A DNA stretch of 64,000 bases, taken from contig AP019702.1 of NCBI GenBank assembly GCA_006739055.1, positions 3,249,388 through 3,313,387 of the forward strand, given 5' to 3'. A model generated the notes under the pieces. That model did no database searches. It was not told where the DNA came from and saw only the letters and a program-made list of their open reading frames with translations. Of the stretch, positions 1 to 64,000 are shown one piece after another (position 1 is the first letter of the stretch; every line of letters begins with the position of its first letter). The translations under genes were made by a program, and so were the position numbers. Source of the stretch: Allostella vacuolata (lineage in GTDB: Bacteria; Pseudomonadota; Alphaproteobacteria; ATCC43930; Allostellaceae).

Positions 1-84
1 GACATAGTGGCCATAGGCACGGTCCACCAGGGCCGCCACCCGCGTCGCGTCGGCCACCATGGCCCGACGCAGGCCGGCGATCAT
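1..84 (-). CDS. GNAT acetyltransferase, N-terminal fragment
   Basis: Only the first 28 codons lie in the window; the gene runs off the left edge. The fragment starts at ATG 84 and ends in RVAALVDRAYGHYV, which resembles the first helix of GNAT N-acetyltransferases, where an Asp/Arg-Ala-Tyr helix precedes the first strand. Its ATG overlaps the TGA of the upstream GNAT gene as ATGA, so the two are probably translationally coupled. The acceptor substrate cannot be inferred. The family call rests on a short stretch and is tentative. Confidence 0.55.
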   Translation of the reverse strand, partial: MIAGLRRAMVADATRVAALVDRAYGHYV

Positions 85-638
85 GGCTCGGCGAAGGCCA
101 GGCCGGCGCCGGACAGCCGGCAGGGCGGAACGAAGGCCGGCTCGGGCTCGACGCGCTGGATCATGCCATGTACCCCCTGCAAGGAGCCTGCCACCAGCTC
201 CCGGGCGAGGAAGCGGTGCGCCTCGACCGGCCCCGGCAGCGCCAGGTTCTCCGCCATGGCCCGGGTGAAGCCGAAGGGCTCATAATAGCCGGGATCGCCG
301 ACCAGCACGACGATGCGATGGCCCTCTTCGGCCGCCGCCGCCAGACCGTGGCGCATCAGCGCCTTGCCGAAGCCCAGCCCCTGCAACGCCGGGTCGACCG
401 CCAGCGGGCCGAGCAGGATCGCCGGCACCCGGTCCCAGCCGATGGCGATCGGCCAGAAGCGCAGCGTGGCGGCGACGCCGCCGCCCGGCAGGACGTTGAC
501 GAAGGAGAGGGATGGGATCGGCGGCACCCCGTCGCGCAGCCGGTAGGCGGTCTTGCGCTCGCGGCCCGGCGCGAAGCTCCGGTCCAGGATGTCGTCCACT
601 GCGGCCGCGTCGTGCGGCACTTCGAGCCGGATGGTCAT
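81..638 (-). CDS. GNAT family N-acetyltransferase (YhbS-like)
   Basis: A 185-residue cytosolic acetyl-CoA-dependent acyltransferase. The acetyl-CoA motif A is visible as LAVDPALQGLGFGKALM (near residues 79-95), the Q/RxxGxG/A loop that binds the pyrophosphate arm. It is followed by GDPGYYEPFGF, the motif typical of YhbS-type enzymes. Length fits a single-domain GNAT. It is the first gene of a minus-strand pair and overlaps the next GNAT gene by ATGA. The substrate is unknown: YhbS-type proteins are found acting on amines, peptides or tRNA-linked groups, and nothing nearby narrows this. Confidence 0.85.
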   Translation of the reverse strand: MTIRLEVPHDAAAVDDILDRSFAPGRERKTAYRLRDGVPPIPSLSFVNVLPGGGVAATLRFWPIAIGWDRVPAILLGPLAVDPALQGLGFGKALMRHGLAAAAEEGHRIVVLVGDPGYYEPFGFTRAMAENLALPGPVEAHRFLARELVAGSLQGVHGMIQRVEPEPAFVPPCRLSGAGLAFAEP

Positions 639-994
639 GGTCGTCCTCGTGATCGCTGTCGTCTGGCACCGGGAGGCGGCCCGGTGCGGCGATCGGAGGA
701 CGGCGGGCTAGGATGCCTGGAGCCGTTCCCGGACGCGCACGCGGACCACCGCCCTCTGGGGGAGGAGGCGGGTCGCATTTCGTCGGAGTCGTCGGCTGAA
801 CAAGGCGTCGTGCCCTTCCGGGGTGGCGAGGGGCGTGCAGATAACACCGCCCCCGGTCGGATTCAAGATGCGCGTTCCGGCTTTCGCCTTGCGGGAGAAT
901 CCGGGTCGGCTACCATGGGTCGACCTGTCCGATCGGTGCCGCCCGGACGCGGCGCCCAACCAACATCACCAAGACATCCACTGGGAGGATGACC
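639..994. other. Intergenic region, divergent promoters expected
   Basis: This 356-base stretch separates the minus-strand GNAT gene from the plus-strand dehydratase. No open frame in it looks like protein. One perfect 8-bp inverted repeat, GCACCGGG at 666-673 and CCCGGTGC at 680-687 with a 6-base loop, lies about 30 bases upstream of the GNAT start and could be a leader hairpin. No convincing -35/-10 pair stands out. Confidence 0.5.
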
Positions 995-2716
995 ATGACG
1001 GAACGCCCGAAGCTGCGCAGCGGCGAGTGGTTCGGCAAGCAGGATCGCGACGGCTTCGTGCACCGGAGCTGGATGAAGAACCAGGGCCTGCCGCAGCACC
1101 TGTTCGACGGGCGCCCGGTGATCGGCATCTGCAACACCTGGTCCGAGCTCACCCCCTGCAACGCCCATTTCCGCAAGATCGCCGAACATGTGAAGCGCGG
1201 CGTCTACGAGATGGGCGGCTTCCCGCTCGAGTTCCCGGTCATGTCGCTGGGCGAGACGCTGATGCGTCCCACCACCATGCTGTTCCGCAACCTGGTCAGC
1301 ATGGACGTGGAGGAATCGATCCGCGCCAACCCGCTGGACGGGGTGATCCTGCTGGTCGGCTGCGACAAGACCACCCCTGCCCTCTTGATGGGTGCCGCCA
1401 GCTGCGACCTGCCGACGCTGGCCATCTCCGGCGGGCCGATGCTGAACGGGCGCTTCCGCGACGAGCAGATCGGGTCCGGCACCCACGTCTGGAAGTTCGG
1501 CGAGATGGTGCGCGCGGGCGAGATGTCGCTCGGCGACTTCATGGATGCCGAGGCCTGCATGTCGCGCTCGGCCGGCCACTGCATGGTGATGGGCACCGCC
1601 TCCACCATGGCCTCGATGGTCGAATCGCTGGGCATGGGCCTGCCGTCCAACGCCGCCATCCCGGCCGTCGATTCGCGCCGCTACGTGCTGGCCCACATGG
1701 CCGGACGGCGCATCGTCGAGATGGTGCGCGAGGATCTGCGCATGTCGAAGATCCTGACCCGCGAGGCGTTCGAGAACGCGATCCGCGTCAACGGCGCGAT
1801 CGGCGGGTCGACCAACGCCGTCGTCCACCTGCTGGCGCTCGCCGGCCGCATGGGGATCGAGGTCTCGCTGGAGGACTGGGACCGGCTCGGCTGCGACGTG
1901 CCCTGCCTCGTCAACCTGATGCCGTCGGGCAAGTACCTGATGGAGGACTTCTTCTATGCGGGCGGCCTGCCCGCCGTGATCCGGGCGCTGGGCGACCGCA
2001 TCCATAAGGGGGCGCTCACCGTCAACGGCCGCACCATGGGCGAGAACACCGAGGACGCCCCCAACTGGAACCCGGACGTGATCTTCCCGGCCGACGCCCC
2101 CTTCAAGGACCAGGGCGGCATCGCCGTGCTGCGCGGCAACCTCTGCCCGAACGGCGCCATCCTCAAGCCGTCGGCCGCCTCCCCCCACCTGATGAAGCAC
2201 ACCGGCCCGGCCGTGGTCTTCGAATCGATCGAGGATTTCCACGCCCGCATCGACGACGAGGACCTCGAGGTCGACGAGAATTGCGTGCTGGTGCTGAAGG
2301 GCTGCGGGCCGCGCGGCTACCCCGGCTTCCCCGAGGTCGGCAACATGCCCCTGCCGCCCAAGGTGCTGCGCCGCGGCATCACCGACATGGTCCGCATCTC
2401 CGACGCGCGCATGAGCGGCACCGCCTATGGCACCGTCGTGCTGCACACGGCACCGGAATCCGCGGTCGGCGGGCCGCTGGCGCTGGTCCAGAACGGCGAC
2501 CTGATCTCCCTCGACGTCGCCGCCCGCAGCCTGACGCTGGACGTGCCCGAGGCGGAGCTGGCCCGGCGCAAGGCCGCCTGGGTCGCGCCCGAGCCGCGCC
2601 ACGACCGCGGCTATGCCCGCCTCTACATCGACCATGTGATGCAGGCCGACACCGGCGCCGACCTCGACTTCCTGGTCGGCAAGAGCGGGGCCGAAGTCGC
2701 CCGCGAGAGCCACTGA
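995..2716 (+). CDS. IlvD/Edd family sugar-acid dehydratase, L-arabinonate dehydratase-like
   Basis: A 573-residue Fe-S dehydratase that would convert an aldonic acid such as L-arabinonate to its 2-keto-3-deoxy acid. The three cluster-cysteine contexts are present: GICNTWSEL, GCDKTTPALL (with the Mg-site Lys) and GHCMVMGTASTM. The catalytic-serine loop DARMSG is also present. The whole protein resembles pentonate dehydratases more than IlvD itself. An ATG lies at 989, but GGGAGG at 983-988 is flush against it and spaced correctly for the ATG at 995, so 995 is preferred. A hydroxyacid dehydrogenase follows 20 bases later, suggesting one sugar-acid operon. D-xylonate or D-fuconate dehydratase activity is an alternative. 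Confidence 0.85.
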   Translation: MTERPKLRSGEWFGKQDRDGFVHRSWMKNQGLPQHLFDGRPVIGICNTWSELTPCNAHFRKIAEHVKRGVYEMGGFPLEFPVMSLGETLMRPTTMLFRNLVSMDVEESIRANPLDGVILLVGCDKTTPALLMGAASCDLPTLAISGGPMLNGRFRDEQIGSGTHVWKFGEMVRAGEMSLGDFMDAEACMSRSAGHCMVMGTASTMASMVESLGMGLPSNAAIPAVDSRRYVLAHMAGRRIVEMVREDLRMSKILTREAFENAIRVNGAIGGSTNAVVHLLALAGRMGIEVSLEDWDRLGCDVPCLVNLMPSGKYLMEDFFYAGGLPAVIRALGDRIHKGALTVNGRTMGENTEDAPNWNPDVIFPADAPFKDQGGIAVLRGNLCPNGAILKPSAASPHLMKHTGPAVVFESIEDFHARIDDEDLEVDENCVLVLKGCGPRGYPGFPEVGNMPLPPKVLRRGITDMVRISDARMSGTAYGTVVLHTAPESAVGGPLALVQNGDLISLDVAARSLTLDVPEAELARRKAAWVAPEPRHDRGYARLYIDHVMQADTGADLDFLVGKSGAEVARESH

Positions 2717-2736
2717 GCCGCGAAGGGGCCGCCGGC

Positions 2737-3765
2737 ATGTTCCGCGTTCTCTATCCCGACACCCGCTTCCCGGGCGGGCACGACGCCGACCGACAGGGCC
2801 TGGGCGACGGCGTCGAGCTGGTGACCTACCAGGCGACCCGCCGCGAGGAGATTCCCGACGAGGTCTGGCGCAGCATCGATGCGATCGTGCTCGGCATCGG
2901 CATCGACATCTCGGCCGATGTGATCGAGCGGCTGGACCGCTGCAAGCTGCTGATCCGCATGGGGGTCGGCTACGACAACATCGACATCGCCGCGGCCGCC
3001 AGGCGCGGCATCCCGGTCGCCAACGTGCCGGACTATGGCACGACCGACATTGCCGACACGGCGATGGCGCTGCTGCTGAACTTCAGCCGCGGCGTCTCCG
3101 CCTACGACAACGCGCTGCGCCGCGACGTGGTCGGCAACTGGAACGTCACCCAGGCGCCGTCGATCCGGCGGATGAAGGGCATGGCGGCGGGCGTGATCGG
3201 CCTCGGCCGCATCGGCACCGCCGCCGCGCTGCGCCTCAAGGCGTTCGACATGCCGGTGCACTTCTACGACCCCTACGTCTCCAACGGCATGGAGCTGGCG
3301 CTGGGCCTGACCCGGCACCAGTCCGTGGCGAGCCTGCTGGGCGCGGTCGACGCCGTCACCATCCACGCCTTCCTCAACGCGGAGACGCGCGGCCTGATCA
3401 ACGCCGACGCCGTCGCCGCGATGCGCCCCGGCACCATCCTGGTCAACACCGCCCGCGGCCCGATCTGCGACCTCGACGCCATCCATGACGGCCTGAAATC
3501 CGGCAAGATCGCCGCCGCTGGCCTCGACGTCCTCCCCGACGAACCCCCCAGCCCCGACCACAAGCTGATCGCCGCCTGGCGGAACGACGAGGACTGGATC
3601 CGCGGCCGCCTCGCCCTCCTCCCCCACGCCGCCTTCTACAGCGCCCAGAGCATGTGGGACATCCGCTACAAGGCGGCGGAGACGGTGGCGATGTTGTTGA
3701 AGGAGGGGAAGTTGAGGAATTGTGTGAATGGGGAGTTGTTGAAGGAGGCGGGGTTTCGGCGATAA
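2737..3765 (+). CDS. D-2-hydroxyacid dehydrogenase family, CtBP-like
   Basis: A 342-residue NAD(P)-dependent dehydrogenase. The Rossmann nucleotide loop is GVIGLGRIGTAAALRLKAF, and the catalytic Arg, Glu and His of the family occur in NTARGP, LDVLPDEPP and LLPHAAFYS. It likely oxidises or reduces a 2-hydroxy acid made from a sugar acid. It follows the IlvD-type dehydratase by 20 bases and was probably transcribed with it. The last 30 codons (about 3678-3765) switch abruptly from C-ending to G/T-ending codons (TTG, AAG, GGG, AAT, TGT), although the protein end still looks normal. It is the last gene before the AT-rich island. Confidence 0.88.
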   Translation: MFRVLYPDTRFPGGHDADRQGLGDGVELVTYQATRREEIPDEVWRSIDAIVLGIGIDISADVIERLDRCKLLIRMGVGYDNIDIAAAARRGIPVANVPDYGTTDIADTAMALLLNFSRGVSAYDNALRRDVVGNWNVTQAPSIRRMKGMAAGVIGLGRIGTAAALRLKAFDMPVHFYDPYVSNGMELALGLTRHQSVASLLGAVDAVTIHAFLNAETRGLINADAVAAMRPGTILVNTARGPICDLDAIHDGLKSGKIAAAGLDVLPDEPPSPDHKLIAAWRNDEDWIRGRLALLPHAAFYSAQSMWDIRYKAAETVAMLLKEGKLRNCVNGELLKEAGFRR

Positions 3766-3880
3766 GACGCAGTCCGGGCGCTACGACCCACGAATAGAGA
3801 TCTATTCAGAAATATGCTCCCTTCAGAGCGTGAACTAGAATTTCTTTTTCTAGTGCGCAGCCTTCAAAAGGGGTGCAGCC

Positions 3881-4594
3881 TTGCATAAATTATATCGAGA
3901 CCTGATCGACGCGCGCGCGGCGCAGATGGTCAATGTTGCGAGATCGACCACTGCGGTCAGCCACACTGGGCTAAAAGGTACGCTTCGCGAGATCGTGGTA
4001 CGAGACTTACTTATTCCAGTTCTGCCTCCCACTTATTTGGTTGGAACTGGACAGATAATTGATGCGTGGGGAAATACATCCCACCAGACTGACATCGTGG
4101 TGTGCGATCGACGTGTACTGCCACCAGTCCTTCTAGACAGTGTACATGGAATATATCCCATTGAGACAGTGCTGGCGACTATTGAGATAAAAAGCATTCT
4201 CAATTCGACTGAACTGAAGAAGGCAAATGACGCTGCCGCTATTGTGGCAAGATTCATACATGCACCTCCAGTTGGTCAATCAACTCACTCAGCCGGCCAT
4301 CGGATAGAACACGTCATACCTTATTTGTTGGCTTTCGAAACGGATCTCACATTGACCGGGAAAACAGAGTTGGATCGGTATCAGGATATTCACGAGCCGC
4401 ATGAGCCACCAATCCGCGGTCTCTGTATTCTGGGAAGAGGTTTTTGGACGTATGGGGGCGCCGGCTGGAAGAATGAAGCGTGCTCTGGCACTCATGGAGA
4501 GCTTATTGGACTCATTTCTTCTTTGGTAAACACTTGTCAGCGCGTAGCCCAAACACGACTTCAACCAAGCATTCTAAATTATCTCGGAAATTAA
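3881..4594 (+). CDS. DUF6602-like protein, possible PD-(D/E)XK-type fold
   Basis: A 237-residue protein of unknown function in AT-rich DNA. It resembles DUF6602 proteins: a conserved LRE region near residue 35, GTGQIIDAWG (55-64), HQTDIVVCD (68-76) and ATIEIKS (99-105). The spacing of Glu37, Asp71 and Glu102-x-Lys104 looks like a PD-(D/E)XK nuclease core, but this is inference from motif order. The start is TTG at 3881, eight bases after AAAGGGG; no in-frame ATG is better placed. Codon use and GC content differ sharply from the flanking genes, which suggests transfer. It converges on the membrane protein at 4731-5249. Confidence 0.6.
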   Translation: MHKLYRDLIDARAAQMVNVARSTTAVSHTGLKGTLREIVVRDLLIPVLPPTYLVGTGQIIDAWGNTSHQTDIVVCDRRVLPPVLLDSVHGIYPIETVLATIEIKSILNSTELKKANDAAAIVARFIHAPPVGQSTHSAGHRIEHVIPYLLAFETDLTLTGKTELDRYQDIHEPHEPPIRGLCILGRGFWTYGGAGWKNEACSGTHGELIGLISSLVNTCQRVAQTRLQPSILNYLGN

Positions 4595-4730
4595 CCTCAG
4601 ATAACACTGCATCTTGAGTGCATCATTTATTTTTGGAAAAGCGTTGCCTCTTATGATTTTACACTTGAAGTATTTATAAACTGGAAGAGTCTCAATAACA
4701 TCCTGCCGAGATTGATAGCAGGGCGAACTG

Positions 4731-5249
4731 TCAATCACCTTCGTCCAATTCTCGCAGAATCCGTCCAATTCGTTGAACTATTGCCTGTTGCGTATTCGAG
4801 GCGGCCAACATTCGGCCTTGAGCCTCGTGTTCATCGCTAGAAAACCCGACATCCACTGTTTGGCTCCGCAACCGATCAGCCAGCACCCGCACTTCGTCGT
4901 CACGCACTCGGCTGGCAAGCAGGATGGTCTCGGTAATCAGACTAAGGTTTTCGTCAGACAGGTTCCCTGGAAGCTGTTGGCGCTGCCATCTGCCGGTCGC
5001 TCGGTGAGCTAAGACATCTTGATGGAGTGATGCCCCGGTATTTCGTAAAAGCCTTTGTGAAGCCACTTGTAGGGCTAGTAACGTCTCGCGTTGAAAGTCG
5101 TTGCGCCGCATTACTAGCCGTTCATGGCGCTCTTCTCGTCGGCGCTCGCGGTCGCGTTTCGAGATGCGCCGGTCGCCCAGCCAAGCGGCGAGCATAGTTA
5201 ATACTCCGCCAACAATCACGCTTAGGGCATTAGCCAGCCAGCTAGTCAT
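4731..5249 (-). CDS. Small membrane-anchored coiled protein, function unknown
   Basis: A 172-residue protein with one N-terminal hydrophobic segment (residues 3-24, containing VIVGGVLTMLAAWLG). A highly charged Arg/Glu-rich stretch (27-48) and an amphipathic helical remainder follow. This is the shape of a bitopic inner-membrane protein with a cytoplasmic coiled domain. No catalytic motif was recognised. It lies in the same AT-rich island as the DUF6602-like gene, convergent with it, 136 bases apart. Its own DNA is less AT-rich than the flanking non-coding DNA. Confidence 0.6.
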   Translation of the reverse strand: MTSWLANALSVIVGGVLTMLAAWLGDRRISKRDRERRREERHERLVMRRNDFQRETLLALQVASQRLLRNTGASLHQDVLAHRATGRWQRQQLPGNLSDENLSLITETILLASRVRDDEVRVLADRLRSQTVDVGFSSDEHEAQGRMLAASNTQQAIVQRIGRILRELDEGD

Positions 5250-5517
5250 TAATTAATGTATCCATTAAGTCCATTTCTATATTTTCCTGTATTCTTTTTA
5301 TTATATTAACATAAATGTATCTCTTGCGCCCTATTGTTGATCAAAACTACACTAACGGAATATATCCACTCCCAATACATGACCAGGTGCCCGCATTCTC
5401 ATTAGAGCACATTCTAGGCTGCTTACTACAAAGCGAACTGCCTTGAAGCCTAAGGGGTGCCCAGAAATTGGGATGAGACTGCACCCTTCCGGGAGCAGCC
5501 TCATCTAAATATTAAAC
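5250..5517. other. AT-rich non-coding end of the accessory island
   Basis: No open frame of note. The first 100 bases are strongly AT-rich, unlike the rest of the window, and probably hold the promoter of the minus-strand membrane protein. The stretch ends in the hairpin at 5472-5505 described separately. Confidence 0.5.
5472..5505 (-). terminator. Hairpin downstream of the ABC transporter operon
   Basis: GATGAGACTGC at 5472-5482 pairs with GCAGCCTCATC at 5495-5505, 11 bases with one mismatch; the loop contains CCCTTCCGGG. It lies 12 bases past the stop codon of the minus-strand dehydrogenase and could end that operon. There is no good U-run after it, so its efficiency is uncertain. Confidence 0.45.
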
Positions 5518-6561
5518 CTACGAATTCGGCCCCCGATCCATCGACACCGGCTGCCACCGGCGCAGCCCGCTGCCCGGCAGCACCGTCGGGTTGACGCAGG
5601 ACATCGGCCAGCGGCCGGACAGCACCAGGGCCAGTTCCTGGCCGACGCGGCGCTTGCGGGCGACGTCGAAGCGGGCCGAGGCCGAGGCGTTGTGCGGCGA
5701 CAGGATCACCTGGGGCATGCGCAGCAGCGGGTTGTCCTGCTGGGCGGGCTCCACCTCGAACACGTCGAGGCCGGCGCTGGCGATCCACTTCTCCTCCAGC
5801 GCCTTGATCAGGCCGGATTCCTGGACCGTGGGGCCGCGGCCGGTGTTGATGAAGATGGCCGTCCTCTTCATCTGGCGGAAATGCTTCTCCTGCAGCATGC
5901 CCTCGGCCTCGGGTGTCGCCGGGACGTGCATCGAGACGAAGTCGGAGTTCTGCAGCACCTCGGACAGGCTCGCCGGCTGCACCCCCTCGCCCGAGATGGT
6001 CAGCTCGTCGAGGAACGGGTCGTAGGCCATCAGGCGCAGGCCGAAGGGGGCGGCGCGCTTGGCCACCGCGCGCGCGACGCGGCCGAAGCCGATGAAGCCC
6101 AGCGTCTGCCCCATCAGGCGGGGGATCTGCAGGAGCTGCGGGCGGCCCTCGCTCCAGCGGCCCTCGCGGACCATCCGGTCCTGCTCCAAGGCGCGGCGGT
6201 GCGTCGCCAGCAGCAGCATCATGGCGTGGTCGGCCACCTCCTCGATGAAGGTGTCGGGGCAGTTGGTGACGGGCACGCCCCTGGCCGTCGCCGCCGCCAC
6301 GTCGACATAGTCGACGCCGACGGTGCCGAGCGTGATGACCTTCGCGCGGTCGAGCGCGTCGATCATCGCCTTGGTGAACTTCATGCCCTTGGCATAGACG
6401 GCGTCGACCCCGGGGGCGGCCGCGATGAAGCCGTCGGCGGTGGCCGGGCACTCGACGATCTCGGCGCCGATCGGCTCCAGCGCCTCCATCTCGTAGTCGT
6501 AGCCGCCGCCGGCGACGGTGAAGGACGCCCCGGCGGGCGTCAGGATGCGGAACTTGGCCAA
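5518..6561 (-). CDS. D-2-hydroxyacid dehydrogenase, NAD-binding
   Basis: A 347-residue dehydrogenase of the D-isomer-specific 2-hydroxyacid family. The nucleotide loop is GFIGFGRVARAVAKRAAPF, and the catalytic residues sit in NTGRGP (Arg), DVFEVEP (Glu) and LSPHNAS (His). The start appears to be TTG at 6561, nine bases after AAGGGG; the first in-frame ATG would remove part of the first domain. The C-terminus extends about 20 residues past the usual CVNP ending. It is the last gene of a minus-strand operon with a mandelate-racemase-like enzyme and a sugar ABC transporter. A role in metabolism of the imported sugar acid, as a glyoxylate- or hydroxypyruvate-type reductase, is likely. Confidence 0.85.
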   Translation of the reverse strand: MAKFRILTPAGASFTVAGGGYDYEMEALEPIGAEIVECPATADGFIAAAPGVDAVYAKGMKFTKAMIDALDRAKVITLGTVGVDYVDVAAATARGVPVTNCPDTFIEEVADHAMMLLLATHRRALEQDRMVREGRWSEGRPQLLQIPRLMGQTLGFIGFGRVARAVAKRAAPFGLRLMAYDPFLDELTISGEGVQPASLSEVLQNSDFVSMHVPATPEAEGMLQEKHFRQMKRTAIFINTGRGPTVQESGLIKALEEKWIASAGLDVFEVEPAQQDNPLLRMPQVILSPHNASASARFDVARKRRVGQELALVLSGRWPMSCVNPTVLPGSGLRRWQPVSMDRGPNS

Positions 6562-6615
6562 GCTGGTATTCCCCTTACGCGGAAGTAGGCAGGCAGGAGC
6601 GGATTGCGGGCCGGA

Positions 6616-7791
6616 TTAGCCCTTGGGCGGGCGGGCGCGGACGGCAGCCTCGTTCACGTCGCAGCCCCAGCCCGGCCGGTCCGGCAGGACGAAGTGGCCG
6701 TCCTCGATCACCGGCGGGTGGGTGACGAACTCGTCGCGCCACGGCGTCGAGTCGATGTCGATCTCCATGATGCGGAAGTTCGGCACCGCGGCCGAGAAGT
6801 GGGCGCTGTGGTACGAGCAGAGATGGCCATAGAAATTGTGCGGGGCGACGTTGACCTCGAACGTCTCGGCCATGGACGCCATCTTCAGGCTCTCGCCCAG
6901 CCCGTTCCACGGCACGTCGACGATGCCGACATCCATGGCATAGGCCTGGAGGTAGGGCAGGAAGTCGCGCCGGCCGTGCAGCGTCTCGCAGGACGCGACC
7001 GGGCACGGGGCGTCGCGGCGGATCAGCGCCAGGCTGGCCGGGTCGTGGCTGTCGATCTCGAGCCAGGTCAGCTTGAACGGCGCGACGGCCTCGGCAACCC
7101 GCTTGTAGCCCTCGGTCTTGAAGTTGAAGTTGGTGTCGAGCATCAGGCCCATTTCGGGCCCGATCGCCTCGCGGATGGCGGCGAGCTGGCGCTGCAGGTC
7201 CTCCAGCAGGCCGTTGTCCCAGTTGAGCTCTGGCCAGCCGGGCGTGCGGGCGAAGCCGGGGACGTAGGGGTTGAGCCGGCCGTCGCGCCAGCGGAAGATG
7301 TTGGTCTTGAGGCAGCGGAAACCCATCGCCTTGACCTCGGCCGCGTGCCGGGCGAGGTCGTCATAGGTCTCCAGCGCCGGCAGGAAGCCGCGGCCGCGCT
7401 GGCCGATCCGGTAGGTCGCGAAGTGCGACCAGTAGAGCGGGATGCGCTCGCGGATCGGCCCGCCGAAGAGGCCGGCGACCGACTTGCCGGCCTCCTTGCC
7501 GCGGACGTCGAGCAGCGCGTTCTCGATCGCCGCGATCGCCTGCTGGTTCAGCCCGCCGCGCGCCTGGCGGGTCGCGACATGGAGGCGGGCGAGGATGGCC
7601 TCGCTCCGCCTGGGGTCCATGCCGATGGCGAGCGGCGCCAGCATGCAGATCACCTGCGACAGGCCCTTGCTGCCGAAGTCCTCGTTGTACTCCGACCAGC
7701 CGGTGATGCCGCAGGCGGTGCTGAGCTTGACGAACGAGAAGGTCCGCCAGCCGGCGTCGGCAATGAGCGTCTCGATGCGTTCGATCTTCAT
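6616..7791 (-). CDS. Mandelate racemase/muconate lactonizing family enzyme, sugar-acid dehydratase-like
   Basis: A 391-residue enolase-superfamily protein. The metal-binding acids of the barrel appear in order as LMLDTN, WLEIDS and SCETLHGR, with CLKTN as the Lys motif and APHNFYG as the likely His base. Such enzymes abstract the proton next to a carboxylate and usually dehydrate acid sugars when encoded beside sugar transporters. Ten bases separate it from the upstream permease gene, and a hydroxyacid dehydrogenase follows. The exact acid sugar (galactonate, fuconate, gluconate and others are known for the superfamily) cannot be read from the sequence. Confidence 0.85.
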   Translation of the reverse strand: MKIERIETLIADAGWRTFSFVKLSTACGITGWSEYNEDFGSKGLSQVICMLAPLAIGMDPRRSEAILARLHVATRQARGGLNQQAIAAIENALLDVRGKEAGKSVAGLFGGPIRERIPLYWSHFATYRIGQRGRGFLPALETYDDLARHAAEVKAMGFRCLKTNIFRWRDGRLNPYVPGFARTPGWPELNWDNGLLEDLQRQLAAIREAIGPEMGLMLDTNFNFKTEGYKRVAEAVAPFKLTWLEIDSHDPASLALIRRDAPCPVASCETLHGRRDFLPYLQAYAMDVGIVDVPWNGLGESLKMASMAETFEVNVAPHNFYGHLCSYHSAHFSAAVPNFRIMEIDIDSTPWRDEFVTHPPVIEDGHFVLPDRPGWGCDVNEAAVRARPPKG

Positions 7792-7801
7792 GAAGGGCGC
7801 C

Positions 7802-8704
7802 CTACTCCTTCACCGCGCCGGTCAGCGAGGAGACGTAGTAGTCGACGAAGAAGGAGTAGAAGATCGCGACCGGCAGCGAGCCCAGCAGCGAGCCCGCCAT
7901 CAGGGCCCCCCACTGGTAGACGTCGCCGGAGATCAGCTCGGTCAGGATCGCGACCGGCACCGTCTTGTTCTCGCTGCTCTGGATGAAGGCGAGCGAATAG
8001 ATGAACTCGTTCCAGGACAGCGTGAAGGAGAAGATGCCGGCGCTGATCAGCCCCGGCACCGCCAAGGGCAGGGTGATCCGCCGCAGGATCTGCAGGCGGG
8101 TCGCCCCGTCGATCAGCGCGCACTCCTCCAGCTCGTAGGGGATCGACTTGAAGTAGCCGATCAACAGCCAGGTGCAGAACGGCACCAGGAAGGTCGGGTA
8201 GGTCAGGATCAGCGCCAGCGGGCTGTCGAACAGCCCGAACTGGTAGACCATGGTGGCGAGCGGGATGAACAGGATCGACGGCGGCACGAGATAGGCGAGA
8301 TAGATCGCCAGACCGACATACTGGCTGCCCTGGAAGCGCAGGCGCTGGATGGCATAGGCCGCCAGCACGCTGGAGACGAGCGACAGGAAGGTGGCGCACA
8401 CCGCCACCGTCATGGTGGTGACGATCCAGCGCGGGTAGGAGGTCTCGAACAACAGCTTGTTGATGTGGTCGAAGGTCGGCTTGGCGATCCAGAACGGGTT
8501 GTAGGTCTTGTAGTCGTAGAGCTCCGCGTTCGGTTTGAACGAGGTCACCGCCATCCAGTAGAACGGGAACAGCAGGATGAAGACGAAGCAGGCGAGCGGC
8601 ACGTAGATCGTCACCACCCGGCGGGTGCGGTTGTCCCAGGCCATCGCCTCCGGGGCGACGGTCGCCGTGGACGGCTGGTCCGTGTTGGCGGTGGTGTCAG
8701 TCAT
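7802..8704 (-). CDS. Sugar ABC transporter permease, MalG/UgpE type
   Basis: A 300-residue inner-membrane permease with about six transmembrane segments. The family EAA loop, which contacts the ATPase, is seen as ELEECALIDGATRLQILRRI (about residues 190-210). It starts at ATG 8704 and overlaps the end of the partner permease by eight bases. With the other permease, the ATPase and the binding protein it forms a CUT1-type importer. The sugar-acid enzymes downstream suggest an oxidised sugar or polyol cargo, which is inference. Confidence 0.9.
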   Translation of the reverse strand: MTDTTANTDQPSTATVAPEAMAWDNRTRRVVTIYVPLACFVFILLFPFYWMAVTSFKPNAELYDYKTYNPFWIAKPTFDHINKLLFETSYPRWIVTTMTVAVCATFLSLVSSVLAAYAIQRLRFQGSQYVGLAIYLAYLVPPSILFIPLATMVYQFGLFDSPLALILTYPTFLVPFCTWLLIGYFKSIPYELEECALIDGATRLQILRRITLPLAVPGLISAGIFSFTLSWNEFIYSLAFIQSSENKTVPVAILTELISGDVYQWGALMAGSLLGSLPVAIFYSFFVDYYVSSLTGAVKE

Positions 8705-9659
8705 TGGCCTCTCCTTGCTGCCACTTCCGCCGCGCCAGCGCGAAATAGCTGAACAGCGTCGCGAAGACGAGGAAGGGGATCATCGACACCGCGATCGCCG
8801 CACCCTCGCCCAGGTTGCCGCCGGGGATGCCGCGCTGGAAGGCCAGCGTCGCCAGCAGGTGGGTGGAGTTGACCGGGCCGCCGCGGGTGATGGCGTAGAC
8901 GAGCTGGAAGTCGGTGAAGGTGAAGATGATCGAGAAGGTCATCACGATCGCCAGGATCGGCAGCAGCAGCGGGAAGGTGATGTAGCGGAAGCGCTGCCAG
9001 CCGCTCGACCCGTCGAGCAGGGCCGCCTCGTAGAGCGAGGGCGAGATCGTCTGCAGGCCGGCCAGCAGCGTGATGGCGACGAACGGAATCCCGCGCCAGA
9101 TGTTGGCCGCGATCAACGACCAGCGCGCCGGCCAGGTCGACCCCAGGAAGTCGAAATAGGTGGTCCGCCAGCCGAGCACGTCGACGAAGACGTAGGAGAT
9201 GATCGAGAACTGGGCGTCGTAGATCCACCAGAAGGCGATCGCCGACAACACCGTCGGCACGATCCAGGGCAGCAGGATGATCGCCCGCAGCACGCTCTTG
9301 AACGGCAGGTGGTTGTTGAGCAGCAGTGCCAGCCACAGGCCGAGCGCGAACTTACCGACCGTCGCCACCGTCGTGTAGAAGACGCTGTAGAAGACCGCCT
9401 GCCAGAACAGCCGGTCGCCCATCAGGTACTCGAAATTCTCCAGCCCGACCCACACGCCGCTGCGGCCGATGGTGGTGTCGGTGAAGGCCAACCACATGCC
9501 GAGGCCGAGCGGATAGGTCAGGAACACCAGCAGCAGCCCAGCCGCGGGCAGCATGCACATGAAGATGAGAAACGGCTTCCAGTCGAACAGGCGAACGAGC
9601 CAGGAGGGCTCGATCTTCGGTCGCGTCCATTGCGCGTAGGTGACGTCGGTGCCGGCCAT
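8697..9659 (-). CDS. Sugar ABC transporter permease, MalF/UgpA type
   Basis: A 320-residue permease with a hydrophobic first segment near residues 30-50 and about six transmembrane helices. The EAA-type coupling loop reads LYEAALLDGSSGWQRFRYI. It is the first permease of the heterodimer; its stop overlaps the start of the second permease. A strong GC hairpin lies between it and the upstream binding-protein gene, so it is probably made in lower amounts than the binding protein. Confidence 0.9.
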   Translation of the reverse strand: MAGTDVTYAQWTRPKIEPSWLVRLFDWKPFLIFMCMLPAAGLLLVFLTYPLGLGMWLAFTDTTIGRSGVWVGLENFEYLMGDRLFWQAVFYSVFYTTVATVGKFALGLWLALLLNNHLPFKSVLRAIILLPWIVPTVLSAIAFWWIYDAQFSIISYVFVDVLGWRTTYFDFLGSTWPARWSLIAANIWRGIPFVAITLLAGLQTISPSLYEAALLDGSSGWQRFRYITFPLLLPILAIVMTFSIIFTFTDFQLVYAITRGGPVNSTHLLATLAFQRGIPGGNLGEGAAIAVSMIPFLVFATLFSYFALARRKWQQGEAND

Positions 9660-9683
9660 CGGTCCTCCAGGGACAAGCGGAGC

Positions 9684-9714
9684 CCGCCGCCGGGGGCGAT
9701 CCCCCCGGCGGCGG
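9684..9714 (-). terminator. Intercistronic GC hairpin (attenuator) after binding-protein gene
   Basis: A perfect 13-bp inverted repeat: CCGCCGCCGGGGG at 9684-9696 and its complement at 9702-9714, with a five-base loop. It sits in the 68-base gap between the binding-protein stop (9728) and the permease start (9659). No U-run follows, so it may stabilise the upstream mRNA end or attenuate rather than fully terminate. Confidence 0.6.
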
Positions 9715-9727
9715 TGCGATCATCCGG

Positions 9728-11056
9728 TCAGCGGTAGTAGCGCCGGCTTCTCCGCTCGGCCTCGCGCGCGGCCTCCTCCGGCGTCGACTGGCCGGCGGCG
9801 ACCGCGGCACACATCTGCACCATGATGTATTCCGCCGCGACGGTGCCGGCGGCGTGCGAGATGGGGCCCTTGTAGCCGCTCCAGAACTGGTTCTCGGTCC
9901 CGTTGCGGTAGACCTCGAGCTTGGGATCGGAATCCCACACCGCGCTCTTCCCGTAGGCGCGCAGCGTGTGCGACCAGTAGCCGAGGCAGCCGGTCAGCCA
10001 CGGGTCGTACTGCTCGGCCTCCATCATGTAGGTGAGGAAGGCCTTGGAGGCGTTCGGGAACTTGGTGTGCTTGAACACCATGGCGTTGAGGATCAGCGAG
10101 GATTGCGGCGTCTTGCCGACCAGGCCCGACGGCATGGGCGCGTGGTCGGTATCCTCGGCGATGGCCTTGGTCGCCGGGTCGTTCTTCAGCGCGAAGTACA
10201 TCGAGACGCCGTTGGCGGTCAGCCACAGTTCCTGGGCCGCATAGGCCCGGTTGTTGCTGACGTCGCCCCAGGACAGCGTGCCCGGGATGAAGGTCTGGTA
10301 CAGCTCCTTCAGGTACTTCAGGGACTCGATCGTCTCCTTGCTGTTGATCGCGACCTTGCCGGCCTCGTCGACGAGGAAGCCGCCATGGGACCAGACGACC
10401 CAGTTGGCGAAGCCGTTGCCGTCGCCGACCGCGTTGCCGAGCGCGAAGCCGGACGGCTTGTTGATCTTCTTGAAGGCCTGGCAGACCTTGAGGAATTCGC
10501 CCAGGTCGTTCGGGATCTTGTCGAACCCGGCCTCCTTCAGGGCCGACTTGCGATAGACGACCGGGCCGGTCGAGCCGCCGAAGGGGATGCCGATCCAGTT
10601 GTTGCTGCCGACCTTCTTGCCGTACTTCTCGCCCAGGAACGACCAGCCGCCATACTTCTTGCCGAGATACTCGGCGATGTCGGACAGCTCCAGCACCTTC
10701 TCGCTGTAGACGTGCGGGTCCTCGGCCCAGCCCAGGACCACGTCGGGGCCGGCGCCGGTGTTCGACGACACCGCGGTCTGCTGGCGGATGTCCTCCCAGC
10801 CGACGAAGTCGACGCGGACCTCGACGCCCATCTCCTTGGCGAACTTGGCCGCGTTGGCGCGGAAGATGACCTCGTCGGGCTCGACGAAGCGGGCCGGACG
10901 CAGGATGCGCAGGCTGGCCCCCTTCTCGATCGGCATCTTGGGCGCGGCCACGTCGGCGCGGGGGATCTGGGCTGCCGCCTGGCTGGCGAAGGTGGCGGCC
11001 GCCGCGGCGCCGCCGATGATCTTGAGCGAATCGCGCCTGGTGATGATGTTCGCCAT
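9728..11056 (-). CDS. Extracellular solute-binding protein, family 1 (sugar ABC)
   Basis: A 442-residue periplasmic binding protein for the ABC importer. The N-terminus has a twin-arginine-like signal (TRRDSLKIIGG, residues 6-16), a hydrophobic Ala-rich segment and a likely cleavage after SQAAAQ. Tat export is suggested but not certain, because the RRxFLK consensus is only partly met. The remainder has the size and pattern of CUT1 binding proteins. It is the second gene of the operon, after the ATPase, and is followed by a strong hairpin before the permease genes. Confidence 0.88.
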   Translation of the reverse strand: MANIITRRDSLKIIGGAAAAATFASQAAAQIPRADVAAPKMPIEKGASLRILRPARFVEPDEVIFRANAAKFAKEMGVEVRVDFVGWEDIRQQTAVSSNTGAGPDVVLGWAEDPHVYSEKVLELSDIAEYLGKKYGGWSFLGEKYGKKVGSNNWIGIPFGGSTGPVVYRKSALKEAGFDKIPNDLGEFLKVCQAFKKINKPSGFALGNAVGDGNGFANWVVWSHGGFLVDEAGKVAINSKETIESLKYLKELYQTFIPGTLSWGDVSNNRAYAAQELWLTANGVSMYFALKNDPATKAIAEDTDHAPMPSGLVGKTPQSSLILNAMVFKHTKFPNASKAFLTYMMEAEQYDPWLTGCLGYWSHTLRAYGKSAVWDSDPKLEVYRNGTENQFWSGYKGPISHAAGTVAAEYIMVQMCAAVAAGQSTPEEAAREAERRSRRYYR

Positions 11057-11088
11057 GTTTCCCTCCCTTTTTTGGACCGGCCGCCCTT

Positions 11089-12162
<1,074 letters not shown>

Positions 12163-12296
12163 TCATCCTCCCATTCCGGACCGTTGGGTCTGCCCGGTGC
12201 TCGGCGTAGGACGGGCGCCCATTGCACCGTCCTCGCCGCATTGATGGCGTGCATTGCGCCGGTACTTCCCCCTTCTGTCAACCGGGGGCCCGGCAG

Positions 12297-12309
12297 GATC
12301 ATCGACAAT
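12297..12309 (-). promoter_or_regulatory. Operator-like site, copy 1
   Basis: GATCATCGACAAT, the exact inverse of the 13 bases at 12439-12451. The inner part is a partial palindrome close to ATTGTCGACAAT, the shape of GntR-family operators. It is placed to control the ABC transporter operon. The regulator is not in this window. Confidence 0.4.
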
Positions 12310-12438
12310 TTTCCCGTGCCTGATTTTTGGTCGGCCGGGCACGGCCGGACGGTGCGGCGGATTCCTCCCGGAAACGCGGGACCATCGCGCGGCACGGCCC
12401 CGCCGGACCGTCGCCGCGCCCGGGTGAATGTCCGGATG

Positions 12439-12451
12439 ATTGTCGATGATC
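12439..12451 (+). promoter_or_regulatory. Operator-like site, copy 2
   Basis: ATTGTCGATGATC, a perfect 13-base inverse copy of 12297-12309, placed about 150 bases before the hyi start. The two sites together suggest that one regulator controls both divergent operons. This is inference from the repeat alone. Confidence 0.4.
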
Positions 12452-12602
12452 GGCGCGCCCTGCCCCGGCTGCCGGACTCGGGCCGGCGTCACCCCGGGCG
12501 GCGGCGGCGCCTTCCCCTGCGCGGGGTTCGTCGGCTACGGTCTGGCGAAACGCCGTCGCCCGGGACCCGGGCCCACCCCGCACCAACGGACGGAACAGAA
12601 CC

Positions 12603-13391
12603 ATGCCGCGCCTCGCCGCCAACCTGTCGATGATGTTCAACGAGGTCCCGTTCCTCGACCGCTTCGCCGCGGCCGCGCGCTGCGGCTTCCGCGGGGTGGA
12701 GTTCCTCTTCCCCTACGAATGGCCGGCCGAGGAGGTGGCGCGGGCGGCCCGCGACGCCGGGGTCGAGATCGTCCTCTTCAACACCGCGGCCGGCGACTGG
12801 GCAAAGGGCGAGCGCGGCTTCGGCGGCATCCCCGGCCGCGAGCAGGCCTTCGCCGACGCGGTCGACCAGGCGATCGACTATGCCAGGGCACTCGGCTGCC
12901 CGCGCATCCACCTGATGGCCGGGCTGGTGCCGCAGTCGTCGACCCGCCAGGCGTGCGAGGCGGTCTTCGTGTCGAATCTCGGCAAGGCGGCCGCCAAGCT
13001 TGCCGCCGCCGGGCTGACCGGCCTGCTGGAGCCGCTCAACACCCTGGATGCGCCGGGCTACCTGCACAACCGCACCGACCATGCGCTGGGCTATGTCGCC
13101 GCGGTCGGCAGCCCGGCCCTCAAGCTGCAGCTCGACCTCTACCATGTGCAGATCATGGAGGGGGACCTGGCCCGCAAGGTCGAGGGGCTGGCCGGGCGCT
13201 ACGGCCATGTGCAGATCGCCGGCAACCCCGGCCGCAACGAGCCCGACGTGGGCGAGATCCACTATCCCTTCCTGTTCGAGCTGTTCGACCGCATCGGCTA
13301 CGAGGGCTGGATCGGCTGCGAGTACCGGCCCAGGGCGGCCACCACCGACGGCCTCGCCTGGGCAGCGCCCTGGGGCATCCGTGCCGCCTGA
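12603..13391 (+). CDS. hyi: Hydroxypyruvate isomerase / 2-oxo-tetronate isomerase family
   Basis: A 262-residue TIM-barrel isomerase of the Hyi/OtnI family, starting MPRLAANLSMMFNEVPFLDR with the usual metal-barrel pattern (FRGVEFLFPYEWPAEE; LLEPLNTLDAPGY; LQLDLYHVQIMEGD; YEGWIGCEYRP). The Glu and Asp metal ligands and the catalytic Glu of GCEYRP are in place. It would interconvert hydroxypyruvate and tartronate semialdehyde, or 2-oxo-tetronate and 3-oxo-tetronate. The next gene is a D-erythronate dehydrogenase-like enzyme, which favours the tetronate role (OtnI). The tetronate kinase and aldolase are missing nearby. Confidence 0.85.
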   Translation: MPRLAANLSMMFNEVPFLDRFAAAARCGFRGVEFLFPYEWPAEEVARAARDAGVEIVLFNTAAGDWAKGERGFGGIPGREQAFADAVDQAIDYARALGCPRIHLMAGLVPQSSTRQACEAVFVSNLGKAAAKLAAAGLTGLLEPLNTLDAPGYLHNRTDHALGYVAAVGSPALKLQLDLYHVQIMEGDLARKVEGLAGRYGHVQIAGNPGRNEPDVGEIHYPFLFELFDRIGYEGWIGCEYRPRAATTDGLAWAAPWGIRAA

Positions 13392-13421
13392 TCGCGAATT
13401 TCGAACCCGGAGCCCCTACCC

Positions 13422-14402
13422 ATGAAGGTCGTCATCACCGGCGGCGGCGGATTCCTCGGCCGCAAGCTGTGCCAGGCGCTGCTCAACCACCACGCCCTGC
13501 TCGATGCCAGCGGCCGTCCCTTCACGGCGAGCCAGGTCGTCTGCTTCGACGCGGTCCCCTTCGACCCGCCGATGCCGGCCGACCCGCGGGTCAAGACCGT
13601 GGTCGGCGACATCGGCGACGCCGCCACCGTGCATGCCCTGATCGATTCCGATGTCGCCTCGGTGTTCCACCTGGCGGCCGTGGTCAGCGCCGGGGCGGAG
13701 GCCGACTTCGACCTCGGCATGCGCGTCAACCTGGACGGCACCCGCCACGTGCTGGACGCCTGCCGCGCCCTGCCCGCCCCGGCCAAGGTCGTCTTCACCA
13801 GCTCGCTCGCGGTCTATGGCGGCGACCTGCCGGCGACCGTAACCGATGCTACCCCGATCACCCCGCAGACCTCCTACGGCGCGCAGAAGCTGATCGGCGA
13901 GTACCTGCTGACCGACTACAGCCGCAAGGGGTTCCTGGACGGCCGGGCCCTGCGCCTGCCGACCATCGTGGTGCGGCCGGGCAAGCCCAACAAGGCGGCC
14001 TCCACCTTCGCCTCCAGCATCATCCGCGAGCCCTTGCAGGGCGATGCCGCGATCTGCCCGGTGACGCCGGAGACGCGGATGCCGATCCTGTCGCCGCGCA
14101 AGGCGGTCGCCGCCTTCCTGCATGTCCACGACCTGCCGGCGGACGCGCTCGGCGCCCACCGCGGCATCCTCCTGAACGGCATCGCCGCCCCGGTCGGCGA
14201 GATGGCCCAGGCCGTCGAGCGCCATGGCGGCGCTGCGGCGGCCCGGCGCATCGAGTGGAAACCCGACCCGGCGATCCAGAAGATCGTCTCCTCCTGGCCG
14301 ACCGCCATCGACGCCGAGCGCGCCCGGCGCCTCGGCTTCCAGGTCGACCGCGACATCGACGAGATCGTCGCCAACTTCATCGCCGACGACATGCGCAAGT
14401 AG
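13422..14402 (+). CDS. denD: D-erythronate dehydrogenase-like NAD-dependent epimerase/dehydratase family protein
   Basis: A 326-residue extended-SDR protein. It begins with the nucleotide loop TGGGGFLGRKLCQALL and has the catalytic YGAQK (Tyr-x-x-x-Lys) after the FTSSLAVYGG strand. RLPTIVVRPGKPNKAASTFA and the following region match the substrate-binding part of DenD enzymes, which oxidise D-erythronate to 2-oxo-tetronate. It lies 30 bases after the hyi/otnI-like gene and 11 before an OsmC gene. The product would be the substrate of the upstream isomerase. Confidence 0.85.
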   Translation: MKVVITGGGGFLGRKLCQALLNHHALLDASGRPFTASQVVCFDAVPFDPPMPADPRVKTVVGDIGDAATVHALIDSDVASVFHLAAVVSAGAEADFDLGMRVNLDGTRHVLDACRALPAPAKVVFTSSLAVYGGDLPATVTDATPITPQTSYGAQKLIGEYLLTDYSRKGFLDGRALRLPTIVVRPGKPNKAASTFASSIIREPLQGDAAICPVTPETRMPILSPRKAVAAFLHVHDLPADALGAHRGILLNGIAAPVGEMAQAVERHGGAAAARRIEWKPDPAIQKIVSSWPTAIDAERARRLGFQVDRDIDEIVANFIADDMRK

Positions 14403-14413
14403 GGGGCGGGACC

Positions 14414-14926
14414 ATGGATGCGGCCGGACTGAAGGCGATGCAGGCCCCCCTGAAGGAGGGCTATCGCAGCGACCCCGCAAGCGCGCTCGTCACGCTGACC
14501 GCGCGCGGCTCCCTCGACGACCAGTCGATCGCCTGCAAGGTCGAGACCGGCCGCGCGCTCGCGGTCGCCGGGCTGCACCCGGCGACCGGCGGCTCGGGCC
14601 TGGAGCTGTGCTCGGGCGACATGCTGCTGGAGGCGCTGGTCGCCTGCGCCGGGGTGACCCTGAAGGCGGTCGCCACGGCGCTCGAGTTCCGCCTGCCGGG
14701 CGCCAGGCTGACGGCGGAGGGCGACCTCGACTTCCGCGGCACGCTCGGCGTCGCCCGCGACGCCCCGGTCGGCTTCCGCGCCATCCGCCTCACCTTCGAC
14801 CTCGACACCGACGAACCGCAGGAGCGCATCGACACGCTGCTGAAGCTCACCGAGCGCTACTGCGTGGTGTTCCAGACGCTGAACGCAAGGCCGGAGCTGT
14901 CGGTGGGGGTGGTGCGAGCGCCATAG
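14414..14926 (+). CDS. OsmC family protein
   Basis: A 170-residue protein with the two cysteine contexts of OsmC/Ohr proteins: ELCSGDMLLEALVACAGVTL and RYCVVFQTL. OsmC proteins reduce organic hydroperoxides with paired cysteines, but many members near catabolic genes have no proven peroxidase role. It starts 11 bases after denD and probably ends the operon. Two cysteines in the first motif make the pairing ambiguous. Confidence 0.85.
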   Translation: MDAAGLKAMQAPLKEGYRSDPASALVTLTARGSLDDQSIACKVETGRALAVAGLHPATGGSGLELCSGDMLLEALVACAGVTLKAVATALEFRLPGARLTAEGDLDFRGTLGVARDAPVGFRAIRLTFDLDTDEPQERIDTLLKLTERYCVVFQTLNARPELSVGVVRAP

Positions 14927-14955
14927 GCTATGAACTGGGCGTTGCGCTGCGGTTG

Positions 14956-14985
14956 AAGCGTCCCTCGACTGCGCTCGGGATGAGG
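14956..14985. repeat. REP-like arm, left
   Basis: Thirty bases with the core CCCTCGACTGCGCTCGGG. An identical 30-base copy is at 49626-49655, and an inverted, slightly diverged partner is at 16175-16202 on the other side of the insertion sequence. Before the insertion, left and right arms would have faced each other across about 43 bases, as in a bacterial REP pair. Confidence 0.75.
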
Positions 14986-14998
14986 GGCTTCTCCATCG

Positions 14999-16135
14999 GG
15001 CGTTGTTGCATGGAGCTCGGGTGGTCCTGGAGCTCCCTTTTCCCGGTTTTCTCAGGTGATCGGGACGCTGTGGGGCATGCCGAGTTCGGTGAAGCGGTTG
15101 ATGCAGCGGACGGCGACGGCGGCCTCTACCTTTTGTCGGTCGAAGCTGCGCGAGCGGAGGCTGGGGCCGATCAGGACCTTGTAGCGGAGCATCGCGGTCT
15201 CGGCGAGGGAGCGGCGATGATAGCCGGTCTCGATCTTCCAGGCCTTGCGCCCGATCTCGGCCATGCGGGCGACCGCCTCGCGCCGGGTGGGAGGCGCGTC
15301 GGGTCGGTTCTGCGGTGGTCGGATCGCAGCACCCTTGCGCGGCGGGATCACCGGCCGTGCTCCGTGCGCCCGGATGACGTCATGGCAGTCGAAGCTATCA
15401 TAGGCCTTGTCGGCGCAGACTGCCTCGATCGGCGCGCCGACGGCGGCGAGCAGATCCTCGAGCCGGCCGCCGTCGGAAGCCTCGCTCGCTGTCAGGGCAT
15501 GGGCGTGCAGCATGCCGGTCCGGGTGTCCACGGCCAGGTGCAGTTTGCGCCAGACCCGGCGCTTTCCTGCTCCATGGACGCGGACCTTCCACTCCCCCTC
15601 GCCATGCACCTTGAGCCCGGTGGCGTCGACCGCGAGATGCAACGGCCCGTCGACCGGCCGTGCGGGCTTCGGTACCGCGAGCGTGGCCGCCCGGCGCGAG
15701 AAGGTGGAGTAGTGCGGGACTTCGACCGCCAGCCCGAGCAGCCGCGTCAGGTCGTGCAGGAACCCCTGGGTCTGGCGCAACGTGAGCCCGAACACCGCGC
15801 GCAAGGACAGCGCACACACGATCGCCTGGTCGCTGTAGCGCCATCCCCGACCACCGGATGCCCGCCAGCCGGCAACCATCGCTTCATCGATCCACAGCGT
15901 GATCGACCCGCGCCGCACCAGAGCATCGTTATATTCGCGCCAGTTCGTGATGCGGTAGCGGGGCTTCGGGGCGGGCGGCCGACGGTAGCGAGGGGCTGGC
16001 CGGCCGCGCTTCTGGGCTGGCGCGACGACCTTCGGGGCGGGAACCTTGCGGGAGCGGGGAGCCATCCAAAGCGTGAATCACTTTCCAGCCGCCGCGGGAA
16101 GCACATGTTTCCAGATGCCTCCATGCAACAACGCC
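14999..16135 (-). mobile_element. IS5 family insertion sequence, IS903-type
   Basis: An intact 1137-base element. The ends are perfect 17-bp inverted repeats, GGCGTTGTTGCATGGAG at 14999-15015 and its complement at 16119-16135. They are flanked by a 9-base target duplication TCTCCATCG at 14990-14998 and 16136-16144. The GGC-TTGTTGCAT type of end and the 9-base duplication fit the IS903 group of IS5. One transposase gene fills the element. Perfect ends, exact duplication and an open transposase suggest a recent insertion. It landed between the two arms of a REP palindrome. Confidence 0.93.
15052..16065 (-). CDS. IS5 family transposase
   Basis: A 337-residue DDE transposase. The catalytic acids appear as Asp147 (LAVDATGLK), Asp219 (CADKAYDS) and Glu289 (RRSLAETAMLRYK); the last is the Y(2)R(3)E(6)K region of IS5/IS903. 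A basic N-terminus (residues 1-40, rich in Arg, Lys, Pro) is likely the end-binding part. The frame is intact from ATG 16065 and lies fully within the inverted repeats. Confidence 0.93.
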   Translation of the reverse strand: MAPRSRKVPAPKVVAPAQKRGRPAPRYRRPPAPKPRYRITNWREYNDALVRRGSITLWIDEAMVAGWRASGGRGWRYSDQAIVCALSLRAVFGLTLRQTQGFLHDLTRLLGLAVEVPHYSTFSRRAATLAVPKPARPVDGPLHLAVDATGLKVHGEGEWKVRVHGAGKRRVWRKLHLAVDTRTGMLHAHALTASEASDGGRLEDLLAAVGAPIEAVCADKAYDSFDCHDVIRAHGARPVIPPRKGAAIRPPQNRPDAPPTRREAVARMAEIGRKAWKIETGYHRRSLAETAMLRYKVLIGPSLRSRSFDRQKVEAAVAVRCINRFTELGMPHSVPIT

Positions 16136-16174
16136 TCTCCATCGGCACAAACGCCTGTGGGATAGAGGAAATCT

Positions 16175-16202
16175 CCTCACCCCGAGCGAAGTCGAGGGGC
16201 GC
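16175..16202. repeat. REP-like arm, right
   Basis: CCTCACCCCGAGCGAAGTCG at 16175-16194 plus eight more bases form the diverged inverse of the arm at 14956-14985. It is separated from that arm by the IS element. Confidence 0.7.
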
Positions 16203-16282
16203 ATCGGCCGCTGGCCAGCGCTCCCTTCGCCGGCAATCGCAGGTGTGATCCCTGCGGGCCGGAACCGCCCGACCGGCTGGGA

Positions 16283-17062
16283 CTAAATCGCGATCGTCAG
16301 CCCGCCATCGATGATGATCGTCTGCCCGGTCAGATAGGCGGCCGCGTCCGACGCCAGGAACACGGCCGCCCCCGCCATCTCCTCCGGCCGGCCCCAGCGG
16401 CGCAGCGGGGTGCGGACGCCCATCATCTGGTCGAACTCCGGGTTCTGCTGCAGGGGCGTCGTCATCTCGGTGGCGATGTAGCCGGGGGCAATGGCGTTGA
16501 CGGTGATGCCGTCCGGCCCCAGCTCGGTCGCGAGCGCGCGCGTCATCGAGGAGAGGCCGCCCTTGGCCGCGATGTAGGCGATGATGGTCGGCCGGGCGGT
16601 CGAGGCCATGATCGAGGACGTCGAGATGATGCGGCCGAAGCCCCGCCCGGCCATGCCGGGGGCCACCGCCTTGGCCAGGACGAAGCAGGAGGTCAGGTTG
16701 GTGGCGATCACCCGCTCGAAGTCGGCCAGCTCGAACTCGGCGAGCGGCCGGCGGTGGTTGATGCCGGCATTGTTGACCAGGATGTCGACCCGGCCGAAGC
16801 GCGCCGCGCAGGCCGCGGCGACGGCGGTGCCGCCGGCGGGGTCGGACAGGTCGGCCGGGATGGCGGCGGCCGTGCCGCCGGCCGCCTCCAGCTCCGCCAC
16901 GCGCGCGTCGAGCGTCGCCTGTTCGCGGCCGACGAGCGCGACCGAGGCGCCCGCCCCGGCCAGCGCCCGGGCCATTTCCCAGCCGATGCCGCGCGACGCG
17001 CCGGTCACCAGCGCCACCCGCCCCGTCAGGTCGAAGATCGACAGTCCGCTCGGCAGGCCCAT
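16283..17062 (-). CDS. SDR family oxidoreductase
   Basis: A 259-residue classical short-chain dehydrogenase. The cofactor loop is TGASRGIG, NNAG follows strand 4, and the catalytic residues are the SSIMAS serine and YIAAK. It ends with the usual TGQTIIIDGG. It starts two bases after the UxaA-family gene stop, so the two are cotranscribed. The pattern resembles gluconate 5-dehydrogenase-type enzymes, and the context suggests a sugar-acid or uronate-derived substrate. Confidence 0.88.
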   Translation of the reverse strand: MGLPSGLSIFDLTGRVALVTGASRGIGWEMARALAGAGASVALVGREQATLDARVAELEAAGGTAAAIPADLSDPAGGTAVAAACAARFGRVDILVNNAGINHRRPLAEFELADFERVIATNLTSCFVLAKAVAPGMAGRGFGRIISTSSIMASTARPTIIAYIAAKGGLSSMTRALATELGPDGITVNAIAPGYIATEMTTPLQQNPEFDQMMGVRTPLRRWGRPEEMAGAAVFLASDAAAYLTGQTIIIDGGLTIAI

Positions 17063-17064
17063 GG

Positions 17065-18582
17065 TCACATCACCGCCCCGATCTGCCACGGCGTGAACTC
17101 CTCCTCGCCGAAGCCCATCTCCTCGCTCTTGGTCTGCTGGCCGGAGGCCGTCGCCAGGATCAGGCGGAAGATCGCCTCCCCCACCTCCTGCACGGTGGCC
17201 GAGCCGTCGACGATGCCGCCGCAATTGATGTCCATGTCGTCCATCATGCGGTTCCACAGCGGCGTGTTGGTGGCGAGCTTCAAGGACGGCGCCGGCTTGC
17301 AGCCGAAGACCGAGCCGCGGCCCGTGGTGAAGCAGACGATGTTGGCGCCGCCCGCCACCTGCCCGGTTGCCGAGACCGGGTCGTAGCCGGGCGTGTCCAT
17401 GAAGGTGAAGCCGCGCGCGGTGATCGGCTCGGCATACTTGTAGACGTCGACCAGGTTGGTGGAGCCGCCCTTGGCGACCGCGCCCAGCGACTTCTCCAGG
17501 ATGGTGGTGAGCCCGCCCGCCTTGTTGCCGGGGGACGGGTTGTTGTTCATCTCGTTGCCGGTGCGGGCGGTGTAGCCCTCCCACCACTTGATGCGGGCGA
17601 CCAGCTTCTCGCCGACCTCGCGGCTGACGGCGCGCCGGGTGAGCAGGTGCTCGGCGCCGTAGATCTCCGGCGTCTCGCTCAGCACCGCGGTGCCGCCGTG
17701 GCGCACCACCAGGTCGACGGCCGCGCCGAGCGCCGGGTTGGCGGTGATGCCGGAATAGCCGTCGGACCCGCCGCACTGCAGGGCGAGCGTGATGTGCTTC
17801 GCCGGCACGGTCTGGCGGGTGACCTTGTTCGCCTCCGGCAGCATCTCCTGGATGCGGGTGACCGCCTCGGCCACCGTCTTGCGGGTGCCGCCGGTGTCCT
17901 GGATGGTCATCGTGTGGAACTGGCCGGAGGTCGCCAGGCCCTCGGCCTTCATCAGCCCGCCGATCTGGTTCGATTCGCAGCCGAGCCCGATCACCAGCAC
18001 GCCCCAGAAGTTGGGGTGGCGCGAGTAGCCGGCGATGGTCCGGCGCAGCACGTCCATCGCCTCGCCTTCGCTCGCCATGCCGCAGCCGGTGCCGTGCGTC
18101 AGCGCCACCACCCCGTCGACGTTCGGGAACTCGGCGAGCGCGCCGTGGCGGAACTTGTCGGCGACCATGTTGGCGACATGGGCCGAGCAGTTCACCGAGG
18201 TCAGGATGCCGATGTAGTTGCGGGTGGCGACCCGCCCGTCCGGGCGGACGATGCCCTGGAAGGTCGCGGGCTCGGGCACGTAGGCGGTCGGCTCGGCGTC
18301 GGCGCAGAAGGCGTAGTCGCGCGAGAAGTCGCCCATCGCCAGGTTGTGGGTGTGGACGTGCTCGCCGCGGGCGATCGGGCGCGAGGCGAAGCCGATGATC
18401 TGCGCGTACTTGCGCACCATCTCGCCCTCGGCGATGTCGGCGGTGGCGACCTTGTGGCCGGGCGGGATATGGCCCTTGGTGGTGACATCCTCCCCCGGCA
18501 GGCTGGTGCCCGGCAGCAGGTCGGTGCGGGCGACGACGACGTTGTCGGCGGGGTTGAGGCGGATCGTGATCGGCGGAGACAT
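17065..18582 (-). CDS. uxaA: UxaA family sugar-acid dehydratase (altronate/galactarate dehydratase family)
   Basis: A 505-residue protein with the N-terminal SAF domain (about 8-90, including PLL-type TDLLPGTSLPGED) and the UxaA/GarD catalytic part. The catalytic part has THGTGCGMASEGE, GLGCESNQI, LQCGGSDGYSG and NEMNNNPSPGNKAGG, cysteine- and Asn-rich motifs typical of the family's metal site. It dehydrates an aldonic acid to a 2-keto-3-deoxy acid. Altronate is the textbook substrate, but fuconate- or pentonate-type substrates are possible given the adjacent SDR and FAH genes. It is divergent from the FAH gene at 18737. Confidence 0.87.
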   Translation of the reverse strand: MSPPITIRLNPADNVVVARTDLLPGTSLPGEDVTTKGHIPPGHKVATADIAEGEMVRKYAQIIGFASRPIARGEHVHTHNLAMGDFSRDYAFCADAEPTAYVPEPATFQGIVRPDGRVATRNYIGILTSVNCSAHVANMVADKFRHGALAEFPNVDGVVALTHGTGCGMASEGEAMDVLRRTIAGYSRHPNFWGVLVIGLGCESNQIGGLMKAEGLATSGQFHTMTIQDTGGTRKTVAEAVTRIQEMLPEANKVTRQTVPAKHITLALQCGGSDGYSGITANPALGAAVDLVVRHGGTAVLSETPEIYGAEHLLTRRAVSREVGEKLVARIKWWEGYTARTGNEMNNNPSPGNKAGGLTTILEKSLGAVAKGGSTNLVDVYKYAEPITARGFTFMDTPGYDPVSATGQVAGGANIVCFTTGRGSVFGCKPAPSLKLATNTPLWNRMMDDMDINCGGIVDGSATVQEVGEAIFRLILATASGQQTKSEEMGFGEEEFTPWQIGAVM

Positions 18583-18736
18583 GGGGGCTCTTCTCCCGGC
18601 AGGGGGCGCGTTTGTCTGAATTGTGTCGGAATTTCCAGCCGCGCGATAGGCACCGATTGACGGCGGGCGAGCCCAGATGATGCACTCCCGGCCAACCGAT
18701 CCCGTCCCACCAGAATCGCCGCCGGGGAAACGCACC

Positions 18737-19909
18737 ATGAAGATCGCGCTCGATGCCGCCACCACCCTGCCCGAGGACGGCACGGCGGGAACCCTGCTCG
18801 CCCGCGTCTGGCTGCCGGATGCCGGCCCCGTGCCGGCCCTGCTGCGCGGCGACGACATGATCGACCTGTCGCGGGTCTCGCCGACCATGGCGACCCTGCT
18901 GGCCCTGCCCGACATGGCGGCACGCCTGGCCGCCGCCGAGGGAGCGCGCATCGGCAGCATCGCCGACATCGTCGCCAACTCGGCCCTCGACGGGCGCGAC
19001 CCGGCCCGCCCCTGGCTGCTGGCGCCGTGCGACCTGCAGGCGGTCAAGGCGTGCGGCGTCACCTTCGCCTCCAGCATGCTGGAGCGGGTGATCGAGTCCG
19101 AGGCCCGCGGCGACGCCATGGCGGCCGAGGGCATCCGCCGCACCCTGTCGGCGGAGATCGGCAGCGACCTGTCCAAGGTCAAGCCCGGCTCCGACCAGGC
19201 GATGAAGCTGAAGGCGGCCCTGGTCGAGCGCGGGTTGTGGTCGCCCTATCTCGAGGTCGGCATCGGCCCCGACGCCGAGGTCTTCACCAAGTGCCCGCCG
19301 ATGGCCGCCGTCGGCACCGGGGTTGAGGTCGGCATCCACGCCGTCTCCGAATGGAACAACCCGGAGCCGGAGATCGTCGTCGTCGTCGACCCGTCCGGCA
19401 CCATCATCGGCGCCACCCTCGGCAACGACGTCAACCTGCGCGATGTCGAGGGGCGCAGCGCGCTGCTGCTCGGCAAGGCCAAGGACAACAATGCCTCCGC
19501 CGCGATCGGCCCCTTCATCCGGCTGTTCGACGCCACCTTCGGCCTCGACGACGTGCGCGCCGCCGACGTCTCGCTGCGGGTCGAGGGCGACGACGGCTTC
19601 GCGCTCGACGGCAAGAGCTCCATGCGCCTGATCAGCCGCGACCCGACCGAGCTGGTCGCGCACACGATCGGCCCGCACCACCAGTATCCCGACGGCTTCC
19701 TGCTCTATACCGGCACCATGTTCGCGCCGACCAAGGACCGCGGCGGCCCGGGCAAGGGCTTCACCCACCACCCGGGCGACATCGTCACGATCTCCAGCCC
19801 GCGGCTCGGCCAGCTGACCAACCGGGTCGAGAAGGCGCACGACGTGGAACCCTGGACCTTCGGCACCTCGGCCCTGATGCGTTCGCTGGCCGCCCGGCAG
19901 CTTCTGTAG
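18737..19909 (+). CDS. Fumarylacetoacetate hydrolase family protein, 2-keto-3-deoxy-sugar-acid dehydratase-like
   Basis: A 390-residue protein whose C-terminal half is an FAH fold. It resembles the XylX-type proteins that dehydrate 2-keto-3-deoxy-pentonate to 2-oxoglutarate semialdehyde: long N-terminal region, KACGVTFASSMLERVIE, then metal-binding EWNNPEPEIV and GNDVNLRDVEG. The start ATG 18737 follows GGGGAAA; an upstream ATG at 18677 has no better ribosome site. It is divergent from the uxaA-like gene. If the role is right, a 2-oxoglutarate-semialdehyde dehydrogenase is needed elsewhere. Hydrolase or decarboxylase function is an alternative. Confidence 0.75.
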   Translation: MKIALDAATTLPEDGTAGTLLARVWLPDAGPVPALLRGDDMIDLSRVSPTMATLLALPDMAARLAAAEGARIGSIADIVANSALDGRDPARPWLLAPCDLQAVKACGVTFASSMLERVIESEARGDAMAAEGIRRTLSAEIGSDLSKVKPGSDQAMKLKAALVERGLWSPYLEVGIGPDAEVFTKCPPMAAVGTGVEVGIHAVSEWNNPEPEIVVVVDPSGTIIGATLGNDVNLRDVEGRSALLLGKAKDNNASAAIGPFIRLFDATFGLDDVRAADVSLRVEGDDGFALDGKSSMRLISRDPTELVAHTIGPHHQYPDGFLLYTGTMFAPTKDRGGPGKGFTHHPGDIVTISSPRLGQLTNRVEKAHDVEPWTFGTSALMRSLAARQLL

Positions 19910-19987
19910 GCGCCTGCCGCGTGGACTTGCGGCGGTGGCGCCGCTAGGGTCCGGCGCAAACTATTCGTGTACTGGGGGAGAGACGAC

Positions 19988-20728
19988 ATGGCGGGCAGGC
20001 TTGCCGGCAAGACAGCGTTCGTGACCGCGGCGGCCAACGGCATCGGCCGGGCGACGGCGCTGGCCTTTGCGGCCGAGGGGGCCACGGTCCACGCGACCGA
20101 CATCAACGACAAGGTGCTGGGCGAGATCGCCGGGCCGGCCAACCTCCACCTGAAGCGGCTCGACGTGATGGACGGCGCGGCTGTCCGCCAAGCCGCGGCC
20201 GAAGTGGGCCGGGTCGACATCCTGTTCAACTGTGCCGGCTGGGTCGCGCACGGCTCGATCCTGGACACCACCGACGAGGACTGGGACCGCTCCTTCGGCC
20301 TCAACGTGCGGGCCATGTTCACGGTCATCCGCGCCTTCCTGCCGGCGATGCTGGAGGGCGGCGGCGGCTCGATCATCAACATCGCCTCGGTCGCCTCGTC
20401 GGTGAAGGGCGTGCCGGTGCGCTGCGCCTATGGCGCCAGCAAGGCCGCCGTCATCGGCCTCACCAAGTCGGTCGCGGCCGACTACATGCGCCAGGGCGTG
20501 CGCTGCAACGCGATCTGCCCCGGCACCGTCGACACGCCGTCGCTGGGCGACCGCATCAATGCCTTCGCCGACCCGGTGCAGGCCCGCAAGGACTTCATCG
20601 CACGCCAGCCGATGGGCCGCCTCGGCCGCGCCGAGGAGATCGCCCACCTGGCGGTCTACCTGGCATCGGACGAATCCAGCTTCACCACCGGAACCGCCGT
20701 CATCTCCGACGGCGGCATGGTGCTCTAG
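19988..20728 (+). CDS. SDR family oxidoreductase, 2-keto-3-deoxy-L-fuconate dehydrogenase-like
   Basis: A 246-residue SDR of the DHRS6-like type. The cofactor loop TAAANGIGRATALAFAAEG, then ATDIND, FNCAGWVAHG and the catalytic YGASK resemble bacterial 2-keto-3-deoxy-L-fuconate dehydrogenases, which make the 2,4-diketo acid. The next gene, 36 bases on, encodes the FAH-type diketo-acid hydrolase that would cleave this product. The start ATG 19988 follows GGGGGAGAG. A related pentose route with the 2-keto-3-deoxypentonate analogue is equally possible. Confidence 0.82.
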   Translation: MAGRLAGKTAFVTAAANGIGRATALAFAAEGATVHATDINDKVLGEIAGPANLHLKRLDVMDGAAVRQAAAEVGRVDILFNCAGWVAHGSILDTTDEDWDRSFGLNVRAMFTVIRAFLPAMLEGGGGSIINIASVASSVKGVPVRCAYGASKAAVIGLTKSVAADYMRQGVRCNAICPGTVDTPSLGDRINAFADPVQARKDFIARQPMGRLGRAEEIAHLAVYLASDESSFTTGTAVISDGGMVL

Positions 20729-20763
20729 CCACACGCCATCTCAAGGAAGAACGGGGACACGTC

Positions 20764-21624
20764 ATGAAGTTTCTGCGCTACGGGCCGAAGGGCAAGGAAA
20801 AGCCCGGCGTCGTCGACGGCGACGGCCGCATCCGCGACATCTCGTCGATCATCGACGACCTGACGCCCGACTATCTGGGCCCGACCGCCCTGTCCGCCCT
20901 CATGAAGGAGGTGAAGGGCAAGCTGGAGACGCTGCCGCTGGTGTCGGGCAAGCCGCGCCTGGGCGTGCCGCTGGCCACCATCCCGAACCTGATCTGCATC
21001 GGCCTCAACTTCGCCGACCACGCCGCGGAGGCAGGCCAGCCGATCCCGGCCGAGCCGATCATCTTCTTCAAGCATTCCTCGGCCCTGACCGGCCCCAACG
21101 ACAACGTGCCGATTCCGCGCGGCTCCGAGCACACCGACTGGGAGTGCGAGCTGGCCGTCATCATCGGCCGCACCGCGCGCTACGTCAGCAAGGCCGACGC
21201 GATGAAGTACGTCGCCGGCTACACGATCTGCAACGACGTGTCCGAGCGGCACTACCAGATCAAGCGCTCGGCTGGCCAGTGGAGCAAGGGCAAGAGCAGC
21301 CCCGGCTTCGCGCCCGTCGGCCCCTGGTTCGTCACCCGCGACGAGATCCCCGACCCGCAGAACCTCAAGATGACGCTCGACGTCAACGGCAAGCGGATGC
21401 AGAACGGCTCCAGCAGCACCATGATCTTCGACGTGGCGACCCTGGTCAGCCACCTGTCGGAATTCATGACCCTGCTGCCGGGCGACCTCATCTCCACCGG
21501 CACGCCCCCCGGCGTCGGCTCCGGCATCAAGCCGAAGCCGGTGTTCCTGCGCGAGGGCGACACCATGGACGTGGCGATCGAGGGCCTGGGCTCGCAGCAT
21601 CAGAAGTGCGTCGCGACCAAGTAG
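20764..21624 (+). CDS. 2,4-diketo-3-deoxy sugar-acid hydrolase-like FAH family protein
   Basis: A 286-residue FAH-fold hydrolase. Its core has LICIGLNFADHAAEAG, PIIFFKHSSALTGPND, DWECELAVIIGR and GFAPVGPWFV, with the acidic metal ligands of the family, and ends STGTPPGVGSG. Such enzymes hydrolyse 2,4-diketo-3-deoxy-L-fuconate or rhamnonate to pyruvate and lactate, or the C5 analogue to pyruvate and glycolate. It follows the matching SDR gene. A strong hairpin lies after it. Confidence 0.83.
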   Translation: MKFLRYGPKGKEKPGVVDGDGRIRDISSIIDDLTPDYLGPTALSALMKEVKGKLETLPLVSGKPRLGVPLATIPNLICIGLNFADHAAEAGQPIPAEPIIFFKHSSALTGPNDNVPIPRGSEHTDWECELAVIIGRTARYVSKADAMKYVAGYTICNDVSERHYQIKRSAGQWSKGKSSPGFAPVGPWFVTRDEIPDPQNLKMTLDVNGKRMQNGSSSTMIFDVATLVSHLSEFMTLLPGDLISTGTPPGVGSGIKPKPVFLREGDTMDVAIEGLGSQHQKCVATK

Positions 21625-21632
21625 GACCATCC

Positions 21633-21665
21633 GGCGGGCCGCGCCCCACGGGGCCGCGGCCCGCC
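21633..21665 (+). terminator. Nested GC hairpin
   Basis: An 11-bp perfect stem, GGCGGGCCGCG at 21633-21643 and its complement at 21655-21665, encloses CCCC-ACG-GGG. It lies between the FAH hydrolase and the next SDR. There is no U-run, so it is probably an attenuator or mRNA-stabilising hairpin. Confidence 0.55.
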
Positions 21666-21688
21666 CCCTTCCGGAAAGACCAGACGCC

Positions 21689-22477
21689 ATGCCAGCCAGC
21701 CTTGCCGGCCGCAGCATCATCGTGACCGGCGCCGGCCGCGGCATCGGCGCCGCCATCGCCCGCGCGCTCGCCGCCGAAGGCGCCAGCCTCATGGTCGCCG
21801 ACCGCGACGCGGCGGGAGCCGCCGCCGTCGCCGACGCGATCACCGGCGCGGGCGGCCGGGCCGTCCCGTTCGCGGTCGATGTCGTCCGACGCGAGCAGGT
21901 GGCCGCCATGGTCGCCGCGGCCGTGGCCGCCTTCGGCCGGCTCGACGTCATCTTCAACAATGCCGGCATCGCCCAGGCCAAGCCGTTCCTCTCGATCACC
22001 GAGGACGACTGGCGCCAGGTGACCGACGTCAACGCGCTCGGCTGCCTGATCGGCATGCAGGAGGCGGCAAAGCAGATGATCGCCCAGGGCGGCGGCGGCA
22101 AGATCGTCAACACCGCCTCCATCGCCGGCCGGCGCGGCTCGCCCAACCTCGCCCACTACAGCGCCAGCAAGTTCGCCGTGGTCTCCCTGACCCAGTCGGG
22201 TGCGGGCGCGCTCGGGGCCCACGGCATCACCGTCAACGCCATCTGCCCCGGCATCATCGCCACCGACATGTGGACCGACATCGAGCAGGGCCACCGCGAG
22301 ACCGGCCTGACCAGCCGCGACAACGAGGCGTTCGAGACAGCGGCGGCCCGCATCGCGCTCGGCCGCGCCGCCACGCCCCAGGATCTGGTCGGCGTCGCCT
22401 GCTTCCTCGCCTCGTCGGGTTCGGACTACATGAACGGCCAGTCGCTGGTGGTCGATGGCGGCCTGGTGATGATGTAG
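21689..22477 (+). CDS. SDR family oxidoreductase, polyol/sugar dehydrogenase-like
   Basis: A 262-residue classical SDR: cofactor loop TGAGRGIGAAIARAL, ADRD (NAD-preferring acid after strand 2), NNAGIAQ, the catalytic serine in NTASIAG and YSASK. Its length and ending (YMNGQSLVVDGGLVMM) fit sorbitol- or fucose-dehydrogenase-like members. It is the last gene of the plus-strand sugar-acid run and could perform the first oxidation of the sugar, which is inference. Confidence 0.85.
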   Translation: MPASLAGRSIIVTGAGRGIGAAIARALAAEGASLMVADRDAAGAAAVADAITGAGGRAVPFAVDVVRREQVAAMVAAAVAAFGRLDVIFNNAGIAQAKPFLSITEDDWRQVTDVNALGCLIGMQEAAKQMIAQGGGGKIVNTASIAGRRGSPNLAHYSASKFAVVSLTQSGAGALGAHGITVNAICPGIIATDMWTDIEQGHRETGLTSRDNEAFETAAARIALGRAATPQDLVGVACFLASSGSDYMNGQSLVVDGGLVMM

Positions 22478-22482
22478 GTTGG

Positions 22483-22511
22483 TTGTGAATAGTTCTTATT
22501 CATAATATACG
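22483..22511 (+). promoter_or_regulatory. Candidate iron-responsive promoter of the fecI-like operon
   Basis: TTGTGA at 22483-22488 and TATACG at 22506-22511 are 17 bases apart, a plausible sigma-70 promoter. In the spacer lies a perfect dyad TGAATA (22486-22491), GTTCT, TATTCA (22497-22502). A regulator bound there would block the promoter. Given the iron-uptake genes downstream, a Fur-type repressor is the natural guess, but the dyad does not match the classic Fur box closely. Confidence 0.45.
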
Positions 22512-22546
22512 GGCGGCAGGCGCGGCAGCCGGCCGCGTCAGGCCTC

Positions 22547-23062
22547 TTGCCCGGCAGAGCGTTGGAAGACCTGTTTCGCCGCTACGGAGCCAGCCTCCAA
22601 CGCTTCCTGACCCGCCGCGGGGCCCGGCCCGACGTGGCGGCCGACCTGACCCAGGAGGCATTCCTGCGGCTGCTGCAGGCCGGGCCGCCTGACGGCATCC
22701 GCTCGCAGGAGGCCTACCTCTTCCGCATCGCCACCAATCTCGCCGTCGACCGGCACCGCCGCGATGGCGACGGGGCGATCCGGCCGCTGGCGGAAGACGA
22801 GCACGGCGCCCTGGCCGACCCGGCGCCTGCGGCCGAAGCGGCGCTGCTGTCCCGCGAGGCGCTGGCGGTGCTGCGCCAGGCGATCGCCGACCTGCCGCCG
22901 CGCGGCCGCGAGGTGTTCCTGCTGCACAAGTTCGAGGGCCTGAGCTATGGCGAGATCGCCTGCCGCCTGGGCATCGCCAAGAACACGGTGATGGTGCACA
23001 TGGCCCGCTCGCTCGCCCACTGCAAACGCCGGCTCGACGCCTATCGGCGCGACCATGAATGA
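22547..23062 (+). CDS. fecI: ECF sigma factor, FecI type
   Basis: A 171-residue sigma factor. Region 2 lies in about residues 8-65 (ADLTQEAFLRLLQ, then YLFRIATNLAVDRHRR) and region 4 in 105-165 (LPPRGREVFLLHKFEGLSYGEIACRLGI). It would direct RNA polymerase to the receptor operon when activated by its FecR partner. The apparent start is TTG at 22547; a second TTG at 22562 is possible and no ATG fits. The gene overlaps fecR by eight bases. Confidence 0.88.
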   Translation: MPGRALEDLFRRYGASLQRFLTRRGARPDVAADLTQEAFLRLLQAGPPDGIRSQEAYLFRIATNLAVDRHRRDGDGAIRPLAEDEHGALADPAPAAEAALLSREALAVLRQAIADLPPRGREVFLLHKFEGLSYGEIACRLGIAKNTVMVHMARSLAHCKRRLDAYRRDHE

Positions 23063-24068
23063 TCGGGCGATGGATACCGGTTCCCCCGCGGGTAATGGTG
23101 GCGCCGGCCCCGGCCGTCTTCGGGACATGACCGAGCCGCAGGCGCCCGACGACGCGATCGAAGAGACGGCCATCCGCTGGTTCGTCACCCTACGCGACGG
23201 CGACGCCAGCGATGCCGACCGCGCCCGGCATGCGGAGTGGCTGGCGACAAGCCCCCTGCACCGGGCCCAGTGGCGGGAGGTCTGCCAGCTGTGGAGCGGG
23301 CTCGACCAGCTTGCGCCGGCCGGCCGGGATCGCCCGCGCCCGGCATGGGCTCGCGGCAGGGCGGTCGCGCTGGCGGCAAGTTTGCTGCTCGCCTGCGCGG
23401 GGGCGTGGTCGCTCGCGCCGCCGGGGCTCTTCGCCGACGAGCGGAGCGGCATCGGCGAGCGGCGGACCGTGGCGCTTGCCGACGGCTCCACGGTCGAACT
23501 CGGCACGGGATCGGCCCTGTCGATCCGCTTCGGCGGCACCGAGCGTCGGGTCGTCCTCCATCGTGGCCAGGGATATTTCGCGGTGGCGCCGGAGGCGGAC
23601 CGGCCCTTCGTCGTCGAGGCCGGCGGCGGAACGGTGACCGCGGTCGGCACCGCCTTCGACGTCCGGGTCGACGGCGGCGAGCCGCGGGTGGACGTGGCGG
23701 TCGCCGAGGGCGTCGTGGCCGTCTCCGCCGGCCCCGGGACGGCGGTCCGCATCGGGCCGGGACAAGGCGTCCATTACGGCTACGGCGCGGTCGCGGCTCC
23801 GGTCGCGGTCGACCTCGCCGAGGCCACGGCGTGGCGCGGCGACCGCCTGGTGTTCCACGATCGCCCGCTCGGCCAGGTGGTCCGCGACCTCGAGCGCTAT
23901 CGCTGGGGCCGGATCCTCGTGCTCGACCCGGCGCTGGCCGCCACCCCCGTCACCGGCGTCTTCAACGCCGGGCGCACCGATGCCGCACTCGACACCATCG
24001 CCCGGACCCTGCCCGTGCGGCTGATCCGGGTGACGGGCCTGCTGGCGATCATCACCCGCGCGGACTGA
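23055..24068 (+). CDS. fecR: FecR family anti-sigma/transmembrane regulator
   Basis: A 337-residue single-pass regulator. The N-terminal cytoplasmic DUF4880 part (about 38-85) has EWLATSPLHRAQWREVCQLW. A transmembrane helix follows at about 102-122, and the periplasmic FecR domain has TVALADGSTVELGTGSAL and AVGTAFDVRV. The C-terminus is STN-like (LVFHDRPLGQVVRDLERY). It senses the occupied receptor through the receptor's signalling domain and controls the sigma factor. The starts ATG 23055 and ATG 23070 are both possible. The receptor gene follows 129 bases later. Confidence 0.9.
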   Translation: MNDRAMDTGSPAGNGGAGPGRLRDMTEPQAPDDAIEETAIRWFVTLRDGDASDADRARHAEWLATSPLHRAQWREVCQLWSGLDQLAPAGRDRPRPAWARGRAVALAASLLLACAGAWSLAPPGLFADERSGIGERRTVALADGSTVELGTGSALSIRFGGTERRVVLHRGQGYFAVAPEADRPFVVEAGGGTVTAVGTAFDVRVDGGEPRVDVAVAEGVVAVSAGPGTAVRIGPGQGVHYGYGAVAAPVAVDLAEATAWRGDRLVFHDRPLGQVVRDLERYRWGRILVLDPALAATPVTGVFNAGRTDAALDTIARTLPVRLIRVTGLLAIITRAD

Positions 24069-24197
24069 AGGCCGGCTCCGGCTCCCGCGAAAAAATCGCC
24101 GTGGCGTGTAATGGCGCCGGGCGCTGCCCGCGTCATGTCCGGACACCATGCGAATGCGATCCATTCGCTGACGGCAGACCGGCGACGAGGGGGAACG

Positions 24198-26690
24198 ATG
24201 TCGATTGCGACCTGGACCGGGCGGCGGGGCAATGCCGCCCTGCTGGCCCTCATGGCGGCGGCGATGGCATGCCCGCAAGCGGCCCCGGCGGCAGCGGCCC
24301 AGCAGATCGCCCAGGCGGACCAGGTGCGGCGGTTCGACATCCCGGCCCAGCCGCTGCACCAGGCCCTGCTGCGCTTCTCGCGCGAGGCGGGGATCGAACT
24401 GTTCTTCGATTCCGCCATGACCCGCAACGCCACCTCGACGGCGCTGGCCGGCACCTACCCGACCCGCGACGCGCTGGCCCGCCTGCTGTCCCGCACCGGC
24501 CTCACCTTCCGCTTCACCAACCCCACGACGGTGACGCTGGAACGGCTGCCGCCGCAGGCCGGGGCCGTCATCCTCGATACCGTCACCGTAGAGGGCCGGC
24601 AGGTCCGCGCTCCGACGGCGACGGCTCCGTTCGACGGATTCGTGGCGAACGTCAGCCAGGCCGGCACCAAGACGGACACGCCGATCCTGGAGACCCCGCA
24701 ATCGATCTCCGTCGTCGGCAGCCAGGAGATCGCGACCCGCAATGCCCGGACGCTCGCCGACGCGCTCGGCTACACGTCGGGCGTCCGGGCCGGGACGATG
24801 GGCGCCTCCAACGGCTTCGGCGGCGACAGCACCTCGATCCGCGGCTTCGGCGGCAACGGCACGTCCGGCCCCTCGTTCAACGAGTATCTCGACGGGCTGC
24901 GGCTCGGCGGTACCGGCTATCTCAGCTCCGCGCTGGACCCGTACCTGTTCGAGCGCGTCGAGGCGATCAAGGGCCCGGCCTCGGTCCTCTACGGCCAGAG
25001 CACGCCGGGCGGCCTCGTCAACATGGTGAGCAAGCGGCCGACCGCCGCGCCGGTGCGCGAGGTGGAGATCCAGACCGGGAGCCGCGGCCGCCTGCAAGGC
25101 AGCTTCGATGTCGGCGACCGCATCGACCCGGCGGGCAGCGTCCTCTACCGGGTGACGGGAATCGCCTACCGGACCGACAGCGAGACGCGCCATTCCGACG
25201 ACAAGCGCCGCATCGCGATCGCCCCGTCGCTCACCTTCCAGCCGAACGACCGCACCACCCTCACCCTCCTGGCACGCTACCAGAACGACGATTTCGGCGG
25301 CTCGCCGCTCAACTGGGTGCCGGCCTACGGGACGGTGCTGGACAATCCGAACGGCAGGATCGCGCGCGGCTTCTTCGCCGGCGACCCCAACTACGAGCGC
25401 TGGAAGCGGGAGAGCGCCAACATCGGCTACGCGCTCGAGCACCGCTTCGACGACACCTGGACCTTCCGCCAGAACTTCCGCTACGTGCACAACCGGCTCG
25501 ACTTCGCCAACGTCTACATCAGCACGCTGCAGGCCGACCAGCGCACGGCGAACCGCCAGGCGTTCGGCATGGTCGAGCATTCCGACGACTTCGCCCTCGA
25601 CAACCAGGTCGAGGCGAAGTTCACGACCGGTCCCCTGCGGCACACCCTGCTGTTCGGCGCCGACGGGCAGTGGTTCGCCAACGACACCGACCGGGTGCTG
25701 CAGTCGGCGGCCCCGACCATCGACCTGTTCGCCCCCACCTACGGAGTAGCGTTCAACCCGACCCCGTACCAGAAGAGCGAGACCGAGGGCCGGCAGTATG
25801 GCGTCTACCTCCAGGACCAGGTTTCCTACGACCGCCTGCGGGTGGTGCTGGGCCTGCGCCAGGACTGGGCGGAGAGCGAATCCCGGAACCTGCTGAGCGG
25901 CGCCTCGTCCTCGCAGAAGGACGACGCCCTGACCAAGCGCGGCGCCCTGATGTACGTCTTCGACAACGGCCTGGCGCCCTATGCCAGCTACACGGAATCC
26001 TTCGAGCCGACGGTCGGCACCGTGCTGTCGGACGGCAGCACCGCCAAGCCGACCGAGGGCCGGCAGTACGAAGTCGGCCTGAAGTACCAGCCGACCGGCT
26101 TCGACAGCTTCGTCACCGCGTCGCTGTTCGACCTGCGCCGGAAGAACGTGGTGACGCGGGATCCGGACAACCCGGCGCTGTCGGTCCAGACCGGCGAGAT
26201 CTCCTCGCGCGGGATCGAGCTGGAGGCCAAGGCGAGCCTGGCCGCCGGCTTCAACGCGACCTTCGCCTATACCTATCTCGACGCCGAGGTGACCGACAGC
26301 AACAACACCACGACCGGCATCGACGGCGTCGTCGTCCCGATCCGCGGCAAGCGGCCGACCCGGGTCCCGGCGCATTCCGCCTCGATATGGCTCGACTACA
26401 GCTTCCTGGAGGGCCCGCTGCGCGGCTTCGCGCTGGGCGGCGGCGCGCGCTATGTCGGCCGCGCCGAGGGCGACGACGCCAACAGCTTCACCGTGCCGGC
26501 CTTCACCGTCTTCGACGCCATGCTGCGCTACGATCTGGACGGCCTCGATAGCCGCCTGGCCGGGATGCAGGTGCAGCTCAACGCCACCAACCTGTTCGAC
26601 CGGGAGTACATCTCGACCTGCTTCGGCGCCAATCGCTGCTACTTCGGCAGCGGGCGCACCGTCTATGCCTCGCTGAAATATCGCTGGTAG
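24198..26690 (+). CDS. TonB-dependent siderophore receptor with STN signalling domain
   Basis: An 830-residue outer-membrane receptor. A signal peptide (1-34, cleavage near AAAAQ) is followed by the STN domain (about 44-115, RRFDIPAQPLHQALLRFSRE), a TonB-box-like LDTVTVEG (126-133), the plug and a 22-strand-type barrel ending in the aromatic KYRW. The STN domain and the fecI-fecR pair upstream make it a transducing receptor that induces its own synthesis. FpvA/FhuA-type ferric siderophores are the likely ligand class. GGGGGAA precedes the ATG at 24198. Confidence 0.92.
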   Translation: MSIATWTGRRGNAALLALMAAAMACPQAAPAAAAQQIAQADQVRRFDIPAQPLHQALLRFSREAGIELFFDSAMTRNATSTALAGTYPTRDALARLLSRTGLTFRFTNPTTVTLERLPPQAGAVILDTVTVEGRQVRAPTATAPFDGFVANVSQAGTKTDTPILETPQSISVVGSQEIATRNARTLADALGYTSGVRAGTMGASNGFGGDSTSIRGFGGNGTSGPSFNEYLDGLRLGGTGYLSSALDPYLFERVEAIKGPASVLYGQSTPGGLVNMVSKRPTAAPVREVEIQTGSRGRLQGSFDVGDRIDPAGSVLYRVTGIAYRTDSETRHSDDKRRIAIAPSLTFQPNDRTTLTLLARYQNDDFGGSPLNWVPAYGTVLDNPNGRIARGFFAGDPNYERWKRESANIGYALEHRFDDTWTFRQNFRYVHNRLDFANVYISTLQADQRTANRQAFGMVEHSDDFALDNQVEAKFTTGPLRHTLLFGADGQWFANDTDRVLQSAAPTIDLFAPTYGVAFNPTPYQKSETEGRQYGVYLQDQVSYDRLRVVLGLRQDWAESESRNLLSGASSSQKDDALTKRGALMYVFDNGLAPYASYTESFEPTVGTVLSDGSTAKPTEGRQYEVGLKYQPTGFDSFVTASLFDLRRKNVVTRDPDNPALSVQTGEISSRGIELEAKASLAAGFNATFAYTYLDAEVTDSNNTTTGIDGVVVPIRGKRPTRVPAHSASIWLDYSFLEGPLRGFALGGGARYVGRAEGDDANSFTVPAFTVFDAMLRYDLDGLDSRLAGMQVQLNATNLFDREYISTCFGANRCYFGSGRTVYASLKYRW

Positions 26691-26705
26691 GCGTCCGACC
26701 GGCCC

Positions 26706-26966
26706 ATGCCGTCGCTGCTCCTGCGTCTCCTGGCGGCCACGGCCGGCACCTACCTGCTGGCCATGGCCTGGGTGACGGCGTTCGCCCGCGCCTGGCCCGG
26801 CCCCCCTGCCGACGGGGTGCTGCTCGGCACGATGACGAGCTTCCTGGCGGGGATGCTGGCCATCCTGTGGATCTTCGCCACCGGCAGCGCCTGGCGGGCA
26901 TCCGCCGGGCTGGCGCTGCTGACGGCGGCGCTGTGGCTGATTGCCTTGCTGGCGGGTGCGCCGTGA
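26706..26966 (+). CDS. DUF3649-type small membrane protein
   Basis: An 86-residue inner-membrane protein with three hydrophobic segments (about 6-27, 41-60, 65-83) and the ILWIFATGSAWRA region typical of DUF3649 proteins. These are found almost only beside siderophore receptors and PepSY proteins. Function is unproven; a helper role in reducing or moving iron across the inner membrane has been proposed from context. It overlaps the next gene by GTGA. Confidence 0.8.
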   Translation: MPSLLLRLLAATAGTYLLAMAWVTAFARAWPGPPADGVLLGTMTSFLAGMLAILWIFATGSAWRASAGLALLTAALWLIALLAGAP

Positions 26967-28528
26967 AGGCCCTGGCCCAGCTGCGCGTCTCTATGGCGGG
27001 GCTGCACATCTGGGGTGGCCTCTGCTTCGGGTGGCTGCTCTATGCGGTGTTCCTGACCGGCACCCTCAGCTACTACCGCGACGAGATCAGCCTGTGGATG
27101 CGGCCGGAGCTGCAGACCCGGCTGGTCGAGCCGTCCGAGGCCGCCCAGCGCGCGATCCGCCGGCTGGAGACGATCGGCCAGGGCGCCTATCGCTGGCTGA
27201 TCGAGATGCCGGATGCGCGCATGCCGGTCGCCAGCCTCGCCGTGTGGCGGGAGGCCGGGCCCGGCCCCCGCTTCCAGCGCGAAGCCTTCGACCCGGCGAG
27301 CCGGGCGCCAAGCCCGGCACGGGCGACCCATGGCGGCGATTTCCTCTATTATTTCCACTTCGACCTCCACATGCCGTGGCGTCTCGGCCGCTTCCTGGTC
27401 GGCATCGCGGCGATGGCCATGCTGGTCGCGATCGCCAGCGGCGTGATCGTCCATCGGCGCATCTTCGCCGACTTCTTCACCTTCCGGCCGGGCCGGGCGC
27501 AGCGCTCCTGGCTCGACGCCCACAACGCGGCGGGCGTGCTGGCCCTGCCCTATCATGTGATGATCACCTATACCGGCCTGGTGCCGCTGATGTTCCTCTA
27601 CCTGCCGCAGGGCATCGACCTGGCATTTCCGGGGCAGCGCGCGAGCTTCTTCGCCGCGACCGGACAATCCCTGCCGACGCCGCCCGCCGCCGGCCGGCCG
27701 GCGCCGCTGGTCGATCTCGCCCCGCTGGTGGCGGAGGCGATGCGGCGCTGGGGCGGCAAGGAAGTCGGGCGGATCGACGTCCGGCGGCCGCTCGACGCCC
27801 ATGCCCGGATCGAACTGACCGCGTCCGATGCCAGCCACCTGTCGCACGGCCGCGGCCGCCTGGTGTTCGACGGCACCGACGGCCGGCTCCTGTCGAGCGA
27901 CGCCGACGCCTCCTGGGTCGTGGCGACGGAGCGGGCGATGTACGGCCTCCATCTCGCCCGCTTCGCCGACCCGGCCCTGCGCGCGCTCCTGTTCCTGTCC
28001 GGCGTGGCCGGCACCGCCATGGTCGGGACCGGGCTCCTGCTGTGGGCGGCGGCGCGGCGGCGCAAGGCGGGCGAGGCGCCCCAGCGCACCGGGCACCGTC
28101 TGGTCGACATCCTGAACGTCGCCACCATCGCCGGCCTGCCGGTCGCGATCGGCGCCTTCTTCTGGGCCAACCGCCTGCTGCCGGCCGCCCTGCCGGGACG
28201 CGCGGGGTGGGAAGTCGACGCCTTCTTCGCGGCCTGGGCGGCGGCGGCGCTGCACGCGGCGCTGCGGCCGCGCGCCGCCGCCTGGGTGGAGCAGCTGGCG
28301 GCGGCCGCGGTCCTGCTGGCGTGCCTGCCGCTGCTGAACGCGCTCGCCACCGGCCGCGGCCTGCACCGGTCGCTCACGGCAGGCGACTGGGTCTTCGCCG
28401 GATTCGACCTCTGCGCGCTTGCGGCCGGGCTGCTGCTGGCGCTCCTGGCGCTGCGGGCCGGGCGGCCCGCCGCCGTCAGAACTCGATCCCGGCCTGGGCC
28501 CGCACGCCCGCGCGGAAGTGGTGCTTGA
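26963..28528 (+). CDS. PepSY-associated transmembrane protein
   Basis: A 521-residue inner-membrane protein. An N-terminal helix (about 12-36, with HIWGGLCFGWLLYAVFLTG) and periplasmic PepSY regions are followed by further transmembrane helices around 140-160, 190-215, 335-360 and a hydrophobic C-terminal third. Paired histidines (YYFHFDLHMP, WLDAHNAAGVLALPYH, MYGLHLARF) could bind heme, as in FMN/heme-type iron reductases of this family. GTG at 26963 overlaps the DUF3649 stop. The last 53 bases overlap the convergent cobO gene, and the final Arg/Pro-rich residues look like read-through sequence. Confidence 0.82.
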   Translation: MKALAQLRVSMAGLHIWGGLCFGWLLYAVFLTGTLSYYRDEISLWMRPELQTRLVEPSEAAQRAIRRLETIGQGAYRWLIEMPDARMPVASLAVWREAGPGPRFQREAFDPASRAPSPARATHGGDFLYYFHFDLHMPWRLGRFLVGIAAMAMLVAIASGVIVHRRIFADFFTFRPGRAQRSWLDAHNAAGVLALPYHVMITYTGLVPLMFLYLPQGIDLAFPGQRASFFAATGQSLPTPPAAGRPAPLVDLAPLVAEAMRRWGGKEVGRIDVRRPLDAHARIELTASDASHLSHGRGRLVFDGTDGRLLSSDADASWVVATERAMYGLHLARFADPALRALLFLSGVAGTAMVGTGLLLWAAARRRKAGEAPQRTGHRLVDILNVATIAGLPVAIGAFFWANRLLPAALPGRAGWEVDAFFAAWAAAALHAALRPRAAAWVEQLAAAAVLLACLPLLNALATGRGLHRSLTAGDWVFAGFDLCALAAGLLLALLALRAGRPAAVRTRSRPGPARPRGSGA

Positions 28529-29102
28529 CGTTGTTCATCTCGGTCACCAGGTCGGCCGCCTCGATCAGCTCCGGCTTGGCGTTGCGGCCGGTCACCAGCA
28601 CATGCAGGTCCGGCCGCCGGGCGGTCAGGGCGGCGACGATCTCGTCGACCGGCAGGTAGTCGTAGCGCAGCGCGATGTTGAGCTCGTCCAGCACCACCAG
28701 CCCGAACGCCGGGTCGGCCAGCAGGCCCAGCGCCAGTTCCCAGCCGCGCCGGGCGCAGGCGATGTCGCGTTCGCGGTCCTGGGTGTCCCAGGTGAAGCCC
28801 TCGCCGGCGGTGTGGTAGGCGAAGAGGTCGCCGAAGCGCTTCAGGGCCATGATCTCGCCGGTCTCCTCGGTCGCCTTGATGAAGCGGACCAGCCCGACCT
28901 TCCGCCCGTAGCCGAGATGGCGCAGCATCAGGCCGAAACCGGCGGTCGACTTGCCCTTGCCGGCGCCGGTGTGGACCATCAGCAGCCCCTTCTCGATTGT
29001 CTTGCTGGCGATCAGGCGGTCCTTCGCCTCCTTGACCCGGGCCATCTTCTCGGCGTGGCGGCGGTTGATCTCGACGATTTCGGCGGGGGTCGGTTCGGTC
29101 AT
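28476..29102 (-). CDS. cobO: Cob(I)yrinic acid a,c-diamide adenosyltransferase
   Basis: A 208-residue CobA/CobO-type enzyme that adds the 5'-deoxyadenosyl group to cobalt. The modified P-loop HTGAGKGKST (44-53) accepts ATP; LVRFIKA, FTWDTQD and VVLDELNIALRYDYL are family motifs. As the last gene of the corrinoid uptake operon it would convert imported corrinoid to the coenzyme form. Its ATG overlaps the ATPase stop (ATGA). It ends inside the convergent PepSY gene. Confidence 0.93.
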   Translation of the reverse strand: MTEPTPAEIVEINRRHAEKMARVKEAKDRLIASKTIEKGLLMVHTGAGKGKSTAGFGLMLRHLGYGRKVGLVRFIKATEETGEIMALKRFGDLFAYHTAGEGFTWDTQDRERDIACARRGWELALGLLADPAFGLVVLDELNIALRYDYLPVDEIVAALTARRPDLHVLVTGRNAKPELIEAADLVTEMNNVKHHFRAGVRAQAGIEF

Positions 29103-29899
29103 CGCGTGGTCCTCGGGTCGGTGGGGGAACGCAGGTTCCAGGGCATGGCGTAGGCGCGGCCGTCGCGGCTGTGCCGCGCCAGCTCGATGCCGTAGACGGT
29201 CTCGATGCGGTCGCCGGCGAGCAGCTCGGCCGGGGGGGCGTCGGCCGCGACCCGGCCGTCCGACAGCAGGCAGATGCGGTCGCAGAAGCGCAGCGCCAGC
29301 GCCAGGTCGTGCAGCACGACGACGACCGCGACCCCACCCGCCGCCCGGTCGGCCAGCAGCTGGAGGCAGCGGATCTGGTGGGCGGGATCGAGGCCCGCGA
29401 CCGGCTCGTCGGCCAGCAGCACCTCGGGCGTGCCGGCGAGGCAGCGGGCGAACATCACCCGCGCCCGCTCGCCGCCGGAGAGCGTGGTGACGTCGCGGGC
29501 GCGCAGTTGGGCGACGTCGCAGGCGGCCATCGCCGCCTCGACCGCCGCCGCGTCGTCGCCGGACGGGCGGCTCCACAGGCTGCGATGGGGCAGCCGGCCG
29601 AGCCCGACCGTGCGTTCGACGGACAGCGGCCAGTGGGACGCGGCGCCCTGCTCCAGGTAGCCGACCCGCCGCGCCCGCTCGACCGCGTCGACCCGGGCCA
29701 GGTCCTGCCCGCCCAGCTGCACGGTGCCGGCATCCGGCCGGCGCAGCCCGGCCATCACCTCCAGCAAGGTGGTCTTGCCGGCGCCGTTCGGGCCCAGCAG
29801 GCCCAGCAGGGTCCCCGGCTCGACCGCCAGGGCGACTCCCGACAGGATCGACGCCCGGCCGATGCGGACGTCGAGGCCGCGGATCTCGATCGCGGTCAT
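29099..29899 (-). CDS. btuD: Corrinoid ABC transporter ATPase
   Basis: A 266-residue ATPase with Walker A GPNGAGKTT, signature LSGGERARVMFARCLA, Walker B VLLADEP and the switch VVLHD. It belongs to the FecE/BtuD type that pairs with FecCD-fold permeases. The position between a permease and cobO, behind a cobalamin riboswitch, supports corrinoid rather than siderophore cargo. ATGA overlaps link it to both neighbours. Confidence 0.9.
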   Translation of the reverse strand: MTAIEIRGLDVRIGRASILSGVALAVEPGTLLGLLGPNGAGKTTLLEVMAGLRRPDAGTVQLGGQDLARVDAVERARRVGYLEQGAASHWPLSVERTVGLGRLPHRSLWSRPSGDDAAAVEAAMAACDVAQLRARDVTTLSGGERARVMFARCLAGTPEVLLADEPVAGLDPAHQIRCLQLLADRAAGGVAVVVVLHDLALALRFCDRICLLSDGRVAADAPPAELLAGDRIETVYGIELARHSRDGRAYAMPWNLRSPTDPRTTR

Positions 29900-30870
29900 C
29901 GGAGGCCGGCCCGGGTCTTCATCAGCAGGAACAGGAAGAAGGGCGCGCCGATCAGCCCCGTCAGCACGCCCAGCTTCAATTCGACGTTGGTCGGGATCCA
30001 GCGCACCGCGATGTCGGCGGCGAGCAGCAGCGAGCCACCGGCGAACGCACTCGGCAGCAGCAGGCGCCCCGGCATCGCCCCGATCAGCGGGCGCAGCAGG
30101 TGGGGCACGACCAGCCCGATGAAGCCGATCGACCCCGCGACCGACACCGCCGCGCCGACCGCCAGCCCGGTGCCGACGACGACCCGCCAGCGCAGGCGGC
30201 GCAGATCGACGCCGAGGCTGGCCGCGGTCTTCTCGCCCAGCCCCAGCGCGTCGAGCCCGCGCCCGTTGAGCAGCAGCAGGGCCGCCCCCGCCAGCATGAA
30301 GGGGGCCGCCACCAGCACCTGGTCGAGCGAGCGGTCGGTCAGCGACCCCAGCAGCCAGAAGGTGATCTCCACCACCGCGTGCGGGTTGGGCGCGAGGTTG
30401 AGGGCGAGTGCCGTCATCGAGCCGGCCAGCGTGTTGATCGCCACCCCGGCCAGGATCAAGGTCAGGACGTTGCCGCCCTGCCCGGCCAGCATCTGCACGA
30501 TCAGGATGGCGACCAGGGCGCCCGCCATCCCGGCCAGCGGCAGGGCCGGTGCCCAGGCGGCGGAGACGCCGAAATAGATGACCAGCACCGCACCCAGCGC
30601 GGCCGAGGCCGAGGCGCCGATCAGGCTCGGCTCGGCGAGCGGGTTGCGCAGGTAGCCCTGCAGGTTGGCACCCGACAGGCCCAGCACCATGCCGACCGCC
30701 GCCCCCAGCAGGGCCCGCGGCAGGCGGATCTGCAGGGCGATCAGCGCCTCGGGCGAGCCGCCGCCGTTCCACAGCCCCAGCACCAGCCGGTCGAGCGGCA
30801 GCGTCGCCGGCCCGATCGCGAACGAGGCGACGGTCAGGGCCAGCATGAGCAGTCCCAGGGCGGCGGTCAT
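29896..30870 (-). CDS. btuC: FecCD-family permease for corrinoid import
   Basis: A 324-residue inner-membrane permease with about ten helices. Family motifs include RLPRALLGAAVGMVLGLSG, LQGYLRNPLAEPSLIG and GSIGFIGLVVPHLLRPLIG. It forms the translocation dimer with the adjacent ATPase. Its ATG overlaps the stop of the binding-protein gene. Substrate assignment rests on operon context. Confidence 0.9.
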   Translation of the reverse strand: MTAALGLLMLALTVASFAIGPATLPLDRLVLGLWNGGGSPEALIALQIRLPRALLGAAVGMVLGLSGANLQGYLRNPLAEPSLIGASASAALGAVLVIYFGVSAAWAPALPLAGMAGALVAILIVQMLAGQGGNVLTLILAGVAINTLAGSMTALALNLAPNPHAVVEITFWLLGSLTDRSLDQVLVAAPFMLAGAALLLLNGRGLDALGLGEKTAASLGVDLRRLRWRVVVGTGLAVGAAVSVAGSIGFIGLVVPHLLRPLIGAMPGRLLLPSAFAGGSLLLAADIAVRWIPTNVELKLGVLTGLIGAPFFLFLLMKTRAGLR

Positions 30871-31733
30871 CGGCTGCGGCCCTGTCCAGCGGAGGCCGGC
30901 AGGTTGCGGGCGATCTCGGCCTCCAGCACGTCCAGCCCTTCGGACGAGGCCGGGCTGTTGCAGAACCAGTAGCGCAGCGGGAAGTCGGCCACCGCCATGC
31001 CGCCCGCCTGCGGGCGGAGCGCGGGATGGTCCAGCATCGCCTGGTTCATCGCCGGCCGGTCGCCGCGCCGCGAGTCGATGATCAGCAGGTCGGGCGGCTG
31101 CAGCACGAGTACTTCCAGCGGTACCGCCACCCGCGCACCCCGGCCGATGTTCAGGAGCCGGTAGCCGACGGCGGAGACCATGTCGGCGACCAGCGTGCCC
31201 TCGCCCGGCATGGTCCCGCCGGGACGGTAGACGCCGATCGTCGCCCCGCTCGCCGCCGGCCGGGCCCGCCCGTCGAGCCGGGCGCGGATATCGTCGGCGA
31301 GCCGGGCACCGCGGTCCGGATGGCCCAGCGCCTTGGCCACGCGCTCCATCTGCGCCGGCAGGTCGGCCAGCCGGGTGATCGGCGGGATGCGCAGGACCGT
31401 GACGCCGACGCGGCCCAGCATGTCCATCGTGGCGCGACGGGCGAAGCCGCCGCCGATCGCAAGGTCGGCGCGCAGCAGCAGGATCTCCTCCGCCGTGCCG
31501 CGATGCTTGGGCAAGGTCCTGGCGCGGGCGGCCAGCGGCGACAGGTTGGGGTCGTCGGCCACCTTGCTGACGGCCGCGACCTGGGCCGCGTCCGCCATCG
31601 CCAGCACGAACTGGTCGGAACAGAGGTCGAGCGAGACGACCCGGGGCGCGGCGGCGGACGCCCCGGTCCCTGGCACCAACCAGGCCAGTGCCAGCGAGGC
31701 CAGTGTCAGCCGGGCCGCCCGCCACCCGCCCAT
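30867..31733 (-). CDS. btuF: Periplasmic corrinoid-binding protein, BtuF-like
   Basis: A 288-residue class III binding protein. A signal peptide (1-28, ending GASAAA) is followed by RVVSLDLCSDQFVLAMAD, the opening of BtuF-like proteins in alphaproteobacteria. The two-lobed fold is suggested by the long middle helix region. It starts two bases after the btuB stop and overlaps btuC by ATGA. It would pass corrinoid from the outer-membrane receptor to the ABC permease. Confidence 0.85.
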   Translation of the reverse strand: MGGWRAARLTLASLALAWLVPGTGASAAAPRVVSLDLCSDQFVLAMADAAQVAAVSKVADDPNLSPLAARARTLPKHRGTAEEILLLRADLAIGGGFARRATMDMLGRVGVTVLRIPPITRLADLPAQMERVAKALGHPDRGARLADDIRARLDGRARPAASGATIGVYRPGGTMPGEGTLVADMVSAVGYRLLNIGRGARVAVPLEVLVLQPPDLLIIDSRRGDRPAMNQAMLDHPALRPQAGGMAVADFPLRYWFCNSPASSEGLDVLEAEIARNLPASAGQGRSR

Positions 31734-31735
31734 GG

Positions 31736-33652
31736 TCAGAAGTTCGCCTTCAGGCCGAGATAGGCCGAGCGGCCCGGGGTGCGGTAGTTCAGTGCCTCCT
31801 GGTACTTCTCGTCGAACAGGTTCTCGACCCGGACATAGGCCGCCACCTTCTCGGTGATGTCGTAGGAGACGAGCGCGTCGACGACGATGAAGGAGTCGAG
31901 CTCGACGGTCGACGAGGCCGAATTGAGCTGCTGGTGGACGTAGCGGACGGCACCGCCGATGCGGAAGCCGCGGATGCCGAGATAGTCCGCCGAGAGGTTG
32001 GCGGAATGGCGCGGCCGCCGCGGCAGGTCGCGGCCGGTGTCGCGATCCTCGCTGTCGAGGAAGGTGTAGCCGACACCGACCGTCAGGTCCGGGGTGATCT
32101 CCGCCCGCATGGTCGCCTCGATGCCCTGGGTGCGGGCCCGGGCGATGTTCACGTAGTAGTCCTGGAAGGCGATCAGGTTGCGATAGTCGTTGTGGAAGGC
32201 CGTCGCGCCGATGGTGAGCCTGCCGTTCAGCAGCGGCTGCTCGAAGCCGAAGTCGAAGCCCTTGCTCTTCTCCGGCCGCAGCGTGGCGTTGCCGTAGGTC
32301 GGGGCATAGAGCTGGTAGAGGGTCGGCGCCTTGGCCGCGGTGCCATAGCTGGCGCGCAGGATGGTCCGCCAGCCGGGCACGGTATAGGCGCCGGTCAGGC
32401 GATAGGTGGTCTCGCCGCCGAAGCCCTGGACGTCGTCGTGGCGGATGCCGGCGGTCAGGTGCAGGTCGTCCCACAGGCCCAGCAGGTACTGGGCATAGAG
32501 GGAGTCGGTGCGCAGGTCGCGGTCGAGGTCGGTCACCTTGGCGCCGCCGCGGATGTTGGTGCTGCGCGCCGTCTCGGTCTCGCGGGCGGCCCCGAAAGTC
32601 AGGACGTCGTCGCGGTCGATCTTGACCGATCCGCGATACTCCAGCCCGTAGCGATCGCCGTCGAAGGTCGAGTAGCGCGACGCGCTGGCCGGCTGGTCGT
32701 AGTCGCGCTCGGTCCGGCTGCCGGTCGCCGACAGGGTGTTGTCCCAGCGGCCGTCGAACAGCTTCACCTTGGCCGCGACCCGGCCATGGCCCATGTGCTT
32801 CTCGATCTCGTTCGGCCCGTCGCGGGTCGAGGACGGGTCGTACTCGCTGACCATGTGGGTGAAGCCGCCACCGGCCTCCAGCGAGAAGATGCTGTTGAAG
32901 TCGTAGGAGAAGCGGCCGTTGACCGACTGGGTCCTGGTGCCGTCCTTCTCGTCGCCGGCGGTGACGCGGGAGAAGCCCTTGGTCTGGAAATTGGCGCCGG
33001 ACAGGGCATAGCTGAAGCCGCCGAGCGAGCCGCTGACGCCGACGCCCTGGCGGAAGGTCTGATAGCTTCCCCCCTCCACCAGGCCGGTGACGCGCATCGG
33101 CCCCTGGCCCTTGCGGGTGATGATGTTGATGACCCCGCCCATGGCGTCGTTGCCGTAGAGCGCGCTCTGCGGCCCGCGCAGCACCTCGATCTGCTCGATC
33201 TCGGTGACCAGGAAGGCGTTGAAGTCGAAGTCGTTGGCGGTGGCGCCCGGGTCGTTGACCTCGACCCCGTCGATCAGGATCTTGACCTGCCCGGTGTCCG
33301 ATCCGCGGATGCGCAGCTGGGCGGTGGCACCCGTCCCGCCATTGTGGTTGATACTGACGCCCGGGACCCGCTTCAGCAGGTCGATGACGTGGGCGTCGCC
33401 CGTGCGCTCGATGTCCTCGCGGGTCAACACGGTGACCGAGCTGCCGACCTGGTCGATCGGGGTCGGCACCAGGTTGGCCGACACCACCACCGGCGGCAGG
33501 GCGACCACCGCCGCCCCGCCCGGCTCCAATTGCTGGGCCATGGCCGGGCCTGTCGCCCCGAGGGTGCCGATGCCGGCCGCCCCCAGGAGGGCCGCCTTCA
33601 ACTGCCGTTCAAACTGCCTGACGGTAAATGCACTGCCTGCCGCGCGATCCAT
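31736..33652 (-). CDS. btuB: TonB-dependent corrinoid receptor, BtuB-like
   Basis: A 638-residue outer-membrane receptor. The signal region ends near TGPAMAQ (residue 40), the TonB box is PPVVVSA (53-59), and the plug includes VTVLTREDIERTG, RIRGSDTGQVKILIDGVEV and IEVLRGPQSALYGNDAMGG. A 22-strand-type barrel ends in LKANF, with the terminal Phe. There is no STN domain. GAGGG precedes ATG 33652. Control by a cobalamin riboswitch about 215 bases upstream strongly supports corrinoid as ligand. It leads the btuB-btuF-btuC-btuD-cobO operon. Confidence 0.92.
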   Translation of the reverse strand: MDRAAGSAFTVRQFERQLKAALLGAAGIGTLGATGPAMAQQLEPGGAAVVALPPVVVSANLVPTPIDQVGSSVTVLTREDIERTGDAHVIDLLKRVPGVSINHNGGTGATAQLRIRGSDTGQVKILIDGVEVNDPGATANDFDFNAFLVTEIEQIEVLRGPQSALYGNDAMGGVINIITRKGQGPMRVTGLVEGGSYQTFRQGVGVSGSLGGFSYALSGANFQTKGFSRVTAGDEKDGTRTQSVNGRFSYDFNSIFSLEAGGGFTHMVSEYDPSSTRDGPNEIEKHMGHGRVAAKVKLFDGRWDNTLSATGSRTERDYDQPASASRYSTFDGDRYGLEYRGSVKIDRDDVLTFGAARETETARSTNIRGGAKVTDLDRDLRTDSLYAQYLLGLWDDLHLTAGIRHDDVQGFGGETTYRLTGAYTVPGWRTILRASYGTAAKAPTLYQLYAPTYGNATLRPEKSKGFDFGFEQPLLNGRLTIGATAFHNDYRNLIAFQDYYVNIARARTQGIEATMRAEITPDLTVGVGYTFLDSEDRDTGRDLPRRPRHSANLSADYLGIRGFRIGGAVRYVHQQLNSASSTVELDSFIVVDALVSYDITEKVAAYVRVENLFDEKYQEALNYRTPGRSAYLGLKANF

Positions 33653-33867
33653 GGGATCCCTCGCCTCGCTCCTGTTCGAACCGACTGGAGGCGTGGAACG
33701 GCCGAGCGACCGCGCCGACGGGATGTCGAATCCCGTTCGTGCGAACCGATAAGACCCGGGGAGTGTGTCGCACTTCCCATAGCCCGCCGCGCCATCCTCC
33801 AGGCGTCGGCGCAAACGGAAGACCGTCCCCACGGGGCACCCCGCCCACGGGTCGCGCGACGCACGTT
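33653..33867 (-). promoter_or_regulatory. btuB leader between riboswitch and start codon
   Basis: About 215 bases of untranslated leader. A perfect 7-bp inverted repeat, ACGGGAT at 33718-33724 and ATCCCGT at 33730-33736, is the clearest structure. No U-run marks an intrinsic terminator, and the ribosome site lies far from the aptamer, so the expression platform is not obvious. Confidence 0.45.
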
Positions 33868-34066
33868 CGACGGCAGGTCTCCTGGCTCGCAGGTCGCTGC
33901 GTCCTACCGGCCTTCCCAGTTTCCCAGTGGCCAGAGCGGCGGACGCTCTCTGCTTACAGTTGCGGGGGCAGCTGCGGCATGGGCCCCTTCCGCCATCCTG
34001 GCATCGGGGCCGCACCGCATTCCCTTTTCACCGCCTCTCGGCGGAACCGTCGGCGGCGATCCTAGG
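33868..34066 (-). promoter_or_regulatory. Cobalamin riboswitch
   Basis: Read on the minus strand, the conserved blocks come in the right order: GGTGAAAAGGGAATGCGGTG, then GCTGCCCCCGCAACTGTAAG, CCACTGGG, GGGAAGGC, and the B12 box AGCCAGGAGACCTGCC at 33872-33887. These are the core sequences of the AdoCbl-class aptamer. It lies between the ialB-like gene and btuB, and would lower expression of the corrinoid uptake operon when coenzyme B12 is abundant. Confidence 0.96.
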
Positions 34067-34079
34067 GTAGCGGTCGCGA

Positions 34080-34616
34080 TCAGCGCAAGCGGTCATGCGC
34101 GCTGGAGAAACCCTTGAGGGACACCGGCAGGCCGAGCTGCTTGCCCTCGCGGTTGCGCAGCAGGACCATCAGCTCCTTGCCGGCCTTCATCGCTCCGATG
34201 TCGTCGGCCGTCGGCCGCCACGGGGCGAGGCAGCCGTTGGTGTCGCAATGACGGATCGGCACCACGACCGGATCGCGGCCGTCGACCTTGAGGCCGAGCC
34301 CGGGCGGCAGTAGGACGTCGAGCGGCACGACGATCAGCGCCAGTGCCTCGGCCTCGGCCGGCGGATAGCCCATGCGGATCAGCAGCAGGTCGCGCTTGCC
34401 CTCGCGGTCGCTCAGGATCTGGGCCATCTCGCACTGCTTGGGCTGGCCGTCGGCGGCCGGGTCGCAACGCAGCATCCAGTCGCCGATGCGCTCGGCGTTG
34501 GTGGCGGGCGCTGCCTTCTCTTCCGCCTTGCGATTGCGGGAACGGTTCTGGGCATCGGCGCCGCCGGCCGAGACCACGGCCAGGGCGAACGCCAGCCCGG
34601 CGAGGATCGCGCGCAT
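34080..34616 (-). CDS. Invasion-associated locus B (IalB) family periplasmic protein
   Basis: A 178-residue exported protein. The signal peptide (1-22) ends at AGGADA, and a Lys/Arg/Glu-rich linker leads into ERIGDWMLRCD, the start of the IalB domain. CEMAQILSDREGKRDLLLIRMGYP and CDTNGCLAPWRPT follow, with four cysteines that could form disulfides. The family is widespread in free-living alphaproteobacteria; its role is not settled. It follows the nitroreductase gene by 13 bases. Confidence 0.85.
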   Translation of the reverse strand: MRAILAGLAFALAVVSAGGADAQNRSRNRKAEEKAAPATNAERIGDWMLRCDPAADGQPKQCEMAQILSDREGKRDLLLIRMGYPPAEAEALALIVVPLDVLLPPGLGLKVDGRDPVVVPIRHCDTNGCLAPWRPTADDIGAMKAGKELMVLLRNREGKQLGLPVSLKGFSSAHDRLR

Positions 34617-34629
34617 GTCGGTCCCCCGG

Positions 34630-35223
34630 TCAGGCGGCACGGACCGCTGCGGGGACGGGGCCCGTCCACTCGCGGGCATGGGCCTCGACCGCGGGCCGCT
34701 CCACCGGACGCAAGGCCTCGGGCGGGGTGCCGACATAGACGAAGCCGACCAGGCGATCGGGCGCGGCAAAGCCGAGCGCCTCGGCGACCATCGGGTCGTA
34801 GGCGTTGGCGCCGGTCACCCACATCGCACCGAAGCCCAGCGCATGGGCCGCGTTCAGCAGGTTCATGGTGGCCGCACCCGCGGCCATCAGCTGCTCGATC
34901 TCGGCGATCTTGTGGTCCGGCCGGACGCGCACGCCGCAGGCGATGACGACCGGCGAACGCAGGGGCCGGCCGCGCTCGCGCTCCAGCAGCGGCTCGGTCG
35001 CGGTCGGGTCGCGGGCGGCCAGCGCCTCGGCGAAGACGTCGCCCAGGCGCCGGCGGGCGTCGCCACGGACGATGGCGAAGGCCCAGGGCCGCAGGTTGCC
35101 ATGGTCGGGCGCGCGCAGCGCCACCTCGATCATGGCGTTGATTTCGGCATCGCTCGGGCCCGGGTCGGTCAGCAGGACGGGGGAGATCGAACGGCGCGAC
35201 AGGAGCAAGTCGAGAGCAGGCAT
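34630..35223 (-). CDS. Nitroreductase family protein (YdjA-like)
   Basis: A 197-residue FMN-dependent oxidoreductase. LLLSRRSISP near the N-terminus (FMN phosphate binding), RAPDHGNLRPWAFAIV and LLNAAHALGFGAMWVTG match the YdjA branch of nitroreductases. Starting at ATG 35223 aligns the RRS motif at the usual distance. It is the first gene of a pair with the IalB-like gene. It lies beside the corrinoid operon, but its motifs are those of YdjA, not of the DMB synthase BluB. Confidence 0.85.
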   Translation of the reverse strand: MPALDLLLSRRSISPVLLTDPGPSDAEINAMIEVALRAPDHGNLRPWAFAIVRGDARRRLGDVFAEALAARDPTATEPLLERERGRPLRSPVVIACGVRVRPDHKIAEIEQLMAAGAATMNLLNAAHALGFGAMWVTGANAYDPMVAEALGFAAPDRLVGFVYVGTPPEALRPVERPAVEAHAREWTGPVPAAVRAA

Positions 35224-35364
35224 GAGGGGCTTTCGCTGGGCGGCCATCACCGCCCGGCGAACGCGTCGCCGGCCGGCATGGCGGTCAATTGCCATCCAGT
35301 ATATTGCAAGTGCGAGACGCTCGCAACTGAATGGCCGCTGGATGTGGGACCGGCACTCCGACCG

Positions 35365-35931
35365 CTACGATTTCCGATAGAACAGGGCTCGGCCTGCTGG
35401 CACGAGCTGTAGCAGGAGGTCGAAGTCGGCGACGTTGGCGGTCAGGACCGTGAAGCCGAGCTTCAGTCCCTGCAGATAGAGCACGCAGTCTTGCAGCGCC
35501 CGCAGCCTGCGGTCGGCAGCGTAGCCCTGGAAGCGGCACAACATGCCCGAAAGCAGCGCCGCCCGGCCGAGCACTTCGATGTCGGGCGCCGATGTGCGGT
35601 GCGCCGGCATCGCCAGAATGAGCCCTCGGATTGCCTCGACGACCGAGGACGTGCGTCGGTCCTTCGGGTCGAGCACGCCGACGATGTGCATCAACTCCTG
35701 GATGGCAACGCTCGAATGATTGGCCTGCCGGGTGGCGATCAGTTGGTCGACAAGCGCGGGCGCCCGGCCCTGCAGCTGATCGATGTAAACGCACGTGTCG
35801 AGCAACAGGGCCTGGCCGCCGATCCGGTCTTCTCTGGCGAACGGCAGCAGATCGTCCCTGCGGCGTGCGAGCGTCCGGCCCGGGTCGAACCTCCCCCATC
35901 GCAGCGAGGCGTCGAAATCGAACCCGGCCAC
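35365..35931 (-). CDS. PIN domain toxin of a type II toxin-antitoxin pair
   Basis: A 188-residue protein with a PIN ribonuclease domain. LLLDTCVYID (Asp45), IQELMHI (Glu79), LQDCVLYL (Asp148) and LTANVADFD (Asp169) are the acidic residues of the metal site in the expected order. The preferred start is GTG 35931, one base after the antitoxin TGA. An ATG at 35994 would lie inside the antitoxin gene. About 40 basic residues precede the PIN core, longer than in most PIN toxins. It would cleave RNA unless bound by the upstream antitoxin. Confidence 0.8.
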   Translation of the reverse strand: MAGFDFDASLRWGRFDPGRTLARRRDDLLPFAREDRIGGQALLLDTCVYIDQLQGRAPALVDQLIATRQANHSSVAIQELMHIVGVLDPKDRRTSSVVEAIRGLILAMPAHRTSAPDIEVLGRAALLSGMLCRFQGYAADRRLRALQDCVLYLQGLKLGFTVLTANVADFDLLLQLVPAGRALFYRKS

Positions 35932-35932
35932 C

Positions 35933-36232
35933 TCAGAATCCGAGGGTGAGTTCCGGATCCACCTTGCCGCGAGCCGCGCTGAACGCCTCGGCAAACCCGT
36001 CTTCGAGGGCGATGCAAGCGAGCGCGAAGGCGATCAGGTCGGTGTCGGCCTCGATTCCGGTCCGCTTCTTCGCCTGCTCGACCAGGGCCGGACTTACCCG
36101 GCCTGCAATCCGCCCGCTCCGGTCTTCGAGCAATCCGCCCCGTTTCGCGGCGGCCATCACCGCCGCGAACCGCCCCTGGTTCGCTTGAGGCTGCTCGACA
36201 GGCCTCTCCCTCTTCGTCGCGCCCTTCGTCAT
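35933..36232 (-). CDS. Antitoxin partner of the PIN toxin
   Basis: A 99-residue protein upstream of and nearly touching the PIN gene. A charged N-terminal part (MTKGATKRERPVEQ) is followed by RIAGRVSPALVEQAKKRTGIEADTD, which could be a ribbon-helix-helix-type DNA-binding unit. An acidic C-terminus may wrap the toxin. ATG 36232 is preferred over a TTG at 36262. The family is not firmly recognised; the call rests mainly on gene order. It is divergent from the C45-HicB fusion gene. Confidence 0.65.
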   Translation of the reverse strand: MTKGATKRERPVEQPQANQGRFAAVMAAAKRGGLLEDRSGRIAGRVSPALVEQAKKRTGIEADTDLIAFALACIALEDGFAEAFSAARGKVDPELTLGF

Positions 36233-36301
36233 CGGAACGATCCCGCGTTCAACATCCGACAATTTCGTTTAACATAGGGCCAACAGGAGCAGTTGCAATC
36301 C

Positions 36302-37798
36302 ATGCCTGGAGTGGTGGCAATGACGACGGCGTTGGAGGTCGAGGTCGTCGAGTGCCGCGGCGGTGCGCATGCCGTCGGCCGGCAGCTCGGGCAGGTCTAC
36401 CGCCACGCCCGGCATCGACCGAAGCGCGCGCCGATCATGCCCTTCGACCTCGCCGACGCGCGCCACGCCCTGCTGGAGTTCGCGCCCAACGTCTGGGCAG
36501 AGTTGCAGGGCTTGGCCGAGGGGATGGAAGTGCCGCTGGCCGAGGCGGTCGCGGGCTTCTCCAACGGACGCCTGCCCCATCCGCGGCGCGGCTGCTCCTC
36601 GCTCGCCGCGCCCGGCACCTACGGCCGCAATTACGACTTCGACCCGCGCCTGTACGACCGGGTGATGGTGGCGATCCAGGCCGAAGGGACCCATCCAAGC
36701 GTCGGCTTTGCCGAGCGCTGCACCGGCCGGCTCGACGGGATGAATGCGCCCGGGCTGGCGGTCGGGCTGCATTACGTCAACGACCGCGACGCGCGGCCGG
36801 GCCTTGCCAGCCCATTGATCGTGCGCATGGTCCTCGACCAATGCGCCAGCGTCGCCGAGGCGATCGACCTCCTGCGACGCATCCCGCACGGTCTCGCCTT
36901 CAACTATTCTCTCCTGGACCGTACCGGAGATGCGGCCGTCGTCGAGGCGGCGCCGGACCGGGTTGCCGTCCGTCGCGGGGGGCCGCTCGCCTGCACCAAC
37001 CATTTCCAGTCGGCGGAGATGGAGCCGGCCAATCCCGCCGCGACCGGCGGCTCCCGCCGACGCCTGCCGCCGCTGGAGGCCTGGTCGCGCCGGGCGCTGG
37101 CGGCGGCCGACCTGTTCCGGGTGCTCAACGACCCGCGCTCGGATGCCTTCCACCATGGCTACGAGGCCGGGTTCGGAACCTTGCACACGCTGGTGGCCGA
37201 GCCCGCGACCGCAACGTTGCTGGTCGGCGTCGGCGGCGGCGTCGAACCGAAGCGCATCGATCTGGCAGCCTGGGCCACGGGCCGGCCGCTCGGCCTGCGC
37301 CGCCTGCGCGGCCGGCTCGGCGGCGGAGACCCGAAGCTGGTCCGCGACCGCAACCTGGCCGGTGCGGAGTTCCGCAACGTCGGGCTGGCCGGGGCGCGCT
37401 TCGATGACATCGACTTTTCCGGCGCCGAGATCACCCGGAACTGCAACTTCCGCGGCATGCGTATCGCCGGCATCCCGCTCGACGCCCTGTTCGCCGCCTA
37501 TGACGCCCTCCATGCGGAGCCGAAGCCCATGCGCCACGCCTATCCCTACGAACTCGAGACCGGCGAGGACGGGCGGCTGTTCGTGACCTTCCCCGACATA
37601 TCGCGGGCCGGCGGCGAGGGGCCGACCGAGGCGGAAGCGGTGGCCGCGGCAACCCGCTCGCTGGCCGCGGCGCTGGCCACGCTCGCCGGCTCGGGCCAGA
37701 CGATCCCGCCGCCCAGCCCACCGCGGCCGGGGCAACGCAGCGTCGAGATCGACATGCCCGCCGACGACCGCGAGCAAGGCCGGCCGTTCCGAGGCTAG
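36302..37798 (+). CDS. C45/AAT-type Ntn hydrolase fused to pentapeptide-like and HicB-like domains
   Basis: A 498-residue protein with three parts. Residues 1-330 resemble the C45 acyltransferase/amidohydrolase family: a likely self-cleaving nucleophile Cys98 in RRGCSS, then GRNYDFDP and HTLVAEP near the end. Residues 346-395 carry pentapeptide-like repeats (DRNLAGAEFRNVGLAGARF) ending GMRIAGIPLDALFAAY. Residues 410-488 look like a HicB domain: YPYELETGEDGRLFVTFPDI, TEAEAVAAA, IPPPSPP. If Cys98 becomes N-terminal, the beta subunit would carry both added domains. No HicA toxin is nearby. An internal GGAG at 37516-37519 before ATG 37529 could also start a free 89-residue HicB-like protein. ATG 36320 is an alternative main start. 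Confidence 0.72.
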   Translation: MPGVVAMTTALEVEVVECRGGAHAVGRQLGQVYRHARHRPKRAPIMPFDLADARHALLEFAPNVWAELQGLAEGMEVPLAEAVAGFSNGRLPHPRRGCSSLAAPGTYGRNYDFDPRLYDRVMVAIQAEGTHPSVGFAERCTGRLDGMNAPGLAVGLHYVNDRDARPGLASPLIVRMVLDQCASVAEAIDLLRRIPHGLAFNYSLLDRTGDAAVVEAAPDRVAVRRGGPLACTNHFQSAEMEPANPAATGGSRRRLPPLEAWSRRALAAADLFRVLNDPRSDAFHHGYEAGFGTLHTLVAEPATATLLVGVGGGVEPKRIDLAAWATGRPLGLRRLRGRLGGGDPKLVRDRNLAGAEFRNVGLAGARFDDIDFSGAEITRNCNFRGMRIAGIPLDALFAAYDALHAEPKPMRHAYPYELETGEDGRLFVTFPDISRAGGEGPTEAEAVAAATRSLAAALATLAGSGQTIPPPSPPRPGQRSVEIDMPADDREQGRPFRG

Positions 37799-38271
37799 GG
37801 GGCGTCCCCGCGCCGCGATCGTCGGTCGCGCCCGGGCCAGGTCGTCGCCAGGGCCGTGGCGAGGAAGGCAGCGAAGACCAGGATCGCGCCGCCGGCGTGG
37901 CCATACTCCCAGCGGCGGCGCAGCGACTGCCAGTCATCGGTGGCCGTCGTCCAGTTCGCGGTCGCCTGGTTGCCGGGAAACACCCAGAGGAAGAAGATCG
38001 CGAGGCTGAGCGCGACAAGCACCGCGGCGACGAGCGCCATCCTTGCCGCCGCCCGCTCGCGGCGACGCTCGCCGACGAACAGGGCCAGATTGGCCACGAT
38101 CGCCCCCAGGATCGGAACGGCGAACCACGACCAGCCGGCATAGATGCCCTGGACGAGGAAGTACTCTTCCCGGTCCAGGCCCATCTTGGCCGGCATCTCC
38201 AGCAGGTGGGCGGCGCTCGGTACGAGGGCGATTGCGGTCAAGGTCAAGGCAAGCAGCCTGAGACAGGGCAT
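37795..38271 (-). CDS. DUF1772-like four-helix membrane protein
   Basis: A 158-residue inner-membrane protein with four hydrophobic segments (about 5-22, 43-66, 78-98, 128-145). The region FPGNQATANWTTATDDW and LRRRWEYGHAGGAIL resembles DUF1772/anthrone-oxygenase-like proteins. Function is unknown. Its stop overlaps the end of the convergent fusion gene by four bases. Confidence 0.65.
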   Translation of the reverse strand: MPCLRLLALTLTAIALVPSAAHLLEMPAKMGLDREEYFLVQGIYAGWSWFAVPILGAIVANLALFVGERRRERAAARMALVAAVLVALSLAIFFLWVFPGNQATANWTTATDDWQSLRRRWEYGHAGGAILVFAAFLATALATTWPGRDRRSRRGDAP

Positions 38272-38340
38272 CCGACGGCTCCGGCTTCCGGTCGCACCGG
38301 CGAAATGCCGGATCGACCGGCATCGTTCCCTGGTCGGCGG

Positions 38341-38850
38341 CTACAGGGCGCGGCGAAGGAAGCGGATGCCGGGGCCGGCCGGCCGGTACGCGGGGCATTC
38401 GGCGAAGCCGCAGCGCAGATAGAGCCGTATGGCTTCCGCCATGACGGCCGGCTCGGTATCCAGCACCAGGGAGCGATAGCCCATCTCCCGGGCATGGCGT
38501 GCCGCCGCGCCGACCAGTTCCTCGCCGACGCCGCGCCCGCGCCGGGGCCCACGGACCCACATGCGTTTCAGCTCGGCAGTACCTTCGCCCGCATCGTCGG
38601 CCGGTCGGACGGCGACGCAGCCGGCCGGATGCCCGGCGACGAACGCGAGCAGCAGGGCGCTGCCGGGGCCGCAGGCGCTGGCGGGCAGCGCCGCGATCTC
38701 CCGCTCCAGCCGGCCCATCCGGAAGCCGGGTTCGGCATGGGCCTCGACGAACGCCTTGTACTCCGTGAGCAGCAAGGCCGCGGCCTCGATGACGGCGGCG
38801 CTTGCGTCAAGCGCGAGGGGGACGATGACGGGTGCCTCGGGGGCGGTCAT
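38341..38850 (-). CDS. GNAT family N-acetyltransferase
   Basis: A 169-residue acetyltransferase. Motif A is LKRMWVRGPRRGRGVGEELV and motif B is IRLYLRCGFAECPAY. The start ATG 38850 overlaps the stop of the RNase T2 gene (ATGA), so it is translationally coupled to it. The substrate is unknown. Confidence 0.87.
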   Translation of the reverse strand: MTAPEAPVIVPLALDASAAVIEAAALLLTEYKAFVEAHAEPGFRMGRLEREIAALPASACGPGSALLLAFVAGHPAGCVAVRPADDAGEGTAELKRMWVRGPRRGRGVGEELVGAAARHAREMGYRSLVLDTEPAVMAEAIRLYLRCGFAECPAYRPAGPGIRFLRRAL

Positions 38851-39839
38851 TGCAGGCCGACCGGGTCGACCACGCCACCCGGACAGCCGGGCGCGGTCGG
38901 GGCCGCTGCCGCCATCAGGCCGGCCAGCGAAGAGTCGTCGGCGATCCGCCCCGCCAGCCCGAGCGTCAGCTCGACGACGAGGTTGCGCTGGCCATCGCGC
39001 CTGCAGGCGATGCGCACGCGGTCGCCGGCGCCTGGCCCGAAAGCCGCGTCGAAGGCCGCCCGGACCTCGGCCCCCGTGACCTCGGCACCGATCCGGCTGC
39101 GGAACAGCTGGCGCGGGGCGGCCGCATTCAGCTGGTCGAGCAGCACCAGGGAGTGGCGGAAATACGCCTCTTCCGAGCGGTCCTCGTAGCAGGTCCCGTG
39201 CTTGATCCACTCGTGACGGTCGAGATGCGACATGGCACCCGGCATGGCGCGCTCGAGCCGCCGGCGCGTTTCGGCGGCGAGCGTCATCGCCGGCAGCCGG
39301 TCCCAGTCGCCGCGCTCGTCGGCCGCCACCTGGTCCGGCGGAACCCGGCAGTAGGCGCGGCTGCGCGGCTGCGGCCACAGGCCGTGCAGGGTGAAGTGGT
39401 CCGCATCGAAGCGGCCGGCCGTCTGGGTCCGGCATTCGGGTTTCTCCGGCTTGCCCTCGCAGAAGGCCGGCTGCCAGCTGACCGCCAGGACATAGGATGG
39501 CCGGTCGCCACGCGCCGCTCGACCGACAGGTCCGGCCGGCGCGCCGCAGTGGACGGCCACCCAGCGCTGCCGGGGAACCGCCCCCTCGACCTCGATCCGG
39601 TAATGGGTGGCTGTCTCCTGGTTCCTGGCCAGGAGGGGGTATGTCCTGCCGGCCTCGATCGCGACGGCACCGGGGTTGGCGCCCGTGCGGATCGACTGGA
39701 CGGCCGGGCAGGCCTGCCGGGCCAGCAGCTGTCCCTCCATCCGGACTTCGGCGGCGACGGCCGACGCGGCGAGAGAGAGCAGGAGCCCGGCCGCGGCCCT
39801 CGCCAGAAGCGTCATCCCTGCCCTTCGCGTCGCTTGCAT
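38847..39839 (-). CDS. RNase T2 family ribonuclease, exported
   Basis: A 330-residue secreted ribonuclease. The signal peptide ends near SAVAA (residue 30). The T2 active-site blocks are FTLHGLWPQ (His152) and HEWIKHGTC (His209, Glu210, Lys213, His214). Between signal and T2 core lies an extra stretch of about 80 residues (35-115) with two cysteines, ACP and VHCGAP, of no recognised family. ATG 39815, after AAGGG, is an equally good start. It would degrade RNA in the periplasm or outside the cell. Confidence 0.9.
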   Translation of the reverse strand: MQATRRAGMTLLARAAAGLLLSLAASAVAAEVRMEGQLLARQACPAVQSIRTGANPGAVAIEAGRTYPLLARNQETATHYRIEVEGAVPRQRWVAVHCGAPAGPVGRAARGDRPSYVLAVSWQPAFCEGKPEKPECRTQTAGRFDADHFTLHGLWPQPRSRAYCRVPPDQVAADERGDWDRLPAMTLAAETRRRLERAMPGAMSHLDRHEWIKHGTCYEDRSEEAYFRHSLVLLDQLNAAAPRQLFRSRIGAEVTGAEVRAAFDAAFGPGAGDRVRIACRRDGQRNLVVELTLGLAGRIADDSSLAGLMAAAAPTAPGCPGGVVDPVGLQ

Positions 39840-39966
39840 TCCGTGCCTCTTCCCAGTTGCCCCGCATCCTATCGCCGAACTGGCGGTGACGCAGACGAAT
39901 CGCGCAGGATCGAACGTGACCGAAACGGGCTTCGCCGCCCGCCCCGCCCCTGCCGGAACCCCTTCG

Positions 39967-40749
39967 ATGAAGTTCATCCACGTCACCGACACCCACATCG
40001 TCCCCAAGGGCGAGCGGCTCTACGACCTCGACCCCGAGGAGCGGCTGCGGCTGTGCATCGCCGACATCAACCGCAACCACGCCGACGCGGCCTTCGCGAT
40101 CTTCACCGGCGACCTCTGCCATCGCGGCGAGCCGGGCGCCTATGCGGTGCTGCGCTCCTGCCTGGACGAGCTGCGCCTGCCCTGTCACCTGCTGCTCGGC
40201 AACCATGACCACCGGCTGAACTTCCAGGCCGAGTTCCCCGATGCGCCGCGGGACGCCGACGGCTTCGTCCAGTTCACCCTGGAGACCGAGATCGGCCTGT
40301 TCGTCTGCGTCGACACCAACGAGCCGGGCGTGTCCTGGGGCATTTGCTGCGAACGCCGGCTCGGCTGGCTGCAGCGCACGCTGGATGCGGCCGGCGACCG
40401 CCCGGTCTATCTCTTCCTGCACCACCCGCCCTTCCCGGTCGGGGTGAAGCGCATGGACGAGATTTCGCTCCGGGAGACCGAAGGATTCGTCCGCGTCGTC
40501 GCCGCACGGAGCAACATCCGCCACCTCTTCTTCGGCCACCTGCACCGGCCGATCGCCGGGAGCTGGCGCGGCATCCCCTTCTCGACCATGCGGGCGACCA
40601 GCCACCAGGTGGCGCTCGACTTCGTCATCGCCGGAAAGGTGCCGGGCAGCCACGAGCCTCCGGCCTACGCCGTGGTGCTGGCCGACCAGGACCAGACCGT
40701 CGTGCATTTCCACGACTTCCTCGACACCTCGCCGCGCTTCCTCCTGTAG
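39967..40749 (+). CDS. Calcineurin-like metallophosphatase (CpdA/GpdQ-like)
   Basis: A 260-residue dimetal phosphoesterase. The metal motifs come in order: VTDTHI (Asp8, His10), TGDLCH, GNHDH, LHHPPF and FGHLHR. This is the class III phosphodiesterase pattern, which covers cAMP and glycerophosphodiester phosphodiesterases. It is followed five bases after its stop by an FGGY kinase. A phosphodiester substrate is likely; which one is open. Confidence 0.87.
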   Translation: MKFIHVTDTHIVPKGERLYDLDPEERLRLCIADINRNHADAAFAIFTGDLCHRGEPGAYAVLRSCLDELRLPCHLLLGNHDHRLNFQAEFPDAPRDADGFVQFTLETEIGLFVCVDTNEPGVSWGICCERRLGWLQRTLDAAGDRPVYLFLHHPPFPVGVKRMDEISLRETEGFVRVVAARSNIRHLFFGHLHRPIAGSWRGIPFSTMRATSHQVALDFVIAGKVPGSHEPPAYAVVLADQDQTVVHFHDFLDTSPRFLL

Positions 40750-40754
40750 CCGCC

Positions 40755-42331
40755 ATGGACCGTGATCTGGTGATGGCGGTCGATGTCGGCTCGACGGCGG
40801 CCCGCGCCGGCATCTTCGACCGTACCGGCCGGCTGCTCGGCCGCGCCACCCGCTCCTTTGCCGTCAATCGCCCCGTGAGCGACCATGCCGAGCATTCCTC
40901 GGACGAGATCTGGGGGGCGGTGTGCCAGGCGTCCCGCGCCGCGCTTGCCGCGGCCGGGGTCGCGGGCGGCCGGGTGGCGGGCTTGGCCTTCGACGCCACC
41001 TGCTCGCTGGTCCTGCTCGATGCCGCCGGCCGGCCGGTCACCGCGTCGACCACCGGCGAGGATCGCTGGAACGTCGTCATGTGGGCCGACCACCGCGCGA
41101 CCGCCGAGGCCGCGGCGATGACCGCGACCGGCCATGCGGTGCTCGACCATGTCGGCGGCGTGATGTCGCCGGAGATGGAGCTGCCGAAGCTCGCCTGGCT
41201 GAAGCGGCACCTGCCGCGGAGCTGGGCACGGCTCGCACTCGCGCTCGACCTGGCCGACTTCCTGCTGTGGCGGGCGACCGGGCGGGTCGCCGTTTCGGCC
41301 TGCACCGTCACCTGCAAATGGACCTATCTCGCCCATCGCACGCCCGGCTGGCAGGCGGATTTCCTGGAGATGGCCGGCCTCGCCGACCTGCCCAGGCGGG
41401 CCGCCCTGCCGGAGCGGGCGCTGCCGATCGGAACCAGGGCCGGAACCCTCTCGGCCGATGCCGCGGCCGACCTCGGCCTCGATCCGGCCTGCGTCGTCGG
41501 CGTGGGGTTGATCGACGCCCATGCGGGCGGACTCGGCGTGCTGGGCGGCGTCCCGGCCGGCGAACTCGACCACCGGCTGGCGATGATCGCCGGCACCTCG
41601 ACCTGCCACATGGCCGTCTCCCCGGCGGCGCGGCCGGTGCCCGGCGTCTGGGGCCCCTACTACGACGCCATGGTCCCCGGCCTGTGGCTCAACGAAGGCG
41701 GCCAGTCCGCATCGGGCGCGCTGCTCGACCACATCCTCGACCTCCATGCCGAGGGCCGCGCCCTCGGGCCCGACCGCCACGACCGGGTCAGCCGCCGCAT
41801 CGCCGAGCTGCTGGCCGCCGAGGGTCCGGAGATGCTGGGGCCGCTCACCGTCCTGCCGGACTTCCACGGCAACCGCTCGCCGCTCGCCGACCCGGAGGCG
41901 CGCGGCGCCATCTTCGGCCTGTCGATCGACGCGTCCTTCGATGGCCTGGCCCGGCTCTACTACGCCACCGCCCTGGCGATCGCGCTCGGCACCCGGCAGA
42001 TCGTCGACGCGCTGGACCGCGCCGGCTACGCCATCGACACCCTGCACCTGACCGGCGGGCACGTCTCCAACCCGGTCCTGGTCCGCCTCTACGCCGACGC
42101 GACCGGCCACCGCGTCGTCCTGCCGGAGCAGGAGGACGGCGTGCTGCTCGGCACCGCCACCGTCGCCGCGGCGGCGGCCGGCCTTCATCCGTCGCTGGCG
42201 GAAGCCGGCCGGGCCATGGTCCGCAGCGGCCGGACGGTCGAGCCCGATCCGGCGCTACGGCGCTTCTTCGACCGCCGCTACGCCGTCTTCCTCGAGCTGC
42301 AGCAGCAGGAGGCGCGGCTGCGCGGCCTGCT

Positions 42332-42347
<16 letters not shown>
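40755..42347 (+). CDS. FGGY-family pentulose kinase, D-ribulokinase-like
   Basis: A 530-residue carbohydrate kinase. The N-terminal MAVDVGSTAARAGIFD is the phosphate-1 loop of the actin/hexokinase fold. ATCSLVLLD, GLIDAHAGGLGVLGG, IAGTSTCHM and the C-terminal LHLTGGHVSNPVLVRLYADATG match the FGGY ribulokinase/YpCarbK-like branch. It phosphorylates a pentulose such as D-ribulose with ATP. The convergent SDR at 42332 resembles galactitol/arabinitol dehydrogenases and could make the ketose. The two gene ends overlap by 16 bases. Confidence 0.85.
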
Positions 42348-43069
<722 letters not shown>

Positions 43070-43080
43070 GCTGCTGCTCC

Positions 43081-43542
43081 TCAACCCAGGTGCTTTTCCA
43101 TGAAGACGGACAGGGGATCGTCCGGATAGTCGCCGAAGGGCCCGCGCTCGCGATAGCCGCAGCGCCGGTAGAGGGCGAGCGCGGGCAGGCTGAGCGGCCC
43201 GGTCTCCAGCAGCAGGCGCTCGACCCCCTCCGCGCGCGCCGCTGCCTCGATCGCGTCGATCAGCCGGCCGGCGATGCCCCGCCCGCGCGCCGCGTCGACG
43301 ACATAGACGCGCTTCAGCTCGCCGGTCCCGTCGCCCTTCACCACCAGCGCACCGCATCCGACCGCAACCGCGTCGATGCGGGCGACGAAGAAACGGACGT
43401 TGGGCCGGGCGAGCTGATCGGGATCGATCAGGTAGCTGCTGTCCGGCGGATAGAGCGACCGGGAATAGGCGTCCGAGCCGCGCAGCAGCTCCGCCACTTC
43501 GGCCTGGTGCGGGGATTCCCGGGCGACGACCGGCGCGCTCAT
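43081..43542 (-). CDS. GNAT family N-acetyltransferase
   Basis: A 153-residue acetyltransferase with motif A LKRVYVVDAARGRGIAGRLI and motif B LALYRRCGYRERGPFGDY. Overall it has the pattern of small GNATs such as the PhnO/YedL type. It overlaps the HAD gene by ATGA and precedes the polyol SDR by 11 bases. The substrate is unknown. Confidence 0.87.
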   Translation of the reverse strand: MSAPVVARESPHQAEVAELLRGSDAYSRSLYPPDSSYLIDPDQLARPNVRFFVARIDAVAVGCGALVVKGDGTGELKRVYVVDAARGRGIAGRLIDAIEAAARAEGVERLLLETGPLSLPALALYRRCGYRERGPFGDYPDDPLSVFMEKHLG

Positions 43543-44312
43543 CGCCGCCCGATGCAGTCCACCAGATCCGCCACGCCGCCCACGGTTCCGCGCGGGCCGA
43601 CCATGATCGCGGGGATGCCGAGGCCGCGCGCGCCGGCGCCGTCCGTGTCCGGGTTGTCGCCGATCATCACCGCCTCGTCCGGGCCGACCCCGGCCCGCTC
43701 CAGCGCGGCCAGGAACAGGGCCGGCTCGGGCTTGCCGACGATGCGCGGCCGGGCCTCCGGCACGCAGCACAGCAGGGCCGCCATCAGCGCCCCGGTTTCC
43801 GGCACCGGTCCGCCGTCGGTGTCCGGGTGGATACGGTCGGGATTCGCCACCAGCCAGCGGGCGCCGCCATGCAGCACCCGGGCGGCGCGATGCAGGCGTG
43901 CATAGGTGAGCGCGGTATCCCGCGCCAGCGCCAGGACCGGCGCCCCCTCCGCATCGGTCAGGCGCAGGCCGCGCTCCGTGGCATAGGCGGCAAGCGAGGC
44001 GGCGGCGACCAGGAACACCGCGTCGTCGGGCATCTCGGCCGCGATCATGTCGATCATGGTGGCGCCGGCCAGGGTCAGCCGCTGCGGCGCCACGCCCAGC
44101 CCCTGCCGGGCGAACTTGTCGGTCATCGACTGCGGCGTGTCGATCGAGTTGTTGGAGACGATGAAGGCGCGCGGCCCGAGCGCGGCCAGGAACTCCGCCG
44201 CGCCCGGCAGCGCGACGCCGCCCGCCACCAGCACCCCGTCGACGTCGATCAGCACCGCCCGCGCCCGCCCGAGCAGCGCCCGGGCGCACTCTGCCTCCTC
44301 CGGCAGGATCAT
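43539..44312 (-). CDS. HAD superfamily hydrolase, subfamily IIA
   Basis: A 257-residue HAD phosphatase. The nucleophile loop is LIDVDGVL (Asp23, Asp25), the second motif is VSNNS, and the third is KPEPALF with MIGDNPDTDGAGARG. The central cap is the type IIA (NagD-like) size. A sugar phosphate or nucleotide is the likely substrate class. It is coupled to DUF1272 upstream and GNAT downstream by ATGA overlaps. Confidence 0.88.
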   Translation of the reverse strand: MILPEEAECARALLGRARAVLIDVDGVLVAGGVALPGAAEFLAALGPRAFIVSNNSIDTPQSMTDKFARQGLGVAPQRLTLAGATMIDMIAAEMPDDAVFLVAAASLAAYATERGLRLTDAEGAPVLALARDTALTYARLHRAARVLHGGARWLVANPDRIHPDTDGGPVPETGALMAALLCCVPEARPRIVGKPEPALFLAALERAGVGPDEAVMIGDNPDTDGAGARGLGIPAIMVGPRGTVGGVADLVDCIGRR

Positions 44313-44551
44313 CGTCCGCAGCGTTCCGGGCGATGGACCCGCTCGGTCGAGGCCGGGAACTTCAGCAGCTTGTCCGCCGGCCGCACCGGCCGCGCCACCA
44401 GCTCGCCGCCGCAGTTGGGGCACCTGCCGCCCAGCACACCCTCTGCGCAGTCGCGGCAGAAGGTGCACTCGAACGAGCAGATCCGCGCCTCCCGGCTGTC
44501 GGGCGGCAGGTCGCGGTCGCAGCACTCGCAGCCGGGCCGGAGTTGCAGCAT
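44309..44551 (-). CDS. DUF1272 small zinc-binding protein
   Basis: An 80-residue protein with the DUF1272 signature: RPGCECCDRDLPPDSREARI, then CSFECTFCRDC and GRCPNCGGEL. The eight or nine cysteines in pairs suggest one or two zinc sites. Function is unknown. It starts 11 bases after the SDR stop and overlaps the HAD gene by four bases. Confidence 0.88.
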   Translation of the reverse strand: MLQLRPGCECCDRDLPPDSREARICSFECTFCRDCAEGVLGGRCPNCGGELVARPVRPADKLLKFPASTERVHRPERCGR

Positions 44552-44562
44552 CGGGGCCCCCG

Positions 44563-45315
44563 TCAGTAGGTGGCGCGGCCGCCGGAGATGTCGAACACCG
44601 CCCCGGTCGAGAAGGAGCAGTCCTCGGACGCGAGCCAGGCGACCAGCGCCGCCACTTCCTCGATCCGGCCGAAGCGGGCCATCGGGATCTTGGACAGCAT
44701 GAAGTCGATGTGCTGCTGCGTCATCTGCTTGAAGATGTCGGTCTCGACCGCGGCCGGCGTCACCGCGTTGACGCGGATGCCGGTCGCCGCCAGCTCCTTG
44801 CCGAGCGACTTGGTGAGCGAGACGACCCCGGCCTTGGACGCGCTGTAGTGTGAGGCATTGGGGTTGCCCTCCTTGCCGGCGACCGAGGCGATGTTGACGA
44901 TCCGCCCATAGCCGGTCTTCAGCATCTCCGGCACCACGTTGCGGCAGCACAGGAAGGGGCCGACCAGGTTGACGTCGATCACCTGGCGCCATTCCTCGGG
45001 CGAGTATTCCCAGACCTTCATGTTGCCGCCGGTGATGCCGGCATTGTTGACCAGGATGTCGATGCCGCCGAGCGCCGCCGCGGTGCGGGCGGCGGCGTCG
45101 GCCACGGCCGCGTCCTCGGTCTGGTCGACGGCGACCGCGATCGCCCTGCCGTTGGCGCCCAGCTCCGCCGCCGCGGCGTTGGCCGCGTCCAGGTCGCGGT
45201 CCCAGATGGCGACGGCGGCACCGCTCGCCATCAGCCGCTCGGCAATCGCCCGGCCGATGCCGCGGGCGCCGCCCGTCACGACCGCGCGGCGGCCCTTCAG
45301 ATCGATCTGATTCAT
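44563..45315 (-). CDS. SDR family oxidoreductase
   Basis: A 250-residue classical SDR: cofactor loop TGGARGIGRAIAERL, WDRD after strand 2 (NAD preference), NNAGITGG, catalytic serine in NIASVAG and YSASK. It resembles gluconate/3-oxoacyl-type reductases; the true substrate is not evident. It lies 29 bases after the racemase-like gene and 11 before DUF1272, within one minus-strand run. Confidence 0.86.
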   Translation of the reverse strand: MNQIDLKGRRAVVTGGARGIGRAIAERLMASGAAVAIWDRDLDAANAAAAELGANGRAIAVAVDQTEDAAVADAAARTAAALGGIDILVNNAGITGGNMKVWEYSPEEWRQVIDVNLVGPFLCCRNVVPEMLKTGYGRIVNIASVAGKEGNPNASHYSASKAGVVSLTKSLGKELAATGIRVNAVTPAAVETDIFKQMTQQHIDFMLSKIPMARFGRIEEVAALVAWLASEDCSFSTGAVFDISGGRATY

Positions 45316-45344
45316 GTCTGCAGCGTTTCCCCGGTTGCTCTCTT

Positions 45345-46028
45345 CTAGTTCGCGCGCGCCCGGCCGGTCCGCCAGCCAAGCTGGATGGCGCAGAGCGCCA
45401 TGCCCGCCGCCGCCTGGCTGGGATCGACCACCGCCACCCCCAGCGCGTCTTCCATCCGCTCGCGATAGCGCGCCATGCCGGCGCAGCCCAGCACCACCAC
45501 GTCGGCCCCGTCCTGGTCGCGCAGCGCCCGGCCGGTCTCGACCAGGCGGTCGTAGGTGCGGCCCTCGTCCGACAGCTCGACCACGTTGAGGCCGACCGCG
45601 CGGTCGCCGGCCACCCGGGCCGACAGGCCCATGGCGCGGACGAAGCGCATGTGGCGCGCGACCGAGGTCGGCAGGATGGCGATGATGCCGACCGAGTTGC
45701 CCAGGTTGAGAGCAGTGGTCAGTCCCGCCTCCATGATGCCGAAGACCGGCCGGTCGGTCGTCTCGCGCGCCGAATGCAGGCCGGGGTCGGAGAAGCAGGC
45801 GATGACGAAGGCATCGGTCGCGTTGTGCTCGCGCTCGATCAGGCGGCACAGCGGCGGGACGACGTGATCGACGTCGCGCTGGCTCTGGATCCCGGGCGGG
45901 CCTTCGGCCAGGGTCGCGCAGTCGATGCGCGGGCCGCCCTCGAGGCGCAGTGGCGCCATGGCGGCGTCGATGCCGCGGGTCACCGCCTCGGTGCTGTTCG
46001 GATTGATGACCAGGATGCGGGCGCTCAC
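45345..46028 (-). CDS. Asp/Glu/hydantoin racemase family protein
   Basis: A 227-residue protein opening RILVINPNSTEAVTRGID, the signature of hydantoin racemases. The two catalytic cysteines sit in IACFSDPG (Cys78) and VLGCAGM (Cys182). It would interconvert enantiomers of a 5-substituted hydantoin or related compound. The start is GTG 46028. A D-hydantoinase and a D-carbamoylase gene lie 5-7 kb away, which supports the hydantoin role. Allantoin racemase-type activity is the main alternative. Confidence 0.83.
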   Translation of the reverse strand: MSARILVINPNSTEAVTRGIDAAMAPLRLEGGPRIDCATLAEGPPGIQSQRDVDHVVPPLCRLIEREHNATDAFVIACFSDPGLHSARETTDRPVFGIMEAGLTTALNLGNSVGIIAILPTSVARHMRFVRAMGLSARVAGDRAVGLNVVELSDEGRTYDRLVETGRALRDQDGADVVVLGCAGMARYRERMEDALGVAVVDPSQAAAGMALCAIQLGWRTGRARAN

Positions 46029-46092
46029 GGGCGGGTGTCCCCTTCGCGAAGGATGTCGGGCAGGATCATAGCCGCGCCGCGCCCGGCCGCCA

Positions 46093-46114
46093 GCCGGGAA
46101 CGACTCTTGCGTGC
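46093..46114. repeat. 22-bp direct repeat, left of TA cassette
   Basis: GCCGGGAACGACTCTTGCGT plus two bases, identical to 46930-46951. The two copies flank the toxin-antitoxin pair. Confidence 0.85.
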
Positions 46115-46153
46115 CGTTTTCGATCCAGGGTCGGAGGCGGGGTCCAGTTTGCC

Positions 46154-46181
46154 TTGACCGATATGGCAAAATTGCCATACT
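46154..46181 (+). promoter_or_regulatory. Promoter with embedded operator of the toxin-antitoxin operon
   Basis: TTGACC at 46154-46159 and CATACT at 46176-46181 are 16 bases apart. Between and across them lies the perfect palindrome TATGGCAA-AA-TTGCCATA (46162-46179), a likely site for autorepression by the antitoxin. The ATG at 46189 is only seven bases past the -10, so the transcript may be leaderless. Confidence 0.6.
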
Positions 46182-46188
46182 GCTCTCC

Positions 46189-46566
46189 ATGGCTCAGAAG
46201 CCTACACCACCAGCGCCCTTGCCACCGATGCCGATCGTGTGGATCGCCAGCAGTAAAGGCGACATTTCCGCAATGCCCGATCCGGTGAAGGCGTCTTTCG
46301 GTCATCGGCTGAGCGAAGTGCAGCAGGGCAAGACGCCCCTTGATGCGAAGCCTCTGCCGCAATTCGGCCGCGGCGTGCTCGAGTTGCGGGAGCGGTTCGA
46401 CGGCAACGCCTATCGCGTCATGTACGTCGTGGCGTTGCGGAAGGCGGTCTACGTGCTGCACGCCTTCATGAAGAAATCGAAGTCTGGAATCAGCCTGCCC
46501 AAGCCGGACGCGGATTTGATCGCGCTACGGCTCAAGCGGGCGGAAGCCCTGGATACGGAGGAGTGA
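46189..46566 (+). CDS. higB: RelE/HigB-type toxin (Gp49-like)
   Basis: A 125-residue toxin of the phage Gp49/HigB branch of the RelE superfamily. IVWIASSKGDI near residue 16, GVLELRERFDGNAYRVMYVVAL and AVYVLHAFMKKSKSGI are the core strands and the basic loop that cuts mRNA at the ribosome. The toxin gene precedes the antitoxin, the HigBA order, with one base between stop and start. The cassette is bounded by direct repeats. Confidence 0.88.
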   Translation: MAQKPTPPAPLPPMPIVWIASSKGDISAMPDPVKASFGHRLSEVQQGKTPLDAKPLPQFGRGVLELRERFDGNAYRVMYVVALRKAVYVLHAFMKKSKSGISLPKPDADLIALRLKRAEALDTEE

Positions 46567-46567
46567 C

Positions 46568-46897
46568 ATGAAGAGTATCCCCCACGAAGCCGGCAGCGGC
46601 AACGTGTTCGCCGACCTCGGCTTCTCGCCCGCCGCCACGGCTGAACTGACCGTGAAGAGCACGCTCATCAGCGCCATCGGCGACACCATCCGCGAGCGGG
46701 ATCTGACGCAGCAACAGGCGGCGGCGCTGTGCGGCACCGATCAACCCACGCTGTCCAAGGTCCTGCGCGGGCGCATGGAGAGCGTGACGATCGACCGCCT
46801 CGCGGCGTGGCTGAATGCGCTCGGCCGCACGGTCGAGATTCGCGTTCGGCCCTACGATCGCCATGCGACGTCAGGCCAGCTCGTCATTTCCGCGTAA
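46568..46897 (+). CDS. higA: HigA-type antitoxin with XRE helix-turn-helix
   Basis: A 109-residue protein. The XRE helix-turn-helix covers about residues 30-80 (TIRERDLTQQQAAALCGTDQ, then LSKVLRGRMESVTIDRLAAW). It should bind the palindrome at 46162-46179 and neutralise the toxin encoded just upstream. Confidence 0.88.
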   Translation: MKSIPHEAGSGNVFADLGFSPAATAELTVKSTLISAIGDTIRERDLTQQQAAALCGTDQPTLSKVLRGRMESVTIDRLAAWLNALGRTVEIRVRPYDRHATSGQLVISA

Positions 46898-46929
46898 GCT
46901 GCGCCGAAGCCAATCAGGCTGGCAGGAGG

Positions 46930-46951
46930 GCCGGGAACGACTCTTGCGTGC
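46930..46951. repeat. 22-bp direct repeat, right of TA cassette
   Basis: Identical to 46093-46114, in the same orientation, 837 bases apart start to start. Similarity continues weakly for about 16 bases past both copies. Confidence 0.85.
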
Positions 46952-46981
46952 GGATCTCGACCAGTTGTCTCAGGATACGCC

Positions 46982-47224
46982 ATGCCGCTCGACGACACCG
47001 ACCGCGCCCCGACCGCGGCCACGCCCGGCATCGGGCACAATAACGGCCCGCCGATGGACGCGATGCCGACGTGGAAGCTCGTCTGCTGGCGCAAGGCGCA
47101 TCGCCGCGCCTGGAAGAACCCGCCGCGCGAGGTGCTGATGCGCCAGATGGCCCGGGCCGAGGAGCTCGGCCTCACCCACCGCGAGTATGTGCTGCGCTGG
47201 ATGGATTCGGGGAAGTGGACGTAA
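46982..47224 (+). CDS. Small conserved protein with GIGHNNGPP motif
   Basis: An 80-residue protein. GIGHNNGPP (residues 16-24) and WKLVCWRKAHRRAWKNPP are a pattern seen in many small alphaproteobacterial proteins of unknown function. The rest is a basic helix with LGLTHREYVLRWMD. AGGA lies six bases before the ATG. Its last 53 bases overlap the convergent DUF697 gene. It sits right after the repeat-flanked toxin-antitoxin pair. Confidence 0.7.
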   Translation: MPLDDTDRAPTAATPGIGHNNGPPMDAMPTWKLVCWRKAHRRAWKNPPREVLMRQMARAEELGLTHREYVLRWMDSGKWT

Positions 47225-48182
47225 CCGGCTCATCTGCCGCTTTCAGAGGCACCGGCCTGCACACGATCATGGCAAGGCGGCCGATCCGCTGCATCCGCTG
47301 GGCGGCGAGGCCGCTTGCCACCGCATCGCCCGCGAACCGAGCCATCCAGTGGCCGACCATCCGGGTGCCGAAATGGGCGACCGCGTTGGCGGTGCCGGCG
47401 AAGCTGGCGTTGAGGAGGATGCGCCCGACCAGGTGACGGGTGCCGGCCAGCCCCGGCCGGTGGCCGTAGATCGCCGCCACCTCGCGCACCAGCCGCAGGC
47501 TGCGGGCAATGAAGGCCAGGGTGTCGATGGTCGCCGACGGGCTGACGACGTTGATCGCGAACACCTGCCCGACCGCGCGCCACGTCGCCCGCTCGGCGTC
47601 CGCGTCGAGCGGGCGCAGCACCGTGCGCTCGAACAGGTCGATCGCCTGGGCGTTGCCGTGATGCGGCTGGACCTGCCGCCGCCAGGCGGCGAGGCGCGCC
47701 CGCACCGGGCCGGCCTGGCCCAGGGCCGCGCCGGCATCCTCGAGCGCCGCCAGGATGACTTGCCGCGGCTGGCCCTCGACTGCGGCGGCGGCGAAGTGTC
47801 CCTGCACCTCCGGCAGGCGGCGCAGGCGGCGGAGCTGGCGCAGTTCGGCCAGGATCCAGGCGACGACGGCCCCCAGGCCACCCGCCGCGACGCCGGCCGT
47901 GGCCCAGCCGAGCACGGGCGAGCGCGCGAACTGATCGACGACGAAGCCCGCGATGTCGAGGGCGACCAAGCCGACCGCCAGGACGGCCAGCCCGTAGAGG
48001 CCGAGGCGCAGGGGCGATGCGCGGCGAGCGGCGTCCTCGGCCGCCGGCAGCAGCGGGTCCGGCAGGCGCTCGGCGATGCGCCCCTCCTCCTCGGTCTCGA
48101 TCAGCAGCGGGCCGAGCGGCGGCGCGTCCTCGCGGGCCGAGCGCTGGATGGTCGGGCGGTCGTTGCTGGAGGGGGCGGTCAT
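47172..48182 (-). CDS. DUF697/YcjF-like membrane protein (TIGR01620 family)
   Basis: A 336-residue protein with a soluble N-terminal part, two transmembrane helices at about 58-82 and 90-112, and a C-terminal DUF697 region (INVVSPSATIDTLAFIARSL). It is paired with the YcjX-like NTPase upstream, overlapping by ATGA, as in many proteobacteria. The pair is stress-linked in some species; the molecular role is unknown. The tail overlaps the convergent small gene. Confidence 0.85.
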   Translation of the reverse strand: MTAPSSNDRPTIQRSAREDAPPLGPLLIETEEEGRIAERLPDPLLPAAEDAARRASPLRLGLYGLAVLAVGLVALDIAGFVVDQFARSPVLGWATAGVAAGGLGAVVAWILAELRQLRRLRRLPEVQGHFAAAAVEGQPRQVILAALEDAGAALGQAGPVRARLAAWRRQVQPHHGNAQAIDLFERTVLRPLDADAERATWRAVGQVFAINVVSPSATIDTLAFIARSLRLVREVAAIYGHRPGLAGTRHLVGRILLNASFAGTANAVAHFGTRMVGHWMARFAGDAVASGLAAQRMQRIGRLAMIVCRPVPLKAADEPVTSTSPNPSSAAHTRGG

Positions 48183-49588
48183 CGCAGGCGGTCCGCGACC
48201 AGGAAGTCGAGCGCCTCGTCGAGCCCGATATGGCCGATGCCCGCCGTCTCCGCCCGGTCCAGCCGCGGCGGCTGGAAGCGCGGCATGGCGAAGAAGGGCC
48301 GGCTCCAGAAGGTATCGTCCGGCGCGGGCGGCCGGATCGGGATGGTGCCGGGGAAGAACTTCACCTGGCGGCCGCCGGCCAGCGGCACGCCGCGCACCAC
48401 CTGCATCGGCCGGCCCTCCAGGACCGTCTCGTCGTCCTCGGTGCATCGCACAGAGGCAAGCGCCACCACCGCCGTCGCCGCGCCGCGGGAATCCGCGTCG
48501 AGGATCGGCGCGCGCATCATGGTGGCGAGGAGTTGGCGGACATTGTCGCGCTGCATCGCCGGTACATGGTCCGCCTTGGTCGCCGCGTACAGGACCCGGC
48601 CGATGCGCGAGCCGAACAGCCTGGCCAGCAGCCCGCCGCCGACCCGGAAGGCGCCGGCGATCTCGGCCAGGGTCCGCGCGGTGTCCTCGAACGCCTCGCG
48701 CCCGGCATGGAGCGCCTGCAGCAGGTCGACCAGGATGATCTGCCGGTCGAAGGTGCGGAAGTGCCGGTCGAAGAACCGCGCCTGCACGGTCCGCTTGTAG
48801 CCCTCGAAGCGGCCCGCCATGACCCGGCCGAGCGAGCCGTCGCCGCCGCCCGGCGGCAGCGGGCAGAAGCGCATCAGCTCCGGCTGGTCCCAGTCGCCGG
48901 GCTGCAGGAAGCGGCCCGGCTGGAGATGGGCCATGCCGAGGCGGTCCCGGCACGCCTCCAGGTACTGGCGATAGAGGATGCAGGCCGTTGCCGCGACGGC
49001 GTCGTCGTGCGGCGCATCCGGGGGATGGCGGGCGAGGAAGGCCAGCCAGTCGGCGGCGAGCGGCGCCCGGGCGCCCTGCCCCGCCATCGCCAGCATGTCC
49101 GCCGACCAGTCGGCGAAGCCGCGGCGCAGCAGCGGCAGGTCGAGCAGCCATTCGCCCGGATAGTCGACGATGACCAGGCGCAGCACCGCCTCGGCGTCGC
49201 GGCGATGGAGGAAACCCTGCGGCCGGAAGCGGATGTTGAGCGCGATCTCGGCCACGTCGCGGGTGCCGTCGGGCCAGCGCGGCGGGTCGGCCGCCATCGC
49301 CCGCAGGTTCTCCGCGAACGGGAAGGCCGGCACGTCGCCGCCGGCCGGCGGCTCGATCTCCACCCCGACGATCCGCCCGGCCAGGTCGTCGGCCAGCCCG
49401 AACAGCGGCAGGCGCGAGGGCAGGCTCGGAAAGGCCAGCAGGTCGTGCACGAGCGCGGTGATGAACACCGACTTGCCGGCCCGGCTCAGCCCCGTCACCG
49501 CCAGCCGCACGGTGCCGCCATGCAGCAGCCGGGTGGCGAAGGACGGCAGGCGGGCGTCGTCCCAGCCGATCCGCGGCAGGCGGATCAT
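48179..49588 (-). CDS. YcjX-like P-loop NTPase (DUF463)
   Basis: A 469-residue NTPase. The P-loop is GLSRAGKS (33-40) and a Walker-B-like IVDYPGEWLLDL follows; YAATKADHV is a TKxD-type base-recognition motif. This is the YcjX/DUF463 family, usually beside the YcjF/DUF697 membrane protein as here. A GTPase role at the membrane is inferred. Confidence 0.87.
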   Translation of the reverse strand: MIRLPRIGWDDARLPSFATRLLHGGTVRLAVTGLSRAGKSVFITALVHDLLAFPSLPSRLPLFGLADDLAGRIVGVEIEPPAGGDVPAFPFAENLRAMAADPPRWPDGTRDVAEIALNIRFRPQGFLHRRDAEAVLRLVIVDYPGEWLLDLPLLRRGFADWSADMLAMAGQGARAPLAADWLAFLARHPPDAPHDDAVAATACILYRQYLEACRDRLGMAHLQPGRFLQPGDWDQPELMRFCPLPPGGGDGSLGRVMAGRFEGYKRTVQARFFDRHFRTFDRQIILVDLLQALHAGREAFEDTARTLAEIAGAFRVGGGLLARLFGSRIGRVLYAATKADHVPAMQRDNVRQLLATMMRAPILDADSRGAATAVVALASVRCTEDDETVLEGRPMQVVRGVPLAGGRQVKFFPGTIPIRPPAPDDTFWSRPFFAMPRFQPPRLDRAETAGIGHIGLDEALDFLVADRLR

Positions 49589-49625
49589 GGGAACGAAGCG
49601 TCGGCGGCGCGCGGGCCACCGGCCA

Positions 49626-49655
49626 AAGCGTCCCTCGACTGCGCTCGGGATGAGG
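49626..49655. repeat. REP-like arm, distant copy
   Basis: Thirty bases identical to 14956-14985 (core CCCTCGACTGCGCTCGGG). No inverted partner was seen beside it. It lies in the gap between the YcjX-like and flavin-reductase genes. Confidence 0.7.
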
Positions 49656-49696
49656 CGATTATCTCTTCTCCACAGGCACTTGCATGCCGGCCTTCA

Positions 49697-50341
49697 TCAC
49701 CCCGACCGTGCGAGCCATTCGGCATAGGAGATGCGCTTGATGTCGAAGCGGTCGGTCGTGCGCACATAGCCGGTGCCGCCGAGACGGCCGACGATGTCGA
49801 GGCGGCCCGGATCGAGGTAGAGGCGGTCGGCGTCGGCGAAGGCATCGTCCCTGACATGGAGATGGACCACCTCGCCCACGAGGATGCTGCGGCCGTTGGG
49901 CGCGATCTCGAACACCGCGTGCTGGCGGCATTCCAGGCTGGCCGGCGCCTCGGCGATGCGCGGCGCGCCGACCTTGGCCGAGGCGACGGCGGTCAGGCCG
50001 GCCGCGGCCAGCTCGTCCTCGCCCGGCGGGAAGTCGACCGCGCACACGTTCATCGCCTCGGCCATGGCGAAGTCGACCATGTTGACGACGAACTCGCCGG
50101 TCTCGCGCGGGTACTGGACCGTGTCCTTGGGCGTGCCGTCGGGCCGCCCCTCGATCCCCAGCACGACCAGCGGCGGCGTCTGGCTCATGACGTTGAAGAA
50201 GCTGAACGGGGCGGCGTTGATCCGCCCCGCCCGGTCGCGCGCGGTGACGAGCGCGATCGGCCGGGGCACGATCACCTGGATCAGCAGCTTGTACCGATCG
50301 GCCGGGTCGAGGGTCGCGAAGTCGAACTCCATGGCTGGCAT
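49697..50341 (-). CDS. Flavin reductase family protein
   Basis: A 214-residue FMN-binding split-barrel protein. RYKLLIQVIVPRPIALVTA and RINAAPFSFFNVMSQTPP are the flavin-binding opening of the family, and CRQHAVFEI and GEVVHLHV belong to the barrel. Such proteins supply reduced flavin to monooxygenases or act as reductases. The start may be GTG 50344, ATG 50341 or ATG 50332; the ATG at 50341 overlaps the upstream stop by one base. It is the last gene of the hydantoinase operon. Confidence 0.82.
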   Translation of the reverse strand: MPAMEFDFATLDPADRYKLLIQVIVPRPIALVTARDRAGRINAAPFSFFNVMSQTPPLVVLGIEGRPDGTPKDTVQYPRETGEFVVNMVDFAMAEAMNVCAVDFPPGEDELAAAGLTAVASAKVGAPRIAEAPASLECRQHAVFEIAPNGRSILVGEVVHLHVRDDAFADADRLYLDPGRLDIVGRLGGTGYVRTTDRFDIKRISYAEWLARSG

Positions 50342-51276
50342 CACTCCGGCGGGATGGCCCCGGTGCGCTCGACGATCATGCCGTAATGCTCGACCCGGCG
50401 ATGCTTGGCGAAGTTGAAGACGCTGTTCTTGATCGGCACCGTGGCGTCGAGGTCCATGGTGTAGACCAGCAGTTCGTCACCCAGCGTCGAGGCGACCGCG
50501 ACCAACTCGCCCGAAGGGGCGACGACGCAGGTGCCGCCGATCAGCATGCAGCCCTCCTCGACCCCGGCCTTGGCGGTCGCCACCACCCAGGTGCCGTTCT
50601 GGTAGGCACCGGCCTGGCAGGTCAGGTAGTGGTGCATCATGCGGTGGTAGCCCGGCTCGACGATCGCCGCGTTGAACTCCGGCGTGTTGTAGCCGAGCAT
50701 GACCAGCTCGACCCCCTGCAGGCCCATGACCCGGAACGTCTCCGGCCAGCGGCGGTCGTTGCAGATCGCCATGCCCATGATGCCGCCGAAGGCGCGCCAC
50801 ACCGGCCAGCCGAGATTGCCGATCTCGAAATAGCGCTTCTCCAGGTGCTGGAACGGCCGCTGCGGCTCGTACTCGGCATGGCCCGGCAGGTGGATCTTGC
50901 GGTACTTGCCGATCAGGTCGCCGTTGGGCGCCACCAGGATCGCGGTATTGAAGCGCGCGGTCCGCCCCTCCTCCTCGGCCAGCTCGGCATAGCCCAGGTA
51001 GAAGCCGATGCCGAGGCGCCTGGCCTCGTCGAACAGCGGCTGCACGTCGGCATTGGGCATCGAGCGCTCGAAGAAGGAGTCGATCTCGTTCGGGTCCTCC
51101 AGCAGCCAGCGCGGGAAGAAGGTGGTGAGCGCCAGCTCGGGAAAGACCACCAGGTTGCAGCCGCGGGCATGGGCCTCGCGCAGCAGGTCGAGCAGGCGGC
51201 GGACCACCTGGGCCCGGGTATCGGCGCGCTGGATCGGGCCGAGCTGGGCGGCCCCCACGGTCAGCAGACGAGACAT
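50341..51276 (-). CDS. N-carbamoyl-D-amino acid hydrolase
   Basis: A 311-residue nitrilase-superfamily amidohydrolase. Counting from ATG 51276, the catalytic triad falls at Glu47 (VFPELAL), Lys127 (KYRKIHL) and Cys172 (MAICNDRRWPE). These are the same numbers as in the Agrobacterium D-carbamoylase, which supports both the call and the start (GAGG is eight bases upstream). It cleaves N-carbamoyl-D-amino acids to the free D-amino acid, CO2 and ammonia. The hydantoinase gene lies just upstream. Confidence 0.9.
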   Translation of the reverse strand: MSRLLTVGAAQLGPIQRADTRAQVVRRLLDLLREAHARGCNLVVFPELALTTFFPRWLLEDPNEIDSFFERSMPNADVQPLFDEARRLGIGFYLGYAELAEEEGRTARFNTAILVAPNGDLIGKYRKIHLPGHAEYEPQRPFQHLEKRYFEIGNLGWPVWRAFGGIMGMAICNDRRWPETFRVMGLQGVELVMLGYNTPEFNAAIVEPGYHRMMHHYLTCQAGAYQNGTWVVATAKAGVEEGCMLIGGTCVVAPSGELVAVASTLGDELLVYTMDLDATVPIKNSVFNFAKHRRVEHYGMIVERTGAIPPE

Positions 51277-51313
51277 TCGCATCACCTCGGTTGAACGGGA
51301 TCTGTGGTCGGCA

Positions 51314-52774
51314 TCAGAGGCCCGGCAGCCGGCCGGAGACCGGGTCGAAGCCGACCACGCGGCGGCCGGAGGACCTGGCCAGCGGCGAGCGGGCGCAGGG
51401 CAGGAACTGGCCGCGGCCGCGTTCCTCGGTCACCTGGCCGTCCTCGGCCACCACCTCGCCGCGGGAGATGGTGATGACCGGCCAGCCCTTCACCGTCACC
51501 CCCTCGTAGGGGGTGTAGTCCATGGCGTCGTGGAGGTCCTCATGGCGGATGGTCACCTCCTTCTCGGGGTCCCAGATGGCGATGTCGGCGTCGGAGCCGA
51601 TCGCGATCGTGCCCTTGCGCGGATAGATGCCGTAGAGCTTGGCGGCGTTGGTCGAGGCCAGCCCGACGAACTGATGCAGGTCGATCCGCCCCTCGGAGAT
51701 GCCGTGGAACAGCAGCGGCAGGCGCGCCTCCAGGCCCGGCACGCCGTTCGCCACCTTCTTGAAGGGCGGGTTGCTGCCGTGCTTCATCTTCCCTTCGGGA
51801 TCGTTGTAGCGATAGGGCGCATGGTCCGACGAGAAGACCTGGAAGACGCCCTGGGCGATCGCATCCCAGACCTTCTGCTGGTTGGCCTTGTCGCGCGGCG
51901 GCGGGCTGCACATGCACTTGGCGCCCTCGAAGCCCGGCTTATCCAGGTCGTCCTCGGTCAGATAGAGGTACTGCGGGCAGGTCTCGCCGAAGACGCGGAT
52001 GCCGCGGTTCTGGGCGATGCGGATCTGCTCGATCGCATCGGCCGAGGAGACGTGGACGATCAGCACCGGCACGTCGACCAGCTCGGCCAGGGAGATCACC
52101 CGGTGGGTCGCCTCGCGCTCGGCGACCCGGGCATGGGCGACGGCATGGAACCTGGGCTCGGTCAGTCCCGCATCCATCAGCTTGTCCGACAGCCACGCGA
52201 TGATGTCGTGGTTCTCGGCATGGACCATGGTGAGCGCGCCCTCGCGCCGGGCGATGCTGAGGACGTCCAGCACCTGGCGGTCGTTCAGCTTCAGCATGTC
52301 GTAGGTCGTGTAGATCTTGAACGAGGTGTAGCCGTCGGCGATCAGCGCCGGCAGCTCCTGGCCCAGCACCGTCTCGGTCGGGTCCGAGACGATCAGGTGG
52401 AAGGCGTAGTCGATCACCGCCTTGGGCGTGGCGCACTCGTGGTAGTCGCGGACCACCTGGCGCAGCGACATGCCGCGGTGCTGGGCGGCGAACGGGATGA
52501 TCGTCGTGGTGCCGCCACCGGCCGCCGAACGGGTCGCCGAATAGAAGTCGTCGGCGGTCATCACCCCGCTGGAAGAAGTCTGCTCCACATGGCAGTGGCT
52601 GTCGATGCCGCCCGGCAGGACCAGCCTGCCGTCGGCGTCGATGTCGCGCGTGCCGGCCGCGAGGTTGCGCCCGAGCGCGACGATCACCCCGTCCTTCACG
52701 CCGATGTCGGCATCGAACTGGTCGGCGGCGGTCACGATCCGGCCATTGCGGATGACGAGGTCGAACTCGGCCAT
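51314..52774 (-). CDS. hydA: D-hydantoinase / dihydropyrimidinase
   Basis: A 486-residue dimetal amidohydrolase. Metal ligands are visible as SHCHVE (His60, His62), the carboxylated Lys153 (SFKIYTTYD), His185 (MVHAENHD), His241 (IVHVSS) and Asp317 (SSDHAPY). It opens hydantoin or dihydropyrimidine rings to N-carbamoyl acids. The D-carbamoylase 37 bases downstream favours a D-hydantoin route over pyrimidine breakdown, where a different amidohydrolase is usual. It is divergent from the dapA-like genes. Confidence 0.9.
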   Translation of the reverse strand: MAEFDLVIRNGRIVTAADQFDADIGVKDGVIVALGRNLAAGTRDIDADGRLVLPGGIDSHCHVEQTSSSGVMTADDFYSATRSAAGGGTTTIIPFAAQHRGMSLRQVVRDYHECATPKAVIDYAFHLIVSDPTETVLGQELPALIADGYTSFKIYTTYDMLKLNDRQVLDVLSIARREGALTMVHAENHDIIAWLSDKLMDAGLTEPRFHAVAHARVAEREATHRVISLAELVDVPVLIVHVSSADAIEQIRIAQNRGIRVFGETCPQYLYLTEDDLDKPGFEGAKCMCSPPPRDKANQQKVWDAIAQGVFQVFSSDHAPYRYNDPEGKMKHGSNPPFKKVANGVPGLEARLPLLFHGISEGRIDLHQFVGLASTNAAKLYGIYPRKGTIAIGSDADIAIWDPEKEVTIRHEDLHDAMDYTPYEGVTVKGWPVITISRGEVVAEDGQVTEERGRGQFLPCARSPLARSSGRRVVGFDPVSGRLPGL

Positions 52775-52916
52775 GGGGGCTCCTGGTGGGTCGGCGGCGG
52801 GCAGGACAGCTGCACGGATTATACCGGCGATGCCGCCGCCCGCACGGCTTTTGCCGCCCACGGCGAATTCTGCTACCTCAGTGGGCAATCCCTCCAGCCG
52901 CGCAGAGGAAACCCCG

Positions 52917-53861
52917 ATGGCCACGTCCGCGAATCCGCGTCCCCAGGGCGTCTATGCCGCCGTCCTGACCCCGCTCGACGCCAATCTCGAGCCCAACGTG
53001 AAGGCGTTCGTCGCCCACAGCCGCTGGCTGCTGGCGAACGGCTGCGACGGGCTGGCCCCGCTCGGCACCACGGGCGAGGCGAACTCGCTGTCGGTCGACC
53101 ATCGCCTGAAGCTGATCGAGGCGTCGGCCGAGGCCGGCCTGCCGGGCGACCGCACGATCTTCGGCACCGGCTCCTGCTCGCTGGCGGATGCGGTGCGGGT
53201 GTCGCGCGCGGCGGTGTCGTCGGGTGCGGCCGGCGTGCTGCTGCTGCCGCCGTTCTACTACAAGAACGCCGACGAGGACGGGCTCTTCGCCTTCTTCTCC
53301 GAGATCGCCCAGCGCGTCGGCGACCCGCGCCTGCGCATGTACCTCTATCACTTCCCGCAGCAGGCGGTGATCCCGATCACCCTGTCGCTGGTCGAGCGCC
53401 TGAAGAAGGCCTATCCGGGCGACACCATCGCCGGCCTCAAGGACAGCTCGGGCAACTGGGACAACACCAGGTCCTTCATCGAGACCTTCCCCGGCTTCGG
53501 CGTCTTCTCGGGCTCCGAGCAGTTCCTGCTCGCCAACCTGCGCGCCGGCAGCGTCGGCTGCATCTCCGCCACCACCAACGTCACCGGCCCGCTCGCCCAG
53601 AAGGTCTACCAGGCCTGGCAGGGCCCGGACGCCGACCGGCTCCAGGCCGAGCTGACGGAGACCCGCCTGACGCTGCAGGCCTACCCGCCGATCGCCGGCC
53701 TGAAGTCGGTCATGCGGCGGATCACCGGCGAGAAGGGCTGGGCCAACATCCTGCCGCCGAACAAGCCCCTGTCGGCGGCGCAGGAGGCCGAGCTGCTGGG
53801 CAAGCTGGAGGCCCTGCCGCAGTTCGCGCCGGTCCTGGCGCAGCGCGCCGTCGCGGCCTGA
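52917..53861 (+). CDS. DapA family pyruvate-type aldolase/lyase
   Basis: A 314-residue TIM-barrel enzyme of the dihydrodipicolinate synthase/N-acetylneuraminate lyase family. It has GTTGE (the pyruvate-binding loop), Tyr144 (LYHFP) and the Schiff-base Lys175 (AGLKDSSG). DapA itself, 2-keto-3-deoxy-acid aldolase or N-acetylneuraminate lyase are all possible. The gene context, beside a hydantoinase and a second paralogue, argues against the housekeeping dapA. Confidence 0.83.
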   Translation: MATSANPRPQGVYAAVLTPLDANLEPNVKAFVAHSRWLLANGCDGLAPLGTTGEANSLSVDHRLKLIEASAEAGLPGDRTIFGTGSCSLADAVRVSRAAVSSGAAGVLLLPPFYYKNADEDGLFAFFSEIAQRVGDPRLRMYLYHFPQQAVIPITLSLVERLKKAYPGDTIAGLKDSSGNWDNTRSFIETFPGFGVFSGSEQFLLANLRAGSVGCISATTNVTGPLAQKVYQAWQGPDADRLQAELTETRLTLQAYPPIAGLKSVMRRITGEKGWANILPPNKPLSAAQEAELLGKLEALPQFAPVLAQRAVAA

Positions 53862-53881
53862 CCCGGGCGGGGAGTACGGGC

Positions 53882-54841
53882 ATGGCAGCCCTGATCGACG
53901 CCTCCGCGCGGGGCGTGTGGATCATTTCCGCGACGCCGTTCGCGGACAATGGCGACCTCGACCTCGAATCGACCGACCGGATGGTGGACTACTATCTGGG
54001 CTGCGGCGTCGACGGGCTGACCATCCTCGGCATCATGGGCGAGGCCAACAAGCTGAGCCAGGAGGAGAGCATCCGCTTCACCGACCGGGTGGTCCGGCGG
54101 GTCGGCGGCCGGGTGCCGGTGGTGGTGGGCGCGAGCCAGCCCGGCCATCGCCTGGCCGGCGACCTGACCCGGGCGGTCATGGACCTGGGGGCGGGCGGCA
54201 TCATGCTGTCGCCGCCGCAGGGCCTGCGCACCGAGGACCAGGTCTACGGCTACTATGAGAGCTTCATCGGCGAGATCGGCACGGCCGTGCCGATCGTCCT
54301 CCAGGACTATCCGCCCGCCTCCCAGGTCTACATGTCGGTGGCGACGATCAACCGCCTGATCGCCGACTTCCCGTCCATCGCCGTCTTCAAGCACGAGGAC
54401 TGCCCCGGCCTGCGCAAGCTCTCGCGCCTGCGCGCGGACGAGGCCGCCGGGGTGCGCCGGCGGACGAGCATCCTCACGGCCAACGGCGGGCTCTACCTGA
54501 TGCAGGAGATGCGGCGCGGCGCCGACGGCTGCATGACCGGCTTCGGCGTGCCGGAGATGCTGGTCGAGGTCTGCCGACTGGTCTTCGCCGGCGACCTGGA
54601 GGGGGCGGAGGACCTGTTCGACGCCTACCTGCCGCTGGTGCGCCACGAGCAGCAGCCGGGCTTCGGCCTGGCGGTCCGCAAGGAACTGCTGCGCCGCGGC
54701 GGCGTTATAGCGACCGCCAGGACGCGTGCCCCCGGCCCGGCCCTCGATGCGACGGACCGGGCGGAACTCGACACCCTTCTGGCCCGGTTGGAGCGGCGCC
54801 TGGCGCAGATGGGGCGTTCCCTGCCGGCGGCCGCACAGTAA
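53882..54841 (+). CDS. DapA family aldolase/lyase, second paralogue
   Basis: A 319-residue DapA-fold protein 20 bases after the first. The Schiff-base Lys170 (AVFKHED) and Tyr143 (LQDYPP) are kept, but the GTTGE loop reads GIMGE, so the carboxylate pocket differs from its neighbour and from true DapA. The C-terminal 30 residues are Arg/Ala-rich. It probably acts on another keto acid. Confidence 0.82.
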   Translation: MAALIDASARGVWIISATPFADNGDLDLESTDRMVDYYLGCGVDGLTILGIMGEANKLSQEESIRFTDRVVRRVGGRVPVVVGASQPGHRLAGDLTRAVMDLGAGGIMLSPPQGLRTEDQVYGYYESFIGEIGTAVPIVLQDYPPASQVYMSVATINRLIADFPSIAVFKHEDCPGLRKLSRLRADEAAGVRRRTSILTANGGLYLMQEMRRGADGCMTGFGVPEMLVEVCRLVFAGDLEGAEDLFDAYLPLVRHEQQPGFGLAVRKELLRRGGVIATARTRAPGPALDATDRAELDTLLARLERRLAQMGRSLPAAAQ

Positions 54842-54858
54842 CGACAAGGAGACCCGTC

Positions 54859-55239
54859 ATGCGGATGCGTTCCATAGCCTTCCTCGCCTCGGCTCTGGCG
54901 CTGGCCGCGCCGGCGACCGCCTCGGCCCAGGACTACGCGGCCGGCCTGCGCTGCTACGAGTTCAACGATTTCAGCTGCGCCATGAGCCACTGGATGCCGC
55001 TCGCCCAGAACGGCGTCACCCGCGCCCAGTACCGGATCGGCTCGTTCTATGCGGAAGGCACCGGGGTGCCGATCGACAAGGCCGAGGCCTACAAGTGGTT
55101 CTCGATCGCCGCCGGCAAGGGCGACCGCACCGCGGCCGAGGCCATCGATTCGATCGGCCCGACGATGACCCAGGGCGAGATCGAGGAAGGCATGCGCCGG
55201 GTCGGCGAGTTCCGCGCGTCGCGCCGCGGGCGGATCTGA
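54859..55239 (+). CDS. Exported Sel1-repeat protein
   Basis: A 126-residue protein with a signal peptide (1-23, ending ASAQ) and Sel1/TPR-like repeats: AQNGVTRAQYRIGSFYAEGT and IDKAEAYKWFSIAAGKG. Sel1 proteins are periplasmic scaffolds for protein contacts. It follows the second DapA-like gene by 17 bases. Its partner is unknown. Confidence 0.82.
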   Translation: MRMRSIAFLASALALAAPATASAQDYAAGLRCYEFNDFSCAMSHWMPLAQNGVTRAQYRIGSFYAEGTGVPIDKAEAYKWFSIAAGKGDRTAAEAIDSIGPTMTQGEIEEGMRRVGEFRASRRGRI

Positions 55240-55324
55240 CCGGGTAGTCCGGGCGGCGGGAAAGCCTGCTACAGGCCCCCGTCCGGTCCTTTACAGGACA
55301 GGCCCTGGCGGGCGAGGGTTGGGC

Positions 55325-56890
55325 ATGACAGCCAACCCCCTCCCCGCCCGTCTCGACCAGGTCCTGCAGTCCCTTCCCCGCGCCTATGCAGGCCCCGGCG
55401 GCGCCGTGGCCGTGCTGCGCGCGGGCGAGGTCATCGTCCGCCACAGCTGGGGCTGGGCGAACGCCGAACGGCGGATCCCCTTCACGCCGAGTTCGCTTTT
55501 CCGCATCTGCTCGATCAGCAAGCAGTTCACCTGCGGGTTGCTGCTCGACGCCTTCCCCGACCCGGACGTGCTCGACGCCGACGTGCGGGCGCGCCTGCCG
55601 CTGCTGGAGGATGCCGTTCCCGGCGCCCGGCACCTTTGCCACAACCAGTCCGGCCTGCGCGACTATTGGGCGGTCGCCATGCTGCATGGCTCCCCGGTCG
55701 AGGCACCGTTCGGCGACCGCGAGGGCAGCCGCATCATCCGCGCGACCCGCAGCCTGCAGTTCGGCCCGGGCACGCGCTATTCCTACTGCAACCAGAACTT
55801 CCGGATCCTCTCCGACATCCTCGAGGAGCGCACCGGCCGCAGCTACGCCGAACTGCTGCGCGAGCGCATCTTCGCGCCGGCCGGGATGGAGACGGCCTTC
55901 GTCGCCGCCGACACCCGCGCCATGCCAGACGGCACCGACGGCTACGAGGGGACCCAGGCCGGCGGGTTCCGGGCGGCCGAGAACCGCATCCGCTGGACCG
56001 GCGACGCCGGGATCGGCGCCAGCCTGGACGACATGATCGCCTGGGAACGCCACATCGACGCCACCCGCGACGACCCGGACGCCCTCTACCGGCGGCTCTC
56101 GGTGCCGGTGCAGTTCAGCGACGGCGCAGCGGCCGCCTACGGCTTCGGGCTGGCCCGTTCGACCGAGTTCGGCCGGGCCGCGACCGGCCATGGCGGGGCC
56201 CTGCGCGGCTGGCGCAGCCACCGCTTCCATGTCGCCTCCGAACGCCTGTCGGTGGTGGTGCTGTTCAACCATCTGGGCGATGCCGCCGCGGCGGCGGTCG
56301 ACCTGCTGGCGGCAGCCCTGGGCGAGGAGCGGCCGCAACCCGGAGCGCCGGTTCCGGCCCCGGACTGGGTCGGCGACTACCTGGAGCCGGAGACCGGCCT
56401 CGCCGCCCGCATCGACCTGCCGCGCCAGGGACAGGTCCGGCTGCGCTTCGGCCATTCCGCCGAGCGGCTCGACCTCCAGGCGGACGGCACTGCCGGCGCC
56501 GCCCGCACCCGCCTGCGCCCCGGCGACGGCGGCCTGTGGATGGACCGGCCGGGCGAGAATCTCCGCACGCGCCTCGTGCCCTGTGGGGGAAGCGGCCGGC
56601 TCGACGTCGCCGGCCGCTATGCCTGTGCCGAGCTGGGCACCGGGTTGACGGTCGTCGAGGCCGGCGGGACGCTCTACGGCGCCTTCTCGGGCACGCTCGG
56701 GGACGGCCGCATGGAACTGCTCGATCCGGTCGGGGCCGATGTCTGGACCCTGCCCTGCCCGCGCGCGCTCGACCACACGCCCCCCGGCGACTGGACGCTG
56801 GCCTTCCGCCGCGACGCCGCGGGCCGGGTCGACGGCGTCACCGTCGGCTGCTGGCTCGCCCGCGGGCTGGACTACGCCCGGGTGGATTGA
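55325..56890 (+). CDS. dap: D-aminopeptidase, class C beta-lactamase fold
   Basis: A 521-residue serine peptidase. Ser63-x-x-Lys66 (CSISK), Tyr154-x-Asn (YSYCNQN) and His289-Gly-Gly (TGHGGALRG) match the Ochrobactrum D-aminopeptidase motifs at nearly the same positions, and the length (520 in that enzyme) matches. Two C-terminal beta-barrel domains follow the catalytic part. It releases N-terminal D-amino acids from peptides. GAGGG lies six bases before ATG 55325; a TTG at 55319 is less likely. There is no signal peptide, so it should be cytoplasmic. Confidence 0.9.
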   Translation: MTANPLPARLDQVLQSLPRAYAGPGGAVAVLRAGEVIVRHSWGWANAERRIPFTPSSLFRICSISKQFTCGLLLDAFPDPDVLDADVRARLPLLEDAVPGARHLCHNQSGLRDYWAVAMLHGSPVEAPFGDREGSRIIRATRSLQFGPGTRYSYCNQNFRILSDILEERTGRSYAELLRERIFAPAGMETAFVAADTRAMPDGTDGYEGTQAGGFRAAENRIRWTGDAGIGASLDDMIAWERHIDATRDDPDALYRRLSVPVQFSDGAAAAYGFGLARSTEFGRAATGHGGALRGWRSHRFHVASERLSVVVLFNHLGDAAAAAVDLLAAALGEERPQPGAPVPAPDWVGDYLEPETGLAARIDLPRQGQVRLRFGHSAERLDLQADGTAGAARTRLRPGDGGLWMDRPGENLRTRLVPCGGSGRLDVAGRYACAELGTGLTVVEAGGTLYGAFSGTLGDGRMELLDPVGADVWTLPCPRALDHTPPGDWTLAFRRDAAGRVDGVTVGCWLARGLDYARVD

Positions 56891-56896
56891 GCGGCA

Positions 56897-57910
56897 TCAG
56901 TCGGGGATCGGGCCGCCGATCAGGTCGAGGGACAGGAGCCGCTCGCTGTCGTAGAGATTGCCGGCTCCGAGCGCCGGTCGAAGCAGGTCCGGCACGCCGG
57001 CCAGCGCGGCATCCCAGGCGCGGCGGATGGCGTGCGCCTCGGCCAGCCCGATCACGGTGAAGGCGATGCTGGCCCCGGGCCCGACGCGGGCCAGGGCGCC
57101 GATGTCGGGGGTGATGATCGTCGCGATCTTCGGGTAGCCGCCGGTCGGCTGGCGGTCGGCCAGCAGCACGATCGGCTGGCCGCTCGCCGGCACCTGCACG
57201 CTGCCGAGCGCGATCCCGTCCGAGACGATGTTGTCGCCGCCCAGATGGGTCAGCGCCGGACCCGACAGGCGGTAGCCCATGCGGTCGGCGTCGGCGGTCA
57301 CCTGGTAGGACCCGCCGGTCAGGGCGGCGATCGCCTCTTCGCCGAAATGCCCATCCTGGGGGCCGAGCACCAGCCGCAGCCGGTCCGGTGCCGCGGGCAG
57401 CGCGGATGGCGGCAGCTCCAGCTCCCCGCCCGCCGCGGCCGGAAGCAGCGGCAGCCGGTCGCCCGACCGCAGCGCCCGCCCCTGCCAGCCGCCGATCCCG
57501 GACCGGACATGGGTCGAGCGGCTGCCCAGGACCGGCGGGATGTCAAAGCCGCCAGCGACCGCCAGGCAGCCGCGCAGGGAATCCGGCGCGGGGCCGATCG
57601 CCAGCACCTCGCCCGGGCGCAGGGTAAAGGATCGCCACGGAGCCACCGGCCGCCCGTCGACCGAGACGGCGAAGGCCCCGCCGGTGACGGCGACGCGGAC
57701 CGGTCCGCCCTCCACTTCATAGCGACCGCCGGTGAAGGTGAACTCGATCGCCGCGCCGTCGGCGCCGTTGCCGACCAGCGCATTGGCCGCGCGCAAGGCG
57801 AACAGGTCCATGGCGCCAGCCACCACCACCCCGAAGCGCTGCCAGCCGAAGCGCCCGGCATCCTGCACCGTGGCGAGCAGCCCCGGATCCTGGACGACCA
57901 GTGCCCCCAT
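56897..57910 (-). CDS. pxpC: 5-oxoprolinase subunit C (biotin-dependent carboxyltransferase family)
   Basis: A 337-residue protein of the KipA/PxpC family: LVVQDPGLLATVQDAGRFGWQ opening, AGAMDLFALRAANALVGN, RVMEFT-type substrate strand (AIEFTFTGG) and the LLADRQPTGGYPKIATI loop. With PxpA and PxpB it hydrolyses 5-oxoproline to glutamate using ATP. Its ATG shares one base with the pxpB stop. It is the last gene of the TRAP-PxpBC operon and convergent with the D-aminopeptidase gene. Confidence 0.92.
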   Translation of the reverse strand: MGALVVQDPGLLATVQDAGRFGWQRFGVVVAGAMDLFALRAANALVGNGADGAAIEFTFTGGRYEVEGGPVRVAVTGGAFAVSVDGRPVAPWRSFTLRPGEVLAIGPAPDSLRGCLAVAGGFDIPPVLGSRSTHVRSGIGGWQGRALRSGDRLPLLPAAAGGELELPPSALPAAPDRLRLVLGPQDGHFGEEAIAALTGGSYQVTADADRMGYRLSGPALTHLGGDNIVSDGIALGSVQVPASGQPIVLLADRQPTGGYPKIATIITPDIGALARVGPGASIAFTVIGLAEAHAIRRAWDAALAGVPDLLRPALGAGNLYDSERLLSLDLIGGPIPD

Positions 57911-58632
57911 CAGCCGGCCTGCCGGGCGATCGTGCCGCCCCCCGCCTCCAGCCGGGCGAAAGTATCGGCATCGATGCGCTCGAAGCGGACGAGGTCGCCC
58001 GGCGCCAGCAGGAAGGCGTCGTCGCCGCGGGCGAGGTCGAACATCTCAGCCGGCGTCCGGCCCAGTAGGTGCCAGCCGCTCGGCACCGGGATCGAGGTGA
58101 TGCCGGCCTGGATGCCGCCGATGGCGACGGAGTTGGCCGGGATGCGCAGGCGCGGGCTGGCGCGGCGCGGGGTGTGCAGCGCGGGCGGCAGCCCGCCCAT
58201 GTAGGCGAAGCCGGGCGCGAAGCCGATCATGTAGACACGATACTCCGCCGCCAGGTGCAGGGCGATCACCTGGTCGGGCGACAGTCCACGAGCCTCCGCC
58301 ACGAAATCGAGATCGACGCCGAACTCGCCGCCATAGCAGACGGGAAAGACCCAGCGCCGGCCGGTGGCGGGCACGTCGCCGGCCGGGACCAGCGGCCGCA
58401 GCCGGTCGACCAGCGCCGCGAAACCGGTCCGGCCGGGATCGTACTGGACGAAGAGCGAGCGATAGGTCGGCACGCTCTCGACGATGCCCGGTATGTCCAA
58501 CTCCCGCACCCGCCGGTCGAACTCCAGCACCCGGCGGTTCACCACCGGGTCGACGCTGTCCCCCAGCTCAACCGTCAGCGCCGCGTCGCCGGCTGGCAGG
58601 AAGCGCGGCTCATCGTAGGCTCCGGCCGTCAC
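57910..58632 (-). CDS. pxpB: 5-oxoprolinase subunit B (KipI family)
   Basis: A 240-residue allophanate-hydrolase-like protein: RFLPAGDAALTVELGD, VCYGGEFGVDLDFVAEARGL, RVYMIGFAPGFAYMGGLPP and IGGIQAGITSIPVPSGWHL. These are the KipI/PxpB motifs. The start is GTG 58632, overlapping the TRAP permease stop by GTGA; the frame is open further upstream but that lies within dctM. It partners PxpC. Confidence 0.92.
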   Translation of the reverse strand: MTAGAYDEPRFLPAGDAALTVELGDSVDPVVNRRVLEFDRRVRELDIPGIVESVPTYRSLFVQYDPGRTGFAALVDRLRPLVPAGDVPATGRRWVFPVCYGGEFGVDLDFVAEARGLSPDQVIALHLAAEYRVYMIGFAPGFAYMGGLPPALHTPRRASPRLRIPANSVAIGGIQAGITSIPVPSGWHLLGRTPAEMFDLARGDDAFLLAPGDLVRFERIDADTFARLEAGGGTIARQAG

Positions 58633-59933
58633 CGCGCGATCATCTGTTCCGGCAGCCAGGTGGCGATCGCGGGGAAGACCCACAGCAGCACCACCGCCGC
58701 GACCAGGAGTAAGAAGAAGGGAGCGGTGTCGGCGGCGATGCGGAAGATGTTCTTGCCCGTCAGCCCCTGCAGCACGAACAGGTTGAAGCCGACCGGCGGG
58801 GTGATCTGGGCCATCTCAACCACCAGCACGATGTAGATGCCGAACCACAGCAGGTCGATATTGGCCGCCTGGACCATCGGCAGCACCACCGACGTGGTCA
58901 GCACCACCATCGAGATCCCGTCGAGGAAGCAGCCCAGTATGACGTAGACGATGGTCAGGGCCGCCAGCAGCATCCAGGGGCTGAGGCCCATCTCGCCGAT
59001 GGCGCCGGCCAGCACCCGGGGAATGCCGGTGAACCCCATGGCGATGGTGAGGACGGCCGCGCCCGCCAGGATGAAGGCGATCATGCAGGAGGTGATGGTC
59101 GCGCCCATCAGGCTCTCGCCGAAGCTGCGGGCATTCAGCGTGCCGGTCAGCGCCGAGAGGACGAGCGCGCCGACCACGCCCAGCGCCGCCGCTTCGGTCG
59201 GGGTCGCCACGCCGGCATAGATGGAGCCGATCACGCCCGCAATCAGCAGCACCACCGGGATGAGGCGCCGCGACGCCCACAGCCGCTGGGCGAACGTGTA
59301 GTCGAAATCCGCCGGCGGCACCCGGTCCGGGTGGAGCTTCGCCCAGATCATCACATAGCCCATGAACAGCAGGACCAGCATGATCCCCGGCAGCACGCCG
59401 GCGATGAACAGCTTGCCGATGGAGACGTCGGCGGCCACGCCATAGACGATCATGATGATCGAGGGCGGGATCATCAGGCCGAGCGTGCCGGAGCCGGCCA
59501 GGGTCCCGATGGCCATGCCCTGGTCGTAGCCGCGGCGATTGAGCTCCGGCAAGGACATCTTGCCGATGGTGGCCGCGGTCGCGGCCGAGGAGCCGGACAC
59601 CGCGGCGAAGATCCCGCAGCCGATGATGTTCACATGGAGAAGCCGGCCGGGCAGCCGCGCCATCCATGGCGCCAGCCCCTCGAACATGTCCTCCGACAGC
59701 TTGGTGCGGAACAGGATCTCGCCCATCCAGATGAACAGGGGCAGCGCCGTCAGGGTCCAGCCGGTGGTCGAATCCCAGAACTTGGTCGCCATGACCGTCC
59801 CGGTCTCGGTCCCGGCGAAGAACTCCATGCCGACCAGCGCGGTGCCGAGCAGGGACAAGGCGACCCAGATGCCGCTGCCGAGCAGCGCGAAGAGCAGGAG
59901 GATGAGGAAGATCGCAACGCCGATGATGTCCAC
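58629..59933 (-). CDS. dctM: TRAP transporter large permease
   Basis: A 434-residue DctM-type permease with about 12 transmembrane helices. FAAVSGSSAATAATIGKMSLP and GSGTLGLMIPPS are the helix-hairpin motifs of the Na+-coupled elevator core. It works with the small permease and binding protein next to it. Linkage to pxpBC suggests 5-oxoproline or a related carboxylate as cargo. Confidence 0.93.
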   Translation of the reverse strand: MDIIGVAIFLILLLFALLGSGIWVALSLLGTALVGMEFFAGTETGTVMATKFWDSTTGWTLTALPLFIWMGEILFRTKLSEDMFEGLAPWMARLPGRLLHVNIIGCGIFAAVSGSSAATAATIGKMSLPELNRRGYDQGMAIGTLAGSGTLGLMIPPSIIMIVYGVAADVSIGKLFIAGVLPGIMLVLLFMGYVMIWAKLHPDRVPPADFDYTFAQRLWASRRLIPVVLLIAGVIGSIYAGVATPTEAAALGVVGALVLSALTGTLNARSFGESLMGATITSCMIAFILAGAAVLTIAMGFTGIPRVLAGAIGEMGLSPWMLLAALTIVYVILGCFLDGISMVVLTTSVVLPMVQAANIDLLWFGIYIVLVVEMAQITPPVGFNLFVLQGLTGKNIFRIAADTAPFFLLLVAAVVLLWVFPAIATWLPEQMIAR

Positions 59934-59949
59934 GGGGAGGCGATCCTTC

Positions 59950-60501
59950 TCAGGGCGGGTTGGCGGCGACGGCGGCGTCGCCGAGCCGGTCGGATTCGAG
60001 CAGCGTCGAGTTGGCGCTCTCGTACGAGGCCCGGCCGCGGCGAAGGACGGTGACCAGGTCGTCGATGAAGGCGACCGTCAGCAGGCTCATGCCGGCGCAC
60101 ATGGCGAGCTGCGGCAGCCACAGCGGGATCGCCACGACGCCGGGCGACACGTCGCCCAGCTCGAAGGATTCCCAGGTCAGGAAGATGCACCACCAGCTCG
60201 CATAGGCGCTCAGGGCCGCGGCCACCCCCAGGCACCAGATCTCGACGACGCGGCGCAGCCCGGGGCCGAAGCGCTGCAGAAGCAGTTCCACGCGGATATG
60301 GCCGCCGCGCCGCAGCGCGTAGGCCAGGCCGAAGAAGGTCGACGCGCCCATGAAGTAGCCCGAGATGTCGTCCGCCGACGGCACCAGGATACCGGTCATG
60401 CGCCCGGCGATCTGCGCCACGATCATGATCGCGATGCCGGTCATGAAGACGCAGGCGACCACGCCGCTGCCCCAGTAGAGTCCATCCAGAAATCGCCGCA
60501 T
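59950..60501 (-). CDS. dctQ: TRAP transporter small permease
   Basis: A 183-residue DctQ-type membrane protein with four helices. MGASTFFGLAYALRRGGHIRVELLL is the family's characteristic middle region. GGGGACCGG precedes ATG 60501. A strong hairpin separates it from dctP, so the permeases are probably made at lower levels than the binding protein. Confidence 0.9.
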   Translation of the reverse strand: MRRFLDGLYWGSGVVACVFMTGIAIMIVAQIAGRMTGILVPSADDISGYFMGASTFFGLAYALRRGGHIRVELLLQRFGPGLRRVVEIWCLGVAAALSAYASWWCIFLTWESFELGDVSPGVVAIPLWLPQLAMCAGMSLLTVAFIDDLVTVLRRGRASYESANSTLLESDRLGDAAVAANPP

Positions 60502-60531
60502 CCGGTCCCCCAACCGCCCCCCGAATCGAAC

Positions 60532-60557
60532 CGGGCCGGCCCGCGGGGGCCGGCCCG
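60532..60557 (-). terminator. Intercistronic GC hairpin after dctP
   Basis: A perfect 10-bp inverted repeat, CGGGCCGGCC at 60532-60541 and its complement at 60548-60557, with a six-base loop. It lies 15 bases past the dctP stop and before dctQ. There is no U-run. The placement mirrors the hairpin at 9684-9714 in the ABC operon. Confidence 0.6.
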
Positions 60558-60572
60558 TTGCCGGATGCCGGA

Positions 60573-61541
60573 CTACTTGCGGTAGTTCTGGATCAGCGTC
60601 TCACCCTCGGCGCCGGCCTTCTTCTGCCATTCGGCCACCAGGGCCGCGCCGACCTTCTGGTACTCGGCCTGGAGCGGTGCCGGCGGCGGCGCCACCGTCA
60701 TGCCGTTCTTGGCCAGGGTCACCTTGGTGTCGTCGGAGACCTTCTGCATCAGCGCCCAGCCGCGCTTCTCGGCCAGCTCCGCGACGTTCAGCAGCACGCG
60801 CTGCTGGTCCTCGGGCAGGCGGCGGAAGGCGCGGTCGTTGATCAGCACGCCGTTGCGCGGGTGCATCGCCTCGGTCTCGTAGAAGAACTTGGAGAATTCC
60901 CACGCCTTCACGTCGACCCCGGTCGCGCCCGAGGTGATCATCGCGCTGATCACGCCGGCCGAGAACGCCTGCGGCACCTCGGCCTGCTGGACGGTCGCCG
61001 GCTGCGCGCCGATCAGCTCCGCCAGGCGGGCGGTGACGGCGTTGTAGGCACGGAACTTGACGCCCTTGAAGTCGGACAGGGCGTTGATCGGGTTCTTGGA
61101 GTAGACGCCCTGCCCCGGCCAGGCGACCGAATAGAGCATGGTGATGCCCTGCTTCTTCAGGTGCGCCTGCAGGATCGGGCGCTGCGCCTGGTAGAGCTTC
61201 CAGGCGGCGTCATAGCCGGCGGCCAGGAACGGCAGGCCGTCGGCTTCCAGGATCGGGTCCTCGTTGCCGTAGGCCGACAGCAGGATCTCGCCGATCGGCA
61301 CCTGACCGGTCTGCACCGCGCGCTTGATCTCGGGCATCTTGAACAGCGAGGCGCCCGAATGGACGATGATTTCCAGCTTGCCGCCGGTCTCCTTCTTCAC
61401 CTCTTCGGCGAACCAGCGGATGTTCTGCGTGTGGTAGTTGCTGTCCGGATAGGCCGTCGGCATGTTCCACTTGGTCTGCGCGGCGGCGGAACCCGCCGAC
61501 GCCAGGACCGCGACCGCGGCCATCGTCAGGATAGAACGCAT
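60573..61541 (-). CDS. dctP: TRAP transporter substrate-binding protein
   Basis: A 322-residue periplasmic binding protein. The signal peptide is residues 1-21 (SAGSAAAQ), then KWNMPTAYPDSNYHTQNIRW. FKGVKFRAYNAVTARLAELIGAQP contains the conserved Arg that binds a carboxylate in DctP proteins. It is the first gene of the minus-strand operon, with GGAG eight bases before the ATG. Its ligand is likely a carboxylate such as 5-oxoproline. Confidence 0.92.
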   Translation of the reverse strand: MRSILTMAAVAVLASAGSAAAQTKWNMPTAYPDSNYHTQNIRWFAEEVKKETGGKLEIIVHSGASLFKMPEIKRAVQTGQVPIGEILLSAYGNEDPILEADGLPFLAAGYDAAWKLYQAQRPILQAHLKKQGITMLYSVAWPGQGVYSKNPINALSDFKGVKFRAYNAVTARLAELIGAQPATVQQAEVPQAFSAGVISAMITSGATGVDVKAWEFSKFFYETEAMHPRNGVLINDRAFRRLPEDQQRVLLNVAELAEKRGWALMQKVSDDTKVTLAKNGMTVAPPPAPLQAEYQKVGAALVAEWQKKAGAEGETLIQNYRK

Positions 61542-61662
61542 CTGGAAATCTCCCCTCGCCATGACATGAAGCGTGCGGACCGGCCTTGTCTCTCTCAAGC
61601 CGTCCGGCCCTTTCGAGCCTCCGGCCGTTTCGGACATCCTTGCCGCCCGCCCCCGAGCCGCC

Positions 61663-61692
61663 ATTGTTCGCGTGCCCCCGGCGCAGGGTCAA
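61663..61692 (-). promoter_or_regulatory. Candidate dctP promoter
   Basis: On the minus strand TTGACC (61692-61687) and AACAAT (61668-61663) are 18 bases apart. The -35 lies in a GGTCAAG/CTTGACC inverted repeat shared with the candidate pxpA promoter. Confidence 0.35.
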
Positions 61693-61722
61693 GGGTCCTC
61701 GCTGCGCTGCAATGCCGGCGGC

Positions 61723-61751
61723 TTGACCGCGCGCTCCGGTCGCGGGATAGG
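61723..61751 (+). promoter_or_regulatory. Candidate pxpA promoter
   Basis: TTGACC at 61723-61728 and GATAGG at 61746-61751 are 17 bases apart. The -10 is a weak match. The divergent TTGACC boxes face outward from a shared 30-base centre. Confidence 0.35.
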
Positions 61752-61794
61752 TCGGGCAGTTCCACCCAGACGACCCGCCCGGAGGCTGCCGCAC

Positions 61795-62571
61795 ATGGCC
61801 AGGACGCTCGACATCAATTCCGACATGGGGGAAGGCTTCGGCGCCTACCGCATGGGCGATGACCAGGCGATGCTGTCGATCGTCACCTCGGCCAACGTCG
61901 CCTGCGGCTTCCATGGCGGCGACCCGCTGGTGATGCACGAGACGGTGTCGACCGCGCAGGCCAACGGCGTCGACGTCGGCGCCCATCCGGGCTTCCTCGA
62001 CCTGTGGGGGTTCGGCCGGCGGCGCATCGCCGGAGAGCGCCCGTCCGACCTGGAGAAGATGATCGTCTACCAGCTGGGCGCAATCCAGGCGATGGCCCAC
62101 GTCACCGGCCACCGCGTCACCCATGTGAAGCCGCACGGCGCCCTGTCGAACATGGCCTGCGTCGATGCCGACATGGCCGACGCGATCGCCCGGGCGACCC
62201 GCGCCGTCGATCGGCGGCTGATCATGATGGCGATGCCGAACACCGAACTCGAGCGCGCCGGCCTGCGCGCCGGCCTGCCGGTCGCGCGCGAGATCTTCGC
62301 CGACCGCGCCTATGACGACGACGCCAACCTGGTGTCGCGCAGCCTGCCCGGCGCGGTGCTGCACGATGCGGAGGAGTGCGCGCAGCGGATCCTCGACTTC
62401 ATCGAGGACGGCGCCATCCGCAGCGTCAGCGGCAAGCGCATCCCGGCCGCCATCGACACCGTGTCGGTGCACAGCGATACCGCCGGCGCCGTCGCCATGG
62501 CCCGTCTGCTGCGGCAGCGCCTGGAACTGGCCGGGGTCGCCATCCGCCCGCTCAGCCAGTTCATCGGCTGA
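61795..62571 (+). CDS. pxpA: 5-oxoprolinase subunit A (LamB/YcsF family)
   Basis: A 258-residue protein with the family signature DINSDMGEGFGAYRMGDD, ANVACGFHGGDPLVM, VGAHPGFLDLWGFGRR and HVKPHGAL. It forms the ATP-dependent 5-oxoprolinase with PxpB and PxpC, which are encoded on the other strand after the TRAP genes. The split arrangement around the dctP promoter region keeps all parts of uptake and hydrolysis in one locus. A strong terminator follows. Confidence 0.93.
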   Translation: MARTLDINSDMGEGFGAYRMGDDQAMLSIVTSANVACGFHGGDPLVMHETVSTAQANGVDVGAHPGFLDLWGFGRRRIAGERPSDLEKMIVYQLGAIQAMAHVTGHRVTHVKPHGALSNMACVDADMADAIARATRAVDRRLIMMAMPNTELERAGLRAGLPVAREIFADRAYDDDANLVSRSLPGAVLHDAEECAQRILDFIEDGAIRSVSGKRIPAAIDTVSVHSDTAGAVAMARLLRQRLELAGVAIRPLSQFIG

Positions 62572-62576
62572 TGGGA

Positions 62577-62608
62577 AAAGGGCCCCGGAGTTTCCCCCGG
62601 GGCCCTTT
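62577..62608. terminator. Bidirectional intrinsic terminator
   Basis: AAAGGGCCCCGG at 62577-62588 and CCGGGGCCCTTT at 62597-62608 form a perfect 12-bp stem with an eight-base loop. Short A and T runs at the ends let it serve both pxpA (plus) and hppA (minus). Confidence 0.88.
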
Positions 62609-62633
62609 CCCTCATGTCTGGCTCTGTGGCCGG

Positions 62634-64000
<1,367 letters not shown>

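Follow-up and report, generated by a model that had tools for sequence, protein, structure and literature searches.

An in-frame C45 hydrolase, pentapeptide and HicB-like gene in Stella vacuolata and its probable origin by stepwise fusion

Stella vacuolata, a star-shaped bacterium, carries a gene in which a single reading frame runs through a C45 hydrolase domain, a short pentapeptide-repeat module and the N-terminal domain of a HicB antitoxin. The gene lies within the window, i.e. the whole stretch of 64,000 nucleotides that was analysed. The best explanation, to which a probability of roughly two in three is assigned, is a genuine stepwise fusion of three genes, in which a C45 self-processing amide hydrolase/acyltransferase would first have been fused with a small protein of pentapeptide repeats, a pairing still found in Reyranella, and an orphan HicB gene devoid of its HTH half would then have been captured in frame behind this pair in the S. 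vacuolata lineage, the enzyme presumably working as it does in Reyranella. Against this explanation stands the presence of the three-part form in one genome only. A fusion of this kind would represent a small, clean example of how proteins evolve when genes fuse, the intermediates of which live on in other genomes, and it shows, in a culturable species, a HicB fold that is not part of a toxin-antitoxin pair. If the HicB half is functional, an antitoxin domain would have been reused on a metabolic enzyme; if it is not, the gene usefully illustrates a passenger domain. The features referred to below, in window coordinates, are as follows.

35365..35910, minus strand: PIN-type (VapC-like) neighbour, assigned through a S. 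humosa homologue (BLASTP 2e-24), itself a match to PF01850
35933..36262, minus strand: divergent neighbour, which position and size make a candidate antitoxin for the PIN pair, with no family match
36320..37798, plus strand: fused gene in its likelier form, ATG 36320 to stop, 492 aa
36362..37216, plus strand: C45 / AAT N-terminal-nucleophile hydrolase domain, residues 21-305 (498-aa numbering); NF040521, PF03417
36593..36595, plus strand: predicted nucleophile Cys98 and self-cleavage site Gly97/Cys98 (498-aa numbering), assigned from the family
37322..37513, plus strand: short pentapeptide-repeat module, residues 341-404; Pentapeptide_3; tail NCNFxGMxIxGxxxxxLFxAY conserved
37514..37528, plus strand: junction between the pentapeptide tail and the HicB part, placed by alignment; Reyranella relatives stop at the corresponding place
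37529..37795, plus strand: N-terminal domain of HicB (the HicA-binding part, of partial RNase H-like fold), HTH half absent, beginning at internal Met410

Reading frame, start and assembly

The plus strand is open throughout from 36302 to 37798 (498 codons plus stop), which bears out the description, in an earlier note made from the sequence alone, of one unbroken frame across three parts. The start adopted in that note, ATG 36302 (498 aa), is less likely than ATG 36320 (492 aa), since the latter is preceded, at a distance of 8 nt, by GGAG, and its translation, MTTALEVEVVECRGG, lines up with the N-terminus, MTKAWRVDVLECRGS, of the Reyranella relatives. A longer form initiated at ATG 36302 is also possible, given the presence of AGGAG 12 nt before that codon. 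GC content by codon position is similar in the three parts (0.76/0.53/0.88, 0.70/0.47/0.89 and 0.77/0.61/0.90).

It is highly improbable that the fusion arose from a sequencing or assembly error, whereby two neighbouring genes would appear as one because a stop codon had been lost in the sequence only. Consistent with such an error, the fusion was seen in no second genome, and the adjacent frame has a TGA across TATGAC just past the pentapeptide tail (read by eye). However, the genome, which forms one contig of 5,834,761 bp (AP019702; Stella vacuolata ATCC 43931), is a hybrid Nanopore and Illumina assembly at 330x with Pilon polishing (PMC6687932), and a false fusion at the junction is therefore unlikely. 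Moreover, the junction contains no homopolymer, and since both parts are in the same frame, a lost stop would require a substitution or an in-frame deletion error. As judged from the assembled sequence, as opposed to reads, the three-part reading frame is real. An open frame of 502 codons on the opposite strand (36269-37777, minus) is probably a by-product of the high GC content. Searches with PADLOC and Rfam returned no matches, and a scan for promoters and terminators found none.

Identity of the three parts

Assignment of the first part to the C45/AAT-type Ntn hydrolases, as the earlier note had proposed, is secure at the level of sequence. The domain matches C45_proenzyme (NF040521, NCBIfam) at 6e-63, with 213 bits versus a cut-off of 85, and AAT (PF03417, Pfam) at 5.4e-44, with 151 bits versus a cut-off of 23.2. 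Cys98 within RRGCSS, followed by GRNYDFDP, is present as described. In an alignment of 18 C45 proteins the residues G91, C92, S93, R103, N104, Y105, D106, D139, N142, N195 and N227-H228 (492-aa numbering) are invariant; the Cys nucleophile after Gly and the catalytic-site motifs, GCS, RNYD and DGxN, are thereby all found. A profile of C45 proteins searched against the PDB retrieved choloylglycine hydrolases at about 4e-5, as expected for a Cys Ntn hydrolase. The likeness to C45 / AAT (acyl-CoA:6-aminopenicillanic acid acyltransferase) enzymes extends to domain length, the GC self-cleavage motif and the RNYD and DGMN motifs, whereas the S. vacuolata protein differs in the addition of pentapeptide and HicB modules. 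Self-cleavage of the precursor is predicted at Gly97/Cys98, upon which the new N-terminal Cys of the large subunit would attack the amide bond of a small substrate, with the pentapeptide and HicB modules being carried on the C-terminus of the same subunit.

The second part is, to judge by its repeats, a short degenerate pentapeptide module. The pentapeptide-like run noticed previously is present and ends GMRIAGIPLDALFAAY (the tail is also given as NCNFRGMRIAGIPLDALFAAY). Pentapeptide_3 is matched by the segment alone at 2.5e-6 and 28.1 bits, just above the cut-off of 27, and by the whole protein at 24 bits, under that cut-off; some relatives score better. The same module occurs as a standalone small protein in Tistlia consotensis and in genome G004, 59-60% identical to the window, and it is rare, being detected with its profile at 1e-6 in 12 of 385 genomes of the class, several of them weakly. 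One further small protein from this pentapeptide family (L180:1438-1926, genome G153) has a C-terminal extension of about 70 residues, which is possibly another in-frame addition.

The third part falls below the Pfam cut-off for HicB_lk_antitox (0.004 on the segment, with 17.7 bits versus 27). It is nevertheless called HicB, since profile, PDB and Foldseek comparisons agree on this identity. E. coli HicB (6u0i/6hpb) is matched by sequence at 2e-4 with phmmer and at 4e-35 with the family profile, the domain is modelled at a pLDDT of about 90-98, and HicB structures lead the Foldseek list for this model with a probability of 1.00; the profile match and the Foldseek result both point to the N-terminal partial RNase H-like fold. 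The domain search by segment and the full-chain structure prediction that the earlier note had suggested were each informative in part: the former returned C45 and Pentapeptide_3 with HicB_lk_antitox left below cut-off, while in the latter (mean pLDDT 53) the C45 part was modelled with low confidence and only the HicB part is reliable. The motifs LFVTFPDI, TEAEAVAAA and IPPPSPP, on which the original call of a HicB-type domain was based, are all found, and the call holds for identity, although not for completeness, as only the N-terminal half is present. Aligned full-length HicB proteins continue into an HTH half of ~65 residues that is absent from both the fused copy and a separate S. humosa gene. 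Columns that are invariant in the alignment are retained in the fused part. Within the PEA motif, 82 of the 89 HicB-like segments counted have Glu, and Arg takes its place in two copies alone, the fused one and that of S. humosa. In fold and conserved residues, then, the part resembles the N-terminal domain of HicB antitoxins (E. coli 6hpb/6u0i; B. pseudomallei 6g1c), but it differs from these in having no HTH, no HicA partner gene and an enzyme to which it is fused. Viral contigs contained no relative when searched with single HicB sequences, and yielded ordinary HicB antitoxins, mostly of about 138 aa, when searched with the HicB profile.

HicB proteins without a DNA-binding domain are already known, as the commonest bicistronic form, as are solitary hicB genes and, in class 8 composite HicB, a HicB fold that follows two other domains at the C-terminus, according to Gerdes 2024 (PMC10865869). 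The S. vacuolata protein shares with class 8 and classes 1-2 of that scheme a HicB fold that ends a larger protein and a HicB that lacks the DNA-binding domain. Those classes, however, are encoded together with a HicA gene, in hicBA or hicAB operons, whereas the S. vacuolata gene has no HicA and has a C45 partner. The combination with a C45 hydrolase is what is probably new: titles and abstracts found on HicB fusions or orphan HicB contained no C45-HicB fusion, and novelty of the C45-pentapeptide-HicB combination is rated as probable, as opposed to established, since the literature on HicB fusions was covered in part.

Separate forms and probable order of fusion

The architecture was also sought elsewhere, as the earlier note had proposed, and the C45 and pentapeptide pair was found whereas the three-part form was confined to one genome. 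No second three-part gene was present among 61 genomes of relatives, 43 of the order, 385 of the class, 61 of the Reyranella order and 398 of the phylum, these samples being overlapping. A contig search with residues 1-404 yielded no protein with HicB, the matches being C45+pentapeptide proteins and a single pentapeptide protein that stands alone, and among plasmid records none covered 80% of the query.

Each of the presumed intermediates survives. A C45 domain alone is encoded in genome G574 by a protein 45% identical to that of the window, which ends where the pentapeptide part would start. C45 with pentapeptide is, judging from six intact genes (L031, L033, L034, G374, G456 and G458), an established two-domain protein of Reyranella-type bacteria that ends without HicB. 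These proteins, of about 433-447 aa, have the same order of parts and 50-55% identity over the first 400 residues, and they stop shortly past the final LLAVY/LFAAY tail, where the HicB part would begin; the S. vacuolata protein, for its part, is shorter by about 25 residues in the linker and the first repeats. In Reyranella soli NBRC 108950 (L032:4935-6308) an in-frame TGA lies exactly between the C45 and pentapeptide parts. In three genomes the C45+pentapeptide gene overlaps by 4 nt the following gene for a FAD-binding monooxygenase (L031:4245-4248, L033:6302-6305 and L034:6299-6302; family PF01494 matched on the L033 copy), an arrangement that suggests a shared pathway for the two products.

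The third component is encoded separately in S. humosa (G002) by an HTH-less HicB gene of 79 aa, the product of which is 71% identical to the fused part and has its start aligned exactly to Met410. At the DNA level identity is 74%, and the matching stretch opens at 37530, within the internal start codon. Comparison of the two sequences gave dN of 0.21 and dS of 1.02, with 15/11/41 differences by codon position, values that show constraint on the HicB sequence since the copies parted, the time before fusion included, and not necessarily in the time after it. Changes unique to the fused copy number 9, those unique to the separate copy 5 and ambiguous ones 9, counts too few for constraint to be distinguished from slight relaxation. 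A syntenic origin for the S. humosa gene was sought and none was found, the only S. vacuolata relative of its neighbour being 40% identical; the single HicA match in that genome is at 2.27 Mb, far from the HicB gene. On these comparisons, the HicB half appears to derive from an orphan gene, still separate in S. humosa, that was captured in one species only.

The coincidence of the internal Met with the start of the S. humosa gene also fits a reading in which the HicB half is made additionally, or mainly, as a separate protein from ATG 37529, such that two products would come from the locus, the long enzyme and a HicB-like protein on its own. A GGAG within the junction (37516-37519), 9 nt upstream of that codon, points the same way. 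However, GGAG so placed is not rare in GC-rich DNA (about 6%, by rough estimate), and the long product is expected as well since the frame is continuous; separate synthesis is accordingly viewed as unlikely. In the preferred account, that of stepwise fusion, the HicB half is most likely a recently captured, folded binding module. It would fold independently and be dispensable for catalysis, with the enzyme predicted to work as in Reyranella.

Genomic setting and possible partners

The earlier note's observation that no HicA is near was upheld. The genome contains two HicA matches, at 2.55 and 4.20 Mb, neither of which reaches the Pfam cut-off; both lie some 0.7-0.9 Mb outside the window (3.249-3.313 Mb), and hence there is no adjacent hicA. 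The HicB part might nonetheless bind a HicA toxin from elsewhere, thereby sequestering it or allowing it to regulate the hydrolase. Neutralisation of HicA is carried out by the N-terminal domain of HicB (PMC11594946), for which good folding is predicted in the fused protein and in which the invariant columns are intact; the two HicA matches elsewhere in the genome would provide candidate partners. Conversely, both HicA loci have their own HicB, the Glu to Arg change in the PEA motif may signify a changed partner, and the Reyranella relatives of the enzyme have no HicB part, so that binding of HicA is considered distinctly doubtful. Similarly slender odds are given to the broader idea that the HicB half was recruited as a regulatory or targeting domain, through which HicA or another partner controls the hydrolase, or through which the enzyme acts as a HicA sink. 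The new regulated system envisaged in the earlier note thus found no support, given that the C45+pentapeptide pair ends without HicB in Reyranella and that the HicB half appears to be a capture in a single species.

The adjoining PIN protein reported previously is PIN-type by homology, although for the window copy Pfam gives no match and the VapC match is weak (E 0.076); its S. humosa homologue, which comes from the corresponding slot, matches PF01850 at 3.8e-6. The congeners have no matching DNA between 35.33 and 39.97 kb of the window (35330-39965), both flanks being conserved, which indicates that the fused gene lies in a stretch not common to the three congeners compared. In at least two of them, G002 and G001, the slot is occupied by an operon for an ABC sugar transporter and a LacI-type regulator, named by reading the translations, and the S. 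humosa slot also has a PIN-type pair. Downstream of the fused gene, in the same unshared stretch, a GNAT acetyltransferase gene and an RNase T2 gene are located on the minus strand (38341-40007).
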